A stretch of 64,000 nt of DNA. Source: Erwinia sp. JUb26 (lineage in GTDB: Bacteria; Pseudomonadota; Gammaproteobacteria; Enterobacterales; Enterobacteriaceae). The notes under the pieces were generated by a model that saw nothing but the letters and a program-made list of their open reading frames with translations, did not search any database and was not told the DNA's origin. The position numbers and the translations under genes are program-made. The stretch lies in assembly GCF_003751505.1 (NCBI RefSeq), contig NZ_RJVB01000006.1, positions 124,001 to 188,000 of the forward strand, written 5' to 3'. Shown here piece by piece: positions 1-64,000 of the stretch. How positions within the stretch are numbered: the stretch's first letter is position 1; each line of letters opens with the position of its first letter.

Positions 1-405
1 CTTGCGGATAGAGTTATCATAGACCGTTTTCTCATCATTCTTAAAAAGATTGATGGCGGCAAACGCCACGCGATCTTTCTGCATATTTGCTACAAGTTCA
101 GATATTTGCTGCGCCGTGATATGCAAATCCGGGTTAAGCACAATAAAAATGTCCTCGCCCTGCATATTAAGTTTCTGCTGGCAGTAGTCAAAGACGAAAT
201 TATTGTTTTTACCAAAGCCTAAACCATAGTCACTGCCGATCATGACGATATTATTTTCAGCACACCAGTCATTTAACGCAACGGCATCCTGTGGCTTATT
301 ACACTTCAAAACCACGTTAAACTGTGATGCCAGTTCAGGCAGGCAGTTAATCTGCTTAATCATTTCGGCATGACCATGCGAAACAACGCTAATATAGATG
401 TTCAT
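1..405 (-). CDS. Family 2 glycosyltransferase, partial (3' end outside window)
   Basis: This is the N-terminal 135 codons of a glycosyltransferase, open to the window edge. The start is the ATG at 403-405, preceded by a GGGGTGG ribosome site and 15 bases after the stop of the GT4 gene. The protein begins MNIYISVVSHGH, the usual first beta strand of GT-A family 2 enzymes, and contains an IVLNPDLHI stretch where the DxD-type metal site of rhamnosyltransferase-like (WbbL-type) members lies. By family it would transfer a sugar from a nucleotide donor to the lipid-linked O-unit on the cytoplasmic membrane. A rhamnosyl role is inferred from the rfbBDAC genes in the same operon and is not shown by the sequence. 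Confidence 0.8.
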   Translation of the reverse strand, partial: MNIYISVVSHGHAEMIKQINCLPELASQFNVVLKCNKPQDAVALNDWCAENNIVMIGSDYGLGFGKNNNFVFDYCQQKLNMQGEDIFIVLNPDLHITAQQISELVANMQKDRVAFAAINLFKNDEKTVYDNSIRK

Positions 406-420
406 TCCACCCCTGAATAA

Positions 421-1494
421 CTAAAATTTATTAATCAAACCTGACCACATCGTGGCAACAACGTTCATTGAGTAGCTGCGGCTGGCCGCTAACGCTTTAT
501 CTGCCAGCCGTGCATGCCGCAAAGTATTCTGACTGAGGCCGTCAATCAGCTGCTTAGCCTTCCCGGCAAAGTCTTCCTCACGGCAGAGTAAGCCGTCTTC
601 GCCGTCCGTGATAATTTCTCGCGGTCCAATGTGATCGGAGGCAATCACCACACAGCCCTGACTCATTGCTTCAATAACAACCAGTCCGAACAGCTCCTCC
701 CAGCCATTTATCTTGCGTGATGGCAGCAGAAGGAAATGACTGCGGGCCATCAGGGATTTAAGCTGTTCGCGATCGCTGATGAATCCGTGGAAGTGTAGAT
801 TAGCGAGCCCGCGCTGATAGGCCGTCACCTGGCTTTCCGCCTCTCCCCGACCGGCAATATGAAATTCCAGCTCAGGATCGGCGGTCGCGGCATATTCAGC
901 CAGCTCAAGGCAGGTACCGACGCCTTTCGCTGCGGTAAGCCGACCGGTGAACAGGAAACGGTTCGGGCTTTGCTGCCATTTTTTTTCAAACGCGTCCGCG
1001 TTAATCGGATCGATGTCCACCACGTGAGGAATAGTGACAATGCGCGCCGTTAATTCAGGCAGAAACTGGCTAACCGATCGCGCGGTTTCATCGGTGACCG
1101 CAACAATGCCACTGAAGCGCGGTAGCCGGTGCCGCCACGCACGCTTTAGCCAGCCGCGCAGCGGTTTGGGATACTCAAACGGCACCTCGCCCTGCCACTG
1201 ATGCCAGGAGGTGTGCAGCAGAACGCGGTTGTGTTTACACAGAAAGCTGTAAATCAGCAGGCGAATATTAAACGGTGCCATGCCCAGTAGAATCGTTTGC
1301 TGTCTGATAAACGGTAGCTTAAACAGAAAGAAAAACGAATTGAGCGTTTCGCGCTGGATCCTGCGGTACTTCAGCAAATCGCGCAGCATAAACCGAAACG
1401 GGCGCGTATTCAGATACACCACATCGGCAACCTGCTCCAGCGCTTTAAAATAGGGTTTGCCGTCAAAATCGTGCAGGACGATGACTTTCTTCAT
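421..1494 (-). CDS. GT4-type glycosyltransferase of the O-antigen operon
   Basis: A 357-residue cytoplasmic glycosyltransferase of GT-B fold. The C-terminal half has the typical GT4 pattern: FLFTGRLTAAKG for the donor domain and the E-x7-E motif in EELFGLVVIEAM followed by G-CVVIASD. The start codon overlaps the stop of the upstream two-domain transferase as ATGA (1491-1494), so the two are translationally coupled. It would add one sugar to the undecaprenyl-linked O-unit; donor and acceptor cannot be read from the sequence. The family assignment is firm, the position in the pathway is inferred from the operon. Confidence 0.85.
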   Translation of the reverse strand: MKKVIVLHDFDGKPYFKALEQVADVVYLNTRPFRFMLRDLLKYRRIQRETLNSFFFLFKLPFIRQQTILLGMAPFNIRLLIYSFLCKHNRVLLHTSWHQWQGEVPFEYPKPLRGWLKRAWRHRLPRFSGIVAVTDETARSVSQFLPELTARIVTIPHVVDIDPINADAFEKKWQQSPNRFLFTGRLTAAKGVGTCLELAEYAATADPELEFHIAGRGEAESQVTAYQRGLANLHFHGFISDREQLKSLMARSHFLLLPSRKINGWEELFGLVVIEAMSQGCVVIASDHIGPREIITDGEDGLLCREEDFAGKAKQLIDGLSQNTLRHARLADKALAASRSYSMNVVATMWSGLINKF

Positions 1495-3671
1495 AGCCAG
1501 GTTTCCAGAATGCGGTCAAGCTTCTGCCAGGTGCTTTTCCAGCTGAATTTTTGCAAAATCACCTCGGCCTGGTCGGGATAAAACTGCGGTTTCTCCAACA
1601 GCAGGGCCACCAGCGCGGCGTGATTTCCCAACTCAAAATAGCGAATATTGTCGTTCGCAAATTCCCGGAACGCCGGAATATCGGAAGCAATCACCGGGCA
1701 GCCGTTGGCCAGCGCTTCGAGGATGGGTAAACCGAATCCTTCGTATAGCGAAGGGAACACAAAGACGCGCGCATGTTGATACAGGGCCACCAGCTGTTCA
1801 TCGCTGACGAAGCCGGGATAAATCACCCCTTCCTGCGGCGAAGCGGCGGTATGCCCCACTAATACCAGAGACAGTCCCGGCTGCGTTTTGCGCAGTTCAG
1901 CAAACGCCGCCAGCAGCGCAGGAATGTTTTTATGCGGTCGATTATTGCCCGTATAGAGCAGATAGCCTTTATCCTGTAAACCCAGCGTATGAATAATCGC
2001 GCTGTCCGGCTGTGCGGTGAGGAACAGGCCTTCGCCGGTGACGGCCGAATCCCGCTGATAAAGTGCCCTGACGTCATCCCGCGTGGTGGCGGAAACGCTC
2101 AACACCAAATCGCTGGCGGCCATACTTTTCCCCACCAGCAGGCGAAAATAGCGTTTACCTATCAGCTTTTTGAGCCAGCCGCTGAAGAATTCCGGCACCA
2201 GCTCAAACATTAAATCATGCACCGTGACCGCGGATTTGATCCCTTTGACCGGGCGCATCAGTCCGGAATAGTGGAAGCTGATGTAGTGGGTGTAATCCTG
2301 CTGTTTTAACCAGCCGGGGAAACGCATCCAGTGCAGCAGATTAAACGCTTTGAGCGCAATCACCTGCTGTCGACATGCGACATCAGGCCGTGCTTCATTC
2401 AGCAGTGCTGTCACGTTATCCGCGCCGTATTTCTCGATGTAATAAGCCAGAAACTTCTCTGAGTAACGCGCAATGCCCGTTGGGCGGGCCGTCATCAGGC
2501 GGCAGTCTAATACTATTTTTGGCACTCGGTTTATCCCTAAAGCCGCGTTAAACGCAGAGGAGGAAAGCTGCGGATTAAACGTCTGGTTGAACTTTTCCTG
2601 CACGATCTTAATCAGTTCCGCATTTTCATGCTGCTGCGCGGAAGCCGACGCCATCATCGCGATCGCCCGCGGCAAATCGTCCGCCGGGAAGCGCCACTGC
2701 GGCGGCAGGAACTCCTTCATGCCGTCGACATCACTGCCGAACACCACCCGCCCCAGCTTCACCGCCTCAACCATCACCAGCGGCACGCCTTCAAAGCGGG
2801 AAGGCAGCACGATGCCATCCGCCGCCTGGATCAGCGCTTCAATGCGATCGGGCGCGCACCAGCCGTGGAACACAATGTTTGCGTTGCCTGCAAACTCCGC
2901 GCGCAGCAACTCTGATTCAGCTGAGCTGTTATCACCGACGATATGCAGATTTAAATCGCTGTGGGCCTGCTGAGCGGTAAACGCTCGCAGGAATTCCTGC
3001 TGCCTTTTCTGCAGGAAATCAACGCGGCCGATTAACAGGAAGTTAATCCCGGCGGGAAGCTCAACCGGTTTGACGGAAGGACGCGTGGAGAACGTCGGTT
3101 CGTTGAAGTTGTAAACAAGGCTGATTTTTTCTTCCGGCACGGCAAAATCGGCGACCAGCTCTCGCTTGTTAAACTCGGAGATGGTGATGAAGTTATGTGC
3201 CAGCGGGTAATAAAACAGCCGGTTAAGCCAGTCACGAAAGCCGCCCAGCGTCACGCCCAGCAGGCGACTTCTTTTGGTTATCGGGATGTAGGACAGCACC
3301 TTACAGCCGGAAAGCCGTGCCACCAGCAGCGACAAGCCGCCGATTTCGATGGTGCCCTGCACGACCATCACCTGGGTAAAACCGCCGTTTCTGATGATGC
3401 GGTACAGGGCAAAGGCATCGCGCCAGGCCAGCAGATTGGTCAGCGGTCGGACCGGAAAACCCGAAAACTCGTGGGTTATTACCACAATCGGCAGGCCCGT
3501 GCGCACCTTCAGGTTATCGATTTCGTCGATCAGCTTCTGATTTTTCTTATTGGCAACGATGGTGATATTTTGACCCGCCGGACATTCACTCTGGGCCAAC
3601 AGCCGCAGGAACATCTCTTCATGTCCCCCGTAAACGGGCGATTCATCAATAAACAGCGTTGTATTAAACAT
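1491..3671 (-). CDS. Two-domain fused GT4 glycosyltransferase
   Basis: A 726-residue protein made of two complete GT4 modules. Module 1 covers about residues 1-370, with an FEGVPLVMVEA E-x7-E motif. Module 2 covers about 380-726 and begins VPKIVLDCRLM; it carries LYTGNNRPHKN and YEGFGLPILEA with its own E-x7-E motif. Single GT4 enzymes are about 350-400 residues, so this is a head-to-tail fusion of two enzymes. Both E-x7-E motifs are intact, which suggests that both halves are active and add two successive sugars. It overlaps wzy by 8 bases at its start and the next transferase by ATGA at its end. Donor specificity is unknown. Confidence 0.87.
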   Translation of the reverse strand: MFNTTLFIDESPVYGGHEEMFLRLLAQSECPAGQNITIVANKKNQKLIDEIDNLKVRTGLPIVVITHEFSGFPVRPLTNLLAWRDAFALYRIIRNGGFTQVMVVQGTIEIGGLSLLVARLSGCKVLSYIPITKRSRLLGVTLGGFRDWLNRLFYYPLAHNFITISEFNKRELVADFAVPEEKISLVYNFNEPTFSTRPSVKPVELPAGINFLLIGRVDFLQKRQQEFLRAFTAQQAHSDLNLHIVGDNSSAESELLRAEFAGNANIVFHGWCAPDRIEALIQAADGIVLPSRFEGVPLVMVEAVKLGRVVFGSDVDGMKEFLPPQWRFPADDLPRAIAMMASASAQQHENAELIKIVQEKFNQTFNPQLSSSAFNAALGINRVPKIVLDCRLMTARPTGIARYSEKFLAYYIEKYGADNVTALLNEARPDVACRQQVIALKAFNLLHWMRFPGWLKQQDYTHYISFHYSGLMRPVKGIKSAVTVHDLMFELVPEFFSGWLKKLIGKRYFRLLVGKSMAASDLVLSVSATTRDDVRALYQRDSAVTGEGLFLTAQPDSAIIHTLGLQDKGYLLYTGNNRPHKNIPALLAAFAELRKTQPGLSLVLVGHTAASPQEGVIYPGFVSDEQLVALYQHARVFVFPSLYEGFGLPILEALANGCPVIASDIPAFREFANDNIRYFELGNHAALVALLLEKPQFYPDQAEVILQKFSWKSTWQKLDRILETWL

Positions 3672-4827
3672 TTTGCCTCGTGCGTTTATTCAATCTGTCA
3701 TTTCTCAGATAGATGGCATGCCCCATAACGTAAAATTCCAACGCCATAATGTTGAAAAACCCGTCGAAGGCCAGGTCCTGCATCAGGGCAATATTGAGGA
3801 TGACAAAGACGATTAAATAGCGCGTTTTGCTATGGTAGCGGATTAGAATCCAGCCGATGAACACCAGGGCCAGTAACCACATAAACATCACGATGGTGCC
3901 GGAAACACGGACCAGATCCAGCAGCATATTGTGGAACCAGATGCCGGTGTAGCCTTCCGCCTGCACCTGCATACCGCCAAACGGATAATTCAGGAAATTG
4001 CTAAAACCGTAGACCAGCATACTGAAGCGCGGGCTATCGATGCCACGTTCGGAGAAGCCCCCAAAGTCCAGCAGCGACATCCAGCGGGAAATATCGATGG
4101 CAAACAGGGCCAGCGTCACAATCAATACGCCCACGGCACAGATCAGCAGTAGCCGCTTGGGGTTTGACGAGGTTTTAAACGCGAAGAACAGCACCAGCAA
4201 AATAAAGGCGGCACGCGAACCCAGATACACCGCGCTGAATACGAAACACAACAGGGACAGCACCGTGAGCATAATCAGATGGCGCATCTGCCAGTTGTTG
4301 TTCAGCCAGACGATGGTGAACAGCACCAGCTGCAGCGCATACAGCGGCGAGTTTTCTTCACTGCGGTTGACGACGTCATAGACCAGGTTATATCCCGGGT
4401 AGCCGTGCAGCTTACTGTAAATACAAACAATCAGCACATAGGCAATGCTGCACAGGCAAAAGAAGTTAATCCAGGTTTTGCGGCGCGTTTGCGCCTCCTG
4501 ATAGCCCAGCACAAAGAACAGAATAAAACTGAAAACAATCAGCAACACCAGGTTGGTAAATTTGCCCGGGCCACGCTCAAAATGCCCCAGGCCGAAGACA
4601 TACCACAGCGTAAAGAACACCATGATGTAGCCGACAAACAGGTAGCTGCGCATCGGTGCCCTGAAGCGAATCAGCACCACGATGCTGGATAGCAGCATAA
4701 ACAGGATAGCCAGCACCAGAATGCGGAAAGAGACGCTAAAAATCGTCAAGCCGATCAGCAGGTTGAACAGCAGTGTTTCATACTGGCGATAGCCGTTAGG
4801 GACTGGCGGTGCGATCTCAGTCGACAT
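3664..4827 (-). CDS. wzy: O-antigen polymerase (Wzy-like)
   Basis: A 387-residue integral membrane protein with about ten to twelve hydrophobic segments and a larger hydrophilic stretch in the second half (about residues 250-300, with SERGIDSPRFSMLVYGF and GGMQVQAEGYTGIWFHN), as in O-antigen ligase/polymerase family proteins. Wzy polymerases join lipid-linked repeat units in the periplasm. Sequence conservation in this family is very low, so the call rests on topology, length and position next to the wzx flippase and glycosyltransferase genes. It overlaps wzx by 11 bases and the downstream fused transferase by 8. A ligase (WaaL-type) is the alternative but is less likely inside this operon. 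Confidence 0.75.
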   Translation of the reverse strand: MSTEIAPPVPNGYRQYETLLFNLLIGLTIFSVSFRILVLAILFMLLSSIVVLIRFRAPMRSYLFVGYIMVFFTLWYVFGLGHFERGPGKFTNLVLLIVFSFILFFVLGYQEAQTRRKTWINFFCLCSIAYVLIVCIYSKLHGYPGYNLVYDVVNRSEENSPLYALQLVLFTIVWLNNNWQMRHLIMLTVLSLLCFVFSAVYLGSRAAFILLVLFFAFKTSSNPKRLLLICAVGVLIVTLALFAIDISRWMSLLDFGGFSERGIDSPRFSMLVYGFSNFLNYPFGGMQVQAEGYTGIWFHNMLLDLVRVSGTIVMFMWLLALVFIGWILIRYHSKTRYLIVFVILNIALMQDLAFDGFFNIMALEFYVMGHAIYLRNDRLNKRTRQNV

Positions 4828-6100
4828 GTTTTACCATTTTTTTATCAAATTTCTTAGCCATGACCATCACCATAACGGAAAGAGAAAAATAGGCCGCGGC
4901 GTTAACCAGTGAAAACACGGCCATCGCGCCCAGGCTCGATTTAAGCACCAGCACGCCAAACATCAACGCGGCCGCGCGCAGCACCATTGAAATCACCTCA
5001 TACGCCAGGAAGTAGTGCTGGATTTTTAATGAGGGAATGGAATCAATCGCCGGCCTGGCTCCCAGCCAGAAGATACAGTAAATCGCCATCCACTGTCCGT
5101 ATTCGCCGGCGATATGCCATTTCTCGCCGAACACCAGGCTAAAAATCCACGGGCCGAAAAGAATGACCACCAGATAAATGGCGGCGGAGGTCAGCAGCAG
5201 CAGCAGCGTTGATTTAGTGATGAAGGCGAAAATGGGTGAACCGCTGTTCACCTTTTCGCTGACGCGCGGGTAATAGACGTTACTGATTGCGCCACTCAAC
5301 AGCGTAACCGGCGCGCCGAGTATGGTTTGTGCCAGCGCGTAGAATCCGGCTTCGGCGGCACCGAAATAGTAACCGATAATAAACACCGGCAAACTTTGCG
5401 AGAGCGAGTTAACCAGCGCCTGCGGCGTGCGAAAAAGCGGGAAGTCATAGTAGTGGCGGGCAACCCGCTTAATGCGGCTAAAACGAAACGTGCGGGATTT
5501 AACGCGCAGACCGGCTTTCAGCGCCCGGCCAAAAAACTGTAGCGCCTGCAGCAGGTAGCCAACGGCCGTAATCCCCACCAGCGTTACCGGTAGTGGCGCC
5601 AGCATCCCGCCCCCTACCCGCAAAATATTGACCGCCGCGGCCTGAATCACCGAAATATGCGCGATTTGCTTGTAGCTGCGCGTACGGATCAACCACTGCT
5701 GGCCGCTCAGCTGAAACGGCAGCGCCAGTATCATCAAGGGGATTAACAGCCAGAACCACAGCGGATATTTGTCCGTTGGCAGCGCATGCGGAAACGCAAT
5801 CTGCGCAAAGGCCAGCAGCAGCAGAGACAGAACGGCGATGATGCCGCCAAGCCATAAACAGAGCCTGACCAGCAGCGAGGCCAGAAGCGTGCGTTTTGGC
5901 AGGACCACCGCAATGGGATAGCTCAGCGCCGAAAGCGGGATCAGGATATTAATCACCGACATAAAACTGCCCATCATCCCGTAAGCCTCGGGGCCATACT
6001 GGCGGGTGATGATGGGAATAAAGGCCAGATAGATGATCTGCGCCAGCGCCGTTCCGGAGGCGAGGATAATAATACTTCTAAACAGTCCGTTCTTTAGCAT
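4817..6100 (-). CDS. wzx: O-antigen flippase (Wzx-like, MATE/MVF superfamily)
   Basis: A 427-residue protein with twelve or so transmembrane segments spread evenly along its length and the polysaccharide-biosynthesis exporter pattern (start GLFRSIIILASGTALAQ, mid-region FPLFRTPQALVNSLSQSLP, then GYYFGAAEAGFYALA). Members flip undecaprenyl-PP-linked O-units across the inner membrane. It follows rfbC by 27 bases and overlaps wzy, which is the usual neighbour. The family is clear; the substrate, presumably a rhamnose-containing unit begun by the WecA-like enzyme, is inferred from the operon. Confidence 0.88.
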   Translation of the reverse strand: MLKNGLFRSIIILASGTALAQIIYLAFIPIITRQYGPEAYGMMGSFMSVINILIPLSALSYPIAVVLPKRTLLASLLVRLCLWLGGIIAVLSLLLLAFAQIAFPHALPTDKYPLWFWLLIPLMILALPFQLSGQQWLIRTRSYKQIAHISVIQAAAVNILRVGGGMLAPLPVTLVGITAVGYLLQALQFFGRALKAGLRVKSRTFRFSRIKRVARHYYDFPLFRTPQALVNSLSQSLPVFIIGYYFGAAEAGFYALAQTILGAPVTLLSGAISNVYYPRVSEKVNSGSPIFAFITKSTLLLLLTSAAIYLVVILFGPWIFSLVFGEKWHIAGEYGQWMAIYCIFWLGARPAIDSIPSLKIQHYFLAYEVISMVLRAAALMFGVLVLKSSLGAMAVFSLVNAAAYFSLSVMVMVMAKKFDKKMVKHVD

Positions 6101-6127
6101 AGTGAATCAATGGCCGTACGGTTCAGG

Positions 6128-6664
6128 TTAAACGCAATTGAGCAGAGGCTGGCGGCGGTCTTTCTCAGAGAGTAAAGGCTGCTCACGCAAAGGCCATTCA
6201 ATGTTCAGCGTTGGGTCGTTCCAGATAATGCCCCGATCGCTTTGCGGATGGTAATAATTCGTGGTTTTGTACAGGAACTCTGCACTCTCGCTCAACACCA
6301 GAAAACCGTGCGCGAAACCTTCAGGGATCCACAGCTGGCGCTTATTGTCCGCCGAAAGGTTAACACCGACCCACTTAGCGTAAGTCGGAGAATCGGGGCG
6401 GATATCAACGGCAACGTCGAAAACTTCACCGGCCGTGCAGCGCACCAGTTTACCCTGTGCGTACGGCGCGAGCTGATAGTGCAAGCCGCGCAGCACGCCG
6501 CCTGCCGATTTGGAGTGGTTATCCTGTACAAATTCGACGCTGCGCCCTACCGCTTCTTCAAACGCCTTATGGTTAAAGCTTTCAAAGAAAAAACCACGTT
6601 CATCCCCGTAAACGGCTGGTTCAAAAATTAATACGTCCGGGATCGCCGTTTGAGTTACCTTCAT
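6128..6664 (-). CDS. rfbC: dTDP-4-dehydrorhamnose 3,5-epimerase
   Basis: A 178-residue cupin-fold RmlC. It converts dTDP-4-dehydro-6-deoxy-D-glucose to the L-lyxo isomer, the third step of dTDP-L-rhamnose synthesis in the cytoplasm. Family motifs are visible: an FEPAVYGDERGFFFESF opening, QDNHSKSAGGVLRGLHYQ with the catalytic His, and WIPEGFAHGFLVLSE. Length is normal for the family. The ATG lies one base after the rfbA stop, so translation is coupled. Order rfbB-rfbD-rfbA-rfbC is the common enterobacterial one. Confidence 0.97.
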   Translation of the reverse strand: MKVTQTAIPDVLIFEPAVYGDERGFFFESFNHKAFEEAVGRSVEFVQDNHSKSAGGVLRGLHYQLAPYAQGKLVRCTAGEVFDVAVDIRPDSPTYAKWVGVNLSADNKRQLWIPEGFAHGFLVLSESAEFLYKTTNYYHPQSDRGIIWNDPTLNIEWPLREQPLLSEKDRRQPLLNCV

Positions 6665-6665
6665 T

Positions 6666-7544
6666 TCAGAACTGACCTTTAATCATTTTTAGTAAGTACT
6701 TGCCGTAATCATTCTTGGCCAGCGGCTCCGCCAGCTTTTTCACCTGCGCCGCATCGATAAAGCCTTTGCGGTAGGCAATCTCTTCCGGGCAGGAGACCTT
6801 CAGCCCCTGACGGTCTTCGATGGTCTTAATGAAGTTACTGGCTTCAATCAGGCTGTGGTGCGTACCGGTATCCAGCCACGCATAGCCACGGCCCATCATC
6901 GCCACTTTCAGCGTGCCGCGCTCCATGTACAGGCGGTTGATGTCGGTAATTTCCAGCTCGCCGCGCGGGGAAGGCTTGAGGCTTTTCGCCATCTCAACGA
7001 CGCTGTTGTCGTAGAAATACAGGCCGGTCACCGCGTAGTTGCTTTTCGGCTCCAGCGGTTTTTCTTCCAGCGAGACCGCGATGCCCTGCCTGTCGAATTC
7101 CACCACGCCGTAGCGCTCCGGATCGTTGACGTGGTAGGCAAATACCGTGGCACCGGAAGGCTGACTGACGGCCTCCTCCAGCTCTTTCGGCAGATCGTGT
7201 CCGTAAAAAATATTGTCGCCGAGCACCAGCGCGCAGTTATCGTCGCCGATAAACTCTTCGCCGATAATAAACGCCTGCGCCAGCCCGTCCGGACTGTCCT
7301 GCACTTTGTATTGAAGATTCAGCCCCCACTGGCTGCCGTCGCCCAGCAGCTGTTCGAAGCGCGGCGTGTCCTGCGGCGTACTGATAATCAGAATATCGCG
7401 GATCCCGGCCAGCATCAGGGTGCTGATCGGATAATAGATCATCGGCTTATCGTAGATCGGCAGCAGCTGCTTGCTCACCGCCATGGTGACCGGGTAGAGG
7501 CGGGTTCCGGAACCGCCAGCGAGAATAATGCCTTTACGCTTCAT
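6666..7544 (-). CDS. rfbA: Glucose-1-phosphate thymidylyltransferase
   Basis: A 292-residue RmlA, the first enzyme of dTDP-L-rhamnose synthesis (glucose-1-phosphate plus dTTP to dTDP-glucose). The nucleotidyltransferase signature [16 protein letters not shown] and the [15 protein letters not shown] stretch lie at the N-terminus, and [10 protein letters not shown] gives the metal-binding Asp region. Full family length. It starts 32 bases after rfbD in the same operon. The enzyme is usually feedback-inhibited by dTDP-rhamnose. Confidence 0.97.
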
Positions 7545-7576
7545 AATTTTTCTCTTTTTAATTCAAACGCAGAGGT

Positions 7577-8479
7577 TCAAAGCAGGTTCCGCGCATCGTT
7601 GAGTTCCTGCAGCATCCGCCGCACGCCCAGCTGCCATTCCGGCAGGGTGAGTCCGAAGGTCGAGCAGAACTTATCAGTCGCCAGTCGGGAATTCAGCGGA
7701 CGGCGCGCGGGCGTGGGATAGCTGCTGGTGGGCACCGCATGCAGATGTTTCAATGTCAGTTCACGCCCCCCACTGCGGGCTTCGGCAAACACAAAGCGGG
7801 CGTAATCGAACCAGCTCGTCGTGCCGGATGCCACCAGATGGTACAGCCCTGTCGCGTCCGGGGTGCGTTGCACCATGCGGATCGCGTGTGCGGTGCAGTC
7901 CGCAATTAAATCGGCACCGGTCGGTGCGCCAAACTGATCGTTAATCACCGACAGTTCTTCACGTTCGGCGGCCAGACGCAGCATGGTTTTGGCGAAGTTA
8001 TTGCCCCGGCTGGCATACACCCAGCTGGTCCTGAAGATGAGATGTTTTTTGCAATGCTGCTGGATTGCCCGCTCACCCGCCAGCTTGCTGGCACCGTAAA
8101 CGTTCTGCGGGCCGGTGGCATCGCTTTCCTGCCACGGGCGATCGCCCTCCCCCGGAAAGACATAATCGGTGGAGTAATGCACCAGCAGCGCGCCCAGCTT
8201 ATGGGCTTCTTTTGCCAGCACCTCAACGCTCGCGGCATTGACCTGATGCGCCTGTTCGGTTTCCGATTCGGCTTTGTCTACCGCCGTCCAGGCCGCGGCA
8301 TTCACAATCACATCGGGGCACAGTTGACGCACGGTTTCAGCGAGATCCTGCGGGCGCGCAAAGTCGCCGCAGTAGTCAGTTGAGTCAGAAGCCAGCGCCG
8401 TCAGTTGCCCCAAGGGGGCCAGCGCGCGCTGCAGCTCCCATCCCACCTGGCCGTTTTTACCCAGCAGCAGAATTTTCAC
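7577..8479 (-). CDS. rfbD: dTDP-4-dehydrorhamnose reductase
   Basis: A 300-residue RmlD, the NAD(P)H-dependent last step to dTDP-L-rhamnose. The chosen start is the GTG at 8477-8479: it gives the expected first strand [14 protein letters not shown] with the Rossmann glycine pattern, the expected length (about 299 residues), and a GTGA overlap with the rfbB stop. A longer open frame runs upstream inside rfbB but has no family similarity. The short-chain dehydrogenase Tyr and Lys are seen in [10 protein letters not shown], and the STDYVFPGE motif is present. Confidence 0.96.
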
Positions 8480-9567
8480 GACTGACGCTCGCTGTAGTTT
8501 TGTGCGATCCAAGACTGATAGGCACCGCTTTTGACGTTGCTGACCCACTCGGTGTTGTCCAGGTACCACTGCACGGTTTTACGAATGCCGCTTTCAAAGG
8601 TCTCCTGCGGCTGCCAGCCAAGCTCGCGGCCGATTTTATCGGCATCGATCGCATAGCGCCGATCGTGGCCAGGACGGTCCGCGACGTAGCTGATTTGCTG
8701 GCGATAGCTTCCTGCTTTCGGCACCATCTCGTCCAGCAGGTCGCAGATCGTTTCCACCACCTGCAGGTTCTGCTTCTCGTTGTGGCCGCCAATATTGTAG
8801 GTTTCGCCCACGCTGCCTTTCGTCACTACCGTATACAGCGCGCGCGCGTGATCTTCGACATACAGCCAGTCGCGGATCTGATCGCCCCTGCCGTAAATCG
8901 GCAGATTTTTGCCTTCCAGCGCGTTAAGGATCACCAGCGGAATGAGCTTCTCCGGGAAGTGATAAGGGCCGTAGTTGTTGGAACAGTTAGTGACCACCGT
9001 CGGCAGGCCATAGGTACGCAGCCACGCGCGAACCAGATGGTCGCTGGAGGCTTTAGAGGCCGAATAGGGGCTGCTGGGAGCATATGAGGTGGTTTCGGTG
9101 AACAGCGGCAGGGGGCTTTGTGCATCGCCGACTTCATCCGGATGCGGTAAATCGCCATACACTTCATCGGTCGAAATATGATGGAAACGGAAAGCCGCCC
9201 TGCGCGAACCGTCCAGCTGGTTCCAGTACTGGCGGGCAGCCTCCAGGAGCACATAAGTTCCGACGATATTGGTTTCAATAAAATCAGCGGGGCCGCTGAT
9301 AGAACGATCAACATGGCTTTCCGCAGCCAGGTGCATCACCGCGTCCGGCTGATGGCGGGCAAAAATGGCCGCCATGGCGGTTTTATCGCAGATATCGGCC
9401 TGCTCAAAGGCATAGCGGGGATCTGAACTGACCGAGGCAATGGATTCGAGGTTGCCTGCATAGGTGAGCTTATCAACGTTGACGACGCTGTCAGTGGTTT
9501 CGCTGATGATATGACGTACGACGGCGGAGCCGATAAATCCGGCGCCGCCGGTCACTAAAATTTTCAC
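8476..9567 (-). CDS. rfbB: dTDP-glucose 4,6-dehydratase
   Basis: A 363-residue RmlB of the extended short-chain dehydrogenase family; it makes dTDP-4-dehydro-6-deoxy-D-glucose with bound NAD. It has the nucleotide motif [11 protein letters not shown], the [11 protein letters not shown] segment, [11 protein letters not shown] with the catalytic Asp-Glu pair, and [11 protein letters not shown] with Tyr and Lys. The start is GTG (9565-9567) behind an AAGAGAG ribosome site, so both rfbB and rfbD use GTG here. It is 80 bases downstream of the wecA-like gene with a hairpin between them. Confidence 0.97.
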
Positions 9568-9600
9568 GCGGTATCTCTCTTGTTATAGCGCCTGGCAAAG

Positions 9601-9630
9601 TTGCGCTGAGGAACGGTGTCCCCAGCGCAA
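9601..9630 (-). other. Intercistronic hairpin between wecA-like gene and rfbB
   Basis: An inverted repeat with 11-base arms (TTGCGCTGAGG and CCCCAGCGCAA, one G-U pair in the RNA) and an 8-base loop. No T-run follows on either side, so it is probably an RNA processing or stability element rather than a terminator. Confidence 0.45.
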
Positions 9631-9647
9631 AGGCACGCCAAATCGGC

Positions 9648-10694
9648 CTATTTTACGGCCAGGAAGCGTCCAAAGGTCACTTTCAGTCTTTCCAGCGATT
9701 TCATCGCAAACAGCATGGAAATAAAGCTGCCGACAAACAGCGCGAGCTGCCAGTTATCCGGCACGTGGCAGCCTTCCAGAATGATGCCGATCATGCCGCT
9801 GAAGACCTGAGCGGAGGTCATAATCACCAACGTCCAGCGACCGCTGAGGCCGGCACGCATCAGAATATGGTGCATGTGCTCACGATCGGGGCGGAACGGG
9901 CTGCTGCCGCGACGAATGCGGGCGATCATCACGCGCATCATGTCCATCAGCGGGACCGCAATCAGCCACAGCGCCGTTACCGGGCTCATAATGGCATCCT
10001 GCCCCTGTGAAGCCACAATCAGCAGCCAAATCACCGTAAAGCCAATCAGCATGCTGCCGGCATCACCCATAAAGACTTTGAATTTCCTGCCCCAGGGAAT
10101 ACCAAGGTTAAGCAGGATATACGGCAGGCACGCGGCCATCAGGCACATGCACCACATCGCCATATCATCGTTACCGCCCATGATAAACACGATGCCCAGG
10201 GAGCCAAATGTCACGCAGGACAGTGCGCCCAGCAGTCCGTCAATGCCGTCGACCATATTGAAGGCGTTGATGGCCGCAATCACCGCGAACAGGGTAATCA
10301 CATAGCCAAAGGCACCCAGAATTAACTGGTAGCCAAACAGGATATTGCCAAGTGATGACAGATAAAGCCCGTTGTACATCATAATGCCTGCCACCGCGGC
10401 CTGAAGGCCCATGCGCGGCATCACCGGCAGATCGAAGCGATCGTCAAGCACGCCCACCAGCAGCAGCAGGGTGGCGCAAATCATATAGATATCAAAATCA
10501 GGCAGCCACGCGGGCTGAAGCGCATAAAGTATCCATAAAGAGAAGTAGACTGAAACACCGCCGACCAAAGGGATATGCCCGCTATGGAGTTTACGCGCAT
10601 TGGGCTTGTCCACCAGCCCCACTTTGCGAGCCACTTTCCTCGCAATAAACAACAGCGCTAAAGCTCCCAGAAAGATGAGAACGATCTCTTGCAT
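9648..10694 (-). CDS. wecA: WecA-like undecaprenyl-phosphate GlcNAc-1-phosphate transferase
   Basis: A 348-residue multi-spanning membrane enzyme of the polyprenyl-phosphate N-acetylhexosamine-1-P transferase family. It resembles E. coli WecA: ARKVARKVGLVDKPNARK, then LIPLVGG-like HIPLVGGVSVYF, the metal-binding NAFNMVDGIDGLLG, KVFMGDAGSMLIGF, and an HMHH motif where WecA has HIHH. WecA transfers GlcNAc-1-P to undecaprenyl phosphate and starts O-unit and enterobacterial common antigen assembly. The ATG at 10692-10694 with GGTG before it is preferred; an in-frame GTG 18 bases upstream lacks a ribosome site. It is the first gene after the JUMPstart leader. Whether it is the only wecA or a second copy beside one in the common-antigen locus cannot be seen here. 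Confidence 0.85.
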   Translation of the reverse strand: MQEIVLIFLGALALLFIARKVARKVGLVDKPNARKLHSGHIPLVGGVSVYFSLWILYALQPAWLPDFDIYMICATLLLLVGVLDDRFDLPVMPRMGLQAAVAGIMMYNGLYLSSLGNILFGYQLILGAFGYVITLFAVIAAINAFNMVDGIDGLLGALSCVTFGSLGIVFIMGGNDDMAMWCMCLMAACLPYILLNLGIPWGRKFKVFMGDAGSMLIGFTVIWLLIVASQGQDAIMSPVTALWLIAVPLMDMMRVMIARIRRGSSPFRPDREHMHHILMRAGLSGRWTLVIMTSAQVFSGMIGIILEGCHVPDNWQLALFVGSFISMLFAMKSLERLKVTFGRFLAVK

Positions 10695-10742
10695 ATGTGC
10701 ACCAATGCTCACTTAGCTTTTTGCATTTCGCTCTAATGAAAC

Positions 10743-10781
10743 CACGCTACCGCCCCTGGCACAGCAATCCAGTTCGCTTAA
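10743..10781 (-). promoter_or_regulatory. JUMPstart element with ops site
   Basis: On the minus strand the sequence GCCAGGGGCGGTAGCGTG ends at 10743 and contains the ops core GGCGGTAGCGT (10744-10754). The more distal part of the 39-bp JUMPstart is less well conserved (TTGCTGT before the core). ops recruits the antiterminator RfaH, which lets RNA polymerase read long surface-polysaccharide operons. It lies about 50 bases before the wecA-like start. Confidence 0.9.
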
Positions 10782-11092
10782 CGCGATTTCCCCTACTCAA
10801 GCATAGTCAGACTATCCTGCCTGACTAAATTTTTTCTTCAGATAACTCCTGGAAACAAAATCACACCAAGGATTACCAAAAGAATCACTAATTCTCCCGC
10901 CTCGGCATGACGCGCACAAGTTTAATTTGAAAATTTTTATGAAGAGTAGGGATACTTGCTATAAGTGCGCAATTAAGCAGCGTTTACGCTGTTTTTTATA
11001 TCAGCTAGCGTTAAAAAATCGTCATTGGGATTTTTCCCATATAATTCAGAAGATAAAACCAAACCCGATTTGGAAGCCATGGCAACACGAAT
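10782..11092 (-). other. Promoter/leader region of the O-antigen operon
   Basis: About 310 bases without a gene, AT-rich, between the JUMPstart and the galE terminator. It should hold the operon promoter, but no convincing -35/-10 pair stands out. A small hairpin (about 10975-10993, stem core CAGCG/CGCTG) followed by six T on the plus strand is visible; nothing transcribed into it could be identified. Confidence 0.4.
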
Positions 11093-11118
11093 AAAAAAAA
11101 GCCCCCACAAAGGGAGCT
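11093..11118 (-). terminator. Rho-independent terminator of galE
   Basis: On the minus strand AGCTCCC-TTTGTG-GGGGGCT (one G-U pair) is followed by eight T. It lies about 30 bases after the galE stop and separates galFE from the O-antigen operon. Confidence 0.85.
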
Positions 11119-11147
11119 TTTCATTTAATTACTATAGCAATTGATAA

Positions 11148-12161
11148 TTAACGATAACCATTTGGGTTATTTGACTGCCAGTTCCAGGTATCGCGCATCA
11201 TTTCATCAATGCCGCGAGAAACCCGCCAGTCGAGCTCCCTGTCCGCCAGCGAGGCATCCGCCCAGAAGGCGGCCAGATCGCCATCGCGACGTGGCGAAAC
11301 CTGATAAGGCACCGCACGACCGGAGGCTTTCTCAAAGGCCTTAACCATCTCCAGCACCGAGTATCCCTCACCCGCGCCCAGATTATAGGCCTTGTAACCG
11401 GCAATCGCGGGCAGGTGATCCAGCGCTTTCAGGTGACCTTCCGCCAGGTCCATGACGTGAATATAGTCACGCACGCCGGTCCCGTCTTTGGTCGGATAGT
11501 CATCACCGAAAATCCCCAGTTTTTCCAGACGACCGATCGCCACCTGGGCAATATACGGCAGCAGGTTATTCGGGATACCGTTAGGATCTTCACCAATCAG
11601 GCCGGACTCATGCGCACCGACCGGGTTGAAATAACGCAGGGCGATGGTTTTAAATTCCGGGTTGGCTTTGGCATAGTCGCGCAGGATCTGCTCAACCATC
11701 AGCTTGGATGTGCCGTAAGGGCTGGTGGTGCCGCCAATCGGGGTGGTTTCCACATAGGGAACCGGCGCATCGGCACCGTAAACGGTGGCCGAGGAGCTGA
11801 AAATAAACTGGTTAACGCCGGCGCTGCGCATCTCTTCCAGCAGCACCAGCGTGCCGGTGACGTTATTCTGGTAATACTCCAGCGGCTTGCGCGTTGACTC
11901 CCCTACCGCCTTCAGCCCGGCGAAGTGGATCACCGCGCTGATGTCGTGGCTGGCAAAGATGTCGCGCAGGCAGGCGCGATCGAGAATATCGCCTTCGTGG
12001 AACGTTGCGGTTTTGCCCGTCAGCTTTTCAACGCGATTCACCGATTCCCGCGAGGCGTTGCTCAGATTATCCAGTACCACCACATCATCACCGCGTGCCA
12101 GCAGCGACAGAACCGTGTGGGAACCGATATAGCCTGCACCACCCGTTACTAAAATAGCCAT
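11148..12161 (-). CDS. galE: UDP-glucose 4-epimerase
   Basis: A 337-residue extended short-chain dehydrogenase that interconverts UDP-glucose and UDP-galactose (Leloir pathway; donor supply for polysaccharides). Visible motifs are the NAD site [13 protein letters not shown], the catalytic Ser region FSSSATVYG and Tyr/Lys in [10 protein letters not shown], and [14 protein letters not shown]. Full length with a clear AAAGGAG ribosome site. It lies 47 bases downstream of galF, and the pair precedes a terminator, so galFE probably form one unit as in Erwinia amylovoran-type loci. Confidence 0.96.
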
Positions 12162-12208
12162 GTAGACTCCTTTACGCGGCGGGGCAGATCCGTCGCGCCA
12201 ACAGATTG

Positions 12209-13105
12209 TTATTTAGCCAGAATTTTCTTCACTGCATCGCGGAATTCGCGACCCTGGGCGTTGTTACGCAGTCCCCAGGTGACGAACGCCTGCATGTAGC
12301 CCAGCTTGCGTCCGCAGTCGAAACTTTGCCCCGACAGCAGATGCGCATCCACCGGGCTTTTTTTGCTCAGATTCGCGATGGCGTCGGTTAGCTGATAGCG
12401 TCCCCACGCGCCCGGTTCAAGATTTTCCAGCTCGGACCAGATATCGGCGGAAAGCACGTAGCGGCCAACGGCGGAGAGGTCAGAGTCCAGCACGTGCGGC
12501 TGTTCCGGCTTCTCAACATAATCGACGATCTGGCTGACGCGGCCAGGAATGGTCAGCGGGTCTTTGGTGGTGATCACCGAGTATTCGGACAGGTCGGCGT
12601 CCGGCAGGCGGTTAACCAGCACCTGGCTACGGCCGGTCTCTTCAAAGCGGGCGACCATCGCGGCCAGGTTGTAGCGCAGCGGATCCGCTGACGAATCATC
12701 CAGCAGCACATCCGGCAGCAGCACCACAAAGGCTTCATCGTGCAGCATTGGGCGGGCGCACAGCAGGGAGTTTGCCAGGCCCAGCGGCTGCGGCTGGCGG
12801 ACGTTCATAATGGTCACGCCCGGCGGGCAAATCGACTGGACTTCGCTGAGCAGCTGGCGTTTAACGCGGGCTTCAAGCAGCGCTTCCAGTTCATAAGAGG
12901 TATCAAAGTGGTTTTCTACTGCATTTTTAGAAGCATGGGTGACCAGAACAATTTCCTTGATGCCCGCTGCCACGCATTCGTCGACGATATACTGAATCAT
13001 CGGCTTATCAACGATAGGCAACATCTCTTTAGGAATGGCTTTTGTAGCAGGGAGCATATGCATACCGAGACCCGCGACCGGGATAACTGCTTTAAGCTTG
13101 GTCAT
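12209..13105 (-). CDS. galF: GalF, UTP-glucose-1-phosphate uridylyltransferase-like subunit
   Basis: A 298-residue homologue of GalU. It is GalF rather than GalU because the N-terminal signature reads [19 protein letters not shown], where GalU has TRM in place of MHM. GalF is thought to modulate GalU and hence UDP-glucose supply for surface polysaccharides. The PLGLGHA/S motif near residue 110, normally conserved, reads [13 protein letters not shown] here, which changes a Gly and a His near the sugar-nucleotide site. The remainder, such as [11 protein letters not shown] and SVITTKDPL, is typical. Own promoter region upstream, shared with the divergent yegH. Confidence 0.93.
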
Positions 13106-13465
13106 AATTTTTCCATATAAATGAAGTAATAAGCGTTCATTGATTATGCATTATTGGTACGATCGTTAAGTATAATCTTAATCTGAAAATTCTTCCGCTA
13201 TCAGTACCAGGTTAAACTTAAGTATCCGGTCGCTATCGCGCTTTAAATATCCAGTCCGTACGGCTGAATAATATGCTCTGTCATCGGCAATAAAACCAGC
13301 GTAAAAAGCGGGTGTTGTTACTGTTGCTGCGCAATAAATCATTCATTCCTCATGAGTCAATAAATGCTAATAATCAACAACCGTCGCCGGGGGGGATTAT
13401 CAGTTGAAATAGTGAGGATTCGCACTCATCATTACGCAACAACTTTTGGTTAACAGGTAAAAACA
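13106..13465. other. Divergent galF/yegH regulatory region
   Basis: A 360-bp AT-rich gap between divergent genes. On the galF side it holds a possible RcsAB box (separate entry) and a CATAAT-like -10 on the minus strand at 13143-13148. On the yegH side, an AGGT ribosome site precedes the ATG. A short G-run lies near 13390. No small gene is evident. Confidence 0.5.
13167..13180 (-). promoter_or_regulatory. Possible RcsAB box upstream of galF
   Basis: TAAGTATAATCTTA (plus strand) matches 11 of 14 positions of the RcsAB consensus TAAGAATATTCCTA and is a near palindrome. It is about 60 bases before the galF start, just upstream of where the -35 should be. RcsAB control of capsule-linked genes is established in enterics; this site is inferred from sequence only. 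Confidence 0.4.
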
Positions 13466-15031
13466 ATGTTCGAATGGATCGCCGACCCGTCAATCTGGGC
13501 CGGACTGGTCACCCTGGTGGTGCTGGAATTAGTGCTCGGCATCGATAACCTGGTGTTTATTGCTATCCTGGCGGAGAAACTGCCTCCCGCCCTGCGCGAC
13601 CGTGCTCGCGTCACCGGCCTGCTGCTGGCGCTGGTCATGCGCCTGATGCTGCTGGCCTCGATCTCCTGGCTCTCTTCCCTCACCGCCCCGCTGTTCTCCG
13701 TTGCCGGGCACGCCTTCAGCGCGCGCGATGCCATTATGCTGGTCGGGGGGATTTTCCTGCTGTTTAAGGCTACCGTTGAACTGAATGAGCGGCTGGAAGG
13801 GAAAGATGAAGAGCAGAATCCGCAAAAGCGCGGCGCACGATTCTGGCCGGTTGTGGCGCAAATCGTGGTACTGGATGCGGTATTTTCACTCGATTCGGTG
13901 ATCACCGCCGTGGGTATGGTGGACCATCTGGCGGTGATGATGGCCGCGGTCATTATCTCAATCATGCTGATGCTGCTGGCCAGCAAACCGCTGACCCGCT
14001 TCGTTAACGGCCACCCGACGATTATTATTCTGTGCCTCAGCTTCCTGCTGATGATTGGTTTCAGCCTGGTCGCCGACGGGTTTGGCTACCATATTCCAAA
14101 AGGCTACCTCTACGCGGCCATCGGCTTCTCGGTGATGATTGAGGCGCTGAACCAGCTTTCCCAGTTTAACCGTCGTCGTTTTCTGTCCGCTAAATCGCCG
14201 CTGCGTAAACGCACCGCCGAAGCGGTCCTGCGCCTGCTGCGCGGCAGCCACGAACCGGCGGAGCTGGATGCGGAAACCGCTTCGCTGGTCGCCAGCAACA
14301 CTGCGCCAAAGGCGATATTTAACAAGCAGGAACGGATGATGATCGCCCGCGTGCTGGCGATGGGCCAGCGCAGCGTCAGCAGCATTATGACCTCCCGCCA
14401 TGATATCCAGCATATTGACCTGGCCGAATCGCCGGAAGACATCATGGCCCGCCTGGACAGCAACCAGCATACGCGCCTGATCATCACCGAAAACAGCGAA
14501 GAGCCGCTCGGCGTGGTGCACGTGATTGAGCTGCTGAAGCAGGCGCTGCACGGCAACAGCCTCGATCTGCGGGCGTTAATCCGCCAGCCGCTGGTGTTTC
14601 CAGAACAGCTGCCGCTGCTGCCTGCGCTGGAACAGTTCCGCAACGCCCGTACCCACTTTGCTTTCGTGGTGGACGAGTTTGGTTCGGTTGAGGGCGTAGT
14701 GACGCTGAGCGACGTGATGGAAACCATCGCCGGTAATCTGCCAAATGAGGGGGAGCGGCTGGATCCGCGTTACGATATTCAGCAAAACGCCGACGGCAGC
14801 TGGACCGCCAACGGTCATATGCCGCTGGACGATCTGACGATGTATGTGCCGCTGCCGCTGGATGAAAAGCGCGAATACAATACGCTGGCAGGGCTGCTGA
14901 TGGAGCATCTGCAGCACGTGCCGCAGCAAGGAGAAGAGGTGCAGATTGGGGACTATCTGATCCGCACCCTGCAGGTTGAGAACCATCGGGTGCAGAAAGT
15001 ACAGATCGTTCCCCCCCCGGAAGAAGATTAA
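13466..15031 (+). CDS. yegH: YegH-like TerC/CBS/CorC membrane protein
   Basis: A 521-residue inner-membrane protein. The N-terminal 240 residues form a TerC-type domain with about seven hydrophobic segments and the conserved acidic motifs [13 protein letters not shown] and [15 protein letters not shown]. Two CBS domains follow at about residues 290-420 (for example [16 protein letters not shown]), then a CorC/HlyC transporter-associated domain at about 440-521. The function of YegH is not established; TerC-like domains are linked to metal ions and CorC domains to magnesium/cobalt efflux. E. coli YegH is of the same length and is also next to asmA. Confidence 0.9.
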
Positions 15032-15043
15032 CCGAACCGCAGT

Positions 15044-15070
15044 TAAGGCGAGGTGCGCACACCCGCCTTA
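15044..15070. terminator. Hairpin between convergent yegH and asmA
   Basis: TAAGGCG (15044-15050) pairs with CGCCTTA (15064-15070), with an inner GGTG/CACC extension past one bulged base. It includes the asmA stop codon. There is no strong T-run, so terminator function in either direction is a guess. Confidence 0.4.
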
Positions 15071-16912
15071 CATATCTTTCAGCAGCTTTTTCACATCGTT
15101 GCGGTTTTCATTCTCGGGGTTGCGCCTCATCCACTCTTTCAGCCGCTGTTTGGCCTCGTCGCGCAACTGCTGGCGCAGCACCTGATCGACTTTCAGGCTG
15201 TAGTTAATCGTCGACCACGGGCCGTAAATACGCAGCGGCACCGGCGTTTGCTGCAGGCGTCGGACCAGCGTATCGTCACCCTGCCAGCCCTGCGTCACGG
15301 TGACGCCAAAGTTAATATCCAGCGCCCTTTTGGCCAGATCGACCGTGCCGCTGCCGGTATAGTTGAGCATCGTCGACTGCGCACTCAGATCGGGGAAGGT
15401 CACCAGGCCGTTGTTCAGCGTGGCGTGGCCGCTAATCTGCTGCAGGACCGGCTGGTCGCTGCGCTCACCGCGCACTTTATCGCTGTTGCCTTCCACGGCG
15501 CGCTGGATCAGCTGCTGGAAGTTCAGCCCGGCAAACTGGGCGTTATCCAGCTTGAGATCCGCACTGCCCCGCCACTGCTGCTTAAATTCCGCCACCGTTA
15601 AGCCGTTGCCGACGAAATCGCCGTTCAAAGACAGCTCGCCGCTGAGAGTATCCGGCAGATTAAATGCCTTGAGCAGCGGGCCGATGCCCACGCGCTGTAG
15701 CGACGGCGTCAGGACAACCTTCGTCTGCGGGCTGCGGACATCGATGCTGCCCGGCAGAGAGAAACGGCCGCCGTTAGCCTGCCCCTGCAGGCTGGCCAGC
15801 GTCAGCAGCCCCTGCTGGTTGTTGGCCTTCAGCTTGACGTCAGCCATATCAATGCCGCGCCAGCGCAGTTTAGCGATGTTCAGATCCAGGCTGCCGTCGA
15901 TGGCATTGAGCGGCGAGTCGGCATTATTCGCAGGCGCAGACTCGGCGATCACCGGCGCACGACCGGATCGCTGGCTTTGCTGGGCCGTGTCCGCATTCGC
16001 GGTTTCGGTAATACCTAACAGTGAATCCATATTCAGCGTAGGCGAACTGAGTTCCGCCACCACCTGCGGCCGGTTGCCGAGGGTTCCGCTGATTTTCCCG
16101 CTAAGCTGGGTGTCATTGGCGCTTAGCTGGATGTCGCGGAGGCTGAAGCGCTGAGTCGCGCTGTCCCAGCTGGCCGCCATGGCCGCCTGGCCTTTGATGC
16201 CGGTTTGCGGCAGATCGGCCCCCTGCAGCTGGTAGTCGAGCTGTTTTATCGCGGCGCTAATCTGACGGGGATAATGGCTGATATCGAGTTCGCTGCTGAA
16301 CTGCAATCGCAGATCGCGCTGGTCGCGGCTGATGCGGCTGCTGAATTCCAGCGTCGCCTGCCGTGGCTGGGTCTGATCGAGGCGCAGATTAAAATCACGC
16401 ACGTTAAGCTGCTCGCCGTTGTTCTGCTGCCACACCAGCAGGCTGTCAACGATTTGCAGATGAGAAATATCAAATTTCCAGCCGCGAGTGACGTCCTCAA
16501 TTACCGACGGCACCGGGCCGCCCGCAGGACCGATCGGTGCGTCCGCCGGGCGCTGGCGCTCGCTTTCCGGGATTAAGCGGACAACGGCACCTTTTAGCAT
16601 CACCTGCTTAACGGAAAGCTGGTGGGAGAGCAGAGGCAGAAGATTGACATCGAGCCGCATGTTTTCCGCACTGACCACCGGCTGAGACGCGCCCTGCGCG
16701 GTCAGCGTGACCGGCCCGGACAAAATGCTCAGCTGCGGCCAGACGTGCCAGCGCAGATCGCCTTTCAGCGCCAGCTGATAGCCGCTGCGCTGTTCAACCT
16801 GCTGGGCCATGTAGGCGCGAAAATCATTGGGATTGACCAGCAGAACCAGCGCGGTCATTCCGGCCACCATCACCACCAGTAAAATGGCCAGTGTGGTTAT
16901 CAATCTTTTCAT
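15068..16912 (-). CDS. asmA: AsmA, outer-membrane assembly/phospholipid-transport family protein
   Basis: A 614-residue protein with one N-terminal transmembrane anchor (MKRLITTLAILLVVMVAG) and a long periplasmic AsmA domain, ending in an AsmA_2-like region (VAEFKQQWRGSADLKLDNA). AsmA-like proteins are proposed bridges for phospholipid movement to the outer membrane. The frame is open for 39 more codons upstream, but ATG at 16910-16912 matches the E. coli N-terminus (about 617 residues), has an AGAGG ribosome site, and begins just after dcd. The NPNDFRAYM and WHVWPQLSILSG stretches are diagnostic. Confidence 0.94.
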   Translation of the reverse strand: MKRLITTLAILLVVMVAGMTALVLLVNPNDFRAYMAQQVEQRSGYQLALKGDLRWHVWPQLSILSGPVTLTAQGASQPVVSAENMRLDVNLLPLLSHQLSVKQVMLKGAVVRLIPESERQRPADAPIGPAGGPVPSVIEDVTRGWKFDISHLQIVDSLLVWQQNNGEQLNVRDFNLRLDQTQPRQATLEFSSRISRDQRDLRLQFSSELDISHYPRQISAAIKQLDYQLQGADLPQTGIKGQAAMAASWDSATQRFSLRDIQLSANDTQLSGKISGTLGNRPQVVAELSSPTLNMDSLLGITETANADTAQQSQRSGRAPVIAESAPANNADSPLNAIDGSLDLNIAKLRWRGIDMADVKLKANNQQGLLTLASLQGQANGGRFSLPGSIDVRSPQTKVVLTPSLQRVGIGPLLKAFNLPDTLSGELSLNGDFVGNGLTVAEFKQQWRGSADLKLDNAQFAGLNFQQLIQRAVEGNSDKVRGERSDQPVLQQISGHATLNNGLVTFPDLSAQSTMLNYTGSGTVDLAKRALDINFGVTVTQGWQGDDTLVRRLQQTPVPLRIYGPWSTINYSLKVDQVLRQQLRDEAKQRLKEWMRRNPENENRNDVKKLLKDM

Positions 16913-16925
16913 GCCTCTGCCACCT

Positions 16926-17507
16926 TTAATCTTTGTCGATTCGACTGGCAACCGCGCCCTGCTGATCTCTGTATTTCGCATCCTGGCGGCTGTTGTACGG
17001 GCGTGCTGCCGGGCCCGATAAGGGTTCAAAACTCAGTGCGCCGATCAGCATACCGGGGCGTAACGCCAGCGGCAGCTTACCGGAATTATAGAACTCCAGC
17101 ACGATACGGCCGTGCCAGCCCGGATCGATGCGGTGCGCGGTCACATGCACCATCAGCCCCAGCCGGGCCAGGGAGGAGCGCCCGTCCAGCCAGCCGACCA
17201 GATCATCAGGCAGAGTGACCGATTCAAACGTTACCGCCAGCGCCAGCTCGCCCGGGTGAAGATAGAACGCCTCGCCTTCCGGCAGGACGATTTCATCGCT
17301 CATCACCCGATCCAGCGCGGCGCTGACTTCATGCTTCGGCCCGCTTAAATCAATAAAAGCTGCCGTGTGGCCGCGAAAGGTGCGGAACTGGTTCCCAAGG
17401 CGAACATCAACGGTAGCGCCGCTAATGCGCTCTACCGGTGGGCGCGGGGTAATGCCCAGTTTGCCATTATCGAGCCAGGCTTCAATATCGCGGTCACATA
17501 ATCTCAT
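16926..17507 (-). CDS. dcd: dCTP deaminase
   Basis: A 193-residue trimeric cytosolic enzyme that deaminates dCTP to dUTP, the main source of dUMP for thymidylate in enterics. The family segments [18 protein letters not shown] and [19 protein letters not shown] (with the catalytic Glu) are present, and length equals that of E. coli Dcd. It ends 13 bases before asmA and follows udk; the order udk-dcd-asmA is conserved. Confidence 0.97.
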
Positions 17508-17610
17508 AACGGGTACTCCAACCTATTCAGAAATGCATAAAAGCGGCGACGGCAGCGACGGGATAAACACCATTCTGCCGCCGTAGCCTGCCCGTCAGAC
17601 GGGCCGGGGA

Positions 17611-18252
17611 TTACTCAAAGAACTGATTAATCTTCGCCTTGAGGATATCAATGGCGATGCGGTTTTTGCCACCGCGCGGCACGATAATATCGGCATACTG
17701 CTTCGACGGTTCAATAAACTGCAGGAACATCGGGCGCACCGTCTTCTGATATTGCGCCATCACCGAGTCCATCGAGCGGCCACGTTCATTTACATCACGT
17801 TTCATGCGGCGCATCAAACAGATATCGAGCGGGGTGTCGACGAAGATCGAGAAATTCATCTCCTGACGCAGACGCGCATCGGTCAGCAGCAGGATCCCTT
17901 CCAGGATAATGACCTTCTTCGGCTTCAGCGTGATGGTTTTTTTCTCACGCGTGTGTTCGACATAGCTGTAGACCGGCAGTTCAATCGACTGCCCGGCTTT
18001 CAGCATTTGCAGATGCTGAAGCAGCAGCGTGTGGTCCATGGCACTCGGGTGGTCGTAGTTCGTTTTGACCCGCTCTTCCATGGTTAAATGGCTCTGGTCT
18101 TTGTAATAGGCATCCTCTGGGATCACGCCAATATTTTCATCACCCACACGGTCGCGCACTTCACGATACAGCGTGCTGGCAATAAGACTTTTCCCCGAGG
18201 CTGAAGCGCCTGCGATACCTACGATGACGCACTGATGCGACTTGTCAGCCAT
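17611..18252 (-). CDS. udk: Uridine/cytidine kinase
   Basis: A 213-residue pyrimidine-salvage kinase that phosphorylates uridine and cytidine. The P-loop [15 protein letters not shown] is at residues 12-26, followed by the EDAYYKD and [10 protein letters not shown] substrate-binding segments and the ILEGILLL strand. Nearly identical in length and pattern to E. coli Udk. It is the first gene of the udk-dcd-asmA set and is divergent from the PAP2 phosphatase gene, with about 200 bases between them. Confidence 0.97.
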
Positions 18253-18456
18253 AAATTAACGACCTGATTCCGAGACAAAATGAAAGGATAAATAGCCAGC
18301 TTCCTGAAATATGAAGGGCATAGCGCGCGCAATTATAGGGAGTTCACCCATCTGATGCCAGAAAAAAGCATCCCTGACCTTTTCAGATTATACCGTTAGA
18401 TAATATGCTGGCGTCCGGGTAAAGTACGACAAGCAAAAAAGCCTCAAGGAAACCGC

Positions 18457-19083
18457 GTGCCAGATCACATTATGCATCTTTTGACCTATTTCGGTGACAG
18501 CATGCTGTTGCTGCCGACTGCGGTCATTATCGCCTTCCTGCTGCGCTGGAAAAACGACGACAAACGCGCCGTCTGGTTCTGGCTGCTGGCGTTCGGCTGT
18601 GCGGGTCTGGTGGTCAGCCTGTCCAAAATTGCCTTCCTGGGGTTCGGCATTGGCAGCGTGCGGTTTAATTTCACCGGATTCAGCGGCCACAGTGCCATGT
18701 CCGCCACGCTGTGGCCGGTGATGTTCTGGCTGCTGAGCGGCCGCCTTTCCTCGCTGTGGCGGCGCGTTCTGCTGGCCGTCGGCTATCTGATCCCGGTGAT
18801 TGTCGGGCTGTCGCGGCTGGAGCTTAACGCCCATTCGGTTAGCGAAGTGATCGCCGGCCTGATCCTTGGCTTTACCCTCAGCACCGCGTTTCTGCTCAGC
18901 CAGCGCACCGTTCGCCCGCGTGGTTTTTCACTGGCGCAGCTGTGCATCGCGCTGCTGGTGCCGGTATTACTGTTCAGCAACGGCAGGGTCGCCACCACCC
19001 AGCAGTTTCTTCAGCACCTGTCGGCGCAGATTGCCGGTATCGACCATCCCTGGACCCGCGCGGACCTGTTAAAAATCAAGTAA
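18457..19083 (+). CDS. PAP2-family membrane phosphatase
   Basis: A 208-residue protein with about five transmembrane segments. The PAP2 acid phosphatase motifs are recognisable: a Lys/Arg region ending GSVRF, the FSGHSAMSA motif (usual PSGH), and SRLELNAHSVSEV (usual SR-x5-H-x3-D, with Glu replacing the final Asp). Such enzymes remove phosphate from lipids such as undecaprenyl-PP or phosphatidic acid at the periplasmic face. GTG at 18457 is taken as the start because AAGGA lies six bases upstream; an ATG 15 bases further is the alternative. The exact substrate is unknown. It has no counterpart in this position in E. coli. Confidence 0.75.
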   Translation: MPDHIMHLLTYFGDSMLLLPTAVIIAFLLRWKNDDKRAVWFWLLAFGCAGLVVSLSKIAFLGFGIGSVRFNFTGFSGHSAMSATLWPVMFWLLSGRLSSLWRRVLLAVGYLIPVIVGLSRLELNAHSVSEVIAGLILGFTLSTAFLLSQRTVRPRGFSLAQLCIALLVPVLLFSNGRVATTQQFLQHLSAQIAGIDHPWTRADLLKIK

Positions 19084-19216
19084 TAAACGCACCGGATATC
19101 TGTGTCACTTCTCGCAGGTTTTTCGTGCCGTTCACTTCAACCTGGTTTTCTTGTGCTAGCATGGCTTTAGAGATAACGATTGCGCCGCAGCCCGGCGCCG
19201 TGCTGGATAAGTGTGG

Positions 19217-21787
19217 ATGGCCTCAGAAACGTTAGCCAATGTACAACATAGCCGGACGCAGTGGCTGAACAGCCTGCTGCTGGGCTTGCTGAGCCTGGCA
19301 TCCACCTTTTATTGTCTTGAGCTGATTAAAATCAGCGGTCAGATTTCCCCGCTGTGGTTTTCCACGGCGCTGATGACCATCGTGGTTTTCCGCAATCCCG
19401 TACGAAACCTGCCGCTGTTGCTGAGCGGCTGCATGGTCGGGGTGATCTGCGCCAACGCCATTATTCTCGGCCCCGGCCTCTCCAATCTGAAATTCCCGCT
19501 GATCAATCTGGCCCAGGCGCTGATGGGCGGCGTGATGCTGCGCCTGCTTCTGGATCACCATGCGCCGCTGAATACCCTTTACAGCTGGGTCAAGATGATG
19601 CTGGCGGTCGGCCTGTTTACGCCGCTGCTGGGCGCGATGCTGGCCAGCGCGCTGCTGAACATTCCCGCCGCCTCGCTCACCCAGTTTTTCTCCACCTGGG
19701 TGGCCTCCGAGGTGATCGGCATGCTGGCGCTCGGCCCGGTGGCACTGCTGTGGCAGCGCGATTCGCTGATGAAGCATCGGGTAATCATAGAGACGGTGCT
19801 CACCCTGCTCGTCACGCTGGTGCTTTGCTGGCTGGCGCTGCGCTATCTGCCGTGGTCGTTTGCCTTTGTGATTGTCATTCTGTTCTACAGCGCCGTGCGC
19901 CTGCCGCGCCTGGCCGCGTTTATCGTTTATCTGGTCACGGTATCGATGATCTCCCTGATGCTGGCGCTCAACCTGATCGCCCAGGACTTTATCAGCAGGC
20001 CGTTGGCAGTCTCTATTCCCTGGCTGCCCTTCCTGCTGGCGCTGGTCCCCAGCCATTTAATGACGCTGGTGATGCACTCGTTCCGCGAAGAGCGCAAGCA
20101 TATCTCGGAGAGTGAAACCCGCTTTCGTCACGCCATGGAATACTCGGCGATCGGCATGGCGCTGGTGGCGCCCGGCGGCCAGTGGCTGCAGGTCAATAAA
20201 GCGCTGTGCCGCCTGCTGGGCTACAGCCGCTATCAGCTGGAAGGGATGACCTTCCAGCAGCTCAGCCACCCCGATGACCTGAATGCCGATCTGACGCAGA
20301 TGAATGCCCTGCTGGCCGGCGAGATCGCCACCTACAGCATGGAAAAACGCTACCTGCGCAGCGACGGCAAAACCGTCTGGGCACTGCTGGCGGTTTCACT
20401 GGTGCGCGACAGCGAGCAGCAGCCGCTCTATTTTATTTCGCAAATCGAAGATATCACCGGGCTGAAGCTGACCGAAAAAATGAATCAGCAGCTGATGGAA
20501 CGCATCACCCTGGCCAATGAGGCGGGCGGAATTGGCGTGTGGGAGTGGAATCTGATAACCGGTGAAATGAACTGGGATAGGCGCATGTTCCAGCTCTACC
20601 ATCTGCCAGAAAGCGAGAGTATTACCCAGCGAAACTGGTTGAACTGCCTGCTTCCCGCCGATCGCAGAAAGGTAGAAGCGCTGCTGGATAAGGCGGTAAA
20701 AAACAGCTCACCGGTGGACGTTGAGTACCGCATTGAAACCCCCGCAGGCATCCGCTATATCCGCTGTCAGGGCAATATGGTCGCCGACGAGCCGGGCCAG
20801 TCTTCACGCATGCTGGGAATTAATCAGGACGTCACCGTTTTCCGCCAACTGACCGATGCCCTGGATCAGGAGAGGGAGCGGATGCACATCACCCTGGATG
20901 CCATTGATGAAGCGGTGATCAGTACCGATGAAGAGATGCAGGTGATTTTTATGAATCCGGTGGCGGAAAAAATGACCGGCTGGCCGCAGCACCACGCGGT
21001 GGGCAAGCCTATCGCCGAAATTTTGCAGATCACCCGCGGCGGCGAAGGGCCGGAGCAGGAGATCGTCCTCAGCTGCGCGCTGCCGAAAAATACCAAACCG
21101 GCGGCCTCCCCCGACCAGGATCTGGTCCTGCACAACCGCGCCGGGGAGCAGTTTGCCATCAACTACAGCCTGTCACCGTTAAGCACCCAGGAAGGCGACA
21201 ATATTGGTAGCGTGATGGTGATTCAGGACGTCAGCGAGTCGCGGGAAATGTTCAAACGCCTACGCTACAGCGCCTCTCACGATATGCTGACCCGCCTGCC
21301 GAACCGTGCCAGCTTCGAACAGCGGCTGAAGGTTCTGCTGATGCCGCAGGAAAATCAGCACCTGCACCACGTGCTGGCCTTCGTCGATTTAGACCGCTTT
21401 AAGGCAGTCAACGACAGCGCCGGGCACGCCGCCGGTGACGCCCTGCTGCGCGAGCTGTCGACGATCATGATGCGCCAGCTGCGCGGCAGCGACTTCCTCG
21501 CCCGCCTCGGCGGTGATGAATTCGGCATGCTGCTGCCGGAATGTTCCCTTGAGGACGCCAGCGAGATCGCCGGCCGCCTGGTCGCGACTATCAGTCAGTA
21601 TCGCTTTCTGTGGAAAGGTCACGAGTTCTTCGTGGGGGCCAGCGCCGGGCTCACCACCTTTGACAGCGGCAGCAGCGCGGTTGAAGTGATGGCGCAGGCC
21701 GACATCGCCTGCTATCAGGCCAAAAACAGCGGCCGGGGCCAGATTGCGGTCTACGGCGAAAAGAGCAATACCGGCCCGCAGCCCTGA
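19217..21787 (+). CDS. dgcE: DgcE/YegE-like diguanylate cyclase lacking the EAL domain
   Basis: An 856-residue membrane signalling protein that makes cyclic di-GMP. The order is a MASE1 sensor with about eight to ten membrane segments (residues about 10-295), three PAS domains (about 300-675), and a GGDEF domain. The active-site GGDEF is intact at residues 765-769. An RGSD inhibitory site sits five residues before GGDEF's RL, as required for product inhibition. E. coli DgcE is about 1100 residues and ends in a degenerate EAL domain; here the protein stops after the GGDEF domain, 110 bases before yegD. ATG 19217 is preferred to GTG 19211 because of the GGA spacing. Confidence 0.92.
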   Translation: MASETLANVQHSRTQWLNSLLLGLLSLASTFYCLELIKISGQISPLWFSTALMTIVVFRNPVRNLPLLLSGCMVGVICANAIILGPGLSNLKFPLINLAQALMGGVMLRLLLDHHAPLNTLYSWVKMMLAVGLFTPLLGAMLASALLNIPAASLTQFFSTWVASEVIGMLALGPVALLWQRDSLMKHRVIIETVLTLLVTLVLCWLALRYLPWSFAFVIVILFYSAVRLPRLAAFIVYLVTVSMISLMLALNLIAQDFISRPLAVSIPWLPFLLALVPSHLMTLVMHSFREERKHISESETRFRHAMEYSAIGMALVAPGGQWLQVNKALCRLLGYSRYQLEGMTFQQLSHPDDLNADLTQMNALLAGEIATYSMEKRYLRSDGKTVWALLAVSLVRDSEQQPLYFISQIEDITGLKLTEKMNQQLMERITLANEAGGIGVWEWNLITGEMNWDRRMFQLYHLPESESITQRNWLNCLLPADRRKVEALLDKAVKNSSPVDVEYRIETPAGIRYIRCQGNMVADEPGQSSRMLGINQDVTVFRQLTDALDQERERMHITLDAIDEAVISTDEEMQVIFMNPVAEKMTGWPQHHAVGKPIAEILQITRGGEGPEQEIVLSCALPKNTKPAASPDQDLVLHNRAGEQFAINYSLSPLSTQEGDNIGSVMVIQDVSESREMFKRLRYSASHDMLTRLPNRASFEQRLKVLLMPQENQHLHHVLAFVDLDRFKAVNDSAGHAAGDALLRELSTIMMRQLRGSDFLARLGGDEFGMLLPECSLEDASEIAGRLVATISQYRFLWKGHEFFVGASAGLTTFDSGSSAVEVMAQADIACYQAKNSGRGQIAVYGEKSNTGPQP

Positions 21788-21896
21788 TCCCTTCGCCTCC
21801 CCCTCCCCTGCGAATAAAACCACACATCCCCCTTGCTCTGCCGACACGGCCAGGCTAAAGTCGCCCCCTTTTTTTCCCCACTCAGCGGAGAGAACG

Positions 21897-23249
21897 ATGT
21901 TTATCGGTTTCGACTACGGTACGGCCAACTGCTCGGTCGCCATCATGGAACACGGCCAGCCCAAAATGCTGCCATTAGAGCAGGGTTCGCCCTATTTACC
22001 CTCAATGCTGTGTGCGCCAACTCGTGAAGCCGTCAGTGAATGGCTGTTCCGCCATCATCAGGTGCCTACGCCGCAGGCCGAAAGCCAGGCGCTGCTGCGC
22101 CGCGCCGTCGCCTTCAACCGCGAAGAAGATATTGAAGTCACACCGGCCAGTGTGAAGTTCGGTCTGGCCTCGCTGGCACAGTATATGGACGATCCGGAAG
22201 AGGTGTGGTTTGTAAAATCACCGAAATCGTTCCTCGGTGCCAGCGGCCTGAAGCCGCAGCAGGTCGCGCTGTTTGAGGACCTGGTGTGCGCGATGATGCT
22301 GCACATTCGCCAGTCGGCGGAAAGCGCGCTGAACGACAGCGTGACCCAGGCGGTAATCGGCCGCCCGGTCAACTTCCAGGGGCTGGGCGGTGACGACGCC
22401 AACCAGCAGGCGGAAGGGATCCTCGCCCGCGCGGCCAGCCGTGCCGGTTTTAGCGATGTCATTTTCCAGTTTGAGCCGGTAGCCGCCGGTCTGGACTTCG
22501 AAGCGACGCTGACTAAGGAAAGCCGCGTACTGGTGGTGGATATCGGCGGCGGAACCACCGACTGCTCGATGCTGCTGATGGGGCCGAAGTGGCACGATAA
22601 ATCCGACCGCAGCGACAGCCTGCTGGGCCATAGCGGCTGCCGCGTGGGCGGCAACGATCTGGATATCATGCTGGCCTTTAAGGAGCTGATGCCGCTGCTG
22701 GGACTGGGCGGTGAAACCGTGAAGGGAATGGGCCTGCCCGCCCTGCCGTGGTGGAACGCGGTCGCGATAAACGACGTTCCGGCACAGAGTGATTTCTATG
22801 CCGCCGCCAGCAACAAGCTGCTGCAGGATCTGATCCGCGATGCGCGCGAGCCGGAGAAGGTGAAGCGCCTGCTGAAAGTCTGGCGTCAGCGCCTGAGCTA
22901 TCGTCTGGTGCGCGCGGCGGAAGAGAGCAAAATTGCCCTTTCCGATCGGCCGCAAACGCTGGCGGGGTTAGATTTCATCGACGGCGGGCTGTCAACGGAT
23001 ATCAGCGTGGCGGCGCTGCAGGCGGCGATTAGCCAGCCTCTTGAGCGTATTCAGGAGCAGGTTGCGCTGGCGCTGGAGACCAGCGGCACGAAGCCTGATG
23101 TGATTTATCTGACCGGCGGCAGCGCGAAGTCACCGGTGCTGCGTGAAGCGTTGCAGCGTCAGTTGCCGGATATTCCATTGACCAGCGGGGATGATTTCGG
23201 CTCGGTGACGGCGGGTCTGGCACGCTGGGCGCAGGTGATGTTCCGCTAA
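21897..23249 (+). CDS. yegD: YegD, Hsp70-family atypical chaperone-like protein
   Basis: A 450-residue member of the Hsp70/actin ATPase superfamily without a standard substrate-binding domain. The phosphate-1 motif FIGFDYGTANCSVA is at the N-terminus; LVVDIGGGTTDCSM is the phosphate-2 motif and VIYLTGGSAKSPVL the adenosine motif. The ATG at 21897 follows a GCGGAGAG ribosome site and matches the E. coli start and length; the open frame upstream is not used. Its cellular role is not established. In E. coli alkA lies between yegE and yegD; here it is absent. Confidence 0.94.
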   Translation: MFIGFDYGTANCSVAIMEHGQPKMLPLEQGSPYLPSMLCAPTREAVSEWLFRHHQVPTPQAESQALLRRAVAFNREEDIEVTPASVKFGLASLAQYMDDPEEVWFVKSPKSFLGASGLKPQQVALFEDLVCAMMLHIRQSAESALNDSVTQAVIGRPVNFQGLGGDDANQQAEGILARAASRAGFSDVIFQFEPVAAGLDFEATLTKESRVLVVDIGGGTTDCSMLLMGPKWHDKSDRSDSLLGHSGCRVGGNDLDIMLAFKELMPLLGLGGETVKGMGLPALPWWNAVAINDVPAQSDFYAAASNKLLQDLIRDAREPEKVKRLLKVWRQRLSYRLVRAAEESKIALSDRPQTLAGLDFIDGGLSTDISVAALQAAISQPLERIQEQVALALETSGTKPDVIYLTGGSAKSPVLREALQRQLPDIPLTSGDDFGSVTAGLARWAQVMFR

Positions 23250-23285
23250 GAGAGCGGTGATGTGTTCCCCCGGCTGTAATCTCTG

Positions 23286-23312
23286 CAGGCCGGGTGATTA
23301 TGGTCCGGCCTG
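23286..23312. terminator. Hairpin after yegD
   Basis: CAGGCCGG (23286-23293) pairs perfectly with CCGGCCTG (23305-23312), 37 bases after the yegD stop and between convergent genes. No T-run follows, so it may stop transcription only weakly or protect the 3' end. Confidence 0.35.
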
Positions 23313-23331
23313 TTGCAGAAGGCGCCGCGGC

Positions 23332-23589
23332 CTATGCTTTGCGTCGATTAATTATCGCGCGGGCGCAGCGGCCAATCAGCGGAACGGCAATAACGGCCAG
23401 AATCACCGAGACGATCGCCAGGAAGAGCAGTACGGAGGCAATCGGGTTCAGTATTCCGCCAAGGCTGGTGATATGGCTGAACGAGGCAAAGCGCTCTGGC
23501 GGCATGTCGCGCAGGATGGCGCCCGGCAGGATCATAAAGAACACCAGGCTGACCGGCAGGTAGACGATAAATATCTTTTTCTTGTTCAT
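23332..23589 (-). CDS. Small hypothetical membrane protein
   Basis: An 85-residue protein I do not recognise. It starts MNKKKIFIVYLPVSLVFF and has two hydrophobic segments, about residues 6-25 and 45-75, with a short loop (RDMPPERFASFSHI) and a basic tail (INRRKA), as in small inner-membrane proteins. The ATG at 23587-23589 is chosen because it opens directly with a Lys-rich N-terminus before the first membrane segment; the ribosome site is weak. It is convergent with yegD. Coding is plausible but not proven. Confidence 0.55.
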   Translation of the reverse strand: MNKKKIFIVYLPVSLVFFMILPGAILRDMPPERFASFSHITSLGGILNPIASVLLFLAIVSVILAVIAVPLIGRCARAIINRRKA

Positions 23590-23727
23590 ACGGTTTGCCC
23601 TGTGGCGATGGAGTACGTGTACAGGGCGGTGATGATACCTCAAAGCTGCGAGTCCCATCAACGCGTTGCAGTGTGTAGCATGGTGCCTTCAGGTATGTCA
23701 TACAACGCCGCTGCGGAACAGGCGTGT

Positions 23728-23940
23728 GGGGTTCAGCCTCTGCTGCTGCTCCAGGGCGGGTCCTCGCGCCGTGCTTTGCCCGGTACCTTCGGTTACGCCA
23801 TTGTGCCGGCCGGACCAGCCAGGATTGAACGTCCCTGTTCAAACCCGGCCTGACGCCAGCATCCCTGCTGTCGTCTCCTGGCGCAATGGCTTCACCTCAG
23901 CGCTGCGGATGCCCTTGCGCAGCAGCAGAGGCTGTCCCCT
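23728..23940 (+). repeat. Palindromic repeat family A, copy 1
   Basis: A 213-bp element bounded by imperfect inverted ends (GGGGTTCAGCCTCTGCTGC and its near complement ending in CTGTCCCC). Two further copies occur at 40783-40989 and 41138-41348 in the opposite orientation. Inside are nested inverted repeats: GCCATTGTGCC with GGCGCAATGGC, TTGAAC with GTTCAA, and CAGCA with TGCTG. No convincing gene lies in it. It borders the accessory interval after yegD. Confidence 0.85.
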
Positions 23941-23981
23941 TTGATAATTTCAAGGCTTCTAAAGAGCTGCGCCGAACATCG

Positions 23982-24104
23982 CTAAACTTTCCCAGTCCAT
24001 GATTGCTCCAGGGGGAACGTACAGGCCGTCTCCATAGCTTCATGGATAAGCGCCCTTTTTTTCGCTTTATGCGGATCGCGAATACGCAGTACGGGAACCG
24101 CCAT
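23982..24104 (-). CDS. Candidate 40-residue peptide, possibly a gene remnant
   Basis: A short frame starting MAVPVLRIRDPHKAKKRAL and ending SWTGKV, basic and with plausible amino-acid use. The frame is open upstream without a start (GKLLYWLPAAGLVWR), so it may be the tail of a decayed membrane protein. A second tiny frame, MDWESLAMFGAAL (23959-24000), overlaps its end and stops 19 bases before repeat A1. No family is recognised and there is no clear ribosome site. Confidence 0.25.
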   Translation of the reverse strand: MAVPVLRIRDPHKAKKRALIHEAMETACTFPLEQSWTGKV

Positions 24105-24482
24105 GCGCCATACCAGGCCAGCAGCAGGTAACCAGTACAGGAGCTTCCCGGCATGTCACCTGTATCCGATTATCACATTGATTTTTATTGCCAGCAGTTC
24201 GTTATCCTAGCGTGAGCGCGGATAGCCAAAATCACCCAGCGTATGTCTTACAAGTTAATGTAATAGCAAACAGATATATTCATAAGGCCACTGGCGCCCG
24301 CGCCGGGTGAGTAAAGAGACGAGACCTTCAACACCCGATAATGTAGACCAATTAATCCACCGCCCCATGGATGAGCTGACACCGCAGAGGGATCTACTTT
24401 TTCACGCGGCTATTTAACTTTATTATTGCTTTTTGAGAATCAGGAATAGAGTATAGTAAAAAATCATTGAAGGGATACGGTG
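24105..24482. other. Non-coding interval before the orphan membrane gene
   Basis: About 380 bases with no recognisable gene. It becomes AT-rich toward the right end, where GAAGGGATACGG supplies the ribosome site for the next gene and TATAGT (about 24452) is a possible -10. A GC-rich patch near 24290-24310 (GGCGCCCGCGCC) is the only other notable feature. Confidence 0.4.
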
Positions 24483-25193
24483 ATGACAGAAATAACCAAC
24501 CTGAACCTCCTGCAATCCACCCTTGCTATAATTACAGGGTTAATAACTATCTTTGGCGCCATCTATTCAGTCATTAAAAAATTGAGGGCACCTTCAACCG
24601 ATCATCATGAACTCTTCAAAAAGTCCGGAATACCCGTATGGATATTGCGAATCCTTATGATCAAAATATCACTACAGAGAATTCCTGACATCAAACGGTC
24701 GGACATCATTGCTACTACAATTCTTGTCACGATATTTAGCTGCGCACTGATACTTTCTGGTTACCTCCACACTCGTGTAATCCAGGTTCCCGCAGACTGG
24801 GCGGCGTTAACGCTTAAAACCACGGGAGAGAATTTCTTTATGAACTTGGATAAGGCAACGGGTGTTTCTTTCATTAAAGATCATCGTTGGGAAATTGATC
24901 GTTCATCCTGCCAGCTGATTTCGACCGAGAAGATAGCGCAGATTTCGGCAATATCTGTCGATCTGGCGACGAATATATGTCAGGTATTCTCCGAAGAAAA
25001 GGATCAGAAGATACTCGCCGAGTTTATAAAAAAAACGCCAAAGGAAAAAAAATTATTAGAGACTATTCTTGGTTTACTTGAAGTTATTCTCGTCTGGTTA
25101 ATGCTCAGTATAATCCTCACGCTGGTATTTAAAAAACGATTGATTGGTGCCATCTTACAACAGCAGGAACGGGCTAAACATTACTTGACCTGA
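24483..25193 (+). CDS. Orphan hypothetical membrane protein
   Basis: A 236-residue protein of unknown family. It has three hydrophobic segments: about residues 9-31 (LQSTLAIITGLITIFGAIYS), 75-95 (ILVTIFSCALILSGYL) and 195-220 (LLEVILVWLMLSIILTLVF). Between the second and third is a hydrophilic domain of about 100 residues (KTTGENFFMNLDKATGVSF) that probably faces the periplasm and contains two Cys. The DNA is much more AT-rich than its neighbours, and palindromic repeats lie on both sides, which points to acquired DNA. ATG 24483 is preferred to GTG 24480 by spacing from AGGG. Confidence 0.65.
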   Translation: MTEITNLNLLQSTLAIITGLITIFGAIYSVIKKLRAPSTDHHELFKKSGIPVWILRILMIKISLQRIPDIKRSDIIATTILVTIFSCALILSGYLHTRVIQVPADWAALTLKTTGENFFMNLDKATGVSFIKDHRWEIDRSSCQLISTEKIAQISAISVDLATNICQVFSEEKDQKILAEFIKKTPKEKKLLETILGLLEVILVWLMLSIILTLVFKKRLIGAILQQQERAKHYLT

Positions 25194-25247
25194 TACCTTT
25201 GTATCACAGTCCAATATTATTTCCGTCAAGTAGCACGGAAGTTTGAC

Positions 25248-25457
25248 AGCAGGCGGGTTGTGCCCCCGAGAGGGCAATCCACAGCGCTGAACGCAGCGAG
25301 GAAGCCAGGATTTGGACGCATGGACGCGGCCAAAAGTCACAGCCGGGCCAGGACGGCCCGTCTGTGGCGGTCCGACGGGCTGACGAACGAAGTGAGGGGA
25401 CCGCGACGCGGCGCGAGGACCAGCCCGAACGGGGGCACAACCCGCCAGCGCTAACTC
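25248..25457 (+). repeat. Palindromic repeat family B, copy 1
   Basis: A 210-bp GC-rich element bounded by GCAGGCGGGTTGTGCCCCC and its near complement ending CACAACCCGCCAGCG. It contains GTCACAG paired with CTGTGGCG-type sequence and GGGCC/GGCCC. An inverted second copy is at 40523-40735, and a partial tandem copy follows at 25467. It begins 54 bases after the orphan gene. Confidence 0.8.
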
Positions 25458-25466
25458 CAGGCTTTG

Positions 25467-25573
25467 CAAACGACCGTCTGTGACGGTCCGCCCGGCTGAC
25501 GAACGGAGTGAGGGGACCGCGCAGCGGCGCGAGGACCGCCCGAACGGGGGCACAACCCGCCAGCGCTAACTCC
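25467..25573 (+). repeat. Family B repeat, partial tandem copy
   Basis: This repeats the right-hand 90-100 bases of the preceding family B element: GACGAACGGAGTGAGGGGACC through CACAACCCGCCAGCG and CTAACTCC, with small differences (GCGCAGCGG for GCGACGCGG). It ends 16 bases before the aldo/keto reductase stop codon. The left half of the element is missing. Confidence 0.75.
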
Positions 25574-25589
25574 CTACGCTGCAAACAAC

Positions 25590-26552
25590 TCAGTAACTAC
25601 TGACCTCGGAAAGCAAACGCTTATCCGCATCACTCAGCTTCAACTGGGTCGCCTTCACCAGCTCATCCACCTGCGCCAGCGACGTCGCACTCACGATCGG
25701 CGCGGTAATGCTCGGACGGGCAATCTGCCAGGCCAGCGCGACCTGCGTTGGCGACGCATGATGCGCCTCGGCAACCTGCACCAGCGCATGAACAATCTTC
25801 AGCCCGCGATCGTTGAGATACTTCTCCACCACGCCCTGCCCACGCGCGCTCTTCGCCGCATCTTCCGGCTTGCGATACTTACCGCTGAGGAAACCGCTGG
25901 CCAGCGAATAATAGTTAATCACGCCCAGGCCATGCTCCTGCACCACCGCTTCCAGACCACTTTCATAGCCTTCGCGATCGTACAGATTGTATTCCGGCTG
26001 TAGCGTCTCATAGCGCGCCAGCCCGGTATCCGCACTGATTTTTAGCGCTTCGCTCAGACGATCGGCAGAGTAGTTTGAGGCACCAATAGCGCGTACCTTG
26101 CCTTCTTTAATTAATGCATCAAAGGTAGCCAGCGTGTCCTGTAATGGCGTATCTTCATCATCGCGGTGCGCCTGATACAGATCGATATAGTCGGTTTGCA
26201 AACGTGTGAGGGAAGCCTCCACCGCCTGGCGAATATATTTCGGTGCCAGACCGGTCTTACCGTCGCCCAAATCCATCCCCACCTTGGTGGCCAGAATGAT
26301 TTTGTCGCGCTTGCCGCTCTGCTTCAGCCAGTTGCCGATAATGGTTTCTGACTCCCCGCCCTCGTTGCCGGGAACCCAGCGGGAGTAGACATCGGCGGTA
26401 TCAATAAAATTCAGCCCTTTCTCCACCAGCGCGTCCAGCAGGGAAAAAGAGGTGGCCTGGTCAGCCGTCCAGCCAAAAACGTTACCCCCAAAGGTCAGTA
26501 GCGGAACCTGAATGCCGGAACGACCAAGCTGGCGATGTTCTGAAGTACTCAT
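25590..26552 (-). CDS. Aldo/keto reductase
   Basis: A 320-residue NADPH-dependent oxidoreductase of the aldo/keto reductase TIM-barrel family. The catalytic tetrad is visible: Asp and Tyr in FIDTADVYSRW, Lys in LATKVGMDLG, and His in LYQAHRDDED. ATG at 26550-26552 is chosen because of the AGGAG ribosome site and the family start; nine more open codons lie upstream. The likely substrates are small aldehydes or ketones; the exact one is unknown. It is convergent with repeat family B and divergent from mdtA. Confidence 0.9.
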   Translation of the reverse strand: MSTSEHRQLGRSGIQVPLLTFGGNVFGWTADQATSFSLLDALVEKGLNFIDTADVYSRWVPGNEGGESETIIGNWLKQSGKRDKIILATKVGMDLGDGKTGLAPKYIRQAVEASLTRLQTDYIDLYQAHRDDEDTPLQDTLATFDALIKEGKVRAIGASNYSADRLSEALKISADTGLARYETLQPEYNLYDREGYESGLEAVVQEHGLGVINYYSLASGFLSGKYRKPEDAAKSARGQGVVEKYLNDRGLKIVHALVQVAEAHHASPTQVALAWQIARPSITAPIVSATSLAQVDELVKATQLKLSDADKRLLSEVSSY

Positions 26553-26681
26553 TTCAATCTCCTGGTAGGTGGGTTGCACGGCATCAATCTTAGCAGACTA
26601 ACTATCTGTCGCTTCGACATTTTCTGTCTAATAATTTGCAGAATGTGAACAGAAGACAATGCAGAACTAGACAGTTATCCT

Positions 26682-26710
26682 TATTTCCTTCATTTTTCGT
26701 CAGTTATAAT
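26682..26710 (+). promoter_or_regulatory. Probable mdtABCD-baeSR promoter
   Basis: A perfect TATAAT lies at 26705-26710, about 75 bases before mdtA, with no good -35 box at the right distance, which fits an activator-dependent promoter. TTTTTC (26694-26699) and TAATTGGC (26707-26714) resemble the two halves of the E. coli BaeR box, but their spacing is longer than in the consensus. Confidence 0.4.
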
Positions 26711-26783
26711 TGGCTACTATGAAGTGTGGATGCCTTTTCTTCCCACCTGGACATTTCCCCGCTACCGGAGAGCATGAGAGTTA

Positions 26784-28049
26784 ATGAAAGCACAGCGCCG
26801 TTTCCCCGTTATTCCACTGGTTATTATTCTTGCCGTACTGGTCGGCGGTGGCCTGTACTGGTGGCACAGCCATGCTGATGCGCCGGCAGCGCAGCCTGCC
26901 GCCGACGAAGGTAAATCCTCTCATTCTCGTGGCCGTGGCGGGCGCGGCCCCGGTGGGCCAGGCGGTCCGGGCGGCATGGGCGCAGAGTTAAGCCCGGTGC
27001 AGGCGGCGGAAGCACAGAGCAAAAGCGTGCCGCAGTATCTCTCCGGCCTCGGCACCGTGACCGCAGCCAACACGGTCACTCTGCGCAGCCGCGTTGACGG
27101 CGACCTGGTGGCGCTACACTTTACCGAAGGGCAACAGGTGAAAGCCGGACAGCTGCTGGCCGAGGTCGATCCGCGCCCGTGGCAGGTTGCGCTGATGCAG
27201 GCGGAAGGCCAGCTGGCGAAGGATCAGGCAACGCTGGCAAACGCCCGTCGCGACCTGGCGCGCTACGAGAAGCTGGCGAAAACCAGCCTGGTTTCCCAGC
27301 AGGACCTTGATACGCAGCGAGCGCTGGTCAGCGAAACGCTGGGTACGCTCAAGGCCGATGAAGGCAGCGTCGCCAGCGCGAAGCTCAACCTCACCTACAG
27401 CCGCATCACGTCACCGATTGATGGCCGCGTGGGTCTGAAACAGGTGGATATCGGCAACTACATCACCAGCGGCGACACCAATGGCATCGTGGTGATCACC
27501 CAGACCCATCCGATCGACCTGGTGTTCAGCCTGCCGGAGAACGATATCAGCGCCATTCTTAGCGCACAGAAACAGGGTGCCGTGCCGGTTGAGGCCTGGG
27601 ACCGCAGCAATAAAACGCTGCTGACGCAGGGCGCGCTGCTGAGCATGGATAACCAGATCGACACCACCACCGGCACCGTCAAGCTGAAGGCCCGCTTCAG
27701 CAATGAGGACGACCGGCTGTTCCCCAACCAGTTTGTCAATGCGCGGCTGAAGGTGGCCACGCTGCAGGATGCCATCGTGATCCCGGCGGCGGCGCTGCAA
27801 ATGGGTAACGAGGGCCACTTTGTCTGGGTGGTCAACGCCGAGAATAAAGTCAGCAAAAAATCCGTGACCGTCGGCATTCAGGACAGCGAAACCGTGGTGA
27901 TTAACAGCGGCCTGCAGGCCGGTGAGAAGGTGGTTACCGACGGCATCGACCGCCTGACCGACGGGGCAAAAGTCGAAATCGTCGCCGCGCAGTCCACGCC
28001 GCTGACCTCCGGTAAAAGCGCGCAGCCAGCCAAGGGAGCCAGCGACTGA
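26784..28049 (+). CDS. mdtA: MdtA, periplasmic adaptor of the MdtABC efflux pump
   Basis: A 421-residue membrane-fusion protein. It has an N-terminal membrane anchor (residues about 9-27, [19 protein letters not shown]), a low-complexity Gly/Arg/Pro-rich linker at about 44-66, then a lipoyl half ([19 protein letters not shown]), a coiled-coil hairpin (about 130-200), and beta-barrel domains ([17 protein letters not shown]). It links the MdtB/MdtC pump to TolC and exports bile salts and novobiocin-type drugs in E. coli. It is the first gene of the operon, and its stop overlaps the mdtB start. The linker is more Gly/Pro-rich than I recall for E. coli. Confidence 0.95.
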
Positions 28050-31000
28050 TGCAGGGAATGCCTTCCAACGGCGGTGGGCCGTCGCGCCAGTTTATTCTGC
28101 GCCCGGTCGCCACCACGCTATTGATGGTCGCGATCCTGCTGGCCGGGATTATCGGCTACCGTTCGCTGCCCGTTTCGGCGCTGCCGGAAGTCGATTACCC
28201 GACCATCCAGGTGGTGACGCTGTATCCCGGTGCCAGCCCGGACGTGATGACCTCTGCGGTCACCGCGCCGCTGGAACGTCAGTTTGGTCAGATGTCCGGC
28301 CTGAAGCAGATGTCCTCGCAGAGTGCGGGCGGGGCCTCCGTGGTGACCTTACAGTTCCAGCTGACGCTGCCGCTGGACGTGGCCGAGCAGGAGGTACAGG
28401 CCGCAATCAATGCCGCCACCAACCTGCTGCCCAGCGATCTGCCTAACCCGCCGGTTTACAGCAAGGTGAACCCGGCGGATCCGCCGATTATGACCCTCGC
28501 CGTGACCACCACCAGCATGCCGATGACCCAGGTTGCGGATATGGTGGAAACCCGCGTGGCGCAGAAAATCTCGCAGGTTTCCGGCGTCGGGCTGGTGACG
28601 ATGTCCGGTGGGCAACGCCCGGCGGTCAGGGTGAAGCTGAACGCGCAGGCGCTGGCGTCGATGGGGATCACCACCGAAACGGTGCGTACCGCCATCAGCA
28701 ATGCCAACGTCAACTCGGCGAAGGGGAGCCTGGACGGCCCGGAGCGCGCCATTACGCTGTCGGCCAACGACCAGATCAAAACCGCCGAAGGCTACCGCCA
28801 GCTGATTGTCACGTACCTTAACGGCGCACCGGTACGGCTGGGCGATGTCGCCACCGTTGAGCAGGGTGCGGAAAACAGCTGGCTGGGCGCGTGGGCCAAT
28901 CGCCAGCAGGCGATCGTGCTGAACGTGCAGCGCCAGCCGGGTGCCAATATCATCGATACCGCCGATAACATCCGCGAGATGCTGCCCGCGCTGACCGCCT
29001 CGCTGCCGAAATCGGTGGAAGTGAAGCTGCTGACCGACCGTACCAATAACATCCGCGCTTCGGTTAACGACGTGCAGTTTGAGCTGCTGCTGGCCATCAC
29101 GCTGGTGGTGATGATTATTTATCTGTTCCTACGCAACGTACCCGCCACCATTATTCCCGCCGTGGCGGTGCCGCTGTCGCTGGTCGGCACCTTTGCGGTG
29201 ATGTATTTCTGCGGTTTCTCGATCAACAACCTGACGCTGATGGCGTTAACCATCGCCACCGGCTTCGTCGTGGATGATGCGATTGTGGTGATCGAGAACA
29301 TCTCGCGCTATATCGAGAAAGGGGAAAAACCGCTGACCGCAGCGCTGAAGGGCGCGGGTGAGATCGGCTTTACCATTATTTCACTGACCTTCTCGCTGAT
29401 TGCGGTGCTGATCCCGCTGCTATTTATGGGTGATATCGTCGGCAGGCTGTTCCGCGAATTTGCCGTGACGCTGGCGGTGGCGATCCTGATTTCCGCCATT
29501 GTCTCGCTGACCCTGACGCCGATGATGTGCGCACGCATGCTCAGCGTAGAGTCGCTGCGCAAGCAGAACCGCTTCTCACGCGCCAGCGAGGCGATGTTTG
29601 ACAAGGTCATTGCCCGCTACGGCAGCCTGCTGCGCCGGGTGCTGAATCATCCGTGGATCACCCTCGGCGTGGCGCTGAGCACGCTGGCGATTACCGTGAT
29701 GCTGTGGCTGGTGATCCCCAAAGGCTTCTTCCCGGTGCAGGATAACGGCATTATCTCCGGCACCGTGCAGGCCTCGCAGTCGGTTTCCTACGCCAGCATG
29801 GCGCAGCGTCAGCAGGAAGTGGCCTCGGTGATTATGAAAGATCCGGCGGTGCAGAGCCTCACCTCGTTTGTCGGCGTGGACGGCACCAACTCCGCGCTGA
29901 ACAGCGGCCGACTGCAAATCAACCTCAAGCCGCTGGATGAGCGCGACGACCGCATTCCGGTGGTGATTGCCCGCCTGCAGCAGCAGGTGGCGCAGATCCC
30001 GGGCATCAGCCTGTGGCTGCAGCCGGTGCAGGATCTCACCATTGATACCCAGGTCAGCCGCACGCAGTATCAGTTTACGCTGCAGGCCGGATCGCTCGAC
30101 TCGCTCAGCCTGTGGGTGCCGAAGCTGCTGGCAAAACTGAACACCATGCCGGAGCTGAAGGACGTCAGCAACGACTGGCAGGATCGGGGGCTGGAGGCCT
30201 ATATCCGCGTCGATCGTGATACCGCCAGCCGTCTCGGCATTACCATGGCCGACGTGGATAACGCGCTGTATAACGCCTTCGGCCAGCGTCTGATCTCCAC
30301 CATTTACACTCAGGCGAATCAGTACCGCGTGGTGCTGGAGCACGACACCACCGCCACGCCGGGACTGGCCGCGCTGCAAAGCGTGCGGCTGAACAGCACC
30401 GACGGCGGCAGCGTGCCGCTGAGCGCGATTGCCAGCGTGGAACAGCGCCACGGCGCGCTTAGCATCAACCATCTCGACCAGTTCCCGTCGGCAACCTTCT
30501 CGTTCAACGTCAGCGACCGTTACTCGCTGGAGCAGGCGGTGAATGCGGTGACCCAGGCCGAGAAGGCCATGGAGATGCCGGCTGAAATCATGACCCAGTT
30601 CCAGGGCAGCACCCTCGCCTTCCAGGCCGCGCTTTCCAGCACCGTCTGGCTGATCGTGGCGGCGATCGTGGCGATGTATATCGTGCTGGGTATTCTCTAC
30701 GAGAGCTTTATTCACCCGATTACCATTCTCTCCACGCTGCCCACCGCGGGCGTGGGCGCGCTGCTGGCGCTGTTGATTAGCGGCAGCGAGCTGGATGTGA
30801 TCGCCATTATCGGCATCATCCTGCTGATCGGTATCGTGAAGAAGAACGCCATCATGATGATCGACTTTGCGCTGGCCGCCGAGCGCGAACAGGGCATGTC
30901 GCCGTACGACGCGATTTATCAGGCCTGTCTGCTGCGCTTCCGCCCGATCCTGATGACCACGCTGGCCGCCCTGCTCGGCGCGCTGCCGCTGATGCTGAGC

Positions 31001-31165
31001 ACCGGCGTGGGCGCGGAGCTGCGCCGCCCGCTGGGCACGGCAATGGTGGGCGGACTGATCGTCAGCCAGGTGCTGACGCTGTTCACCACCCCGGTGATCT
31101 ATCTGCTGTTTGACCGCCTGTCGCACGCCACTCGCCAGCGCTTTGCGCGCCGGGAGGCAGAGTGA
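28049..31165 (+). CDS. mdtB: MdtB, RND efflux pump subunit
   Basis: A 1038-residue RND transporter with twelve membrane segments and two large periplasmic loops. The start matches E. coli MdtB ([19 protein letters not shown], then [18 protein letters not shown]). Helix 4 holds [20 protein letters not shown] with the proton-relay Asp residues. MdtB works with MdtC as a heterotrimer using proton motive force. One base of its start codon overlaps the mdtA stop and its end overlaps mdtC by four bases. Confidence 0.97.
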
Positions 31166-34100
31166 AATTTTTCGCGCTGTTTATCCATCGCCCGGTCGCC
31201 ACCATCCTGATGACCGTGGCGATCCTGCTGGCCGGCGTGCTGGGCTTCCGGCTGCTGCCGGTGGCTCCGCTGCCGCAGGTGGATTTCCCGGTGATCATGG
31301 TCAGCGCCTCGCTGTCGGGGGCGTCGCCGGAAACCATGGCGTCGTCGGTCGCCACGCCGCTGGAACGGGCGCTGGGGCGCATTGCGGGCGTGACCGAGAT
31401 GTCCTCCAGCAGCTCGCTGGGCTCCACGCGCATCATTTTAGTGTTTGACTACGACCGCGATATTAACGGTGCCGCCCGCGACGTGCAGGGCGCAATCAAC
31501 GCCGCGCAAAGCCTGCTGCCGAGCGGCATGCCGTCGCGGCCAACCTACCGCAAGGCCAACCCGTCCGACGCGCCGATCCTGATCATGACGCTGACCTCGG
31601 ATACCTATTCGCAGGGTCAGCTGTACGATTACGCCTCCACCCAGCTGGCGCAGAAGCTGGCGCAGATTGAGGGCGTCGGTGATGTCTCGGTCGGCGGCAG
31701 CTCGCTGCCCGCGGTGCGCGTGGAGCTGAATCCGCAGGCGCTGTTTAACCAGGGCCTGTCGCTGGATGCGGTGCGGGAAACCATCGCCAACGCCAACGTG
31801 CGCAAGCCGCAGGGCGCGGTGGAGGATAACCACCAGCGCTGGCAGCTGAAAACCAATGACGAACTGAAAACCGCCGCGGAATATCAGCCGCTGGTCGTGC
31901 ACTACAGCAACGGCGCGGCGGTGCGCCTGAGCGACGTCGCCACCGTCACCGATTCGGTTGAGGACGTGCGCAATGCCGGGATGGCGAATGCCAAACCGGC
32001 GATCCTGCTGATGATCCGCAAATCGCAGGAAGCCAACATCATCGACACCGTCGACCGCATCCGCGCCGAAGTGCCCGAGCTGCGCAAGATCATCCCGGCG
32101 TCCATTGAGCTGAACGTGGCGCAGGACCGCTCGCCGACCATCCGCGCCTCGTTGCATGAGGTTGAGCAGTCGCTGGCGATCTCCGTCGGCCTGGTGATCC
32201 TGGTGGTGTTCGCCTTCCTGCGCTCAGGCCGCGCCACGCTGATCCCGGCGGTGGCGGTGCCGGTTTCGCTGATCGGCACCTTTGCCGCCATGTACCTGTG
32301 CGGCTTCAGCCTCAACAACCTGTCGCTGATGGCGCTGACCGTCGCCACCGGCTTTGTGGTCGACGATGCGATCGTGGTGCTGGAGAATATATCCCGCCAT
32401 GTCGAAGCTGGGATGAAGCCGATCCCGGCCGCGCTGCAGGGGGTGCGTGAAGTCGGCTTCACCGTGCTATCGATGAGTATCTCACTGGTGGCGGTGTTCC
32501 TGCCGCTGCTGATGCTCGGCGGGCTGATTGGCCGCCTGTTTACCGAGTTTGCCGTCACCCTGTCGGTGGCGATCGGCATCTCGCTGCTGATTTCGATCAC
32601 CCTGACGCCGATGATGTGCGGGCTGCTGCTCAAGCCGCAGCGCAAGCATCAGCAGCCGCGCATTCGCGGTGTCGGCAAGGTGCTTATGGCCGTCCAGCAG
32701 GGCTATGGCCGCTCGCTGCGGGTGGTGCTGAATCACGCGCGCTGGACGCTGCTGGTGTTCCTCGGCACTATCGGCCTAACTATGTACCTCTACGTTTCCA
32801 TTCCGAAAACCTTTATGCCGGAGCAGGATACCGGGCGGCTGATGGGCTTTATTCAGGCGGACCAGAGCATCTCCTTCCAGTCGCTGCGCGATAAGCTACA
32901 GGACTTTATGCGCATCGTGCATGACGATCCGGCGGTGGAAAGCGTGGTCGGCTTTACCGGCGGGTTCCGCGCCAACAGCGGCTCGATGTTTATTTCCCTT
33001 AAACCGCTGTCCGAGCGTACTGAGAACGCCCAGCAGGTGATTGCCCGCCTGCGCACCAAGCTGGCGAAAGAGCCGGGCGCGAATCTGTTCCTGATGGCGG
33101 TGCAGGATCTGCGGCTGGGTGGACGCGAGTCCAACGCCGGATATCAGTATTCCCTGCTGTCGGACAGCCTTGACGACCTGCGAGAGTGGGAGCCGAAAAT
33201 CCGCCGCGCCTTTGCCACCCTGCCCGAACTGGCCGACGTCAACTCGGACCAGGAGGATAAGGGTGCAGAGATGGCGCTGACCTACGATCGCGCGGCGATG
33301 TCCAGCCTCGGCATTGACGTGTCCGACGTCAATAACCTGCTGAACAACGCCTTCGGCCAGCGGCAGATCTCCACCATCTATCAGCCGCTGAACCAGTATA
33401 AAGTGGTGATGGAGGTCGATCCGCGCTACACCCAGGACGTCAGTGCGCTGAATCAGATGTACGTGATCAACAGCGACGGGAAATCGATCCCGCTCTCCTA
33501 CTTTGCCAGCTGGAAACCGGCGAACTCGCCGCTGTCGGTCAACCATCAGGGGCTGTCGGCCTCTTCCACCATCTCGTTCAACCTGCCGGAAGGCGTATCG
33601 CTGTCGCAGGCGTCGGCGGCGATCGATCGCAGCGTGACCGCGCTGGGCGTGCCGTCCAGCGTGCGCGGCAGCTTCGCCGGCACGGCGGCGGAGTTTGAGA
33701 AATCGCAGAGCAGCCAGCTGTGGCTGATTATTGCGGCGATCGCCACGGTGTATATCGTGCTGGGTATTCTCTATGAGAGCTACGTCCATCCGCTGACCAT
33801 TCTCTCCACCCTGCCCTCGGCGGGCGTCGGAGCGCTGCTGGCGCTGGAACTGTTCGGCGCGCCGTTCAGCCTGATCGCGCTAATCGGGATTATGCTGCTG
33901 ATCGGCATCGTGAAGAAGAATGCGATAATGATGGTGGACTTCGCCGTTGAGGCGCAGCGCAACGGCGGGCTGACGGCGCGGGAAGCGATCGAGCAGGCCA
34001 GCCTGCTGCGCTTCCGGCCGATTATGATGACCACGCTGGCCGCCCTGCTCGGTGCACTGCCGCTGGTGCTGACCAGCGGCGACGGTGCGGAGCTGCGCCA

Positions 34101-34236
34101 GCCGCTGGGGATCACCATCGTCGGCGGCCTGGTGATGAGCCAGCTGCTGACGCTGTACACCACGCCGGTGGTTTATCTGTATATGGATAAACTGCGTCGT
34201 AAGCCGCGCCCTGAGCGTGTGTCAGAGGAAGCGTAA
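31162..34236 (+). CDS. mdtC: MdtC, RND efflux pump subunit
   Basis: A 1024-residue RND transporter, the partner of MdtB. It starts GTGAAATTT overlapping the mdtB stop and begins [18 protein letters not shown]. The typical [20 protein letters not shown] porter entrance and the [20 protein letters not shown] proton-relay helix are present. The C-terminal half repeats the RND fold, with [17 protein letters not shown]. MdtC carries drug-binding function in the E. coli heterocomplex; this is family knowledge, not read here. Confidence 0.97.
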
Positions 34237-34237
34237 G

Positions 34238-35647
34238 GTGATCGCCTCGCCGCCCTCCTCCGTTCGCTGGCAGCTGTGGATCGTTGCCTTCGGCTTCTTT
34301 ATGCAGACGCTGGACACCACCATCGTCAATACGGCGCTGCCGTCGATGGCCGCCAGCCTGCATGAAAGCCCGCTGCATATGCATTCGGTGATTGTCTCCT
34401 ACGTGCTGACGGTGGCGATCATGCTGCCGGTCAGCGGCTGGCTGGCGGACCGGTTCGGCGTGCGCAACGTGTTTTTCAGCGCGATTATCCTGTTCAGCAT
34501 CGGCTCGCTGTGCTGCGCCCTGTCCGGCACGCTGGATCAGCTGATTATGGCGCGGGTGGTGCAGGGCATCGGCGGCGCAATGATGGTGCCGGTGGGCCGC
34601 CTGACGGTGATGAAGCTGGTGCCGCGCGATCAGTATATGGCGGCGATGACCTTCGTCACCATTCCGGGACAGATTGGCCCGCTGATGGGTCCGACGCTGG
34701 GCGGCGTGCTGGTGGAGTATGCCAGCTGGCACTGGATTTTCCTGATCAACATTCCGGTCGGCATCGTCGGTGCTATCGCCACGCTGCGTCTGCTGCCCAA
34801 CTTCACGCTGATCGTCCGCCGCTTCGACTTCACCGGCTACCTGCTGCTGGCGGTGGGCATGGCGACGCTGACGCTGGCGCTGGACGGCCAGCGCGGGCTG
34901 GGGATTTCTCCGCTGCTGCTGTGCCTGTTTATTCTTGCCGGGGTGTTTGCGATGCTGTTTTATCTGCTGCACGCCCGCCACAACGATCTCGCCCTGTTCA
35001 GCCTGAAGCTGTTTGACAACCGCGTGTTCTCCATTGGCCTTCTTGGCAGCCTGACCGCCCGTATCGGCAGCGGCATGCTGCCGTTTATGACGCCGCTATT
35101 TCTGCAGATCGGTATGGGCTACAGCCCGCTGCACGCCGGGCTGATGATGATCCCGATGGTGCTGGGCAATATGGGCATGAAGCGCATCGTGGTGCAGATC
35201 GTTAACCGCTTCGGCTATCGCCACGTGCTGGTGGGATCCACCGTCGCGCTGGCGCTGGTCACGCTGCTGTTCCCGGTGGTGGCGCTGCTGGGCTGGAGCC
35301 TGCTGCTGCCGCTGGTACTGTTCTTACAGGGCATGGTCAACGCCATTCGTTTTTCGGCAATGAATACCCTGACGCTGAAAGAGCTGCCGGACGATCTCGC
35401 CAGCAGCGGCAACAGCCTGCTGTCAATGGTGCAGCAGCTGTCGATGAGTATCGGCGTGACCGTTGCCGGACTGCTGCTCGGCACCTTCGGCCACCAGGCG
35501 GCGGCGGACAGCCCGCTGGTGCATCAGGCATTTATCTGGACTTACCTTTGTATGGCGCTGGTGATTGCCCTGCCCGCGCTGGTGTTCTGGTGCGTACCGG
35601 CGGAAATCGCCCCCAACACGGTACTGGCCCGCAGGAGAAAACAATGA
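34238..35647 (+). CDS. mdtD: MdtD, MFS transporter of the mdt operon
   Basis: A 469-residue, 14-segment major facilitator of the DHA2 type. The signatures are [14 protein letters not shown] (motif D1-like), [14 protein letters not shown] (motif A) and [16 protein letters not shown]. The chosen start is GTG 34238, one base after the mdtC stop, preceded by GAGGA; it gives the E. coli-like N-terminus [17 protein letters not shown]. Despite its place, MdtD is not required for MdtABC drug resistance in E. coli, and a role in iron-citrate export has been proposed. Its stop overlaps baeS by ATGA. Confidence 0.94.
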
Positions 35648-37032
35648 TTTTTGCCCGTCTACGCATCGGCATCACCGCCAAGCTGTTCGCCGCTATCCTG
35701 TCGACCTGCATGCTGGTGTTAATTACCATGCACTGGGGCGTGCGGCTGAGCTTTGAGCACGGTTTTATCGACTACATTAAGCGCGGCAATGAACAGCGCA
35801 TCTCCATGCTGAGCGATGCGCTGGCCGATCAGTACGAGCAGCACGGCAGTTGGACCTTCCTGCGTAATAACAACCGGCTGGTGTTCAATATCCTGCGCTC
35901 GCTGGATCAGAACCCGGAGTCCAGCAACCAGCTGCCGCCGCACGGCTGGCGCACGCAGTTCTGGATTATCGATCAGAACTTCAGCGTGATGATGGGACCG
36001 CGCGGCCCGGTGCCACCGGAAGGCACGCGCCGGGCGATCACCACCAGCAACAATAAGGTGGTCGGCTGGGTAGTAGGATCCCCTTCCGAGCGCCTGACCC
36101 GCGTGGCGGATATTAATTTCGATCGGCAGCAAAACCGCACCAGCTGGATGATCGTCGGCCTGACCATGCTGCTGGCCGCGCTGGTGACCTGGCTGATGTC
36201 GCGCGGGCTGCTGGCACCGGTTAAACGGCTGGTTGAGGGTACGCATCATCTGGCCGCCGGCGATTTCACCAGCCGGGTGGAATCCACCAGCCGCGACGAG
36301 CTGGGTCGCCTGGCTCAGGACTTCAACCGCCTGGCCAGCACGCTGGAAAAAAACGAACGCATGCGCCGCGCGTTTATGGCCGATATTTCCCACGAACTGC
36401 GCACCCCGCTGGCGATCCTGCGCGGCGAACTGGAAGCGATTCAGGACGGCGTACGCAAGCTGACGCCGGAATCGATTATTTCACTGCAGGGCGAGGTCGC
36501 CACCCTGACCAAGCTGGTGGATGATGTCCACCAGCTGTCGCTGTCAGACGAGGGCGCGCTGGCCTACCGCAAGCGCGATACCGACCTGGTGCCGCTGCTG
36601 GAAATGGTCGCCGCGAACTTCCGCCATCGCTATGAACAGCATGGGCTACAGCTCAACCTGTCGCTGCCGGAGGCCGCGCCGCAGTTTGGGGATCCGGACC
36701 GGCTGGGGCAGCTGTTAACCAACCTGATGGAGAACAGCCTGCGCTATACCGACGCCGGTGGCAGCCTGAACATTCAGCTTGAGACCGGCCCCGGCGGCAA
36801 TGTGCTGCATTTTGAGGACAGCGCGCCGGGGGTGAATGACGATCAGCTGAAGCAGATTTTCGAACGCTTCTACCGCGCCGAAGGTTCGCGCAACCGCGCC
36901 AGCGGCGGATCCGGGCTGGGGCTGGCGATCTGCCAGAATATTGTTGCCGCTCACGACGGCACGCTCAGCGCCGGGCATTCTTCCGCCGGAGGCCTGAAAA
37001 TTACGGTAAGCTTACCCAATAAACCGCACTGA
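35644..37032 (+). CDS. baeS: BaeS, envelope-stress sensor histidine kinase
   Basis: A 462-residue inner-membrane kinase with two membrane segments (about 10-32 and 165-185) around a periplasmic sensor that holds the [14 protein letters not shown] stretch. A HAMP domain follows, then a dimerisation domain with the phosphoacceptor His at residue 250 in [15 protein letters not shown]. The ATPase domain has the N box ([12 protein letters not shown]) and G boxes ([14 protein letters not shown]). BaeS responds to envelope stress and phosphorylates BaeR. The start overlaps the mdtD stop as ATGA; it matches the E. coli N-terminus. Confidence 0.96.
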
Positions 37033-37055
37033 TTAATTCGTACTGAGGAAGAGAT

Positions 37056-37763
37056 ATGGAGCAGGAAAAACCGGCACCGCTGATTTTAATCGTCGAAGAT
37101 GAGCCCAAGCTCGGCCAGCTGCTGGTGGACTATCTGCAGGCCGCAAACTACCGCACTCACCATCTGCTGCGCGGCGACGAGGCGCTGGAGTGGGCGAAGC
37201 AGAACGCGCCCGACCTGATGCTGCTGGACCTGATGCTGCCGGGGCTGGATGGCCTGTCGGTATGCCGTGAGCTGCGCCGCTTCTCGGAGCTGCCGGTGAT
37301 TATGGTCACCGCCAAAACCGAAGAGATCGACCGCCTGCTGGGGCTGGAGATCGGCGCGGATGACTATATCTGCAAGCCGTTCAGCCCGCGTGAAGTGGTG
37401 GCCCGGGTGAAAACCATCCTCAAGCGCTGCCTGCGGCCGAAAGAAGAGGCGGTGCAAACCTCGCTGCTGCGTATGGATGAGAACCGCTTCCAGGCCAGCT
37501 GGGATGATAAGCCGCTGGACCTGACGCCCGCCGAGTTCCGCCTGCTGAAAACCCTGGCCCACGAGCCGGGCAAGGTCTTCTCCCGCGAGCAGCTGCTGAA
37601 CCAGCTGTACGACGACTACCGCGTGGTGACCGATCGCACCATCGACAGCCACATTAAAAACCTGCGCCGCAAGCTGGAGCTGCTGGATGCCAGCCAGCCG
37701 TTTATCCGCGCGGTGTACGGCATGGGCTATCGCTGGGAAGCCGATATCTGCCGATTGATTTAG
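37056..37763 (+). CDS. baeR: BaeR, response regulator
   Basis: A 235-residue OmpR-type regulator. The receiver domain (about 10-125) has the acidic pocket [11 protein letters not shown], the phosphoacceptor Asp at residue 58 ([13 protein letters not shown]), and Lys in VTAKTEE. The winged-helix domain (about 140-232) contains [19 protein letters not shown] and the recognition helix near [15 protein letters not shown]. It activates the mdt operon and spy in E. coli and so probably autoregulates here. It lies 24 bases after baeS. Confidence 0.96.
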
Positions 37764-37882
37764 ATCAACTATTCTCCCGCTTCTCTGCCTTACAATCCCG
37801 CACCGAAATCTGCCCTTCGCGACGTCACGCCGCAGGGGCAGCCATCCTGGCAATATCTGACCTGACATCAGACTGAGACATC

Positions 37883-39265
37883 ATGTTTAAACCGGAACTT
37901 CTCTCCCCGGCCGGCACGCTGAAAAATATGCGTTACGCCTTTGCGTATGGCGCAGACGCCGTTTACGCCGGTCAGCCACGCTACAGCCTGCGCGTGCGCA
38001 ACAATGAGTTTAACCATCAGAACCTGGCGATCGGCATCAACGAAGCCCACGCCCAGGGCAAAAAGTTTTACGTGGTGGTGAATATCGCCCCGCACAACGC
38101 CAAGCTGAAAACCTTTATCCGCGATCTGCAGCCGGTGATCGATATGGGGCCGGACGCGCTGATAATGTCCGACCCCGGCCTGATAATGCTGGTGCGCGAG
38201 GCCTTCCCGCAGATGGATATTCATCTGTCGGTACAGGCCAACGCGGTGAACTGGGCCACGGTGAAATTCTGGCAGCAGATGGGGCTGACGCGGGTGATCC
38301 TCTCGCGCGAGCTGTCCCTGGAAGAGATCAGCGAAATTCGCCAGCAGGTGCCGGACATCGAACTGGAGATTTTCGTTCACGGCGCGCTGTGCATGGCCTA
38401 CTCCGGCCGCTGCCTGCTTTCCGGCTACATCAACAAGCGCGATCCAAACCAGGGGACCTGCACCAACGCCTGCCGCTGGGAATATAACGTGGAAGAAGGC
38501 AAAGAGGATGCGATCGGCAACATCGTCCATCGCCAGCCGCCGATTGCGGTGCAGAACGTTGAGCCGACGCTGGGCGTGGGCCAGCCGACCGACAAGGTGT
38601 TTATGATCGAAGAGGCGATGCGCCCCGGTGAATACATGACCGCCTTTGAGGACGAGCACGGCACCTACATTATGAACTCGAAGGATCTGCGCGCGGTGGC
38701 GCACGTGGAGCGGCTGACGCAGATGGGCGTGCATTCCCTGAAAATTGAAGGCCGCACCAAGTCGTTTTACTACTGCGCGCGCACCGCCCAGGTTTATCGC
38801 CGCGCCATCGATGATGCCGCCGCCGGTAAGCCTTTCGACCCCGCCCTGTTGGAAACGCTCGAAGGGCTGGCGCATCGCGGCTATACCGAAGGCTTCCTGC
38901 GTCGCCATACGCACGACAGCTATCAGAGCTACGACGCGGGCTATTCGGTTTCCGATCGCCAGCAGTTCGTCGGCGAATTTACCGGTGAACGCCGCGGCGC
39001 GCTGGCGCAGGTAGACGTGAAGAATAAATTCAGCGTCGGCGACAGTCTGGAGTTGATGACCCCGGCGGGCAACATCAACTTCACGCTGACGCAAATGGAG
39101 AACGGTAAAGCGCAGGCAATTGAGGTGGCTCCGGGCAACGGCCATCTGGTGTGGCTGCCGCTGCCGGAGGAGATGGACCTGCGCTATGCGCTGCTGATGC
39201 GTAATCTGGCCGGGACGACCACGCGCAATCCGCACGCGGCGGAACTGGCGAAAGAAGTTTCATAA
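37883..39265 (+). CDS. trhP: YegQ/TrhP, tRNA U34 prephenate-dependent hydroxylation factor
   Basis: A 460-residue U32-peptidase family protein (E. coli YegQ, 453). It begins MFKPELLSPAGTLKNMRYAF and has the U32 signature E-x-F-x-H-G-[AS]-[LM]-C-[MV]-A-x-S-G-R-C as EIFVHGALCMAYSGRC, followed by TNACRWEY with further Cys for an iron-sulfur cluster. Work in E. coli assigns it to 5-hydroxyuridine formation at tRNA position 34 rather than to proteolysis. It is a single gene, 120 bases after baeR, and directly precedes the CyaR small RNA as in E. coli. Confidence 0.95.
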   Translation: MFKPELLSPAGTLKNMRYAFAYGADAVYAGQPRYSLRVRNNEFNHQNLAIGINEAHAQGKKFYVVVNIAPHNAKLKTFIRDLQPVIDMGPDALIMSDPGLIMLVREAFPQMDIHLSVQANAVNWATVKFWQQMGLTRVILSRELSLEEISEIRQQVPDIELEIFVHGALCMAYSGRCLLSGYINKRDPNQGTCTNACRWEYNVEEGKEDAIGNIVHRQPPIAVQNVEPTLGVGQPTDKVFMIEEAMRPGEYMTAFEDEHGTYIMNSKDLRAVAHVERLTQMGVHSLKIEGRTKSFYYCARTAQVYRRAIDDAAAGKPFDPALLETLEGLAHRGYTEGFLRRHTHDSYQSYDAGYSVSDRQQFVGEFTGERRGALAQVDVKNKFSVGDSLELMTPAGNINFTLTQMENGKAQAIEVAPGNGHLVWLPLPEEMDLRYALLMRNLAGTTTRNPHAAELAKEVS

Positions 39266-39276
39266 GGTTATCGATC

Positions 39277-39319
39277 TTAGAATCCGATCACAGTACGGGG
39301 GGAGGTTCCCCGCTATGAT
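39277..39319 (+). promoter_or_regulatory. Class II CRP-dependent promoter of cyaR
   Basis: A CRP-like site TTAGA-N6-TCACA (39277-39292; one half good, one half weak) is centred at 39284.5. A TATGAT -10 box lies at 39314-39319. With transcription starting near 39326, the site sits at -41.5, the standard class II position. E. coli cyaR is known to be CRP-dependent. Confidence 0.7.
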
Positions 39320-39325
39320 GCGCTG

Positions 39326-39441
39326 GCTCCTAACGACAAACATTAAACAGCATTCTCTGCACGACCGGATATCAAGCTGAACTCCGATCGGAATGAACCA
39401 CCTCATTGGCCCGGTCGGCTCCCCCGTCCGGGCTTTTTCTT
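39326..39441 (+). ncRNA. cyaR: CyaR small regulatory RNA
   Basis: A homologue of the Hfq-dependent RNA CyaR (RyeE), at the same place after yegQ as in E. coli. The conserved pairing segment GAACCACCTCATTGGCC matches E. coli GGAACCACCTCCTTAGCC. It is followed by a terminator hairpin GCCCGG (39409-39414) / CCGGGC (39428-39433) with a T-run. The 5' part (GCTCCTAACGACAAACATTAAA) resembles E. coli only loosely, and the RNA is about 116 nt against 87. CyaR represses ompX, luxS, nadE and yqaE by covering their ribosome sites. Confidence 0.85.
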
Positions 39442-39550
39442 GTCCTTTTTTCCGAAAATTTTCGCTTCTGCCGTCCTGCGGTTCACCGTCTGTAACAGGA
39501 TATGCTATATCTTGAGACCATCCGCCATCTACTTCAGGAAAATAAAAAAA

Positions 39551-40450
39551 ATGGTAAACGATTCAATCACGCTGGCGATTTTAAACGGTAAAAGCGCGGG
39601 CAATGAGGATCTGCGCCAGGCGATTGCCACCCTGCGCGAGGAAGGCTACCGGCTGGAGGTGCGCGTGACCTGGGAGCACGGCGACGGCGAGCGCTACGTG
39701 CGTGAAGCGGTGGACCTCAACGCGACCACGGTGATTGCCGCCGGCGGCGACGGGACAATTAATGAAATTGCCACCGCGCTGGCCGGTTTGTCGCCGGAAC
39801 ATCGCCCGGTGCTGGGGCTGGTGCCGCTGGGCACCGCCAACGATTTCGCCACCAGCGCGGGCATTCCGCTGGAGATGGAGAATGCGCTGCGGCTGGCGAT
39901 TATCGGTAAGGCGTCGGCCATTGATTTAGCGCGGGTGAACGGCGATCGCTATTTTATCAATATGGCGACCGGCGGTTTCGGTACGCGCATCACGACCGAA
40001 ACGCCGGAGAAGCTGAAGTCGGCGCTGGGCGGCGTATCCTATTTCATCCATGGTTTGATGCGGATGGATACGCTGAAGGCGGACAGCTGTCATCTTCGCG
40101 GGCCGGATTTTGAGTGGCAGGGTGATGCGCTGGTGATTGGGATTGGCAACGGGCGCCAGGCGGGCGGCGGTCAGCGTTTGTGTCCGCAGGCGTTGATTAA
40201 CGACGGTAAGCTGGAGCTGACGATTGCGACGTCGCAGGAGCTGTTGCCGACGCTGTTGCACACGTTGACCAGTAACGAGGAGAATCCGAATCTGATTACG
40301 GCGTCGCTGCCGTGGCTGACGATTGATGCGCCGAATGAGATGACGTTTAATCTGGACGGGGAGCCGTTGACGGGGACGCAGTTTAAGATTGAGGTGATGC
40401 CGGATGCGTTGGCGTGTCGGTTGCCGCCGTCGTGTGAGCTGTTGGCATAG
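39551..40450 (+). CDS. yegS: YegS, lipid kinase
   Basis: A 299-residue diacylglycerol-kinase-like protein. The catalytic GGDGTINE motif is in [17 protein letters not shown], and [18 protein letters not shown] binds the nucleotide/lipid region. Length equals E. coli YegS, which phosphorylates phosphatidylglycerol in vitro. ATG 39551 follows AGGA and gives the correct N-terminus ([18 protein letters not shown]); 37 open codons upstream belong to the CyaR leader and terminator. A family B repeat begins 72 bases after the stop. Confidence 0.95.
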
Positions 40451-40522
40451 TTTTGAGTGTGATTCCTGCAGGGGACACCGTTTTAGGGCTTGTTTGCAGG
40501 CTGTGTTGTGTTGTTTGCAGAG

Positions 40523-40735
40523 TTGGAAGTTAGCGCTGGCTGGCAGTGCCCCCGTTCGGGCGGTCCTCGCGCCGTGTTGCGGTTCCTTCACTTCGTTCGT
40601 CTGCCTGTCGGACCGTCACAGACGGGCCGTCCTGGCCCGGCTGTGACTTTCACCCGCGTCCATGCGGGTGAATCCTGGCCTCCTCTCTCCGTTCAGCGCT
40701 GCGGATTGCCCGCCCGGGGGCACAGCCAGCCTGCT
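40523..40735 (-). repeat. Palindromic repeat family B, copy 2
   Basis: A 213-bp element, inverted with respect to the copy at 25248. The ends contain GTGCCCCCG (left) and CGGGGGCAC (right), a perfect 9-base pair. Inside, GTCACAG pairs with CTGTGAC around GGGCC/GGCCC, and TTCACCCGC pairs with GCGGGTGAA. No credible coding frame. It lies between yegS and the first family A copy of this cluster. Confidence 0.85.
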
Positions 40736-40782
40736 CTCTGACTTTGCGTTGCCTGAAAAACCTAAAACGAAGACATTGGTAA

Positions 40783-40989
40783 GGGGGTCAGCCTCTGCTG
40801 CTGCGCAAAGGCATCCGCAGCGCTGAGGTGAAGCCATTGAGCCAGGAGACGACAGCAGGGATGCTGGCGTCAGGCCGGGTTTGAACAGGGACGTTCAATC
40901 CTGGCCGGTCCGGCCGGCACAATGGCGTAACCGAAGGCACCGCAACGCGGCGCGAGGACCGCCTGGAGCAGCAGCAGAGGCTGAACCCT
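40783..40989 (-). repeat. Palindromic repeat family A, copy 2
   Basis: About 207 bp, inverted relative to copy 1 and in direct orientation with copy 3. It starts GGGGGTCAGCCTCTGCTGC and ends GCAGCAGCAGAGGCTGAACCC. It is over 90% identical by eye to copy 3, differing mainly in a short insertion near the right end. The nested hairpins are preserved. Confidence 0.88.
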
Positions 40990-41137
40990 GCCCACACATC
41001 TCACAGCACCTTATTATTTAACGCATCCCGATTATTGGACTCTCAGGATTTCCATACTGTGAGTTGATTTATGCAGCATCATTCTTAGTAGGCCGACCAG
41101 CCTGTTATTCAAATCCAAAAGCGATGGAATGATTAAA

Positions 41138-41348
41138 GGGGTCAGCCTCTGCTGCTGCGCAAGGGCATCCGCAGCGCTGAGGTGAAGCCATTGAGCCAGG
41201 AGACGACAGCAGGGATGCTGGCGTCAGGCCGGGTTTGAACAGGGACGTTCAATCCTGGCCGGTCCGGCCGGCACAATGGCGTAACCGAAGGCACCGTGCC
41301 ACGCACGGCGCGAGGACCGCCCTGAAGCAGCAGCAGAGGCTGAACCCC
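41138..41348 (-). repeat. Palindromic repeat family A, copy 3
   Basis: About 211 bp, same orientation as copy 2 and separated from it by 148 bases of unrelated AT-richer DNA. It carries GCACCGTGCCACGCACGGCG where copy 2 has GCACCGCAACGCGGCG, a local 4-base difference in length. It ends 150 bases before rspA. Confidence 0.88.
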
Positions 41349-41498
41349 ATCCCCAAACTTCACAGCGCCTCCCAAACGAACCAGTGTCCAGCTCCCCCCA
41401 TTCTGTGATCCCTCTCGAAATTCCACCCAATTCAACTTGTATGGTAGTACGTCATTAGCGTAATTTTGCGCCATAGTGAGTCAATAAGGCGGATTGAA

Positions 41499-42713
41499 AT
41501 GAAAATTGTTAAAGCGGAAGTGTTTGTCACCTGCCCCGGCAGAAACTTTGTCACCCTCAAGATCACCACCGATCAGGGACTGACCGGCATCGGTGACGCC
41601 ACGCTCAACGGCCGCGAACTGCCCGTCGCGTCCTACCTGAAAGATCACGTCTGCCCGCAGCTGATCGGCCGCGATGCCCATCAGATCGAAGATATCTGGC
41701 AGTTCTTCTACAAAGGTGCCTACTGGCGTCGCGGACCGGTCACCATGTCCGCGATCTCTGCCGTTGACCAGGCGCTGTGGGATATCAAAGCCAAAGCCGC
41801 CAACATGCCGCTGTATCAGCTGCTCGGCGGCGCATCGCGCACCGGAGTGATGGTCTATTGCCATACCACCGGCCACAGCATCGATGAAGTGATGGACGAC
41901 TACGCCAAACATAAAGAGCTGGGCTTTAAGGCCATTCGTGCCCAATGCGGCGTGCCGGGAATGAAAACCACCTACGGCATGGCCAAGGGCAAAGGCGAAG
42001 CCTATGAGCCGGCAACCAAAGGCGCGCGCCCGGAAGAGCAGCTGTGGTCAACCGAAAAATACCTCGACTTCACGCCAAAACTGTTCGATGCCATCCGCAA
42101 CAAATTTGGCTTTGATGAGCACCTGCTGCACGACATGCACCACCGCCTGACGCCGATCGAAGCCGCGCGCTTTGGCAAAAGCGTAGAGGAACATCGCCTG
42201 TTCTGGATGGAAGACCCGACGCCTGCCGAAAACCAGGAAAGCTTCCGCCTGATCCGCCAGCACACCGTCACGCCGATTGCAGTGGGCGAAGTGTTTAACA
42301 GCATCTGGGACTGCAAACAGCTGATTGAAGAACAGCTGATCGACTATATCCGCACCACCATCACCCACGCGGGCGGCATTACCGGCATGCGCCGCATCGC
42401 CGACTTCGCCTCGCTGTATCAGGTGCGTACCGGATCCCACGGCCCGAGTGACCTGTCACCGATCTGCATGGCCGCCGCGCTGCACTTCGACCTGTGGGTG
42501 CCGAACTTCGGCGTGCAGGAATACATGGGGTATTCCGAGCAGATGCTGGAAGTGTTCCCGCACAGCTGGACGTTTGATAACGGCTATATGCATCCGGGTG
42601 AAAAACCGGGCCTCGGCATTGAGTTCGATGAAAAGCTCGCGGCGAAATATCCCTATGAACCGGCGTATCTGCCCGTTGCCCGTCTGGAAGACGGCACGCT
42701 GTGGAACTGGTAA
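41499..42713 (+). CDS. rspA: RspA/ManD-type mannonate dehydratase of the enolase superfamily
   Basis: A 404-residue acid-sugar dehydratase, the same length as E. coli RspA. The metal and acid-base segments are visible: [57 protein letters not shown], and [11 protein letters not shown], with [11 protein letters not shown] near the C-terminus. ManD enzymes dehydrate D-mannonate to 2-keto-3-deoxygluconate, some weakly or not at all; the older name reflects a starvation-signalling phenotype. ATG 41499 after AAGGCGG is the start. It heads the rspA-rspB-transporter-oxidoreductase set. Confidence 0.92.
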
Positions 42714-42723
42714 GGAGAGCATG

Positions 42724-43734
42724 ATGAAAAGTGTAGTGATTGAACGCCCCGGCGAGCTGCAGATTCAGGAACGTCCGCTGCCGCTGCCGGACGCGGGCGA
42801 AGTGCGGGTGAAGGTGCAGTACGCCAGCATCTGCGGGTCCGATGTGCATATCTGGCACGGGCATAATCCGTTTGCCCGCTATCCCCGGACCATCGGCCAC
42901 GAGTTTTTCGGCCTGATTGATGCGGTGGGCGACGGCGTGGACAGTGCGCGTATTGGCGAGCGCGTGGCGGTCGATCCGGTGGTCAGCTGCGGCCACTGCT
43001 ATCCCTGCTCCATCGGTCGCCCCAACGTCTGCAAAGAACTGCAGGTGATCGGCGTGCATCGCGACGGCGGCTTCAGCGAATACGCACTGGCGCCCGCCAA
43101 AAATGCCTGGCGGCTGCCGGAAAGTATTCCCGATACGCTGGCCAGCCTGGTCGAGCCGTTTACTATCGCCGCCAATATCACCGCCTTCTTACAGCCGCAG
43201 CCCGACGACGTGGCGCTGATTTACGGTGCCGGGCCAATGGGCCTGACCGCGATCCAGGTGCTGAAAGGCGTGTACGGGGTGAAAACGGTGATCGTCGCCG
43301 ACCGGATAACCGAACGCCTGACGCTGGCGCTGAACAACGGCGCGGATCGCGCACTGAACAACAGCGAAATCCCGCTGGCAGACCAGCTCAGCGACGTGCA
43401 GCCGACGCTGATTATTGATGCCGCCTGCCATCCGTCGATCCTTGCCGAAGCCGCCGCGCTGGCCTCACCCGCCGGGCGCATTGGCCTGCTCGGTTTCTCC
43501 GGCGAACCCTGCTCCGTGACCCAGCAAAGTCTGACCAGCAAAGAGCTGTCGCTGTTTACCTCCCGACTGAACAGCAACCGCTTCCCGCAGGTGATCAGCT
43601 GGATTGAACAGGGGCTGATCGAACCGGAAAAACTGGTCACCCATACCCTGCCGCTCAGCCAGATCGAACAGGCGATGACCCTGTTTGAGAAGGATCCGCG
43701 CAGCTGCTGCAAAGTGATTTTGAAAGTCAGCTAG
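42724..43734 (+). CDS. rspB: RspB, zinc-dependent sugar-acid/alcohol dehydrogenase
   Basis: A 336-residue medium-chain dehydrogenase. The catalytic zinc ligands are in ICGSDVHIWHG and GHEFFGLIDAVG; the structural zinc Cys residues are in CGHCYPCSIGRPNVC. The NAD site is in VALIYGAGPMGLTAIQVL. It matches E. coli RspB closely (MKS start, KGVYGVKTVIVADRI). The second of two adjacent ATG codons (42724) is better spaced from AAGGAG. It follows rspA by 10 bases and probably oxidises a sugar acid in the same pathway. Confidence 0.92.
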   Translation: MKSVVIERPGELQIQERPLPLPDAGEVRVKVQYASICGSDVHIWHGHNPFARYPRTIGHEFFGLIDAVGDGVDSARIGERVAVDPVVSCGHCYPCSIGRPNVCKELQVIGVHRDGGFSEYALAPAKNAWRLPESIPDTLASLVEPFTIAANITAFLQPQPDDVALIYGAGPMGLTAIQVLKGVYGVKTVIVADRITERLTLALNNGADRALNNSEIPLADQLSDVQPTLIIDAACHPSILAEAAALASPAGRIGLLGFSGEPCSVTQQSLTSKELSLFTSRLNSNRFPQVISWIEQGLIEPEKLVTHTLPLSQIEQAMTLFEKDPRSCCKVILKVS

Positions 43735-43742
43735 CAACAACA

Positions 43743-43768
43743 CCGGAGGGATTGACCCAGCCCTCCGG
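43743..43768 (+). other. Intercistronic hairpin rspB-transporter
   Basis: CCGGAGGG (43743-43750) pairs perfectly with CCCTCCGG (43761-43768) with a ten-base loop, directly after the rspB stop. No T-run. It may stabilise or process the rspAB part of the message. Confidence 0.5.
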
Positions 43769-43829
43769 CCACCATACCTCTACCTGAAAACCCCCAACCG
43801 CCAGCAGGGCGGAAAGAGGGGAAGGAGTC

Positions 43830-45116
43830 ATGATGATTAAAAACCTGCGCTGGACCATCGTACTGCTGCTGTTCCTGGTCTATATGATTAACTACCTCGA
43901 TCGCGTGGCGCTGTCGCTGACCGTGCCGATGATTGAGAAAGACCTGATGCTCAATGCGGAAGAGTTCGGCCTTATTTTTGGCAGCTTCTTCTTCGGCTAT
44001 GCAATTTTCAACTTCGTCGGCGGCCTGGCAACGGATCGCTTCGGCCCGACCATCACCCTCGGCGTGGCGGTCGGCATGTGGTCGCTGTTCTGCGGCTTTA
44101 CCGCCCTGGCCACCGGCTTCTGGTCGATGCTGATCCTGCGCGTGCTGTTCGGAATGGCGGAAGGCCCGATCTGTGCCTCGGCGAATAAGGCGATTAACGG
44201 CTGGTTCCCGAAAAAACAGGCGGCGACCGCGATGGGGCTGCTCAGCGCAGGCTCACCGCTCGGTGGCGCGATAGCCGGCCCGATTATCGGCTATCTGTCG
44301 CTGGCCTTCGGCTGGCGTCCGGCGTTTGCCATTATCTGCTCGATCGGCATTATCTGGATGGTGGTGTGGTTCTTTATCGCCGCCGATAACCCGCTGAAGA
44401 GCAAGCTGATCAGCGAACGCGAGCGCGCCCTGATCGCCCAGATGAAAGACGAGCAGCTGAGCGCCGAGGAAGAACTGTCGCAGTCGCAGCATGGCCTGGG
44501 CCACTATCTGCGCCAGCCGATTATTCTGGTCACCGCCTTCGCCTTCTTCTGCTACAACTATATTCTGTTCTTCTTCCTCAGCTGGTTCCCGGCCTATCTG
44601 GTGCAGTCGCACGGTCTGGATATCAAGGCAATGAGCATTACCACCATGATCCCGTGGATTGTCGGCTTCGTAGGGCTGGCGCTGGGTGGGATCATCTCCG
44701 ACAAGATTTTCCGCATGACCGGCAAGCTGCTGCTGTCGCGAAAAATCGTGCTGGTGGTGTGCCTGTTCGCCGCCGCAATCTGCGTGGCCTGCGCCGGGAC
44801 GGTGAAAGACGTGGTGCCTGCGGTGGGGCTGATGTCGGTGTCTATCTTCTTCCTGTATATCACCGGGGCGATCTACTGGGCGATTATTCAGGACGTGGTG
44901 CATAAAAGCCGCGTCGGCAGCATCAGCGGCTTTATCCATCTGATCGGCAGCATTTCGGGCATTATCGGACCGATTGCGACCGGCTATATCGTGCAGCACA
45001 CCGGTAAATTCGACAGCGCCTTTATCCTTGCCGGTGGCATCGCCGCGCTGGGTGCCCTGCTGGTGCTGGTGGTGGTTCGCCCGCCGAAAAAATACAGTAA
45101 GACTGTTTCAGTTTAA
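43830..45116 (+). CDS. MFS transporter, anion:cation symporter type (YdfJ-like)
   Basis: A 428-residue, twelve-segment transporter of the ACS family that imports sugar acids such as hexonates and glucarate with protons. It shows YLDRVALSLTVPMIEKDL, the motif-A-like GGLATDRFGP loop, and WFPKKQAATAMGLLSAGSPLGG typical of GudP/DgoT relatives. In E. coli the gene at this place (ydfJ) is damaged by a prophage-related event, whereas this copy is full length. The ATG at 43830 or 43833 follows GGAG. The substrate is inferred to be the mannonate- or fructuronate-like acid used by the neighbouring enzymes. Confidence 0.88.
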   Translation: MMIKNLRWTIVLLLFLVYMINYLDRVALSLTVPMIEKDLMLNAEEFGLIFGSFFFGYAIFNFVGGLATDRFGPTITLGVAVGMWSLFCGFTALATGFWSMLILRVLFGMAEGPICASANKAINGWFPKKQAATAMGLLSAGSPLGGAIAGPIIGYLSLAFGWRPAFAIICSIGIIWMVVWFFIAADNPLKSKLISERERALIAQMKDEQLSAEEELSQSQHGLGHYLRQPIILVTAFAFFCYNYILFFFLSWFPAYLVQSHGLDIKAMSITTMIPWIVGFVGLALGGIISDKIFRMTGKLLLSRKIVLVVCLFAAAICVACAGTVKDVVPAVGLMSVSIFFLYITGAIYWAIIQDVVHKSRVGSISGFIHLIGSISGIIGPIATGYIVQHTGKFDSAFILAGGIAALGALLVLVVVRPPKKYSKTVSV

Positions 45117-45122
45117 ATGGTC

Positions 45123-45143
45123 GTGCGGGGCACGCACCCGCAC
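45123..45143 (+). other. Intercistronic hairpin transporter-oxidoreductase
   Basis: GTGCGGG (45123-45129) pairs perfectly with CCCGCAC (45137-45143), seven bases after the transporter stop. No T-run. Together with the hairpin at 43743 it brackets the transporter cistron. Confidence 0.5.
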
Positions 45144-45162
45144 CTTCAATTAAGGATAATTT

Positions 45163-46629
45163 ATGTTGTCTGTGGAGAACCTTCCCGCAAGCGTGCAGCA
45201 ACCCGCGTATGACCGTAGCGCATTACGGACGCGAATGGTGCATATCGGCTTTGGTGCCTTCCATCGCGCTCACCAGGCCGTATGCAGCGACAGGCTGGCT
45301 GCCGAACAGGGCAGTGACTGGGGCTACTGCGAAATCAATCTGAACAACGGCGATGCCATCCACGCCCTGCGCCAGCAGCAGCTGTGCTACAGCGTGGCGG
45401 AAATGGCCGATGACCGGCTGGATCTGCGGATTATCGGCGTGGTGACGCAGGCGCTGCACGGCCAGTCGGACGGCGTTGAGGCGGTGATTAACGCGCTAAG
45501 CCAGCCGGAGGTAGCGATTGTGTCGATGACGGTGACCGAAAAAGGCTACTGTCATTATCCGGCAACCGGCGAGCTGAATCTGGCGCAGCCGGCGATTGTG
45601 CACGATCTGGCTCATCCCGATGCGCCGCAGTCGCTGCCGGGGATTATTCTGGCCGCCATCCGCCGCCGCCGCGAGGCCGGGCTGCCGCCGTTTAGCGTGA
45701 TGTCCTGCGACAATATGCCGGAAAACGGCCACGTCACCCGCCGGGTGATTAGCCAGCTGGCCCACCAGCAGGATCCGCAGCTGGCTGAGTGGATTGCGGA
45801 CAACCTCACCTTCCCTTCCACCATGGTGGATCGCATTGTTCCTGCGATGACCGAAGAAACGCATCAAGCCCTGCGCGAACAGCTGGGCTGCGACGATCCG
45901 GCAGGCGTGGTGTGCGAGCCGTTTTTCCAGTGGGTGATTGAGGATAACTTCGTTAACGGCCGTCCGTCCTGGGAGCTGGCGGGGGCCGAACTGGTGGAAG
46001 ATGTTCTGCCGTTCGAAGAGATGAAGCTGCGTATGCTCAACGGCAGCCACTCGTTCCTCGCCTACCTGGGCAATCTGGCGGGCTACGAGCATATCAGCGA
46101 CTGCATGGACGACGCGCTGTTCCTGCAGGCCGCGCGGCGCCTGATGCTGTCGGAGCAGGCGGTCACCCTGCGCACCGCAGGGGTGGATCTGGAGGCCTAC
46201 GCCGATTCGCTGATTGCCCGCTATCGTAACCGCGCCATCAAGCACCGCACGGCACAGATCGCCAACGACGGCACGCAGAAGCTGCCGCAGCGCTGGCTGG
46301 ACAGCATCCGCTGGCATCTGCAGCGCGGCAGCAATTTCGATCTGCTGGCGCTGGGCGTGGCGGGCTGGATGCGCTACGTCGGCGGCTTTAGCGAGCAGGG
46401 AGAAACAATAACAATCAACGATCCGCTGCGCGCAGAGCTGGCGCAGCGAGTGGCGGAGAGCCATGAGGGAGAGGAACGCGTCAACGCGCTGCTGGGGCTG
46501 AGCAGCGTCTTCGGCGACGATCTGCCTGCCAGCCGCGTGTTTGTCAGCAGGGTCAATCACTTCTACCGCCTGCTGCGGGAACTGGGCGCGAAAAAAACCG
46601 TTCATCAGTGGGTCAGCCTGGTCCGTTGA
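45163..46629 (+). CDS. ydfI: Mannitol dehydrogenase/fructuronate reductase family oxidoreductase (YdfI-like)
   Basis: A 488-residue long-chain polyol dehydrogenase. The NAD-binding start is MVHIGFGAFHRAHQAV, and the family motif with the catalytic Lys is seen near KLRMLNGSHSFLAYLG. NMPENGHVTRRVI and FPSTMVDRIVPA are also typical. E. coli relatives UxuB, YdfI and YeiQ reduce fructuronate to mannonate or similar acids with NADH. In this operon it could form the mannonate that RspA dehydrates. The AAGGATAATTT ribosome site is clear. Confidence 0.9.
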   Translation: MLSVENLPASVQQPAYDRSALRTRMVHIGFGAFHRAHQAVCSDRLAAEQGSDWGYCEINLNNGDAIHALRQQQLCYSVAEMADDRLDLRIIGVVTQALHGQSDGVEAVINALSQPEVAIVSMTVTEKGYCHYPATGELNLAQPAIVHDLAHPDAPQSLPGIILAAIRRRREAGLPPFSVMSCDNMPENGHVTRRVISQLAHQQDPQLAEWIADNLTFPSTMVDRIVPAMTEETHQALREQLGCDDPAGVVCEPFFQWVIEDNFVNGRPSWELAGAELVEDVLPFEEMKLRMLNGSHSFLAYLGNLAGYEHISDCMDDALFLQAARRLMLSEQAVTLRTAGVDLEAYADSLIARYRNRAIKHRTAQIANDGTQKLPQRWLDSIRWHLQRGSNFDLLALGVAGWMRYVGGFSEQGETITINDPLRAELAQRVAESHEGEERVNALLGLSSVFGDDLPASRVFVSRVNHFYRLLRELGAKKTVHQWVSLVR

Positions 46630-46760
46630 CCGCGTTTGCACCGCCCGCGTGCCGGGGCTGATAAAGCCCTGGCGCTTCGCCATCTTGCTGATTAGACTGA
46701 ACGCTTTGCTACCATGCGCAGACGGGTTGAGATGACCTGTCGCTAAAGGGACGTTGCCGA

Positions 46761-47447
46761 ATGTCGACTGTATATACCATTACCGCCAGCGAACCGGTAA
46801 ATCAGCAGATTTACCGCTACCTGCGCCATGAAATCGTGACCTGCGCCATTCCCCCCGGCTGCCTGCTGTCCGAAAAAGACGTCTCTACCCGCTTTAACGT
46901 CTCCCGCCAGCCGGTGCGCGAGGCCTTTATTAAACTGGCCGAGGCCGGGCTGGTGCAGGTGCTGCCGCAGCGCGGCACCTTCGTGCGTAAAATATCGGCG
47001 CAGCGGGTGGCCGACGGGCGCTTTATCCGTGAAGCCGTGGAAGTGGCCGTGGTGCGCCGTGCCGCGCAGGAAGCCAGTGCAACCGGGCTGGCCGCACTGG
47101 AGCACAACCTGCAGCTGCAGAAGCTGGCGGCGGAGCGCCACGACAGCCAGGCGTTTCTGGTGCTGGACGATGAGTTCCACCGCCTGATTGCCGAAAGCAT
47201 CAACTGCGGGCTGGCGTGGGAAACGGTAGAAAACATCAAAGCGACGATGGATCGGGTACGTTTTCTGACCCTCAGCAAGGTCTCGCCGCCCGAAAGTTTG
47301 ATAGAACAGCACTGGAAAATCTATCAGGCGCTGGTGGCAAAAGACGCTCATGCTGCTGAAATCGCCATGCGCGCCCATCTGCAGGAGATGATCTTCTCAA
47401 TAACTCCGATAGCAGAACAGAATAGCGAATGGTTCGACGCTGTATAA
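46761..47447 (+). CDS. rspR: RspR, GntR-family transcription regulator
   Basis: A 228-residue regulator. The N-terminal winged helix (about 15-80) includes QIYRYLRHEIVTCAIPPG, LSEKDVSTRFNVSRQPVREA and FVRKIS; the all-helical FadR-type (FCD) effector domain occupies about 95-220 with metal-binding-type His residues in VLDDEFHRLIAES. It is close to E. coli RspR (YdfH), which represses the rspAB operon. Being the last gene of the set fits local control; the effector is probably a sugar acid. Confidence 0.9.
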   Translation: MSTVYTITASEPVNQQIYRYLRHEIVTCAIPPGCLLSEKDVSTRFNVSRQPVREAFIKLAEAGLVQVLPQRGTFVRKISAQRVADGRFIREAVEVAVVRRAAQEASATGLAALEHNLQLQKLAAERHDSQAFLVLDDEFHRLIAESINCGLAWETVENIKATMDRVRFLTLSKVSPPESLIEQHWKIYQALVAKDAHAAEIAMRAHLQEMIFSITPIAEQNSEWFDAV

Positions 47448-47458
47448 AATAGCGCTCC

Positions 47459-47490
47459 GGGGCGAAAAATGCGCCCCGCCCCTCCTTTTT
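47459..47490 (+). terminator. Possible terminator after rspR
   Basis: GGGGCG (47459-47464) pairs with CGCCCC (47472-47477); five T follow after eight bases. It is 12 bases after the rspR stop. The stem is short and the T-run is distant. Confidence 0.45.
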
Positions 47491-47730
47491 CGTTATTGAT
47501 GAGGCGTACAGACAAGAATTGACGGTCTGAGACATTTGCGGCTGTACACTGAGCCTTTATAGTAGATCTACATCACAAGATCGGCGTAATTAGCGAAACC
47601 TGATATTACATTAATATCGGCACCCGCTGATGTTCCCCTGGCGTCATCACTATTCGTTATCGATATTGAGTGTTACATAATAAATAACGGCAATCATTGC
47701 AGTTAACCCACTTAAATAAGGCTGTACTTT

Positions 47731-48351
47731 ATGAGTTATATCATATTAAATAAATGTGATTATTTCAGCCATGGATTAAAAAGCGTTATCAACGAAGCCG
47801 GCGGTAAGAAAAAGGATATTCACCTGCTGGATAATCTTCCAAACTGCGACCGACTATTACAGCAAGGTTCGACGCAAATAGCCTTTATTTGTGAGTCCGT
47901 TTACAACACGGAAAATGACAGGGAAGAGATAAAAAAACTGATTGCAATGAATCCCGAAACCCTGTTCATTATCTTTATGCGGGTGGTTCATTCATCATTT
48001 GAAGATTACATTTACATCAAGCCGAACGTGGTGATCATGGCGCAGAACGTGTCCATCGGCACGGTGAAAAACCTGGTCACAACCAACAGGTTAAAGCAGG
48101 CTGCTCAGCCCATTAGCTACCCGGCTGATGAAACGCCGCTGTCGTTCAGCAAGCGTGAGTCTGAAATTCTTAGTCTGTGGATGAAAGAAAGAAGCTCGGT
48201 AGAGATTTCTGAACATATTAACATCAAGCTGAAGACCGTACTTTCTCATAAAAATAACCTGAAGAAGAAAAGTAAATCAAAGCGGACTAAAGTGCTGTTC
48301 CAGATAATCAATCTGGCCAAAAGCCTGACCCACGTACCGCATTTGAGCTAG
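47731..48351 (+). CDS. RcsA-like LuxR-type transcription regulator
   Basis: A 206-residue protein, the size of RcsA (207). The C-terminal LuxR helix-turn-helix (about 135-195) reads SKRESEILSLWMKE, then ISEHINIKLKTVLSHKNNLK, where RcsA has [20 protein letters not shown]. The N-terminal domain shares the RcsA segment PETLFIIFMRVVHSSFEDY (RcsA: PNTLFIVFMAIANVHFDEY). RcsA partners RcsB to activate capsule genes, so this is probably a divergent RcsA paralogue or orthologue. It is AT-rich, has a long AT-rich upstream region (47448-47730) and its own strong terminator. Whether a standard rcsA exists elsewhere cannot be seen. Confidence 0.8.
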   Translation: MSYIILNKCDYFSHGLKSVINEAGGKKKDIHLLDNLPNCDRLLQQGSTQIAFICESVYNTENDREEIKKLIAMNPETLFIIFMRVVHSSFEDYIYIKPNVVIMAQNVSIGTVKNLVTTNRLKQAAQPISYPADETPLSFSKRESEILSLWMKERSSVEISEHINIKLKTVLSHKNNLKKKSKSKRTKVLFQIINLAKSLTHVPHLS

Positions 48352-48410
48352 CCATTTGTTGGCGGGAAGATTGCGCCAACACCAGGGTACTTTATATTGC
48401 AAGCAGCAGG

Positions 48411-48451
48411 ATATGACAGGCGGATATTTTATGTCCGCCTGTCATATTTTT
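48411..48451 (+). terminator. Strong terminator between the RcsA-like gene and fbaB
   Basis: A perfect 14-base stem, ATATGACAGGCGGA (48411-48424) with TCCGCCTGTCATAT (48434-48447), followed by TTTT on the plus strand. It lies between convergent genes and reaches the fbaB stop codon. Confidence 0.85.
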
Positions 48452-49502
48452 AAGCGATGGTGACTTTTTTACTCAGATAAACATCCTGCACGGAATTAAT
48501 TAGCGCCACGCCGTCTTTCATTGATTTCTTGAAGGCTTTACGGCCAAGGATCAGCCCCATTCCCCCGGCGCGCTTATTAATCACGGCGGTTCGTACGGAC
48601 TCCGCGATATCGGTATCCCCCGCTGCGGCACCGCCGGAGTTAATCAGCCCCGCGCGCCCCATATAGCAGTTAGCCAGCTGGTAACGCACCAGATCGATTG
48701 GGTTATCGGTCGTCAGCTTAGTGTAAACCCGCTCGTCGGTGTGGCCGAACTTGACCGCCTTGTAGCCGCCGTTATTCTCCGCCATTTTCTGCTTAACGAT
48801 ATCGGCACCGATGGTCGCCGCCAGATGGTTCGCCTGACCGGTGAGGTCCGCACTCGCATGGTAATCCACGCCGTCTTTTTTGAAGTCGTTGTTGCGCAGA
48901 TAGGCCCACAGCACGGTAACCAGCCCCAGCTCGTGCGCGCGCTCAAACGCCACCGAGATCTCTTCGATCTGACGGCGCGACTGCTCGGAACCGAAATAGA
49001 TGGTAGCCCCCACGGCCACGGCCCCGAGGTTGAACGCCTGCTCTACGCTGGCATACAGGGTTTGATCGTACTGGGTGGGATAACTGAGGGTTTCGTTATG
49101 ATTCAGCTTGACCATAAACGGAATGCGGTGCGCGTAGCGACGGGATACGGAGGCCAGCACGCCATAGGTGGAGGCGACGCAGTTGCAGCCCGCTTCAATC
49201 GCCAGCTCGACGATATTCTTCGGGTCGAAGTACAGCGGGTTAGCGGCAAAGGACGCACCGGCAGAGTGCTCAACGCCCTGGTCTACCGGCAGGATAGAGA
49301 GGTAACCTGTCCCGGCTAAACGACCGGTGTTATACAGGGTTTGCATATTGCGTAACACCGCCGGGGGACGGTTATTATCAACCATCACCCGGTCTACGTA
49401 GTCCGATCCCGGAAGATAGAGGCTGTCTGCTGGAATAGTCATGCAGCGATGTTGCAAAAGAGAATCTGCTTCTTTGCCCAATAACTGTACGATGTCCGTC
49501 AT
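48450..49502 (-). CDS. fbaB: Class I fructose-bisphosphate aldolase
   Basis: A 350-residue DhnA-type aldolase that splits fructose-1,6-bisphosphate; it is used mainly on gluconeogenic carbon in E. coli. The segments [29 protein letters not shown], and [13 protein letters not shown] (Schiff-base region) are nearly identical to E. coli FbaB, also 350 residues. ATG at 49500-49502 after AGGAG is the start; an ATG five codons upstream lacks a ribosome site. It is monocistronic and convergent with the RcsA-like gene. Confidence 0.96.
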
Positions 49503-49679
49503 GATAACTCCTGTCAAAGGTAGGGAGGGCCACGACCTGGCAACGGTCAGATGGCCCGGTGTGCAGAAATCCGACTGATTTCTGACCTCAACAGGGTGGA
49601 CCTGATTCCTTGTCCAGGCAAATTGCTGACTGGATTTTTCAGACTAATTCGCACGAAAGCGCGTTTGTCCCTGCATTCA

Positions 49680-50480
49680 CTACCACCATTTGTGGAAGTG
49701 ATGCACCGGACCAATCCCCTGCCCGACCTCCAGCGAATCCGCCTGCTCCAGCGCGCCCTGCAGCCAGGTCTTCGCCGCCTGCACGGTTGCCACCCAGCTA
49801 TCGTGGCGCGGACGCAGCGCCGCCAGCGCGGCAGAGAGCGTGCAGCCGGTGCCGTGAGTATGACGGGTATTGACGCGCGGCGCGGTGAAGCGCTGCTCCA
49901 GCTCGCGGGTAAACAGCCAGTCCGGGCTTTCTGAATCGCTAAGGTGACCGCCCTTCATCAGCACCGCCTGGCAGCCCATTGCCAGCAGTTCACGGCCCTG
50001 CTCGCGCATTTCCTGCTCGTTGCGGGCCATCGGACAGTCCAGCAGCGCGGCCGCCTCCGGCAGATTTGGGGTGATAATCGAGACCTGCGGCAGCAGGCGT
50101 TCACGCAGCGTGGCGACCGCCTGCCCGGAGAGAAGCGGATCGCCGCTTTTCGCCAGCATCACCGTATCCAGCACGATCCACGGTGCGGTTGCCGCCTGCA
50201 GGCGATCGGCTACCACTTCCACAATGTCTGACTCCGCCAGCATGCCAATCTTGATTGCATCAATCCGCACATCCGACAGTACCGAGTCCAGCTGCGCACC
50301 CACGAAATCCGGCTCGATGCGGTATACCGACTGCACGCCCTGAGTATTCTGCGCAACCAGCGCAGTGATCACGCTGGTGCCGTAAGCCCCTAACGCAGAG
50401 AACGCTTTGAGATCCGCCTGAATACCTGCCCCACCGCTGGGATCGGTACCGGCAATGGTCAGTGCATTAATTCGCTTCAT
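49680..50480 (-). CDS. thiD: Hydroxymethylpyrimidine (phosphate) kinase
   Basis: A 266-residue ribokinase-family enzyme that phosphorylates HMP and HMP-P to HMP-PP for thiamine synthesis. The start shows [21 protein letters not shown], and the C-terminal [15 protein letters not shown] anion hole is intact. The start codon overlaps the thiM stop as ATGA (50477-50480), so it is controlled by the same TPP riboswitch. Length is normal. Confidence 0.96.
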
Positions 50481-51268
50481 GCCAGTTCCTCCGGCGTCAG
50501 TTGATAGATCGCGTCCAGGAAGGCGGGAATAAAGCTCCCCGGTCCTGATGCGTTGGCGGCGGCGCGTTCACCGGCCAGCGATACCACGCGGCAGGCGCTG
50601 GCAACGTGCGTAAGACGATCGCCGGGCAGCGAGGCAAAGCCCGCCACCACCGCCGACAGCGCGCAGCCGGTGCCCACCACTCGCGTCATCAACGGTGAAC
50701 CGCCGCTGACGCTGAGAATGCGCTCCCCATCTGTCACGAAGTCCACTTCTCCGGTTACCGCGACGACCGCCCTGCTCTGCAAAGCGAGTTTTTGTGCGGC
50801 CTGAATGGCGGCATCGGACTGATGCTGCGTGTCCACGCCACGCCCGGAGACCGCCTCTTTCGCCAGCGCCATGATTTCGGAGGCGTTACCCCGAATAGCG
50901 GCAGGCTTATGTGCCAGCAACTGCTGGCAAAACTCGGTGCGGAACGCCAGTGCGCCGACCGCCACCGGATCCAGTGACCAGCTGCGCCCGGCTGCGTTTG
51001 CCGACTCGACCGCTGCCAGCATCGCCACGCTGCGCGAGCGGGTCAGCGTACCGACGTTGACCAGCAGCGCGCTGGCTACCGCACTGAACTGTGCGGCCTC
51101 TTCGGCATCGATCACCATCGCCGGGGAAGCCCCCAGCGCCAGCAGCACGTTGGCCGTAAAGGTCTGCACCACATCATTGGTCATACAGTGAATAAGGGGG
51201 GATTGCTGGCGGAACAACGCCAGAGAGTGCGCCACGTCGTGGTGGCTGAGGGGAATGGGTTGGCTCAT
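50477..51268 (-). CDS. thiM: Hydroxyethylthiazole kinase
   Basis: A 263-residue salvage enzyme for the thiazole part of thiamine. It shows [20 protein letters not shown], then [15 protein letters not shown], the [10 protein letters not shown] motif, and [15 protein letters not shown] at the catalytic Cys. The ribosome site GGGAG lies eight bases before ATG and is part of a hairpin downstream of a TPP aptamer. It forms a two-gene unit with thiD. Confidence 0.96.
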
Positions 51269-51273
51269 CTATA

Positions 51274-51311
51274 CTCCCAACCGGCGATCAAGAAGGCGAT
51301 GCCGGTTGGAG
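51274..51311 (-). promoter_or_regulatory. Expression-platform hairpin covering the thiM ribosome site
   Basis: CTCCAACCGGC (RNA 5' arm, positions 51311-51301) can pair with GCCGGTTGGGAG (51285-51274), which contains the thiM GGGAG ribosome site. This fits control of translation initiation by the upstream TPP aptamer; there is no T-run for a terminator. Confidence 0.65.
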
Positions 51312-51318
51312 GCATCTG

Positions 51319-51407
51319 ACTTCCCTCCGCTGGCATTATCCAGTTCAGGTTATGCGGGTTTTTCTCAGCCGGATCCTGGGAAAAAACAGGAAGGGGCACC
51401 CCGAGTC
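51319..51407 (-). promoter_or_regulatory. TPP (THI-box) riboswitch
   Basis: The minus strand has the THI-box consensus in order: ACTCGGGGTGCCCC, GGCTGAGA, ACCCGCATAACCTGA, CTGGATAATGCCAGCG, then GGAGGGAA. Thiamine pyrophosphate binding would switch off thiM-thiD. The E. coli thiM riboswitch acts in the same way. Confidence 0.96.
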
Positions 51408-51470
51408 ATTTGTATCGATGGAAAGAATATGCAAAGGGAATGGCGAAATCAAGCATAAGAATTATAAAGT

Positions 51471-51495
51471 AAAAAACCCGCATAGCGGGTTTTTT
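51471..51495 (-). terminator. Terminator of the exopolysaccharide operon
   Basis: A symmetrical hairpin AAAAAACCCGC-ATA-GCGGGTTTTTT, 47 bases after the wcaJ stop. With T-runs on both strands it can stop transcription from either side; on the minus strand it ends the wzc-to-wcaJ operon. Confidence 0.88.
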
Positions 51496-51541
51496 ACTCA
51501 TCTTAACATCATGTTCAACACGTTTTTAAAGAGCATCTGAA

Positions 51542-52939
51542 TTAATACGCAGCTTTATTCACAAAACCTTTAAAGAAAGTCAGGAAAATAATTTTCAGGT
51601 CTAACCAAATACTCCAGCCACGGATATAGATCAGATCGAAATCAACTCGCTTCTGCATTTTATCCAACGTATCAGTTTCGCCACGGAAGCCATTAATCTG
51701 TGCAAGTCCTGTTATCCCCGGCTTAACTTTATGGCGTAGCATATAGCCTTCAATCAGCGAGCGATACTGTTCGTTGTGCGCAACAGCATGAGGACGAGGC
51801 CCTACTACTGACATTTGACCAAAAAGTACGTTGAAGAACTGCGGTAATTCATCCAGCGAGGTATTCCGTAAAAATTTACCCAACTTGGTAACACGAGGAT
51901 CGTTTTGCTTAGCCTGTGTAACCTTTGCGCCATTCTCCATCACGGACATAGTACGGAACTTCCAGACCATAATCGGTTTACCGTCCATACCATATCGGAT
52001 CTGACGGAATATAACGGGGCCTGGAGAACTCAGTTTCACAGCACAGGCAATGACAAGTAATGGAACGGAAATAAACAGCAGTATAATTGACGACACAATG
52101 ATATCTTCAAGGCGTTTGAATACCATGTTGATTCCATTAAGTGGTGTATCAAACAGTGGAACAACCGGTACACCATTAATCTCTTCAGTACGCGATTGAA
52201 GAATATTAAAGGTGAATACATCCGGTATCAGTAAAACAGAACAGGTCGTGTCCGTTAAGCGTTTAACAATATCCTTAATCTTGGACTCATCTTTCATGCT
52301 CATCGCGATGTAGATACGATCCAACTTACCTTCACGAGCATCTTCGATTAGTTTGTCAAAATCACCCGCGTAAGTAATGCCTGTCGTGGTTTCAATTGGT
52401 TGCTCATCATAAACCCCAACGACGACAAACCCCATCCACGGCTCGTCGAGGAAACTGCTGATCAAGTTGATACCCGCAGGCATATTTCCTACAAGTGCTA
52501 CTTTACGAGTGTTGTAACCCATTCTACGTAAAATTCCTGAACTTAATCGAATTCCCATTCTGCAGAAGAAGAAACCCGCGATCACGACCAAATACCATTG
52601 AATGAAAATATTAAAACTGAGGTCAAAATCACTTAATAACGAACTAAGGCCTAAAGTAAATAAAAGACTAAGAGTCCAATTTTTATAAATCAGTATAATT
52701 TCTACTGAGGACTTTACCCCTCTCCACGAACGATAGAAATCTGTCATCCCTCCTATCATTTGGAATACAACAAGTACCATAAGCGCTATCAATAAATGTT
52801 TATAGTCAAAAGAACGCCCGTTCACGAAAGAAACTACATATAAGCCAAGAAATATTATTGAGATATCTGAAAAACGCTGCACCATTGATATCAATGAAGC
52901 ATTCGCATTAGAACGTGTACGATGATGTAGAATTGTCAT
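51542..52939 (-). CDS. wcaJ: WcaJ, undecaprenyl-phosphate glucose-1-phosphate transferase
   Basis: A 465-residue initiating enzyme of Wzy-dependent polysaccharide synthesis; it places a hexose-1-P on undecaprenyl phosphate at the inner membrane. It aligns end to end with E. coli WcaJ (464): NASLISMVQRFSDI, FQMIGGMTDFYRSWRG, the Rossmann-like middle domain, and the catalytic C-terminal third with SSPGPVIFRQIRYGMDGKP, FRTMSV, SLDELPQF and GPRPHAVAHNEQYR. WcaJ uses UDP-glucose; the related AmsG uses UDP-galactose, so the sugar is likely but not certain to be glucose. It is the last gene of the operon and 189 bases after manB. Confidence 0.93.
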   Translation of the reverse strand: MTILHHRTRSNANASLISMVQRFSDISIIFLGLYVVSFVNGRSFDYKHLLIALMVLVVFQMIGGMTDFYRSWRGVKSSVEIILIYKNWTLSLLFTLGLSSLLSDFDLSFNIFIQWYLVVIAGFFFCRMGIRLSSGILRRMGYNTRKVALVGNMPAGINLISSFLDEPWMGFVVVGVYDEQPIETTTGITYAGDFDKLIEDAREGKLDRIYIAMSMKDESKIKDIVKRLTDTTCSVLLIPDVFTFNILQSRTEEINGVPVVPLFDTPLNGINMVFKRLEDIIVSSIILLFISVPLLVIACAVKLSSPGPVIFRQIRYGMDGKPIMVWKFRTMSVMENGAKVTQAKQNDPRVTKLGKFLRNTSLDELPQFFNVLFGQMSVVGPRPHAVAHNEQYRSLIEGYMLRHKVKPGITGLAQINGFRGETDTLDKMQKRVDFDLIYIRGWSIWLDLKIIFLTFFKGFVNKAAY

Positions 52940-53075
52940 TCTAGTTTCACTCTTGTTAGCTGTAGGTCAACAACCTAAAGTGAGGGTAAGAAGATAAAAT
53001 ATTTCGATCTAGGTTAAGACATGGAATTTTAATTTATGAATCTGTTACTAATGCACATAGATATCATTAATTATT

Positions 53076-53121
53076 AAAAAATCAGATAAGCGAGTGATTG
53101 CTTTACTATTCAATCACCCGC
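53076..53121 (-). terminator. Possible attenuator between manB and wcaJ
   Basis: On the minus strand GCGGGTGATTG pairs with CAATCACTCGC (11 bases, one G-U), eight bases after the manB stop. A T6 run follows nine bases beyond the stem, so termination is probably partial. Confidence 0.45.
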
Positions 53122-53128
53122 TAAAATT

Positions 53129-54505
53129 TTAGGAACGAAGAATATTTAGAATTTCATTAGTTTTATTTTTCATTAGAACTGAATCGGACCTTGATTCGAC
53201 ATTCAAACGAACAACAGGCTCAGTATTGGAACTACGGAGATTGAAGCGCCAGTCTGCATACTCAACGCTGATCCCATCGGTGTAATCAACATTGATAGCA
53301 TCGCCCTGGTACTTTTCGAGTACGCGAGCGATCGCTTCTTTTGGAGCTTCTAATGAGCTATTGATTTCGCCGGATGCCGGGTAAGCCGCCATGCGGTCAC
53401 CAACCAGTTCACTAAGAGTTTTGCCTTTCACGCAAAGCAGTTCGGCAACCAGCAGCCATGGGATCATACCGCTGTCGCAGTAAGCAAAATCACGGAAGTA
53501 GTGATGCGCGCTCATTTCACCGCCGTAGACGGCATCTTCCAGACGCATACGCTCTTTAATAAACGCGTGGCCGGTTTTAGACATGACAGGTACACCTCCC
53601 GCTTTTTCTACGATGTCTACCGTGTTCCAGCTCAGGCGAGGATCGTGAATGATGCGCGATCCCGGGTTTTTCTCCAGGAATGCCGCGGCCAGCAGACCAA
53701 CGATATAGTAGCCTTCAATAAAGTTGCCCTGATTATCAAACAGGAAGCAGCGGTCGAAGTCACCGTCAAAGGCGATGCCCATATCAGCCTGATGCGCAAC
53801 AACGGCATCCGTCGTGTCCTGGCGGCACTCTGGCAGCAGTGGATTAGGAATACCGTTAGGGAAGTTACCGTCTGGAGTATGGTGAACCTTAATGAACTCG
53901 ACATTAACACCCGCCTGCTTAAAGCGAGCTTCCACTGCATCCACAACGTGGCCCGCAGCGCCATTACCTGAGTTCAGAACCAGCTTCAACGGGCGGTTGA
54001 AGTTGTTTAAATCAACGTAGCTAAGCAGTTTGTCTACGTACGCGTCCAGAATGGAAAGCTGCTTGTAAGAACCGCGTTTGCTTTCATCAACTGCAGGGAA
54101 GTCGTTAGCTTCGGCAAGTTTTTGAATGTCACGCAGGCCGGTATCACCGCTGATTGGCTTAGATGCTTCGCGTACCAGTTTCATGCCGTTATAGTCTAAC
54201 GGGTTATGGCTGGCGGTGACTTCAATGCCACCATCAACTTTCAGGTATGAGGTTGCGAAGTAGATCTCTTCGGTACCGGCCAGGCCGATATCGATGACGT
54301 CAGTCCCGGCATCCTGTAAGCCTTTGGCCAGGGCTAACTTAAGACCTTCACTGGTCAGGCGAACATCGCCGCCAAGGACCATTCGTTTTGGCTTCAGGTA
54401 TTCACCGTAGGCACGACCAATGCGGTAGGCAATATCTTCATTAAGCTCTACGCCTAATTTTCCGCGAATATCGTAAGCTTTAAAGCAGGTTAATTCACCA
54501 GGCAT
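53129..54505 (-). CDS. manB: Phosphomannomutase
   Basis: A 458-residue alpha-D-phosphohexomutase (CpsG/ManB type) that converts mannose-6-P to mannose-1-P. The phosphoserine loop [16 protein letters not shown] is near residue 100, the metal loop is [11 protein letters not shown], and the sugar-binding loop [10 protein letters not shown] follows; [14 protein letters not shown] binds phosphate. It pairs with manC upstream for GDP-mannose. Base composition is closer to the core genome than its neighbours, as is common for cps manBC pairs. Confidence 0.96.
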
Positions 54506-54520
54506 AGTATTTCCCTAAAT

Positions 54521-55933
54521 TTAGCAATAACCATAATGGTCTTTTAACCGAATAATATCGTCTTCACCGAGGTAAGAACCAGATGAAATCTCCAGTAGTT
54601 CAAGAGGAATTTTACCAGGGTTTTCAAGCATATGTACAGAGCCGATTGGAATGAAGGTTGACTGGTTTTCAGTTAACAGATAGGTTTTATCTTCAAGCGT
54701 TACCTCTGCTGTTCCTGACAGGACCACCCAATGTTCTGCACGGTGTAAATGCTTCTGCAAAGAGAACTTACCGCCAGGCTTCACCGTCACGCGATTAATT
54801 TGATAGCGTGGGGTGTCAACAACTTTATCCTGCCGACCCCATGGACGATAGGATTCACGATGTAATTTATACTCACGACGGTTATTCTTTTTCAGATACT
54901 CAACTACTCTTTTAACATCCTGAACCTGAGATTTATCAATAACTAATAAAGCATCTTTAGTATTAACGATAACCAGGTTCTCTACGCCAATTGCCGCAAC
55001 TAAGGTATCATCAGTATTGATGTAGCAATTGGAGGTATTATGTATGAAAACATCACCTGTTAATGCATTACCATTGCTGTCCTGCGCGTTAACTTCCCAG
55101 AGCGCTGACCATGAGCCAACATCATTCCATCCGGCATCCAATGGAATCACTACCGCATCATTTGTTTTTTCCATTACCGCATAGTCTACAGATTCATCAG
55201 GACACGTAGAAAATGCATCGCGGTTTACTCGAATAAAATCCTGCACAGCGTCAATTTTAACTTCGGCAATTGCATGCTGACAGGCTTCCAAAATATCTGG
55301 TCTGAAAACACTCAACTCCTGTAAATACCGCTTTGCACTGAATAAAAACATACCACTATTCCAGTAGTACTCACCGCTTTCCAGATACTGCTGCGCGGTT
55401 TTTATATCAGGTTTTTCTACAAAACGCTCAACGCCAAATGCAGTGTTACCAAATGAATCGCCACGTTGAATGTATCCGTAGCCCGTTTCAGGCCCTGTGG
55501 GTACGATACCGAAAGTTACAAGCTTCCCTTGCTCAGCAAGTGGGATAGCTGTATTAACTGCATGGTGAAAAGCATGAATATCTGCAATAAGATGATCAGC
55601 AGCAAGAACTAACAATAAAGGATCTTCACCATTCGCTGTTGCACTCAAAGCAGCCAGTGCTATTGCAGGCGCAGTATTACGCCCAACTGGCTCCAGAATT
55701 ATATTATTAGATAAGTGACCAATTTGACGTAATTGTTCTGCGGCAAGGAAACGATGTTGTTCATTGCAAATTAACATAGGTGAAAAAGTATCTAACCCAG
55801 TTAATCTGACAACTGTTTCCTGCAACATAGAGTTGTCGCCATTAAGCCGTAGAAACTGTTTAGGGTATAATTCTCGAGACATTGGCCATAATCTACTCCC
55901 TGTGCCACCCGCCATGATAACTGGAAGAATCAT
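54521..55933 (-). CDS. manC: Mannose-1-phosphate guanylyltransferase (with cupin domain)
   Basis: A 470-residue CpsB/ManC. The N-terminal nucleotidyltransferase (about 1-290) has [20 protein letters not shown] and the FVEKPD motif. The C-terminal cupin domain (about 350-465) has [14 protein letters not shown], as in bifunctional type II phosphomannose isomerase/GDP-mannose pyrophosphorylases. It makes GDP-mannose, a donor for the polymer encoded here. GDP-fucose genes (gmd, fcl) are not seen in the window. The ATG lies 65 bases after the pssE-like stop. Confidence 0.96.
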
Positions 55934-55998
55934 TAATTAAATCCCATGTTAATTCGTTACTTAAAGTTGAACGTAAAATAAATTAATCGGAAGCTGAT

Positions 55999-56493
55999 TT
56001 AGTTAGATATTTCAGCTTTAAGATAATTGGTTAATTTTTCCCTTTCTGGGTATTTCATTTCCAGAGAACCAGATTTAAATTCCTTTGCATTTCGTATGGA
56101 ATCGCAAAAATCATCATAATCATTCGCAACGAAAACGGTATCTAGTTCTGAAAACCTATTAGCAGAATCGATCTGATGGTCGTTCCTGTGCTCATTAAGA
56201 GAACTTAATCGTGGCAAGATAACAATTGGTTTTGCTAATTCCAAAGAAGAAATGATATTACCCATCCCTGCATGAGAGACTATCAATTCGGCTCTTTCAA
56301 AAATCGAGGAAAATTCCTGCACAGATATAAACCCAAGAACTTTAATATTCTCAGGAAGTGCCACATCAACAGAACTGCCAGATTGAATGATGATTTCTGT
56401 TTTATTAAAATCGATCTCATTTGACCATCTAATGATGAATTCCACTAATCTCTGAAAAGGCAACTGGGTGCCTACGCTGCAAAAAATCATCAA
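55999..56493 (-). CDS. PssE-like glycosyltransferase catalytic subunit
   Basis: A 164-residue protein that resembles the C-terminal (donor-binding) half of GT28/Alg13-type enzymes: IFCSVGTQLPFQRLVEF at the start, then VSHAGMGNIISSLELAKP, the UDP-sugar binding motif, and LPRLSSLNEHRNDHQ. Such half-size subunits (PssE, Cps14G, Alg13) act with a membrane partner (PssD, Cps14F, Alg14). The gene overlaps its partner by ATGA. Known pairs transfer glucuronic acid or galactose to a lipid-linked glucose; which sugar applies here is unknown. Confidence 0.85.
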   Translation of the reverse strand: MMIFCSVGTQLPFQRLVEFIIRWSNEIDFNKTEIIIQSGSSVDVALPENIKVLGFISVQEFSSIFERAELIVSHAGMGNIISSLELAKPIVILPRLSSLNEHRNDHQIDSANRFSELDTVFVANDYDDFCDSIRNAKEFKSGSLEMKYPEREKLTNYLKAEISN

Positions 56494-56936
56494 ATAACTC
56501 TCCCTTTGTACTGGATCTTGTTACCGTCAGCTAAATGGGGCCACTGTGTCAAAACCACGGAACAAAATCGAAGAGCCATTTTTCCAGATAAGGACAAACG
56601 TTCTGTATTCGCAATACTGTCTATCCAAATAGTTTTACCACCACGCAACTTAACAAAAAACAAAGCAACAATACCAGGCGCGGCTCCTGTTGAAATGGCA
56701 ATATCCGGTTTTTTTGCAAGTATATATTTTAAAATCGTAAAAGCACCGGAGACAGTCTTTATTATTTTGTCTTTATTGAAGTCTGGCAATCTATCTATGT
56801 TAATAGAATTAAAACTATCAACATTTGAACACGTACCAATCAAAGGATGAAATTCGTTAAAATCGAGTTCCTTCATAATCTTTGTCATTTGAACCCAATG
56901 CCCACCACTCGAGCATACAAATAAAACTTTTTTCAT
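56490..56936 (-). CDS. PssD/Alg14-like membrane subunit of a two-part glycosyltransferase
   Basis: A 148-residue protein of the Alg14 family. It has VLFVCSSGGHWVQMTKI, the typical GxGGH-type N-terminal loop, and a central hydrophobic stretch (GAFTILKYILAK, then IVALFFVKLRGGK). It recruits the PssE-like catalytic subunit to the membrane. ATG at 56934-56936 is chosen because GGAGGGAG precedes it and it gives the family N-terminus. The stop overlaps the pssE-like start. Confidence 0.84.
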   Translation of the reverse strand: MKKVLFVCSSGGHWVQMTKIMKELDFNEFHPLIGTCSNVDSFNSINIDRLPDFNKDKIIKTVSGAFTILKYILAKKPDIAISTGAAPGIVALFFVKLRGGKTIWIDSIANTERLSLSGKMALRFCSVVLTQWPHLADGNKIQYKGRVI

Positions 56937-56962
56937 ACTCCCTCCGCGCAAAAATGAAATCA

Positions 56963-57934
56963 CTAAATCATTTTTTCTCTAACTCTTTGTGCCTGATTAA
57001 ACCATCTCTCCGTTCGTGATTCTTTTAGAATACGAGTTTTATTCTCGAGATTCGCAATATCATTGAGTGCATTTACACACCCGCTTGATATAGATTCAGA
57101 GTCTAACGAGTCTACGAATATAGCCGCTTCACCGAACAAATTCTTGAGCGTCGTGGTATCTGACAATACCATTGGCTTTTCGGCACTAAGTGCTTCGTTT
57201 GAAACACTTAACTGAACATTGTCACGTGTAGTTAAACCAAGAATAACGCCACTTGACCAGAATAACTCATCAAATTTCTCTTTTGATAAATAGCCAGTGA
57301 ACTTAACATTAGCTGGAGCACCTTGTACAACACTTTTCTCAATCTTCCCTTCATACTTTCCAGTAATATATACTTCGACTTCAGGCATGAGCTTCGCAGC
57401 GTTTAACACTACATCTAAAGGTTCATCTATATCAAACGAGCAAGGAAATAGGACCGATTTTCCATTAACCTCAATGTCAACGCTTTTCTCATATGAAAAA
57501 GGCATATCTTCCAGAACACGAATTACATGTGAAGAGATTCCCTTGAGCAGCAGTTCGGAACGAACTTGTTCATTATGAACAATCAAAACATCAAGTTTAT
57601 TCAAAAATTTCTTTACGCCAATGATGTTAAACCACTTTGGTCTCATTGCACTATTATGGAAATCCCCAATTAGAACGACTTTCTTTTTTGACAGCATTTT
57701 ATACAAGGCGCCTATGAAGATCATAAATGTTGGCGGCAGTTGCATCCATAAATAGTCAGGTTTTTCTTTTCGAAGTGCCAGAATGGTTTGGTATATTTTA
57801 TAAATATAATCAAATGGTTTCAGGACTTTTCCTTTAAAATTCGAAGTTATGTATATATCCTTATAACCCCAGAACTCTTTCATTATATCAGCTCGCCTTT
57901 GGTAACGAACCCAAGCAATCATTATTGAAGACAT
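56963..57934 (-). CDS. GT-B (GT4-like) glycosyltransferase
   Basis: A 323-residue cytoplasmic transferase. It has an N-terminal acceptor half with YLWMQLPPTFMIFIGALYK and LIGDFHNSAMRPKW. The C-terminal donor half has VLFPCSFDIDEPLDVVL, then VKFTGYLSKEKFDELFWSS and LSVSNEALSAEKPMVLSD, where the Ser-Asn-Glu-Ala segment stands at the usual second Glu of the E-x7-E motif. It lies 26 bases before the pssD-like gene in an AT-rich operon. It probably adds the third sugar, perhaps mannose from the manBC pathway, but this is inference. Confidence 0.78.
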   Translation of the reverse strand: MSSIMIAWVRYQRRADIMKEFWGYKDIYITSNFKGKVLKPFDYIYKIYQTILALRKEKPDYLWMQLPPTFMIFIGALYKMLSKKKVVLIGDFHNSAMRPKWFNIIGVKKFLNKLDVLIVHNEQVRSELLLKGISSHVIRVLEDMPFSYEKSVDIEVNGKSVLFPCSFDIDEPLDVVLNAAKLMPEVEVYITGKYEGKIEKSVVQGAPANVKFTGYLSKEKFDELFWSSGVILGLTTRDNVQLSVSNEALSAEKPMVLSDTTTLKNLFGEAAIFVDSLDSESISSGCVNALNDIANLENKTRILKESRTERWFNQAQRVREKMI

Positions 57935-57945
57935 TTACACCTCAA

Positions 57946-58494
57946 TTATATTCCAAACCACACCGGAAATGCAGCTTTATAGACTATGTTATTGTTTCTC
58001 TTCTTAATGAACCTTGCAGGATTTCCACCCCAAACTTCATATTCTGGAATGCTCTTAGTTACAACGCTACCCGGATAAACTACCGCCCCTTTACCTATAA
58101 TCACACCAGGCATGATTAACACATTCGGAAACAACCATGCGTTGTCAAATATTTCCACACTTCGTGATACTAAACTTGCCATAGGATCATCAACATCATG
58201 ACCCATTGTATAAATTTTTACATCGTGAGAAATATTGACATTACTATGAATATATAATCCACCTCTATTATCTAAATAACATCCGTAGTTTATAGTAGTA
58301 TTACTGCCTACTTTCATTTTACCTACGTCAAACAACCTAACTTTTCTATGAATTGTAGAAGCACTACCGACATTTACTTTCAATAAAGACTTTAAAAATA
58401 ACCTACGTAGGCTAAAAAAAAATGAAAAGGAAATGATGGTGTTTGAGGAAGATATATATAGTTTTTTCAGGTTTAACTTAAACAATTTAATCAT
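57946..58494 (-). CDS. Hexapeptide-repeat acyltransferase (WcaF/NodL type)
   Basis: A 182-residue left-handed beta-helix O-acetyltransferase. Hexapeptide repeats run from about 50 to 160 (VGSNTTINYGCYLDNRGGLY, then NVLIMPGVIIGKGAVVYPG). The catalytic-type His lies in YTMGHDVDDP. The C-terminal GGNPARFIKKR cap is typical. It would acetylate a sugar of the repeat unit with acetyl-CoA. It overlaps the lyase stop by eight bases, so it is translationally coupled. Confidence 0.87.
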   Translation of the reverse strand: MIKLFKLNLKKLYISSSNTIISFSFFFSLRRLFLKSLLKVNVGSASTIHRKVRLFDVGKMKVGSNTTINYGCYLDNRGGLYIHSNVNISHDVKIYTMGHDVDDPMASLVSRSVEIFDNAWLFPNVLIMPGVIIGKGAVVYPGSVVTKSIPEYEVWGGNPARFIKKRNNNIVYKAAFPVWFGI

Positions 58495-59325
58495 CGCTGC
58501 ATCTCATTTCTGGTGAAATGTTTTTCGAAATCATTACATTTTTAAAATCAATATATTGATCAGTTCTGGGGGCAAAGGAAGAATTATTCCCTCCGAAAAA
58601 AGTAGAAAAAAGCAGCCCATTAATCAAAAGATTTTCATTATTCCTGAAAACAACGTTAGCTAATTCTGCAACTTTTTCACCTCCGATCCACAGCCGTATT
58701 TTTCCGTCTGTATGGTTCGGCGAATTTAATTGCACTAACATTGTTACTTTAGTCCACTGTCCTCGACTAAACGTCCATGTATTCTTAGCAAGGCCAGTTC
58801 CCCATTTTTTTGATGAGGGCAGATATGCATAGATCTGCCCTTTTCCATCTTTCGTCCAGAGAATGCGAACACTGAATCCATCTGAGCCGTTGGGTATTTT
58901 CCCCCCGGTATTCCCCTCGCCACCAAATAATCCCGGGAGTTTACCACCTTTCACAAAATCAAAATCGCTCGGAAATCTGACGTAGTATTGAACAATAGAG
59001 CAACTTTCCTTATATAACCCACCTGGCTTGTACCGGAAATTCATCCCTCCATATTGCAAAGAACGTTTTTGCATGGACATTGGATCATATGAACCAGCAG
59101 GGAATTTAACTCTAAAACTGTTCGTACCATCGCCTAACTCTCTGAAATTTCTGATCCCTTGGAAATTTTGAATTTTGGAACTGATAGGCCCTTCTCTCTC
59201 TAATGAGTTAATATTAACTTCGTCTGCTTTAACAGAGTTAACGGTTAGAAGAGAAAATACGGCGAAAAAAAAAATCTATTTTCAGACGTTATTCTTAAGC
59301 CAGCTAGTAAAATGTTCGATTGCAT
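58487..59325 (-). CDS. Secreted PL14-like polysaccharide lyase, split by a one-base frame change at an A10 run
   Basis: The catalytic part (first ATG at 59080, 197 residues) resembles PL14-type alginate/glucuronan lyases: FPSDFDFVKGGKLPGLFGG is the diagnostic segment. That frame continues open upstream with FAVFSLLTVNSVKADEVN, a clear signal-peptide core and cleavage site, but reaches stops just past ten T (minus strand; A at 59265-59274) without a start codon. One extra T (or two fewer) would join it to ATG 59323-59325, which has AAGG six bases upstream and encodes MQSNILLAGLRITSENR, a fitting N-region. As written, the full gene is out of frame: a sequencing error, a phase-variable switch, transcriptional slippage or a recent mutation. 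Lyases in such operons trim or release the polymer in the periplasm. Confidence 0.7.
59265..59274. repeat. A10 homopolymer run in the lyase signal-peptide region
   Basis: Ten consecutive A on the plus strand (T on the coding strand) at the point where the lyase start frame and catalytic frame part by one base. Runs of nine or more A/T are prone to replication and RNA polymerase slippage. Confidence 0.9.
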
Positions 59326-60424
59326 TCGTCACCTTAACCTTATTCATTTCAATATCTTTTTGAAGGTTGTTACGTAATACTTCCTTTGTTTCTCTGAATA
59401 GCGCTAAATTTTCTATAAAGCATTCTGGTTTCATTTCATTAATAAGAATATTACCATCTGAAATCATTCCATGAACCTTGATCAGTTTATTTTCTATTGC
59501 CACGGCAATCGTAGGAACACCAAGTGAAGCAGGTAAAAGAACCCCATGTGCTCTTGAGCTAATTATCACTTCACTATTGTTAATAAATTCATTCATGAAC
59601 TCTGGGATGGTGTGTAATTTCGGATCCCAAATCAACCATTCAAATCGTGAATTATCGGCTAATAGTTGAGCCTCTCGTTCTTTGTACAGCGAAACAAATC
59701 TAACTTTTTCACCTTTTTCAATAAGATACTCACCAAACTTAATCATCTCTGCAATGCAATTCTGCCCATTTGCATCGTGTGGCCAGTCGCGTAGGACAAG
59801 TGAAACATAACCGTCCTCACTATAGTAAGGTTTTGCAACTTCTTCTGGATACCAAATGTTGGATAAAAGACTTGGGTCAGTAAATTCTACTGCATTTTTA
59901 TAACCCAACATTTCACAAAATGCTTTACTTTTATCGTCACGAACGGAAATATAGTCACATTTATTAATAATATGTTTGGCTCGCTCGAAACTTTTTCCTT
60001 TATTATCGAATGGCCCCAAACCAATGCAGAAAGCACTCATTTTTTTATAGAAGAAAATTTTATCAATAGCCCCTTTGTAAGAGACATAAACACGTTCTAC
60101 GGCAGAAAATATATTTTCTTGCGCTTTTAACGCTTTTTTGAATTTTGCAAAGAAACCGATTTTTATTCCTGGAGGTGGATTGAATGAGAAAAACTGACCG
60201 CCTCCACCAAAAACGACGACTTCAGCTGAAATAGGTTTTTTAATATGAACCCAATCTACTTTAGGATTGAATTTTTTTGCTAACTCTGGATGTTCCACAC
60301 CAACTGAGATATGTTCATCTTTAACAACTTTCTTAACAATATTGATAACACTAATCATTAAAACATCGTCACCAATATTGCCAGGAGCATATGCCCCACG
60401 AATATATACTTTATTTTTTTTCAT
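59282..60424 (-). CDS. Polysaccharide pyruvyltransferase family protein
   Basis: A 380-residue member of the CsaB/WcaK/AmsJ pyruvyltransferase family. It begins KVYIRGAYAPGNIGDDVL and has the FGGGGQFFSF glycine loop and SSRAHGVLLPASLGVPTIAV near the C-terminus, both typical. It would add a pyruvate ketal from phosphoenolpyruvate to a sugar of the repeat unit, giving the polymer negative charge as in amylovoran, stewartan and colanic acid. The lyase start codon lies 44 bases inside its 3' end. It is seven bases after the wzx stop. Confidence 0.9.
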   Translation of the reverse strand: MKKNKVYIRGAYAPGNIGDDVLMISVINIVKKVVKDEHISVGVEHPELAKKFNPKVDWVHIKKPISAEVVVFGGGGQFFSFNPPPGIKIGFFAKFKKALKAQENIFSAVERVYVSYKGAIDKIFFYKKMSAFCIGLGPFDNKGKSFERAKHIINKCDYISVRDDKSKAFCEMLGYKNAVEFTDPSLLSNIWYPEEVAKPYYSEDGYVSLVLRDWPHDANGQNCIAEMIKFGEYLIEKGEKVRFVSLYKEREAQLLADNSRFEWLIWDPKLHTIPEFMNEFINNSEVIISSRAHGVLLPASLGVPTIAVAIENKLIKVHGMISDGNILINEMKPECFIENLALFRETKEVLRNNLQKDIEMNKVKVTNAIEHFTSWLKNNV

Positions 60425-60430
60425 TTTACC

Positions 60431-61879
60431 CTACTGGTTTGATTTGAAAAGCTTGAAAGAGAGGAACAAAGTTACAACCAACAAAATTGGAAGGCTGATT
60501 ATTCGAATAATTCCATTGTCAATATAAAGTCTGATCAGCAATGCGATTATTGGTGCGATTGATATTAACAAGACTTTAAAATTTAATATTAACTTATAAT
60601 CAATTATCTTCCTTTTTATAAAGTAAGGCGTTGTGACCAAAAAATGAAGTAGCTGAGAGAAAAATAAAGCACCAGTAATACCTATTGCTCCATATTTTTT
60701 TGAACACAAAGCAAAAACAACAAATATTGTTGCCCAAGAGATATTACTTATCACACTAAACCAGGATAAATTCAAGATAACTATTTTTCTTGCTATACCA
60801 CTTTTAAAGGACGTAAGGATCGCACCAAACAAAACAAAGGAAATACATAAACTAAATTGTATTGCGTTATCAAAATGGCCGTAGATTCTGATAAATACAT
60901 CAGAGAATAGAAGAATTGGTATCGTACATATAACTGTAAAGATCCAGCTTGAATAGAAGTTTATTTTTTCAAGTTGACTATTCTTTTCATTCTTTTTAGA
61001 TGCGAGTAATGGGATGAGCACAGTTCCAAGAACAACAGATGCTTGTGTAAATATTGCGCTCCACTGCATAGATGCCGAAAACATTGCCAACTGTTGTAAA
61101 CCATCAACCAGTGCTGATAATAACTTATTTGAGAACCATGTTACAGGGGCAACAATTAAGCCAGTTAGTAAGATAGGAAGACCAACATGGGTAATAACGC
61201 TCGTTTCTGTGAAGCAATTTTTAAATATTATCTTGACATTTTTTTCTTTAATGCATCTAAAGATAAATAAAACACTAACTATAACTGCGATTGCTTGTGA
61301 TGATATAAAACTATAAATTGCGCCATCGAAACCATAATCCTTCGTCATTACGAATGCTAAAGCAACAGTTACAATAGATATGATTGCATTGATTATAGCA
61401 TTTATCCTAAACTTCCCTAATCCAGAAAACACACCCTGAATCCATCCGAGCAGTACTGTTAGCACAATAATATAGACGGTGGTTTTAACGTACTGGGATA
61501 ATTCCTCATGGAGTAACAGATATTTAGCAAAACTACTGGCATAAATTGAGGAAAATACCACAATAACTAATGCAAAAAACAACGAAAAAAGCAGAGTAAT
61601 AGCTATACCCCTACTCACTTTTACTACATCCGTTTTAAGGAATTCTGCAATATGTTTTGACGTTGCCGTTGTGATAGATTGTGCGACTACGTTAGCCAGC
61701 ATAATTACCACACTTTGGATGATTGCAAATTTTCCAAAATTTTCGACACCAAGCAATCGCGAAATAATAATACCGACAACAACTAGCGAAACTTTGTTTG
61801 AAAATGTTGCTATCATGCTCCATGTCGAATCTTTTAATAACCGAGATATCAGAGACCCTTTTATTAAATTCATAATCAC
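60431..61879 (-). CDS. wzx: Exopolysaccharide flippase (Wzx-like)
   Basis: A 482-residue membrane protein with about fourteen hydrophobic segments and polysaccharide-exporter features: STWSMIATFSNKVSLVVVGI at the N-terminus, LGVENFGKFAIIQSVV, and FASSMQW-like ASMQWSAIFTQASVVLGT in the middle. It moves the lipid-linked repeat unit to the periplasmic face. Sequence is unlike the O-antigen Wzx at 4.8-6.1 kb, as expected for different substrates. AT-rich; located between wzy and the pyruvyltransferase gene. Confidence 0.9.
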   Translation of the reverse strand: MIMNLIKGSLISRLLKDSTWSMIATFSNKVSLVVVGIIISRLLGVENFGKFAIIQSVVIMLANVVAQSITTATSKHIAEFLKTDVVKVSRGIAITLLFSLFFALVIVVFSSIYASSFAKYLLLHEELSQYVKTTVYIIVLTVLLGWIQGVFSGLGKFRINAIINAIISIVTVALAFVMTKDYGFDGAIYSFISSQAIAVIVSVLFIFRCIKEKNVKIIFKNCFTETSVITHVGLPILLTGLIVAPVTWFSNKLLSALVDGLQQLAMFSASMQWSAIFTQASVVLGTVLIPLLASKKNEKNSQLEKINFYSSWIFTVICTIPILLFSDVFIRIYGHFDNAIQFSLCISFVLFGAILTSFKSGIARKIVILNLSWFSVISNISWATIFVVFALCSKKYGAIGITGALFFSQLLHFLVTTPYFIKRKIIDYKLILNFKVLLISIAPIIALLIRLYIDNGIIRIISLPILLVVTLFLSFKLFKSNQ

Positions 61880-61886
61880 ATATTCT

Positions 61887-63107
61887 CTAACTAATTATTT
61901 CAGAATTTTTTCTGTTTAATATTTGTATCATAGCCGAGCCAACTATTAACCCAAGAGAATATGGATGATAGGGCACTGCAGAAACGAAATACATAATCGT
62001 ACAAAATACAGCAAATGCTATCTTTGTTTTCTTATCCAGATTATTTACTACTGATTTAGTGAACACATAGATGAAAAATAGTCCGAACACACCGTATTTC
62101 ACATACATCGTTAAATACAGACTATCTACTGATACGTTTTCTGAGTCTAATCCACGATATGCAAACCACGGAATATCAAAATAAGTGCCTGCACCATAAC
62201 CGAACAAATAGTTAAAACCTGTCATATTGTTTATCAATGTAATGGCTGGTGAGAATCTGTTCGAGATTTGGAATAACAACACATCGAGTGATAGCCCGCT
62301 GGTTACACGACTGGCACCTACGTAGCTGCTTACTCCCAAGAAAAGCCCAACGACAATCAAAGAAGCAAAGGAATAGAAGAATATCTTTTTCAAATCTTTC
62401 GCATTAGAAATTATCACGCCAAAAAGAATAGCGAGGATCATAAATCTTGAGTTACCGACAAACACACAAACTATGGCGGCAAAAAAACAGATTCTAGCCC
62501 ATTTTGGTTGTTGCTCGCGTATAGTTCCCGATAATAAGTAATAAATCATATACAAAGCGGCTACATATGTTGAACCATCCAGATACCTGTATGCGTTATC
62601 TTCGTAGTATTCATCTTTGTATACTGAGAGTCCCAATTTTGGAGGTAATAAATGCACAAGGCTGAACAAAAACATAATCGTTAGAATTTGTAATATCATT
62701 CTCTTATTAGAAAAAAATGACTCTCTCATCACCGACATCAAAACCAATGCCGTGGTTATCATGATCAGAGGCCTTAAATCTTTTAATAAAAACTTATTGA
62801 GATGGTTCCCGAATATTAAACTCGCAATAATGTATAATATATAAATAAACAAACCAAAAATTACAACATAAGGAACCGCAGGTTTTAAACCTCCAATCCT
62901 CATTGATTTCAACACATAAACAAATAATACACCAAATAGATAAAAATCAAAAAAATACACCCCTTGCTTAGATATGAAATCCGCATAGGAGTTACCTGTG
63001 GGTACAATAGCAATTAACAGTACAAAAAATATTAACGATTTCTTTGCTGAAAAAAGCGAGTAGATACCAATAAACAAGGCAATTACAGATGATAATATAA
63101 ATAGCAT
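61887..63107 (-). CDS. wzy: Exopolysaccharide polymerase (Wzy-like)
   Basis: A 406-residue membrane protein with about eleven hydrophobic segments and a large central periplasmic loop (about residues 255-310: LSLDVLLFQISNRFSPAITL, then GYGAGTYFDIPWFAYRGLD), the common topology of O-antigen ligase/polymerase proteins. It joins repeat units in the periplasm. It is very AT-rich, with the conserved position between wzc and wzx. It starts 110 bases after wzc, downstream of an intra-operon terminator, so its expression depends on readthrough or a local promoter. Confidence 0.85.
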   Translation of the reverse strand: MLFILSSVIALFIGIYSLFSAKKSLIFFVLLIAIVPTGNSYADFISKQGVYFFDFYLFGVLFVYVLKSMRIGGLKPAVPYVVIFGLFIYILYIIASLIFGNHLNKFLLKDLRPLIMITTALVLMSVMRESFFSNKRMILQILTIMFLFSLVHLLPPKLGLSVYKDEYYEDNAYRYLDGSTYVAALYMIYYLLSGTIREQQPKWARICFFAAIVCVFVGNSRFMILAILFGVIISNAKDLKKIFFYSFASLIVVGLFLGVSSYVGASRVTSGLSLDVLLFQISNRFSPAITLINNMTGFNYLFGYGAGTYFDIPWFAYRGLDSENVSVDSLYLTMYVKYGVFGLFFIYVFTKSVVNNLDKKTKIAFAVFCTIMYFVSAVPYHPYSLGLIVGSAMIQILNRKNSEIIS

Positions 63108-63182
63108 CTTTTTCCTTATCTCATCTAAGATGTTAATATCAACATTACAATTATTTTTTATAGTTTATATCATCAATCACTG

Positions 63183-63211
63183 AAAAAAGGCTCTTCCCTT
63201 TCGGGAAGAGC
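63183..63211 (-). terminator. Intra-operon terminator after wzc
   Basis: On the minus strand GCTCTTCCC-GAAA-GGGAAGAGC (9-bp perfect stem; plus positions 63190-63211) is followed by six T (63183-63188). It lies seven bases after the wzc stop and before wzy. In E. coli K30-type capsule clusters a stem-loop at the same place lowers expression of the downstream genes. Confidence 0.9.
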
Positions 63212-63217
63212 AATACT

Positions 63218-64000
63218 TTAATCTTTGGTTGAATAGTCATATTCATAGTGATTGTAGCCGTAGCCATAGTAGCTACCTGCTTTTTTAACCACACCATTCA
63301 AAATGCATCCTTTAACTACAACGCCACCTTGTTCGAAGCGTCGATAGCTGACCTCTATTTCTTTAGGCGTATTTTCTTCAAATCTCGCAACAATAAGAGT
63401 AGTACCAGCATATCTTCCGATGGTAGCTGCATCAGTTACAGCCAAAATTGGCGGAGTATCAACAATAACAATATCGTAATTTTCTGAAGCAAACTTCAGG
63501 AGCGCTTCAAAACGAGATGTCATTAGTAGCTCTGCAGGATTTGGAGGGATTGCTCCACGGGTTATATAGTCAAAACCAGATGATTCAACTTTTCGTATAC
63601 CTTTTACAAAACTGTCTTCACCCGACAAAAGTTCTGATAATCCGAAATCATTCTTGTCATCGAACATTTTATGAGCATAACCTTTCCTCATATCAGCATC
63701 GATAAACAATACCTTCTTATCTGCTTGTGAAATCACTGATGCCAAGTTTGAACTGATAAATGTTTTACCGGCGTTTGGGCTAGCACCTGAAATCATTAAT
63801 ATATTATTTTTCGCACCAATCATCGCAAAATGCAGGCTTGTGCGAAGGCTACGGAGCGTTTCAATAACAATATCGGTTGGGTTATGGGCCGCCAACAATC
63901 CAAATTTATCTTTATTCTTAGAACTAAGTTTCTCGTTCTGTTTCTTAACTAACCAATCTGAAACCGGAACATTTGCATAAACGCTAATTCCCATTTCTTC
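63218..64000 (-). CDS. wzc: Wzc-like tyrosine autokinase, C-terminal part (continues outside window)
   Basis: The visible 260 codons are the cytoplasmic BY-kinase domain of a polysaccharide co-polymerase. Walker A is in ISGASPNAGKTFISSNLA, Walker A' in VLFIDADMRKG, and Walker B in YDIVIVDTPPIL. The C-terminus carries a tyrosine cluster, seven Tyr in SYYGYGYNHYEYDY, the autophosphorylation tail. Wzc controls chain length and export with Wza and is dephosphorylated by Wzb. The frame is open to the right edge (codons GAA GAA before the internal ATG 63994), so the membrane domain and probably wza-wzb lie beyond. Confidence 0.95.
   Translation of the reverse strand, partial: EEMGISVYANVPVSDWLVKKQNEKLSSKNKDKFGLLAAHNPTDIVIETLRSLRTSLHFAMIGAKNNILMISGASPNAGKTFISSNLASVISQADKKVLFIDADMRKGYAHKMFDDKNDFGLSELLSGEDSFVKGIRKVESSGFDYITRGAIPPNPAELLMTSRFEALLKFASENYDIVIVDTPPILAVTDAATIGRYAGTTLIVARFEENTPKEIEVSYRRFEQGGVVVKGCILNGVVKKAGSYYGYGYNHYEYDYSTKD

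Follow-up and report, generated by a model that had tools for sequence, protein, structure and literature searches.

A polysaccharide lyase gene out of register at a ten-base T run in a capsule-type locus of Erwinia sp. JUb26

A 64,000-nucleotide stretch of the Erwinia sp. JUb26 genome (contig NZ_RJVB01000006.1, positions 124,001 to 188,000), referred to here as the window, contains a polysaccharide lyase gene whose start codon and catalytic domain are in different reading frames, register being lost at a run of ten T residues in the coding strand. On balance we think it probable, if only just, that this is a hypermutable run caught off-frame in the assembly, and that the allele is leaky through slippage of RNA polymerase, as an accident of base composition rather than as a dedicated switch.

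The lyase gene and its start codon

The lyase gene and all of the neighbouring genes described below are on the minus strand. The predicted lyase start is an ATG at 59323..59325, so placed that the lyase gene overlaps the upstream pyruvyl transferase gene (59282..60424, PF04230) by 44 nt, and it is preceded by a ribosome-site-like AAGGTGA at 59329..59335. As written, the ATG frame consists of 26 codons followed by a TAA stop (59245..59325). The T10 run (A10 on the plus strand) lies at 59265..59274, starting at nucleotide 52 of the gene, which is codon 18, and it is here that register is lost between the start frame and the catalytic frame. The latter (58487..59275) encodes a signal-peptide core and a cleavage-site-like stretch, both recognised by eye, followed by the PL14 domain; it runs open from 59275 as far as the stop at 58487 and contains no second lesion. 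Its first ATG, GTG or TTG is found only at 59080, and upstream of the run it is blocked by TGA AAA TAG at 59276..59284, in which the TGA (59284-59282) is the stop codon of the pyruvyl transferase gene and the TAG is at 59278-59276. Because the run is out of register as assembled, most of the mRNA would give a 26-residue peptide. A U UUU UUU heptamer is in register with the start frame as written.

This anatomy agrees with an earlier note made from the DNA letters, which had reported an ATG at 59325 with a good ribosome site (found here as AAGGTGA, 59335-59329), two stops before the run with no catalytic-frame start until 59080, and a single out-of-register point in an otherwise undamaged gene. 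The same note had called the product PL14-like, and the piece encoded by the catalytic frame indeed matches PF21294 (Polysacc_lyase_14) with an E value of 2.2e-52 and 178.3 bits against a cut-off of 27, covering profile positions 5-215 of 215. The score is undiminished in comparison with the intact protein of G116, a genome of another genus in the same family, which reaches 175.3 bits.

In an alignment with PL14 members, a check that the earlier note had proposed, the K, S-x-R and Y-x-Y positions of the window lyase match those of the solved lyase 5gmt and are candidate catalytic residues; we take the aligned Lys, Ser/Arg and Tyr/Tyr to be catalytic as in AkAly30. A literature search on the role of these candidate residues returned nothing. 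Measured against 22 usable outgroups (19 of 64 loci from one search plus three others, with one of 23 rows, L067, left out because it had been read on the wrong strand), the window protein is closer than the G116 protein in 12 comparisons and less close in 8, with 2 ties. We reject a long-decayed pseudogene, as there is neither a second lesion nor excess divergence from the outgroups.

The position of the start codon is backed by relatives. In G116 the lyase gene, beginning with an ATG, overlaps the end of the pyruvyl transferase gene by 44 nt, as it does in the window, and the frame that follows is unbroken. The locus is also present in ten of 5,426 complete E. coli genomes, where the annotated lyase start is 44 nt inside the upstream gene in three loci and 35 nt inside it in seven; in all ten, a frame begun at the 44-nt position is open throughout. 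Because all ten E. coli loci encode one identical lyase protein we count them as one allele, and the start thus rests on two independent alleles, those of G116 and E. coli. AAGGT is also kept in the relatives, but the letters of both the ATG and AAGGT also code for the upstream protein, and their conservation is therefore not independent proof of the start. We reject a chance ATG, since the lyases of relatives start at or near the same point, and we consider the predicted start at 59325 to have good support in the two intact alleles that begin there. Annotators should be aware that this start sits 44 nt inside the upstream gene.

The capsule-type locus and its relatives

The setting is a Wzx/Wzy capsule-type or exopolysaccharide locus. 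The cluster begins with wza-wzb-wzc, identified by eye in L117; of these genes the window holds the C-terminal part of the Wzc-like kinase (63218..64000), which runs past the window edge and is whole in L117. There follow a Wzy-like polymerase (61887..63107, DUF6369 / Wzy_C), a Wzx-like flippase (60431..61879, PF01943), the polysaccharide pyruvyl transferase, the lyase, an intact hexapeptide acyltransferase (57946..58494) and a GT4-type glycosyltransferase (56963..57934). The next two genes encode the halves of a glycosyltransferase pair, an Alg14/PssD-like half (56490..56963), whose match to the PssD model is under its cut-off, and a PssE-like half (55999..56493), for which the PssE model and the glucuronosyltransferase model WelK are both under their cut-offs. 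The order is completed by a ManC-type mannose-1-phosphate guanylyltransferase (54521..55933) and a ManB-type phosphomannomutase (53129..54505), each named by eye from its translation and with a counterpart in G116, and by a WcaJ-type undecaprenyl-phosphate glucose phosphotransferase (51542..52939).

Along with the ugd gene of the E. coli locus described below, the sub-cut-off matches to PssD, PssE and WelK suggest a polymer containing glucuronic acid, which the lyase could cut. The lyase is probably exported and probably cuts the uronic-acid polymer of its own locus. The acyltransferase gene just downstream carries a T9 run near its 5' end (58414-58422), which is read in frame and could vary likewise. 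About 968 nt upstream of the wza start, on the minus strand of L117 and outside the window, is a GGTAGC...GGCGGTAG stretch that we take to resemble a JUMPstart/ops element, and on this basis the operon may be under RfaH control. At the T10 run itself no terminator-like site was found, and we also reject a promoter there, with four promoter-like matches against 7.3 expected.

Counterparts in G116 exist for all 11 of the window genes that were tested, with identities of 0.53 to 0.77, and eight of them are in the same order. In E. coli the flippase, pyruvyl transferase, lyase and acyltransferase genes of a capsule-type locus occur in the window order, with a similar overlap, in 10 of 10 loci. The locus of strain W409, the one viewed widely (for the other nine the view took in flanks of 1.5 kb), also has wzi, an export protein, a phosphatase, a kinase, wcaJ, genes of the ManC and RfbK types, and ugd, a layout that is presumably that of a group-1-type capsule. 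The E. coli lyase is 50% identical to the window piece, and differs from it in having an unbroken frame with no T run. The long T run is thus absent from both orthologous alleles, that of E. coli and that of G116.

No orthologue of the lyase was found in 36 other genomes of the window's genus (0/36). Among 394 genomes sampled from the order, 31 (our own included) have a PL14 match, as do 5 of 392 sampled from the family (own included), and in both samples only our own genome and G116 have a match near full length. The pyruvyl transferase is found at an E value of 1e-60 or better in 2 of the 392 family genomes, again our own and G116. One distant PL14 gene is present in G022, a genome of the window's genus; it lies at L107:11731-12783 and encodes 350 aa with a signal-peptide-like N-terminus, and none of the adjacent frames of at least 200 aa was recognised by eye as a polysaccharide synthesis gene. 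We reject a phage origin of the lyase, with no relative found in viral contigs by the pattern method, and likewise a plasmid origin, the one distant match being on an archaeal plasmid.

A second run-length difference is seen among the E. coli loci. The pyruvyl transferase gene has a G9 run in nine of the ten, and in strain EC554 (L181:1501-2644) the run is G10, the gene is out of frame and it is annotated as two pieces; the G run is absent from the pyruvyl transferase genes of the window and G116. It is suggestive that two different run-length frame losses are found in neighbouring genes of one capsule type, although both were seen only once and a fault in sequencing might account for either. 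Capsule-type loci that include a PL14 lyase of their own occur in the window genome, in one other genus and in some E. coli, and single-base runs put genes of such loci off-frame, namely the lyase in the window and the pyruvyl transferase in one E. coli strain.

Base composition and the rival explanations

The earlier note had seen in the T10 run the pattern of a contingency locus or of programmed transcriptional slippage. Two features do accord with this: both frames are intact on either side of the run, as in a contingency locus, and an A/T run of nine or more stands at the junction of two frames, as in programmed transcriptional slippage. The length of the run, moreover, is within the range known to promote slippage; what is not supported is an evolved contingency locus or a programmed site. 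When the nine cluster gene pieces (7,869 nt) were synonymously recoded in 2,000 draws from the codons of the cluster itself, a mean of 0.61 runs of 10 or more arose and 51% of draws had at least one, the observed number being one; for runs of 9 or more the mean was 1.9 against two observed. With 0.61 such runs expected from AT-rich composition, the run is unremarkable locally. Because it is also missing in both relatives, neither an evolved contingency locus nor a programmed site is supported. T10 is a product of AT-rich coding for a Phe-rich signal peptide, with no selection visible.

Within the genome as a whole, a pattern search identifies five A/T runs of 10 or more. Three of the other four (L097, L098 and L100) are directly 3' of a perfect hairpin and are terminator-like. 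The fourth, a ten-base run at L099:1501-1510 (G000:C3:428980-428989), has no preceding hairpin, and the only frame that spans it is one of 90 codons with no Pfam match. Since three of the runs are hairpin tails and L099 lacks a recognisable gene, the lyase T10 is the only run of this kind in an evident gene. The longest A/T run found in the genome, a T13 at G000:C6:33234-33246, follows a perfect 9-bp hairpin stem and is an intrinsic-terminator tail. There are in addition 51 exact nine-base runs, 30 of which were fetched; by a rough rule seven of the 30 are in a dominant open frame, and three of these (L118, L125 and L132) have the run at or inside a Pfam domain and read through it in frame, the run of the other four lying outside any matched domain.

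As a separate observation on the same assembly, a contig of 7129 bases (L110, G000:C16) has partial matches to plasmids that carry inovirus-type Gp2 genes and are mostly small; in the best eight of 55 records the plasmid matches are 44-60% covered and 84-87% identical, and seven are from Klebsiella.

Indel errors commonly fall in long single-base runs, and the ten-base run could have been miscounted in sequencing or assembly, in which case the gene would really be in frame and quite ordinary. The lack of other damage in the gene and an assembly in 23 contigs are in keeping with this. The three nine-base runs read in frame at or inside Pfam domains, the one in L118 being in a trehalose-phosphatase-like gene, nevertheless indicate that the assembly is sound at nine bases where this can be judged, and the T9 run of the neighbouring acyltransferase gene is likewise read in frame. 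The former count mildly against a general fault of this assembly at homopolymers; ten is longer than nine, and we regard a miscount as unlikely, if still a serious candidate. We are more doubtful of an early pseudogene, in which a single slip was fixed in the lineage and the gene has not yet decayed, perhaps as a longer polymer was favoured. One slip would suffice for such a loss, and of the 11 cluster genes compared with G116 it is the lyase that has diverged furthest (identity 0.53, pN 0.344); against this, there is no second lesion, no excess change relative to the outgroups and no loss of Pfam score. A very recent loss would leave no trace of this kind, and we hold an early pseudogene to be rather unlikely.

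That T10 has been retained to let a fixed proportion of transcripts yield lyase seems to us very unlikely. A U run works in this way in mxiE of Shigella, as passages in PMC1088944 and PMC4256274 describe, and T10 is, as noted, the only run of its length in an evident gene, with a minus-one heptamer offered by the start frame. Set against such a programmed function are the absence of the run from both orthologous alleles, its expectation from composition and the RNA structure, which is not robust: five stretches downstream of or across the run have z scores of -2.24, -0.72, -0.76, -1.03 and -1.23. With only one of five stretches at -2.24, we do not claim a stimulatory structure. A further reading is that the lyase is translated in its own frame from a rare AUU start at 59275, with nothing broken at all. 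Translation table 11 admits ATT as a start, and this codon begins 6 bases after the upstream TGA in the same frame. By eye, however, there is neither a good ribosome site at suitable spacing nor a charged N-region, and the relatives use an ATG inside the upstream gene, so that an AUU start is extremely unlikely.

We return to a hypermutable T10 caught off-frame as the preferred explanation. If the isolate carries the run at ten, as we infer, this part of the signal-peptide coding region would be a hypermutable, slippage-prone site. RNA polymerase slippage on U10 would give some in-frame lyase product, with a smaller contribution from minus-one ribosomal slippage at the start-frame U heptamer, and slippage during replication may change the frame again. 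Given the published slippage at runs of such length, the allele may be read as off, leaky and reversible. Reversibility, if real, would make the cells of a clone unlike one another in the chain length or release of their polymer. Quite improbably, T10 might serve as a set-point device, a constant minor share of transcripts giving exported lyase and thus a fixed ratio of synthesis to trimming in one operon, with replication slippage adding rare lyase-high variants; taken with G9/G10 in E. coli, the capsule type would then repeatedly gain run-length switches in decoration and trimming genes.

Comparison with known systems

The closest parallels to the proposed leakiness are mxiE of Shigella and tssM1 of Citrobacter, in which an A or U run (A11 in tssM1) stands between two frames of one protein, as it does here (passages in PMC4256274 and PMC1088944). 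For tssM1 a frameshifted product of about 20% is given in PMC4256274, where a figure of 20-30% slippage is cited for mxiE. In those genes slippage was measured, whereas for the window lyase it is inferred and the run is not conserved. Nine A or T in a row are avoided in many genomes, as stated in a passage of PMC1088944. A study of E. coli found that the insertion of single bases during transcription becomes exponentially more frequent as runs lengthen, the longest being 9 nt, though it also counted 921 deletions against 72 insertions and saw no reading frame restored (PMC5574713).

Homopolymer frameshifts in surface-polysaccharide genes are known events, and the allele is best explained as one of them. 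The surface-sugar (O-antigen) genes wbeL and manA of Vibrio cholerae vary at A8/A9 runs, with reversion described in a passage of PMC3441752 as confirmed for manA and not for wbeL, and kpsC of E. coli varies at an A7 run (in a passage of PMC13410964). These are surface-polysaccharide genes inactivated by a change in run length, as here (PMC3441752, PMC13410964); they differ in being synthesis genes in which variation has been seen, the window gene encoding a degrading enzyme and being known from one assembly. A literature search for a phase-variable or frameshifted polysaccharide lyase showed none among the titles listed.

As an enzyme, the window lyase has domain-wide sequence matches to AkAly30 (5gmt, E 9.2e-25) and to vAL-1 (3a0n, E 1.2e-8). 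The number EC 4.2.2.14 denotes glucuronan lyase. It is the number under which vAL-1 is listed in a passage of PMC8618178, which lists AkAly30 as an alginate lyase, EC 4.2.2.3. Unlike these two enzymes, the window lyase is encoded within the capsule locus of a bacterium, with a uronic-acid polymer as its putative substrate.

For the consequences of switching a comparison can be made with WceF of Pantoea stewartii. Mutants of WceF make larger stewartan, according to a passage in PMC7949094, and by analogy switching of the window lyase may alter polymer chain length or release. WceF differs from it in being a tailspike-like beta-helix, thought to be hydrolytic, and not a member of PL14; it is nonetheless exported, its gene belongs to an exopolysaccharide cluster, and it acts on the polymer made by that cluster, as we propose for the window lyase (PMC7949094).
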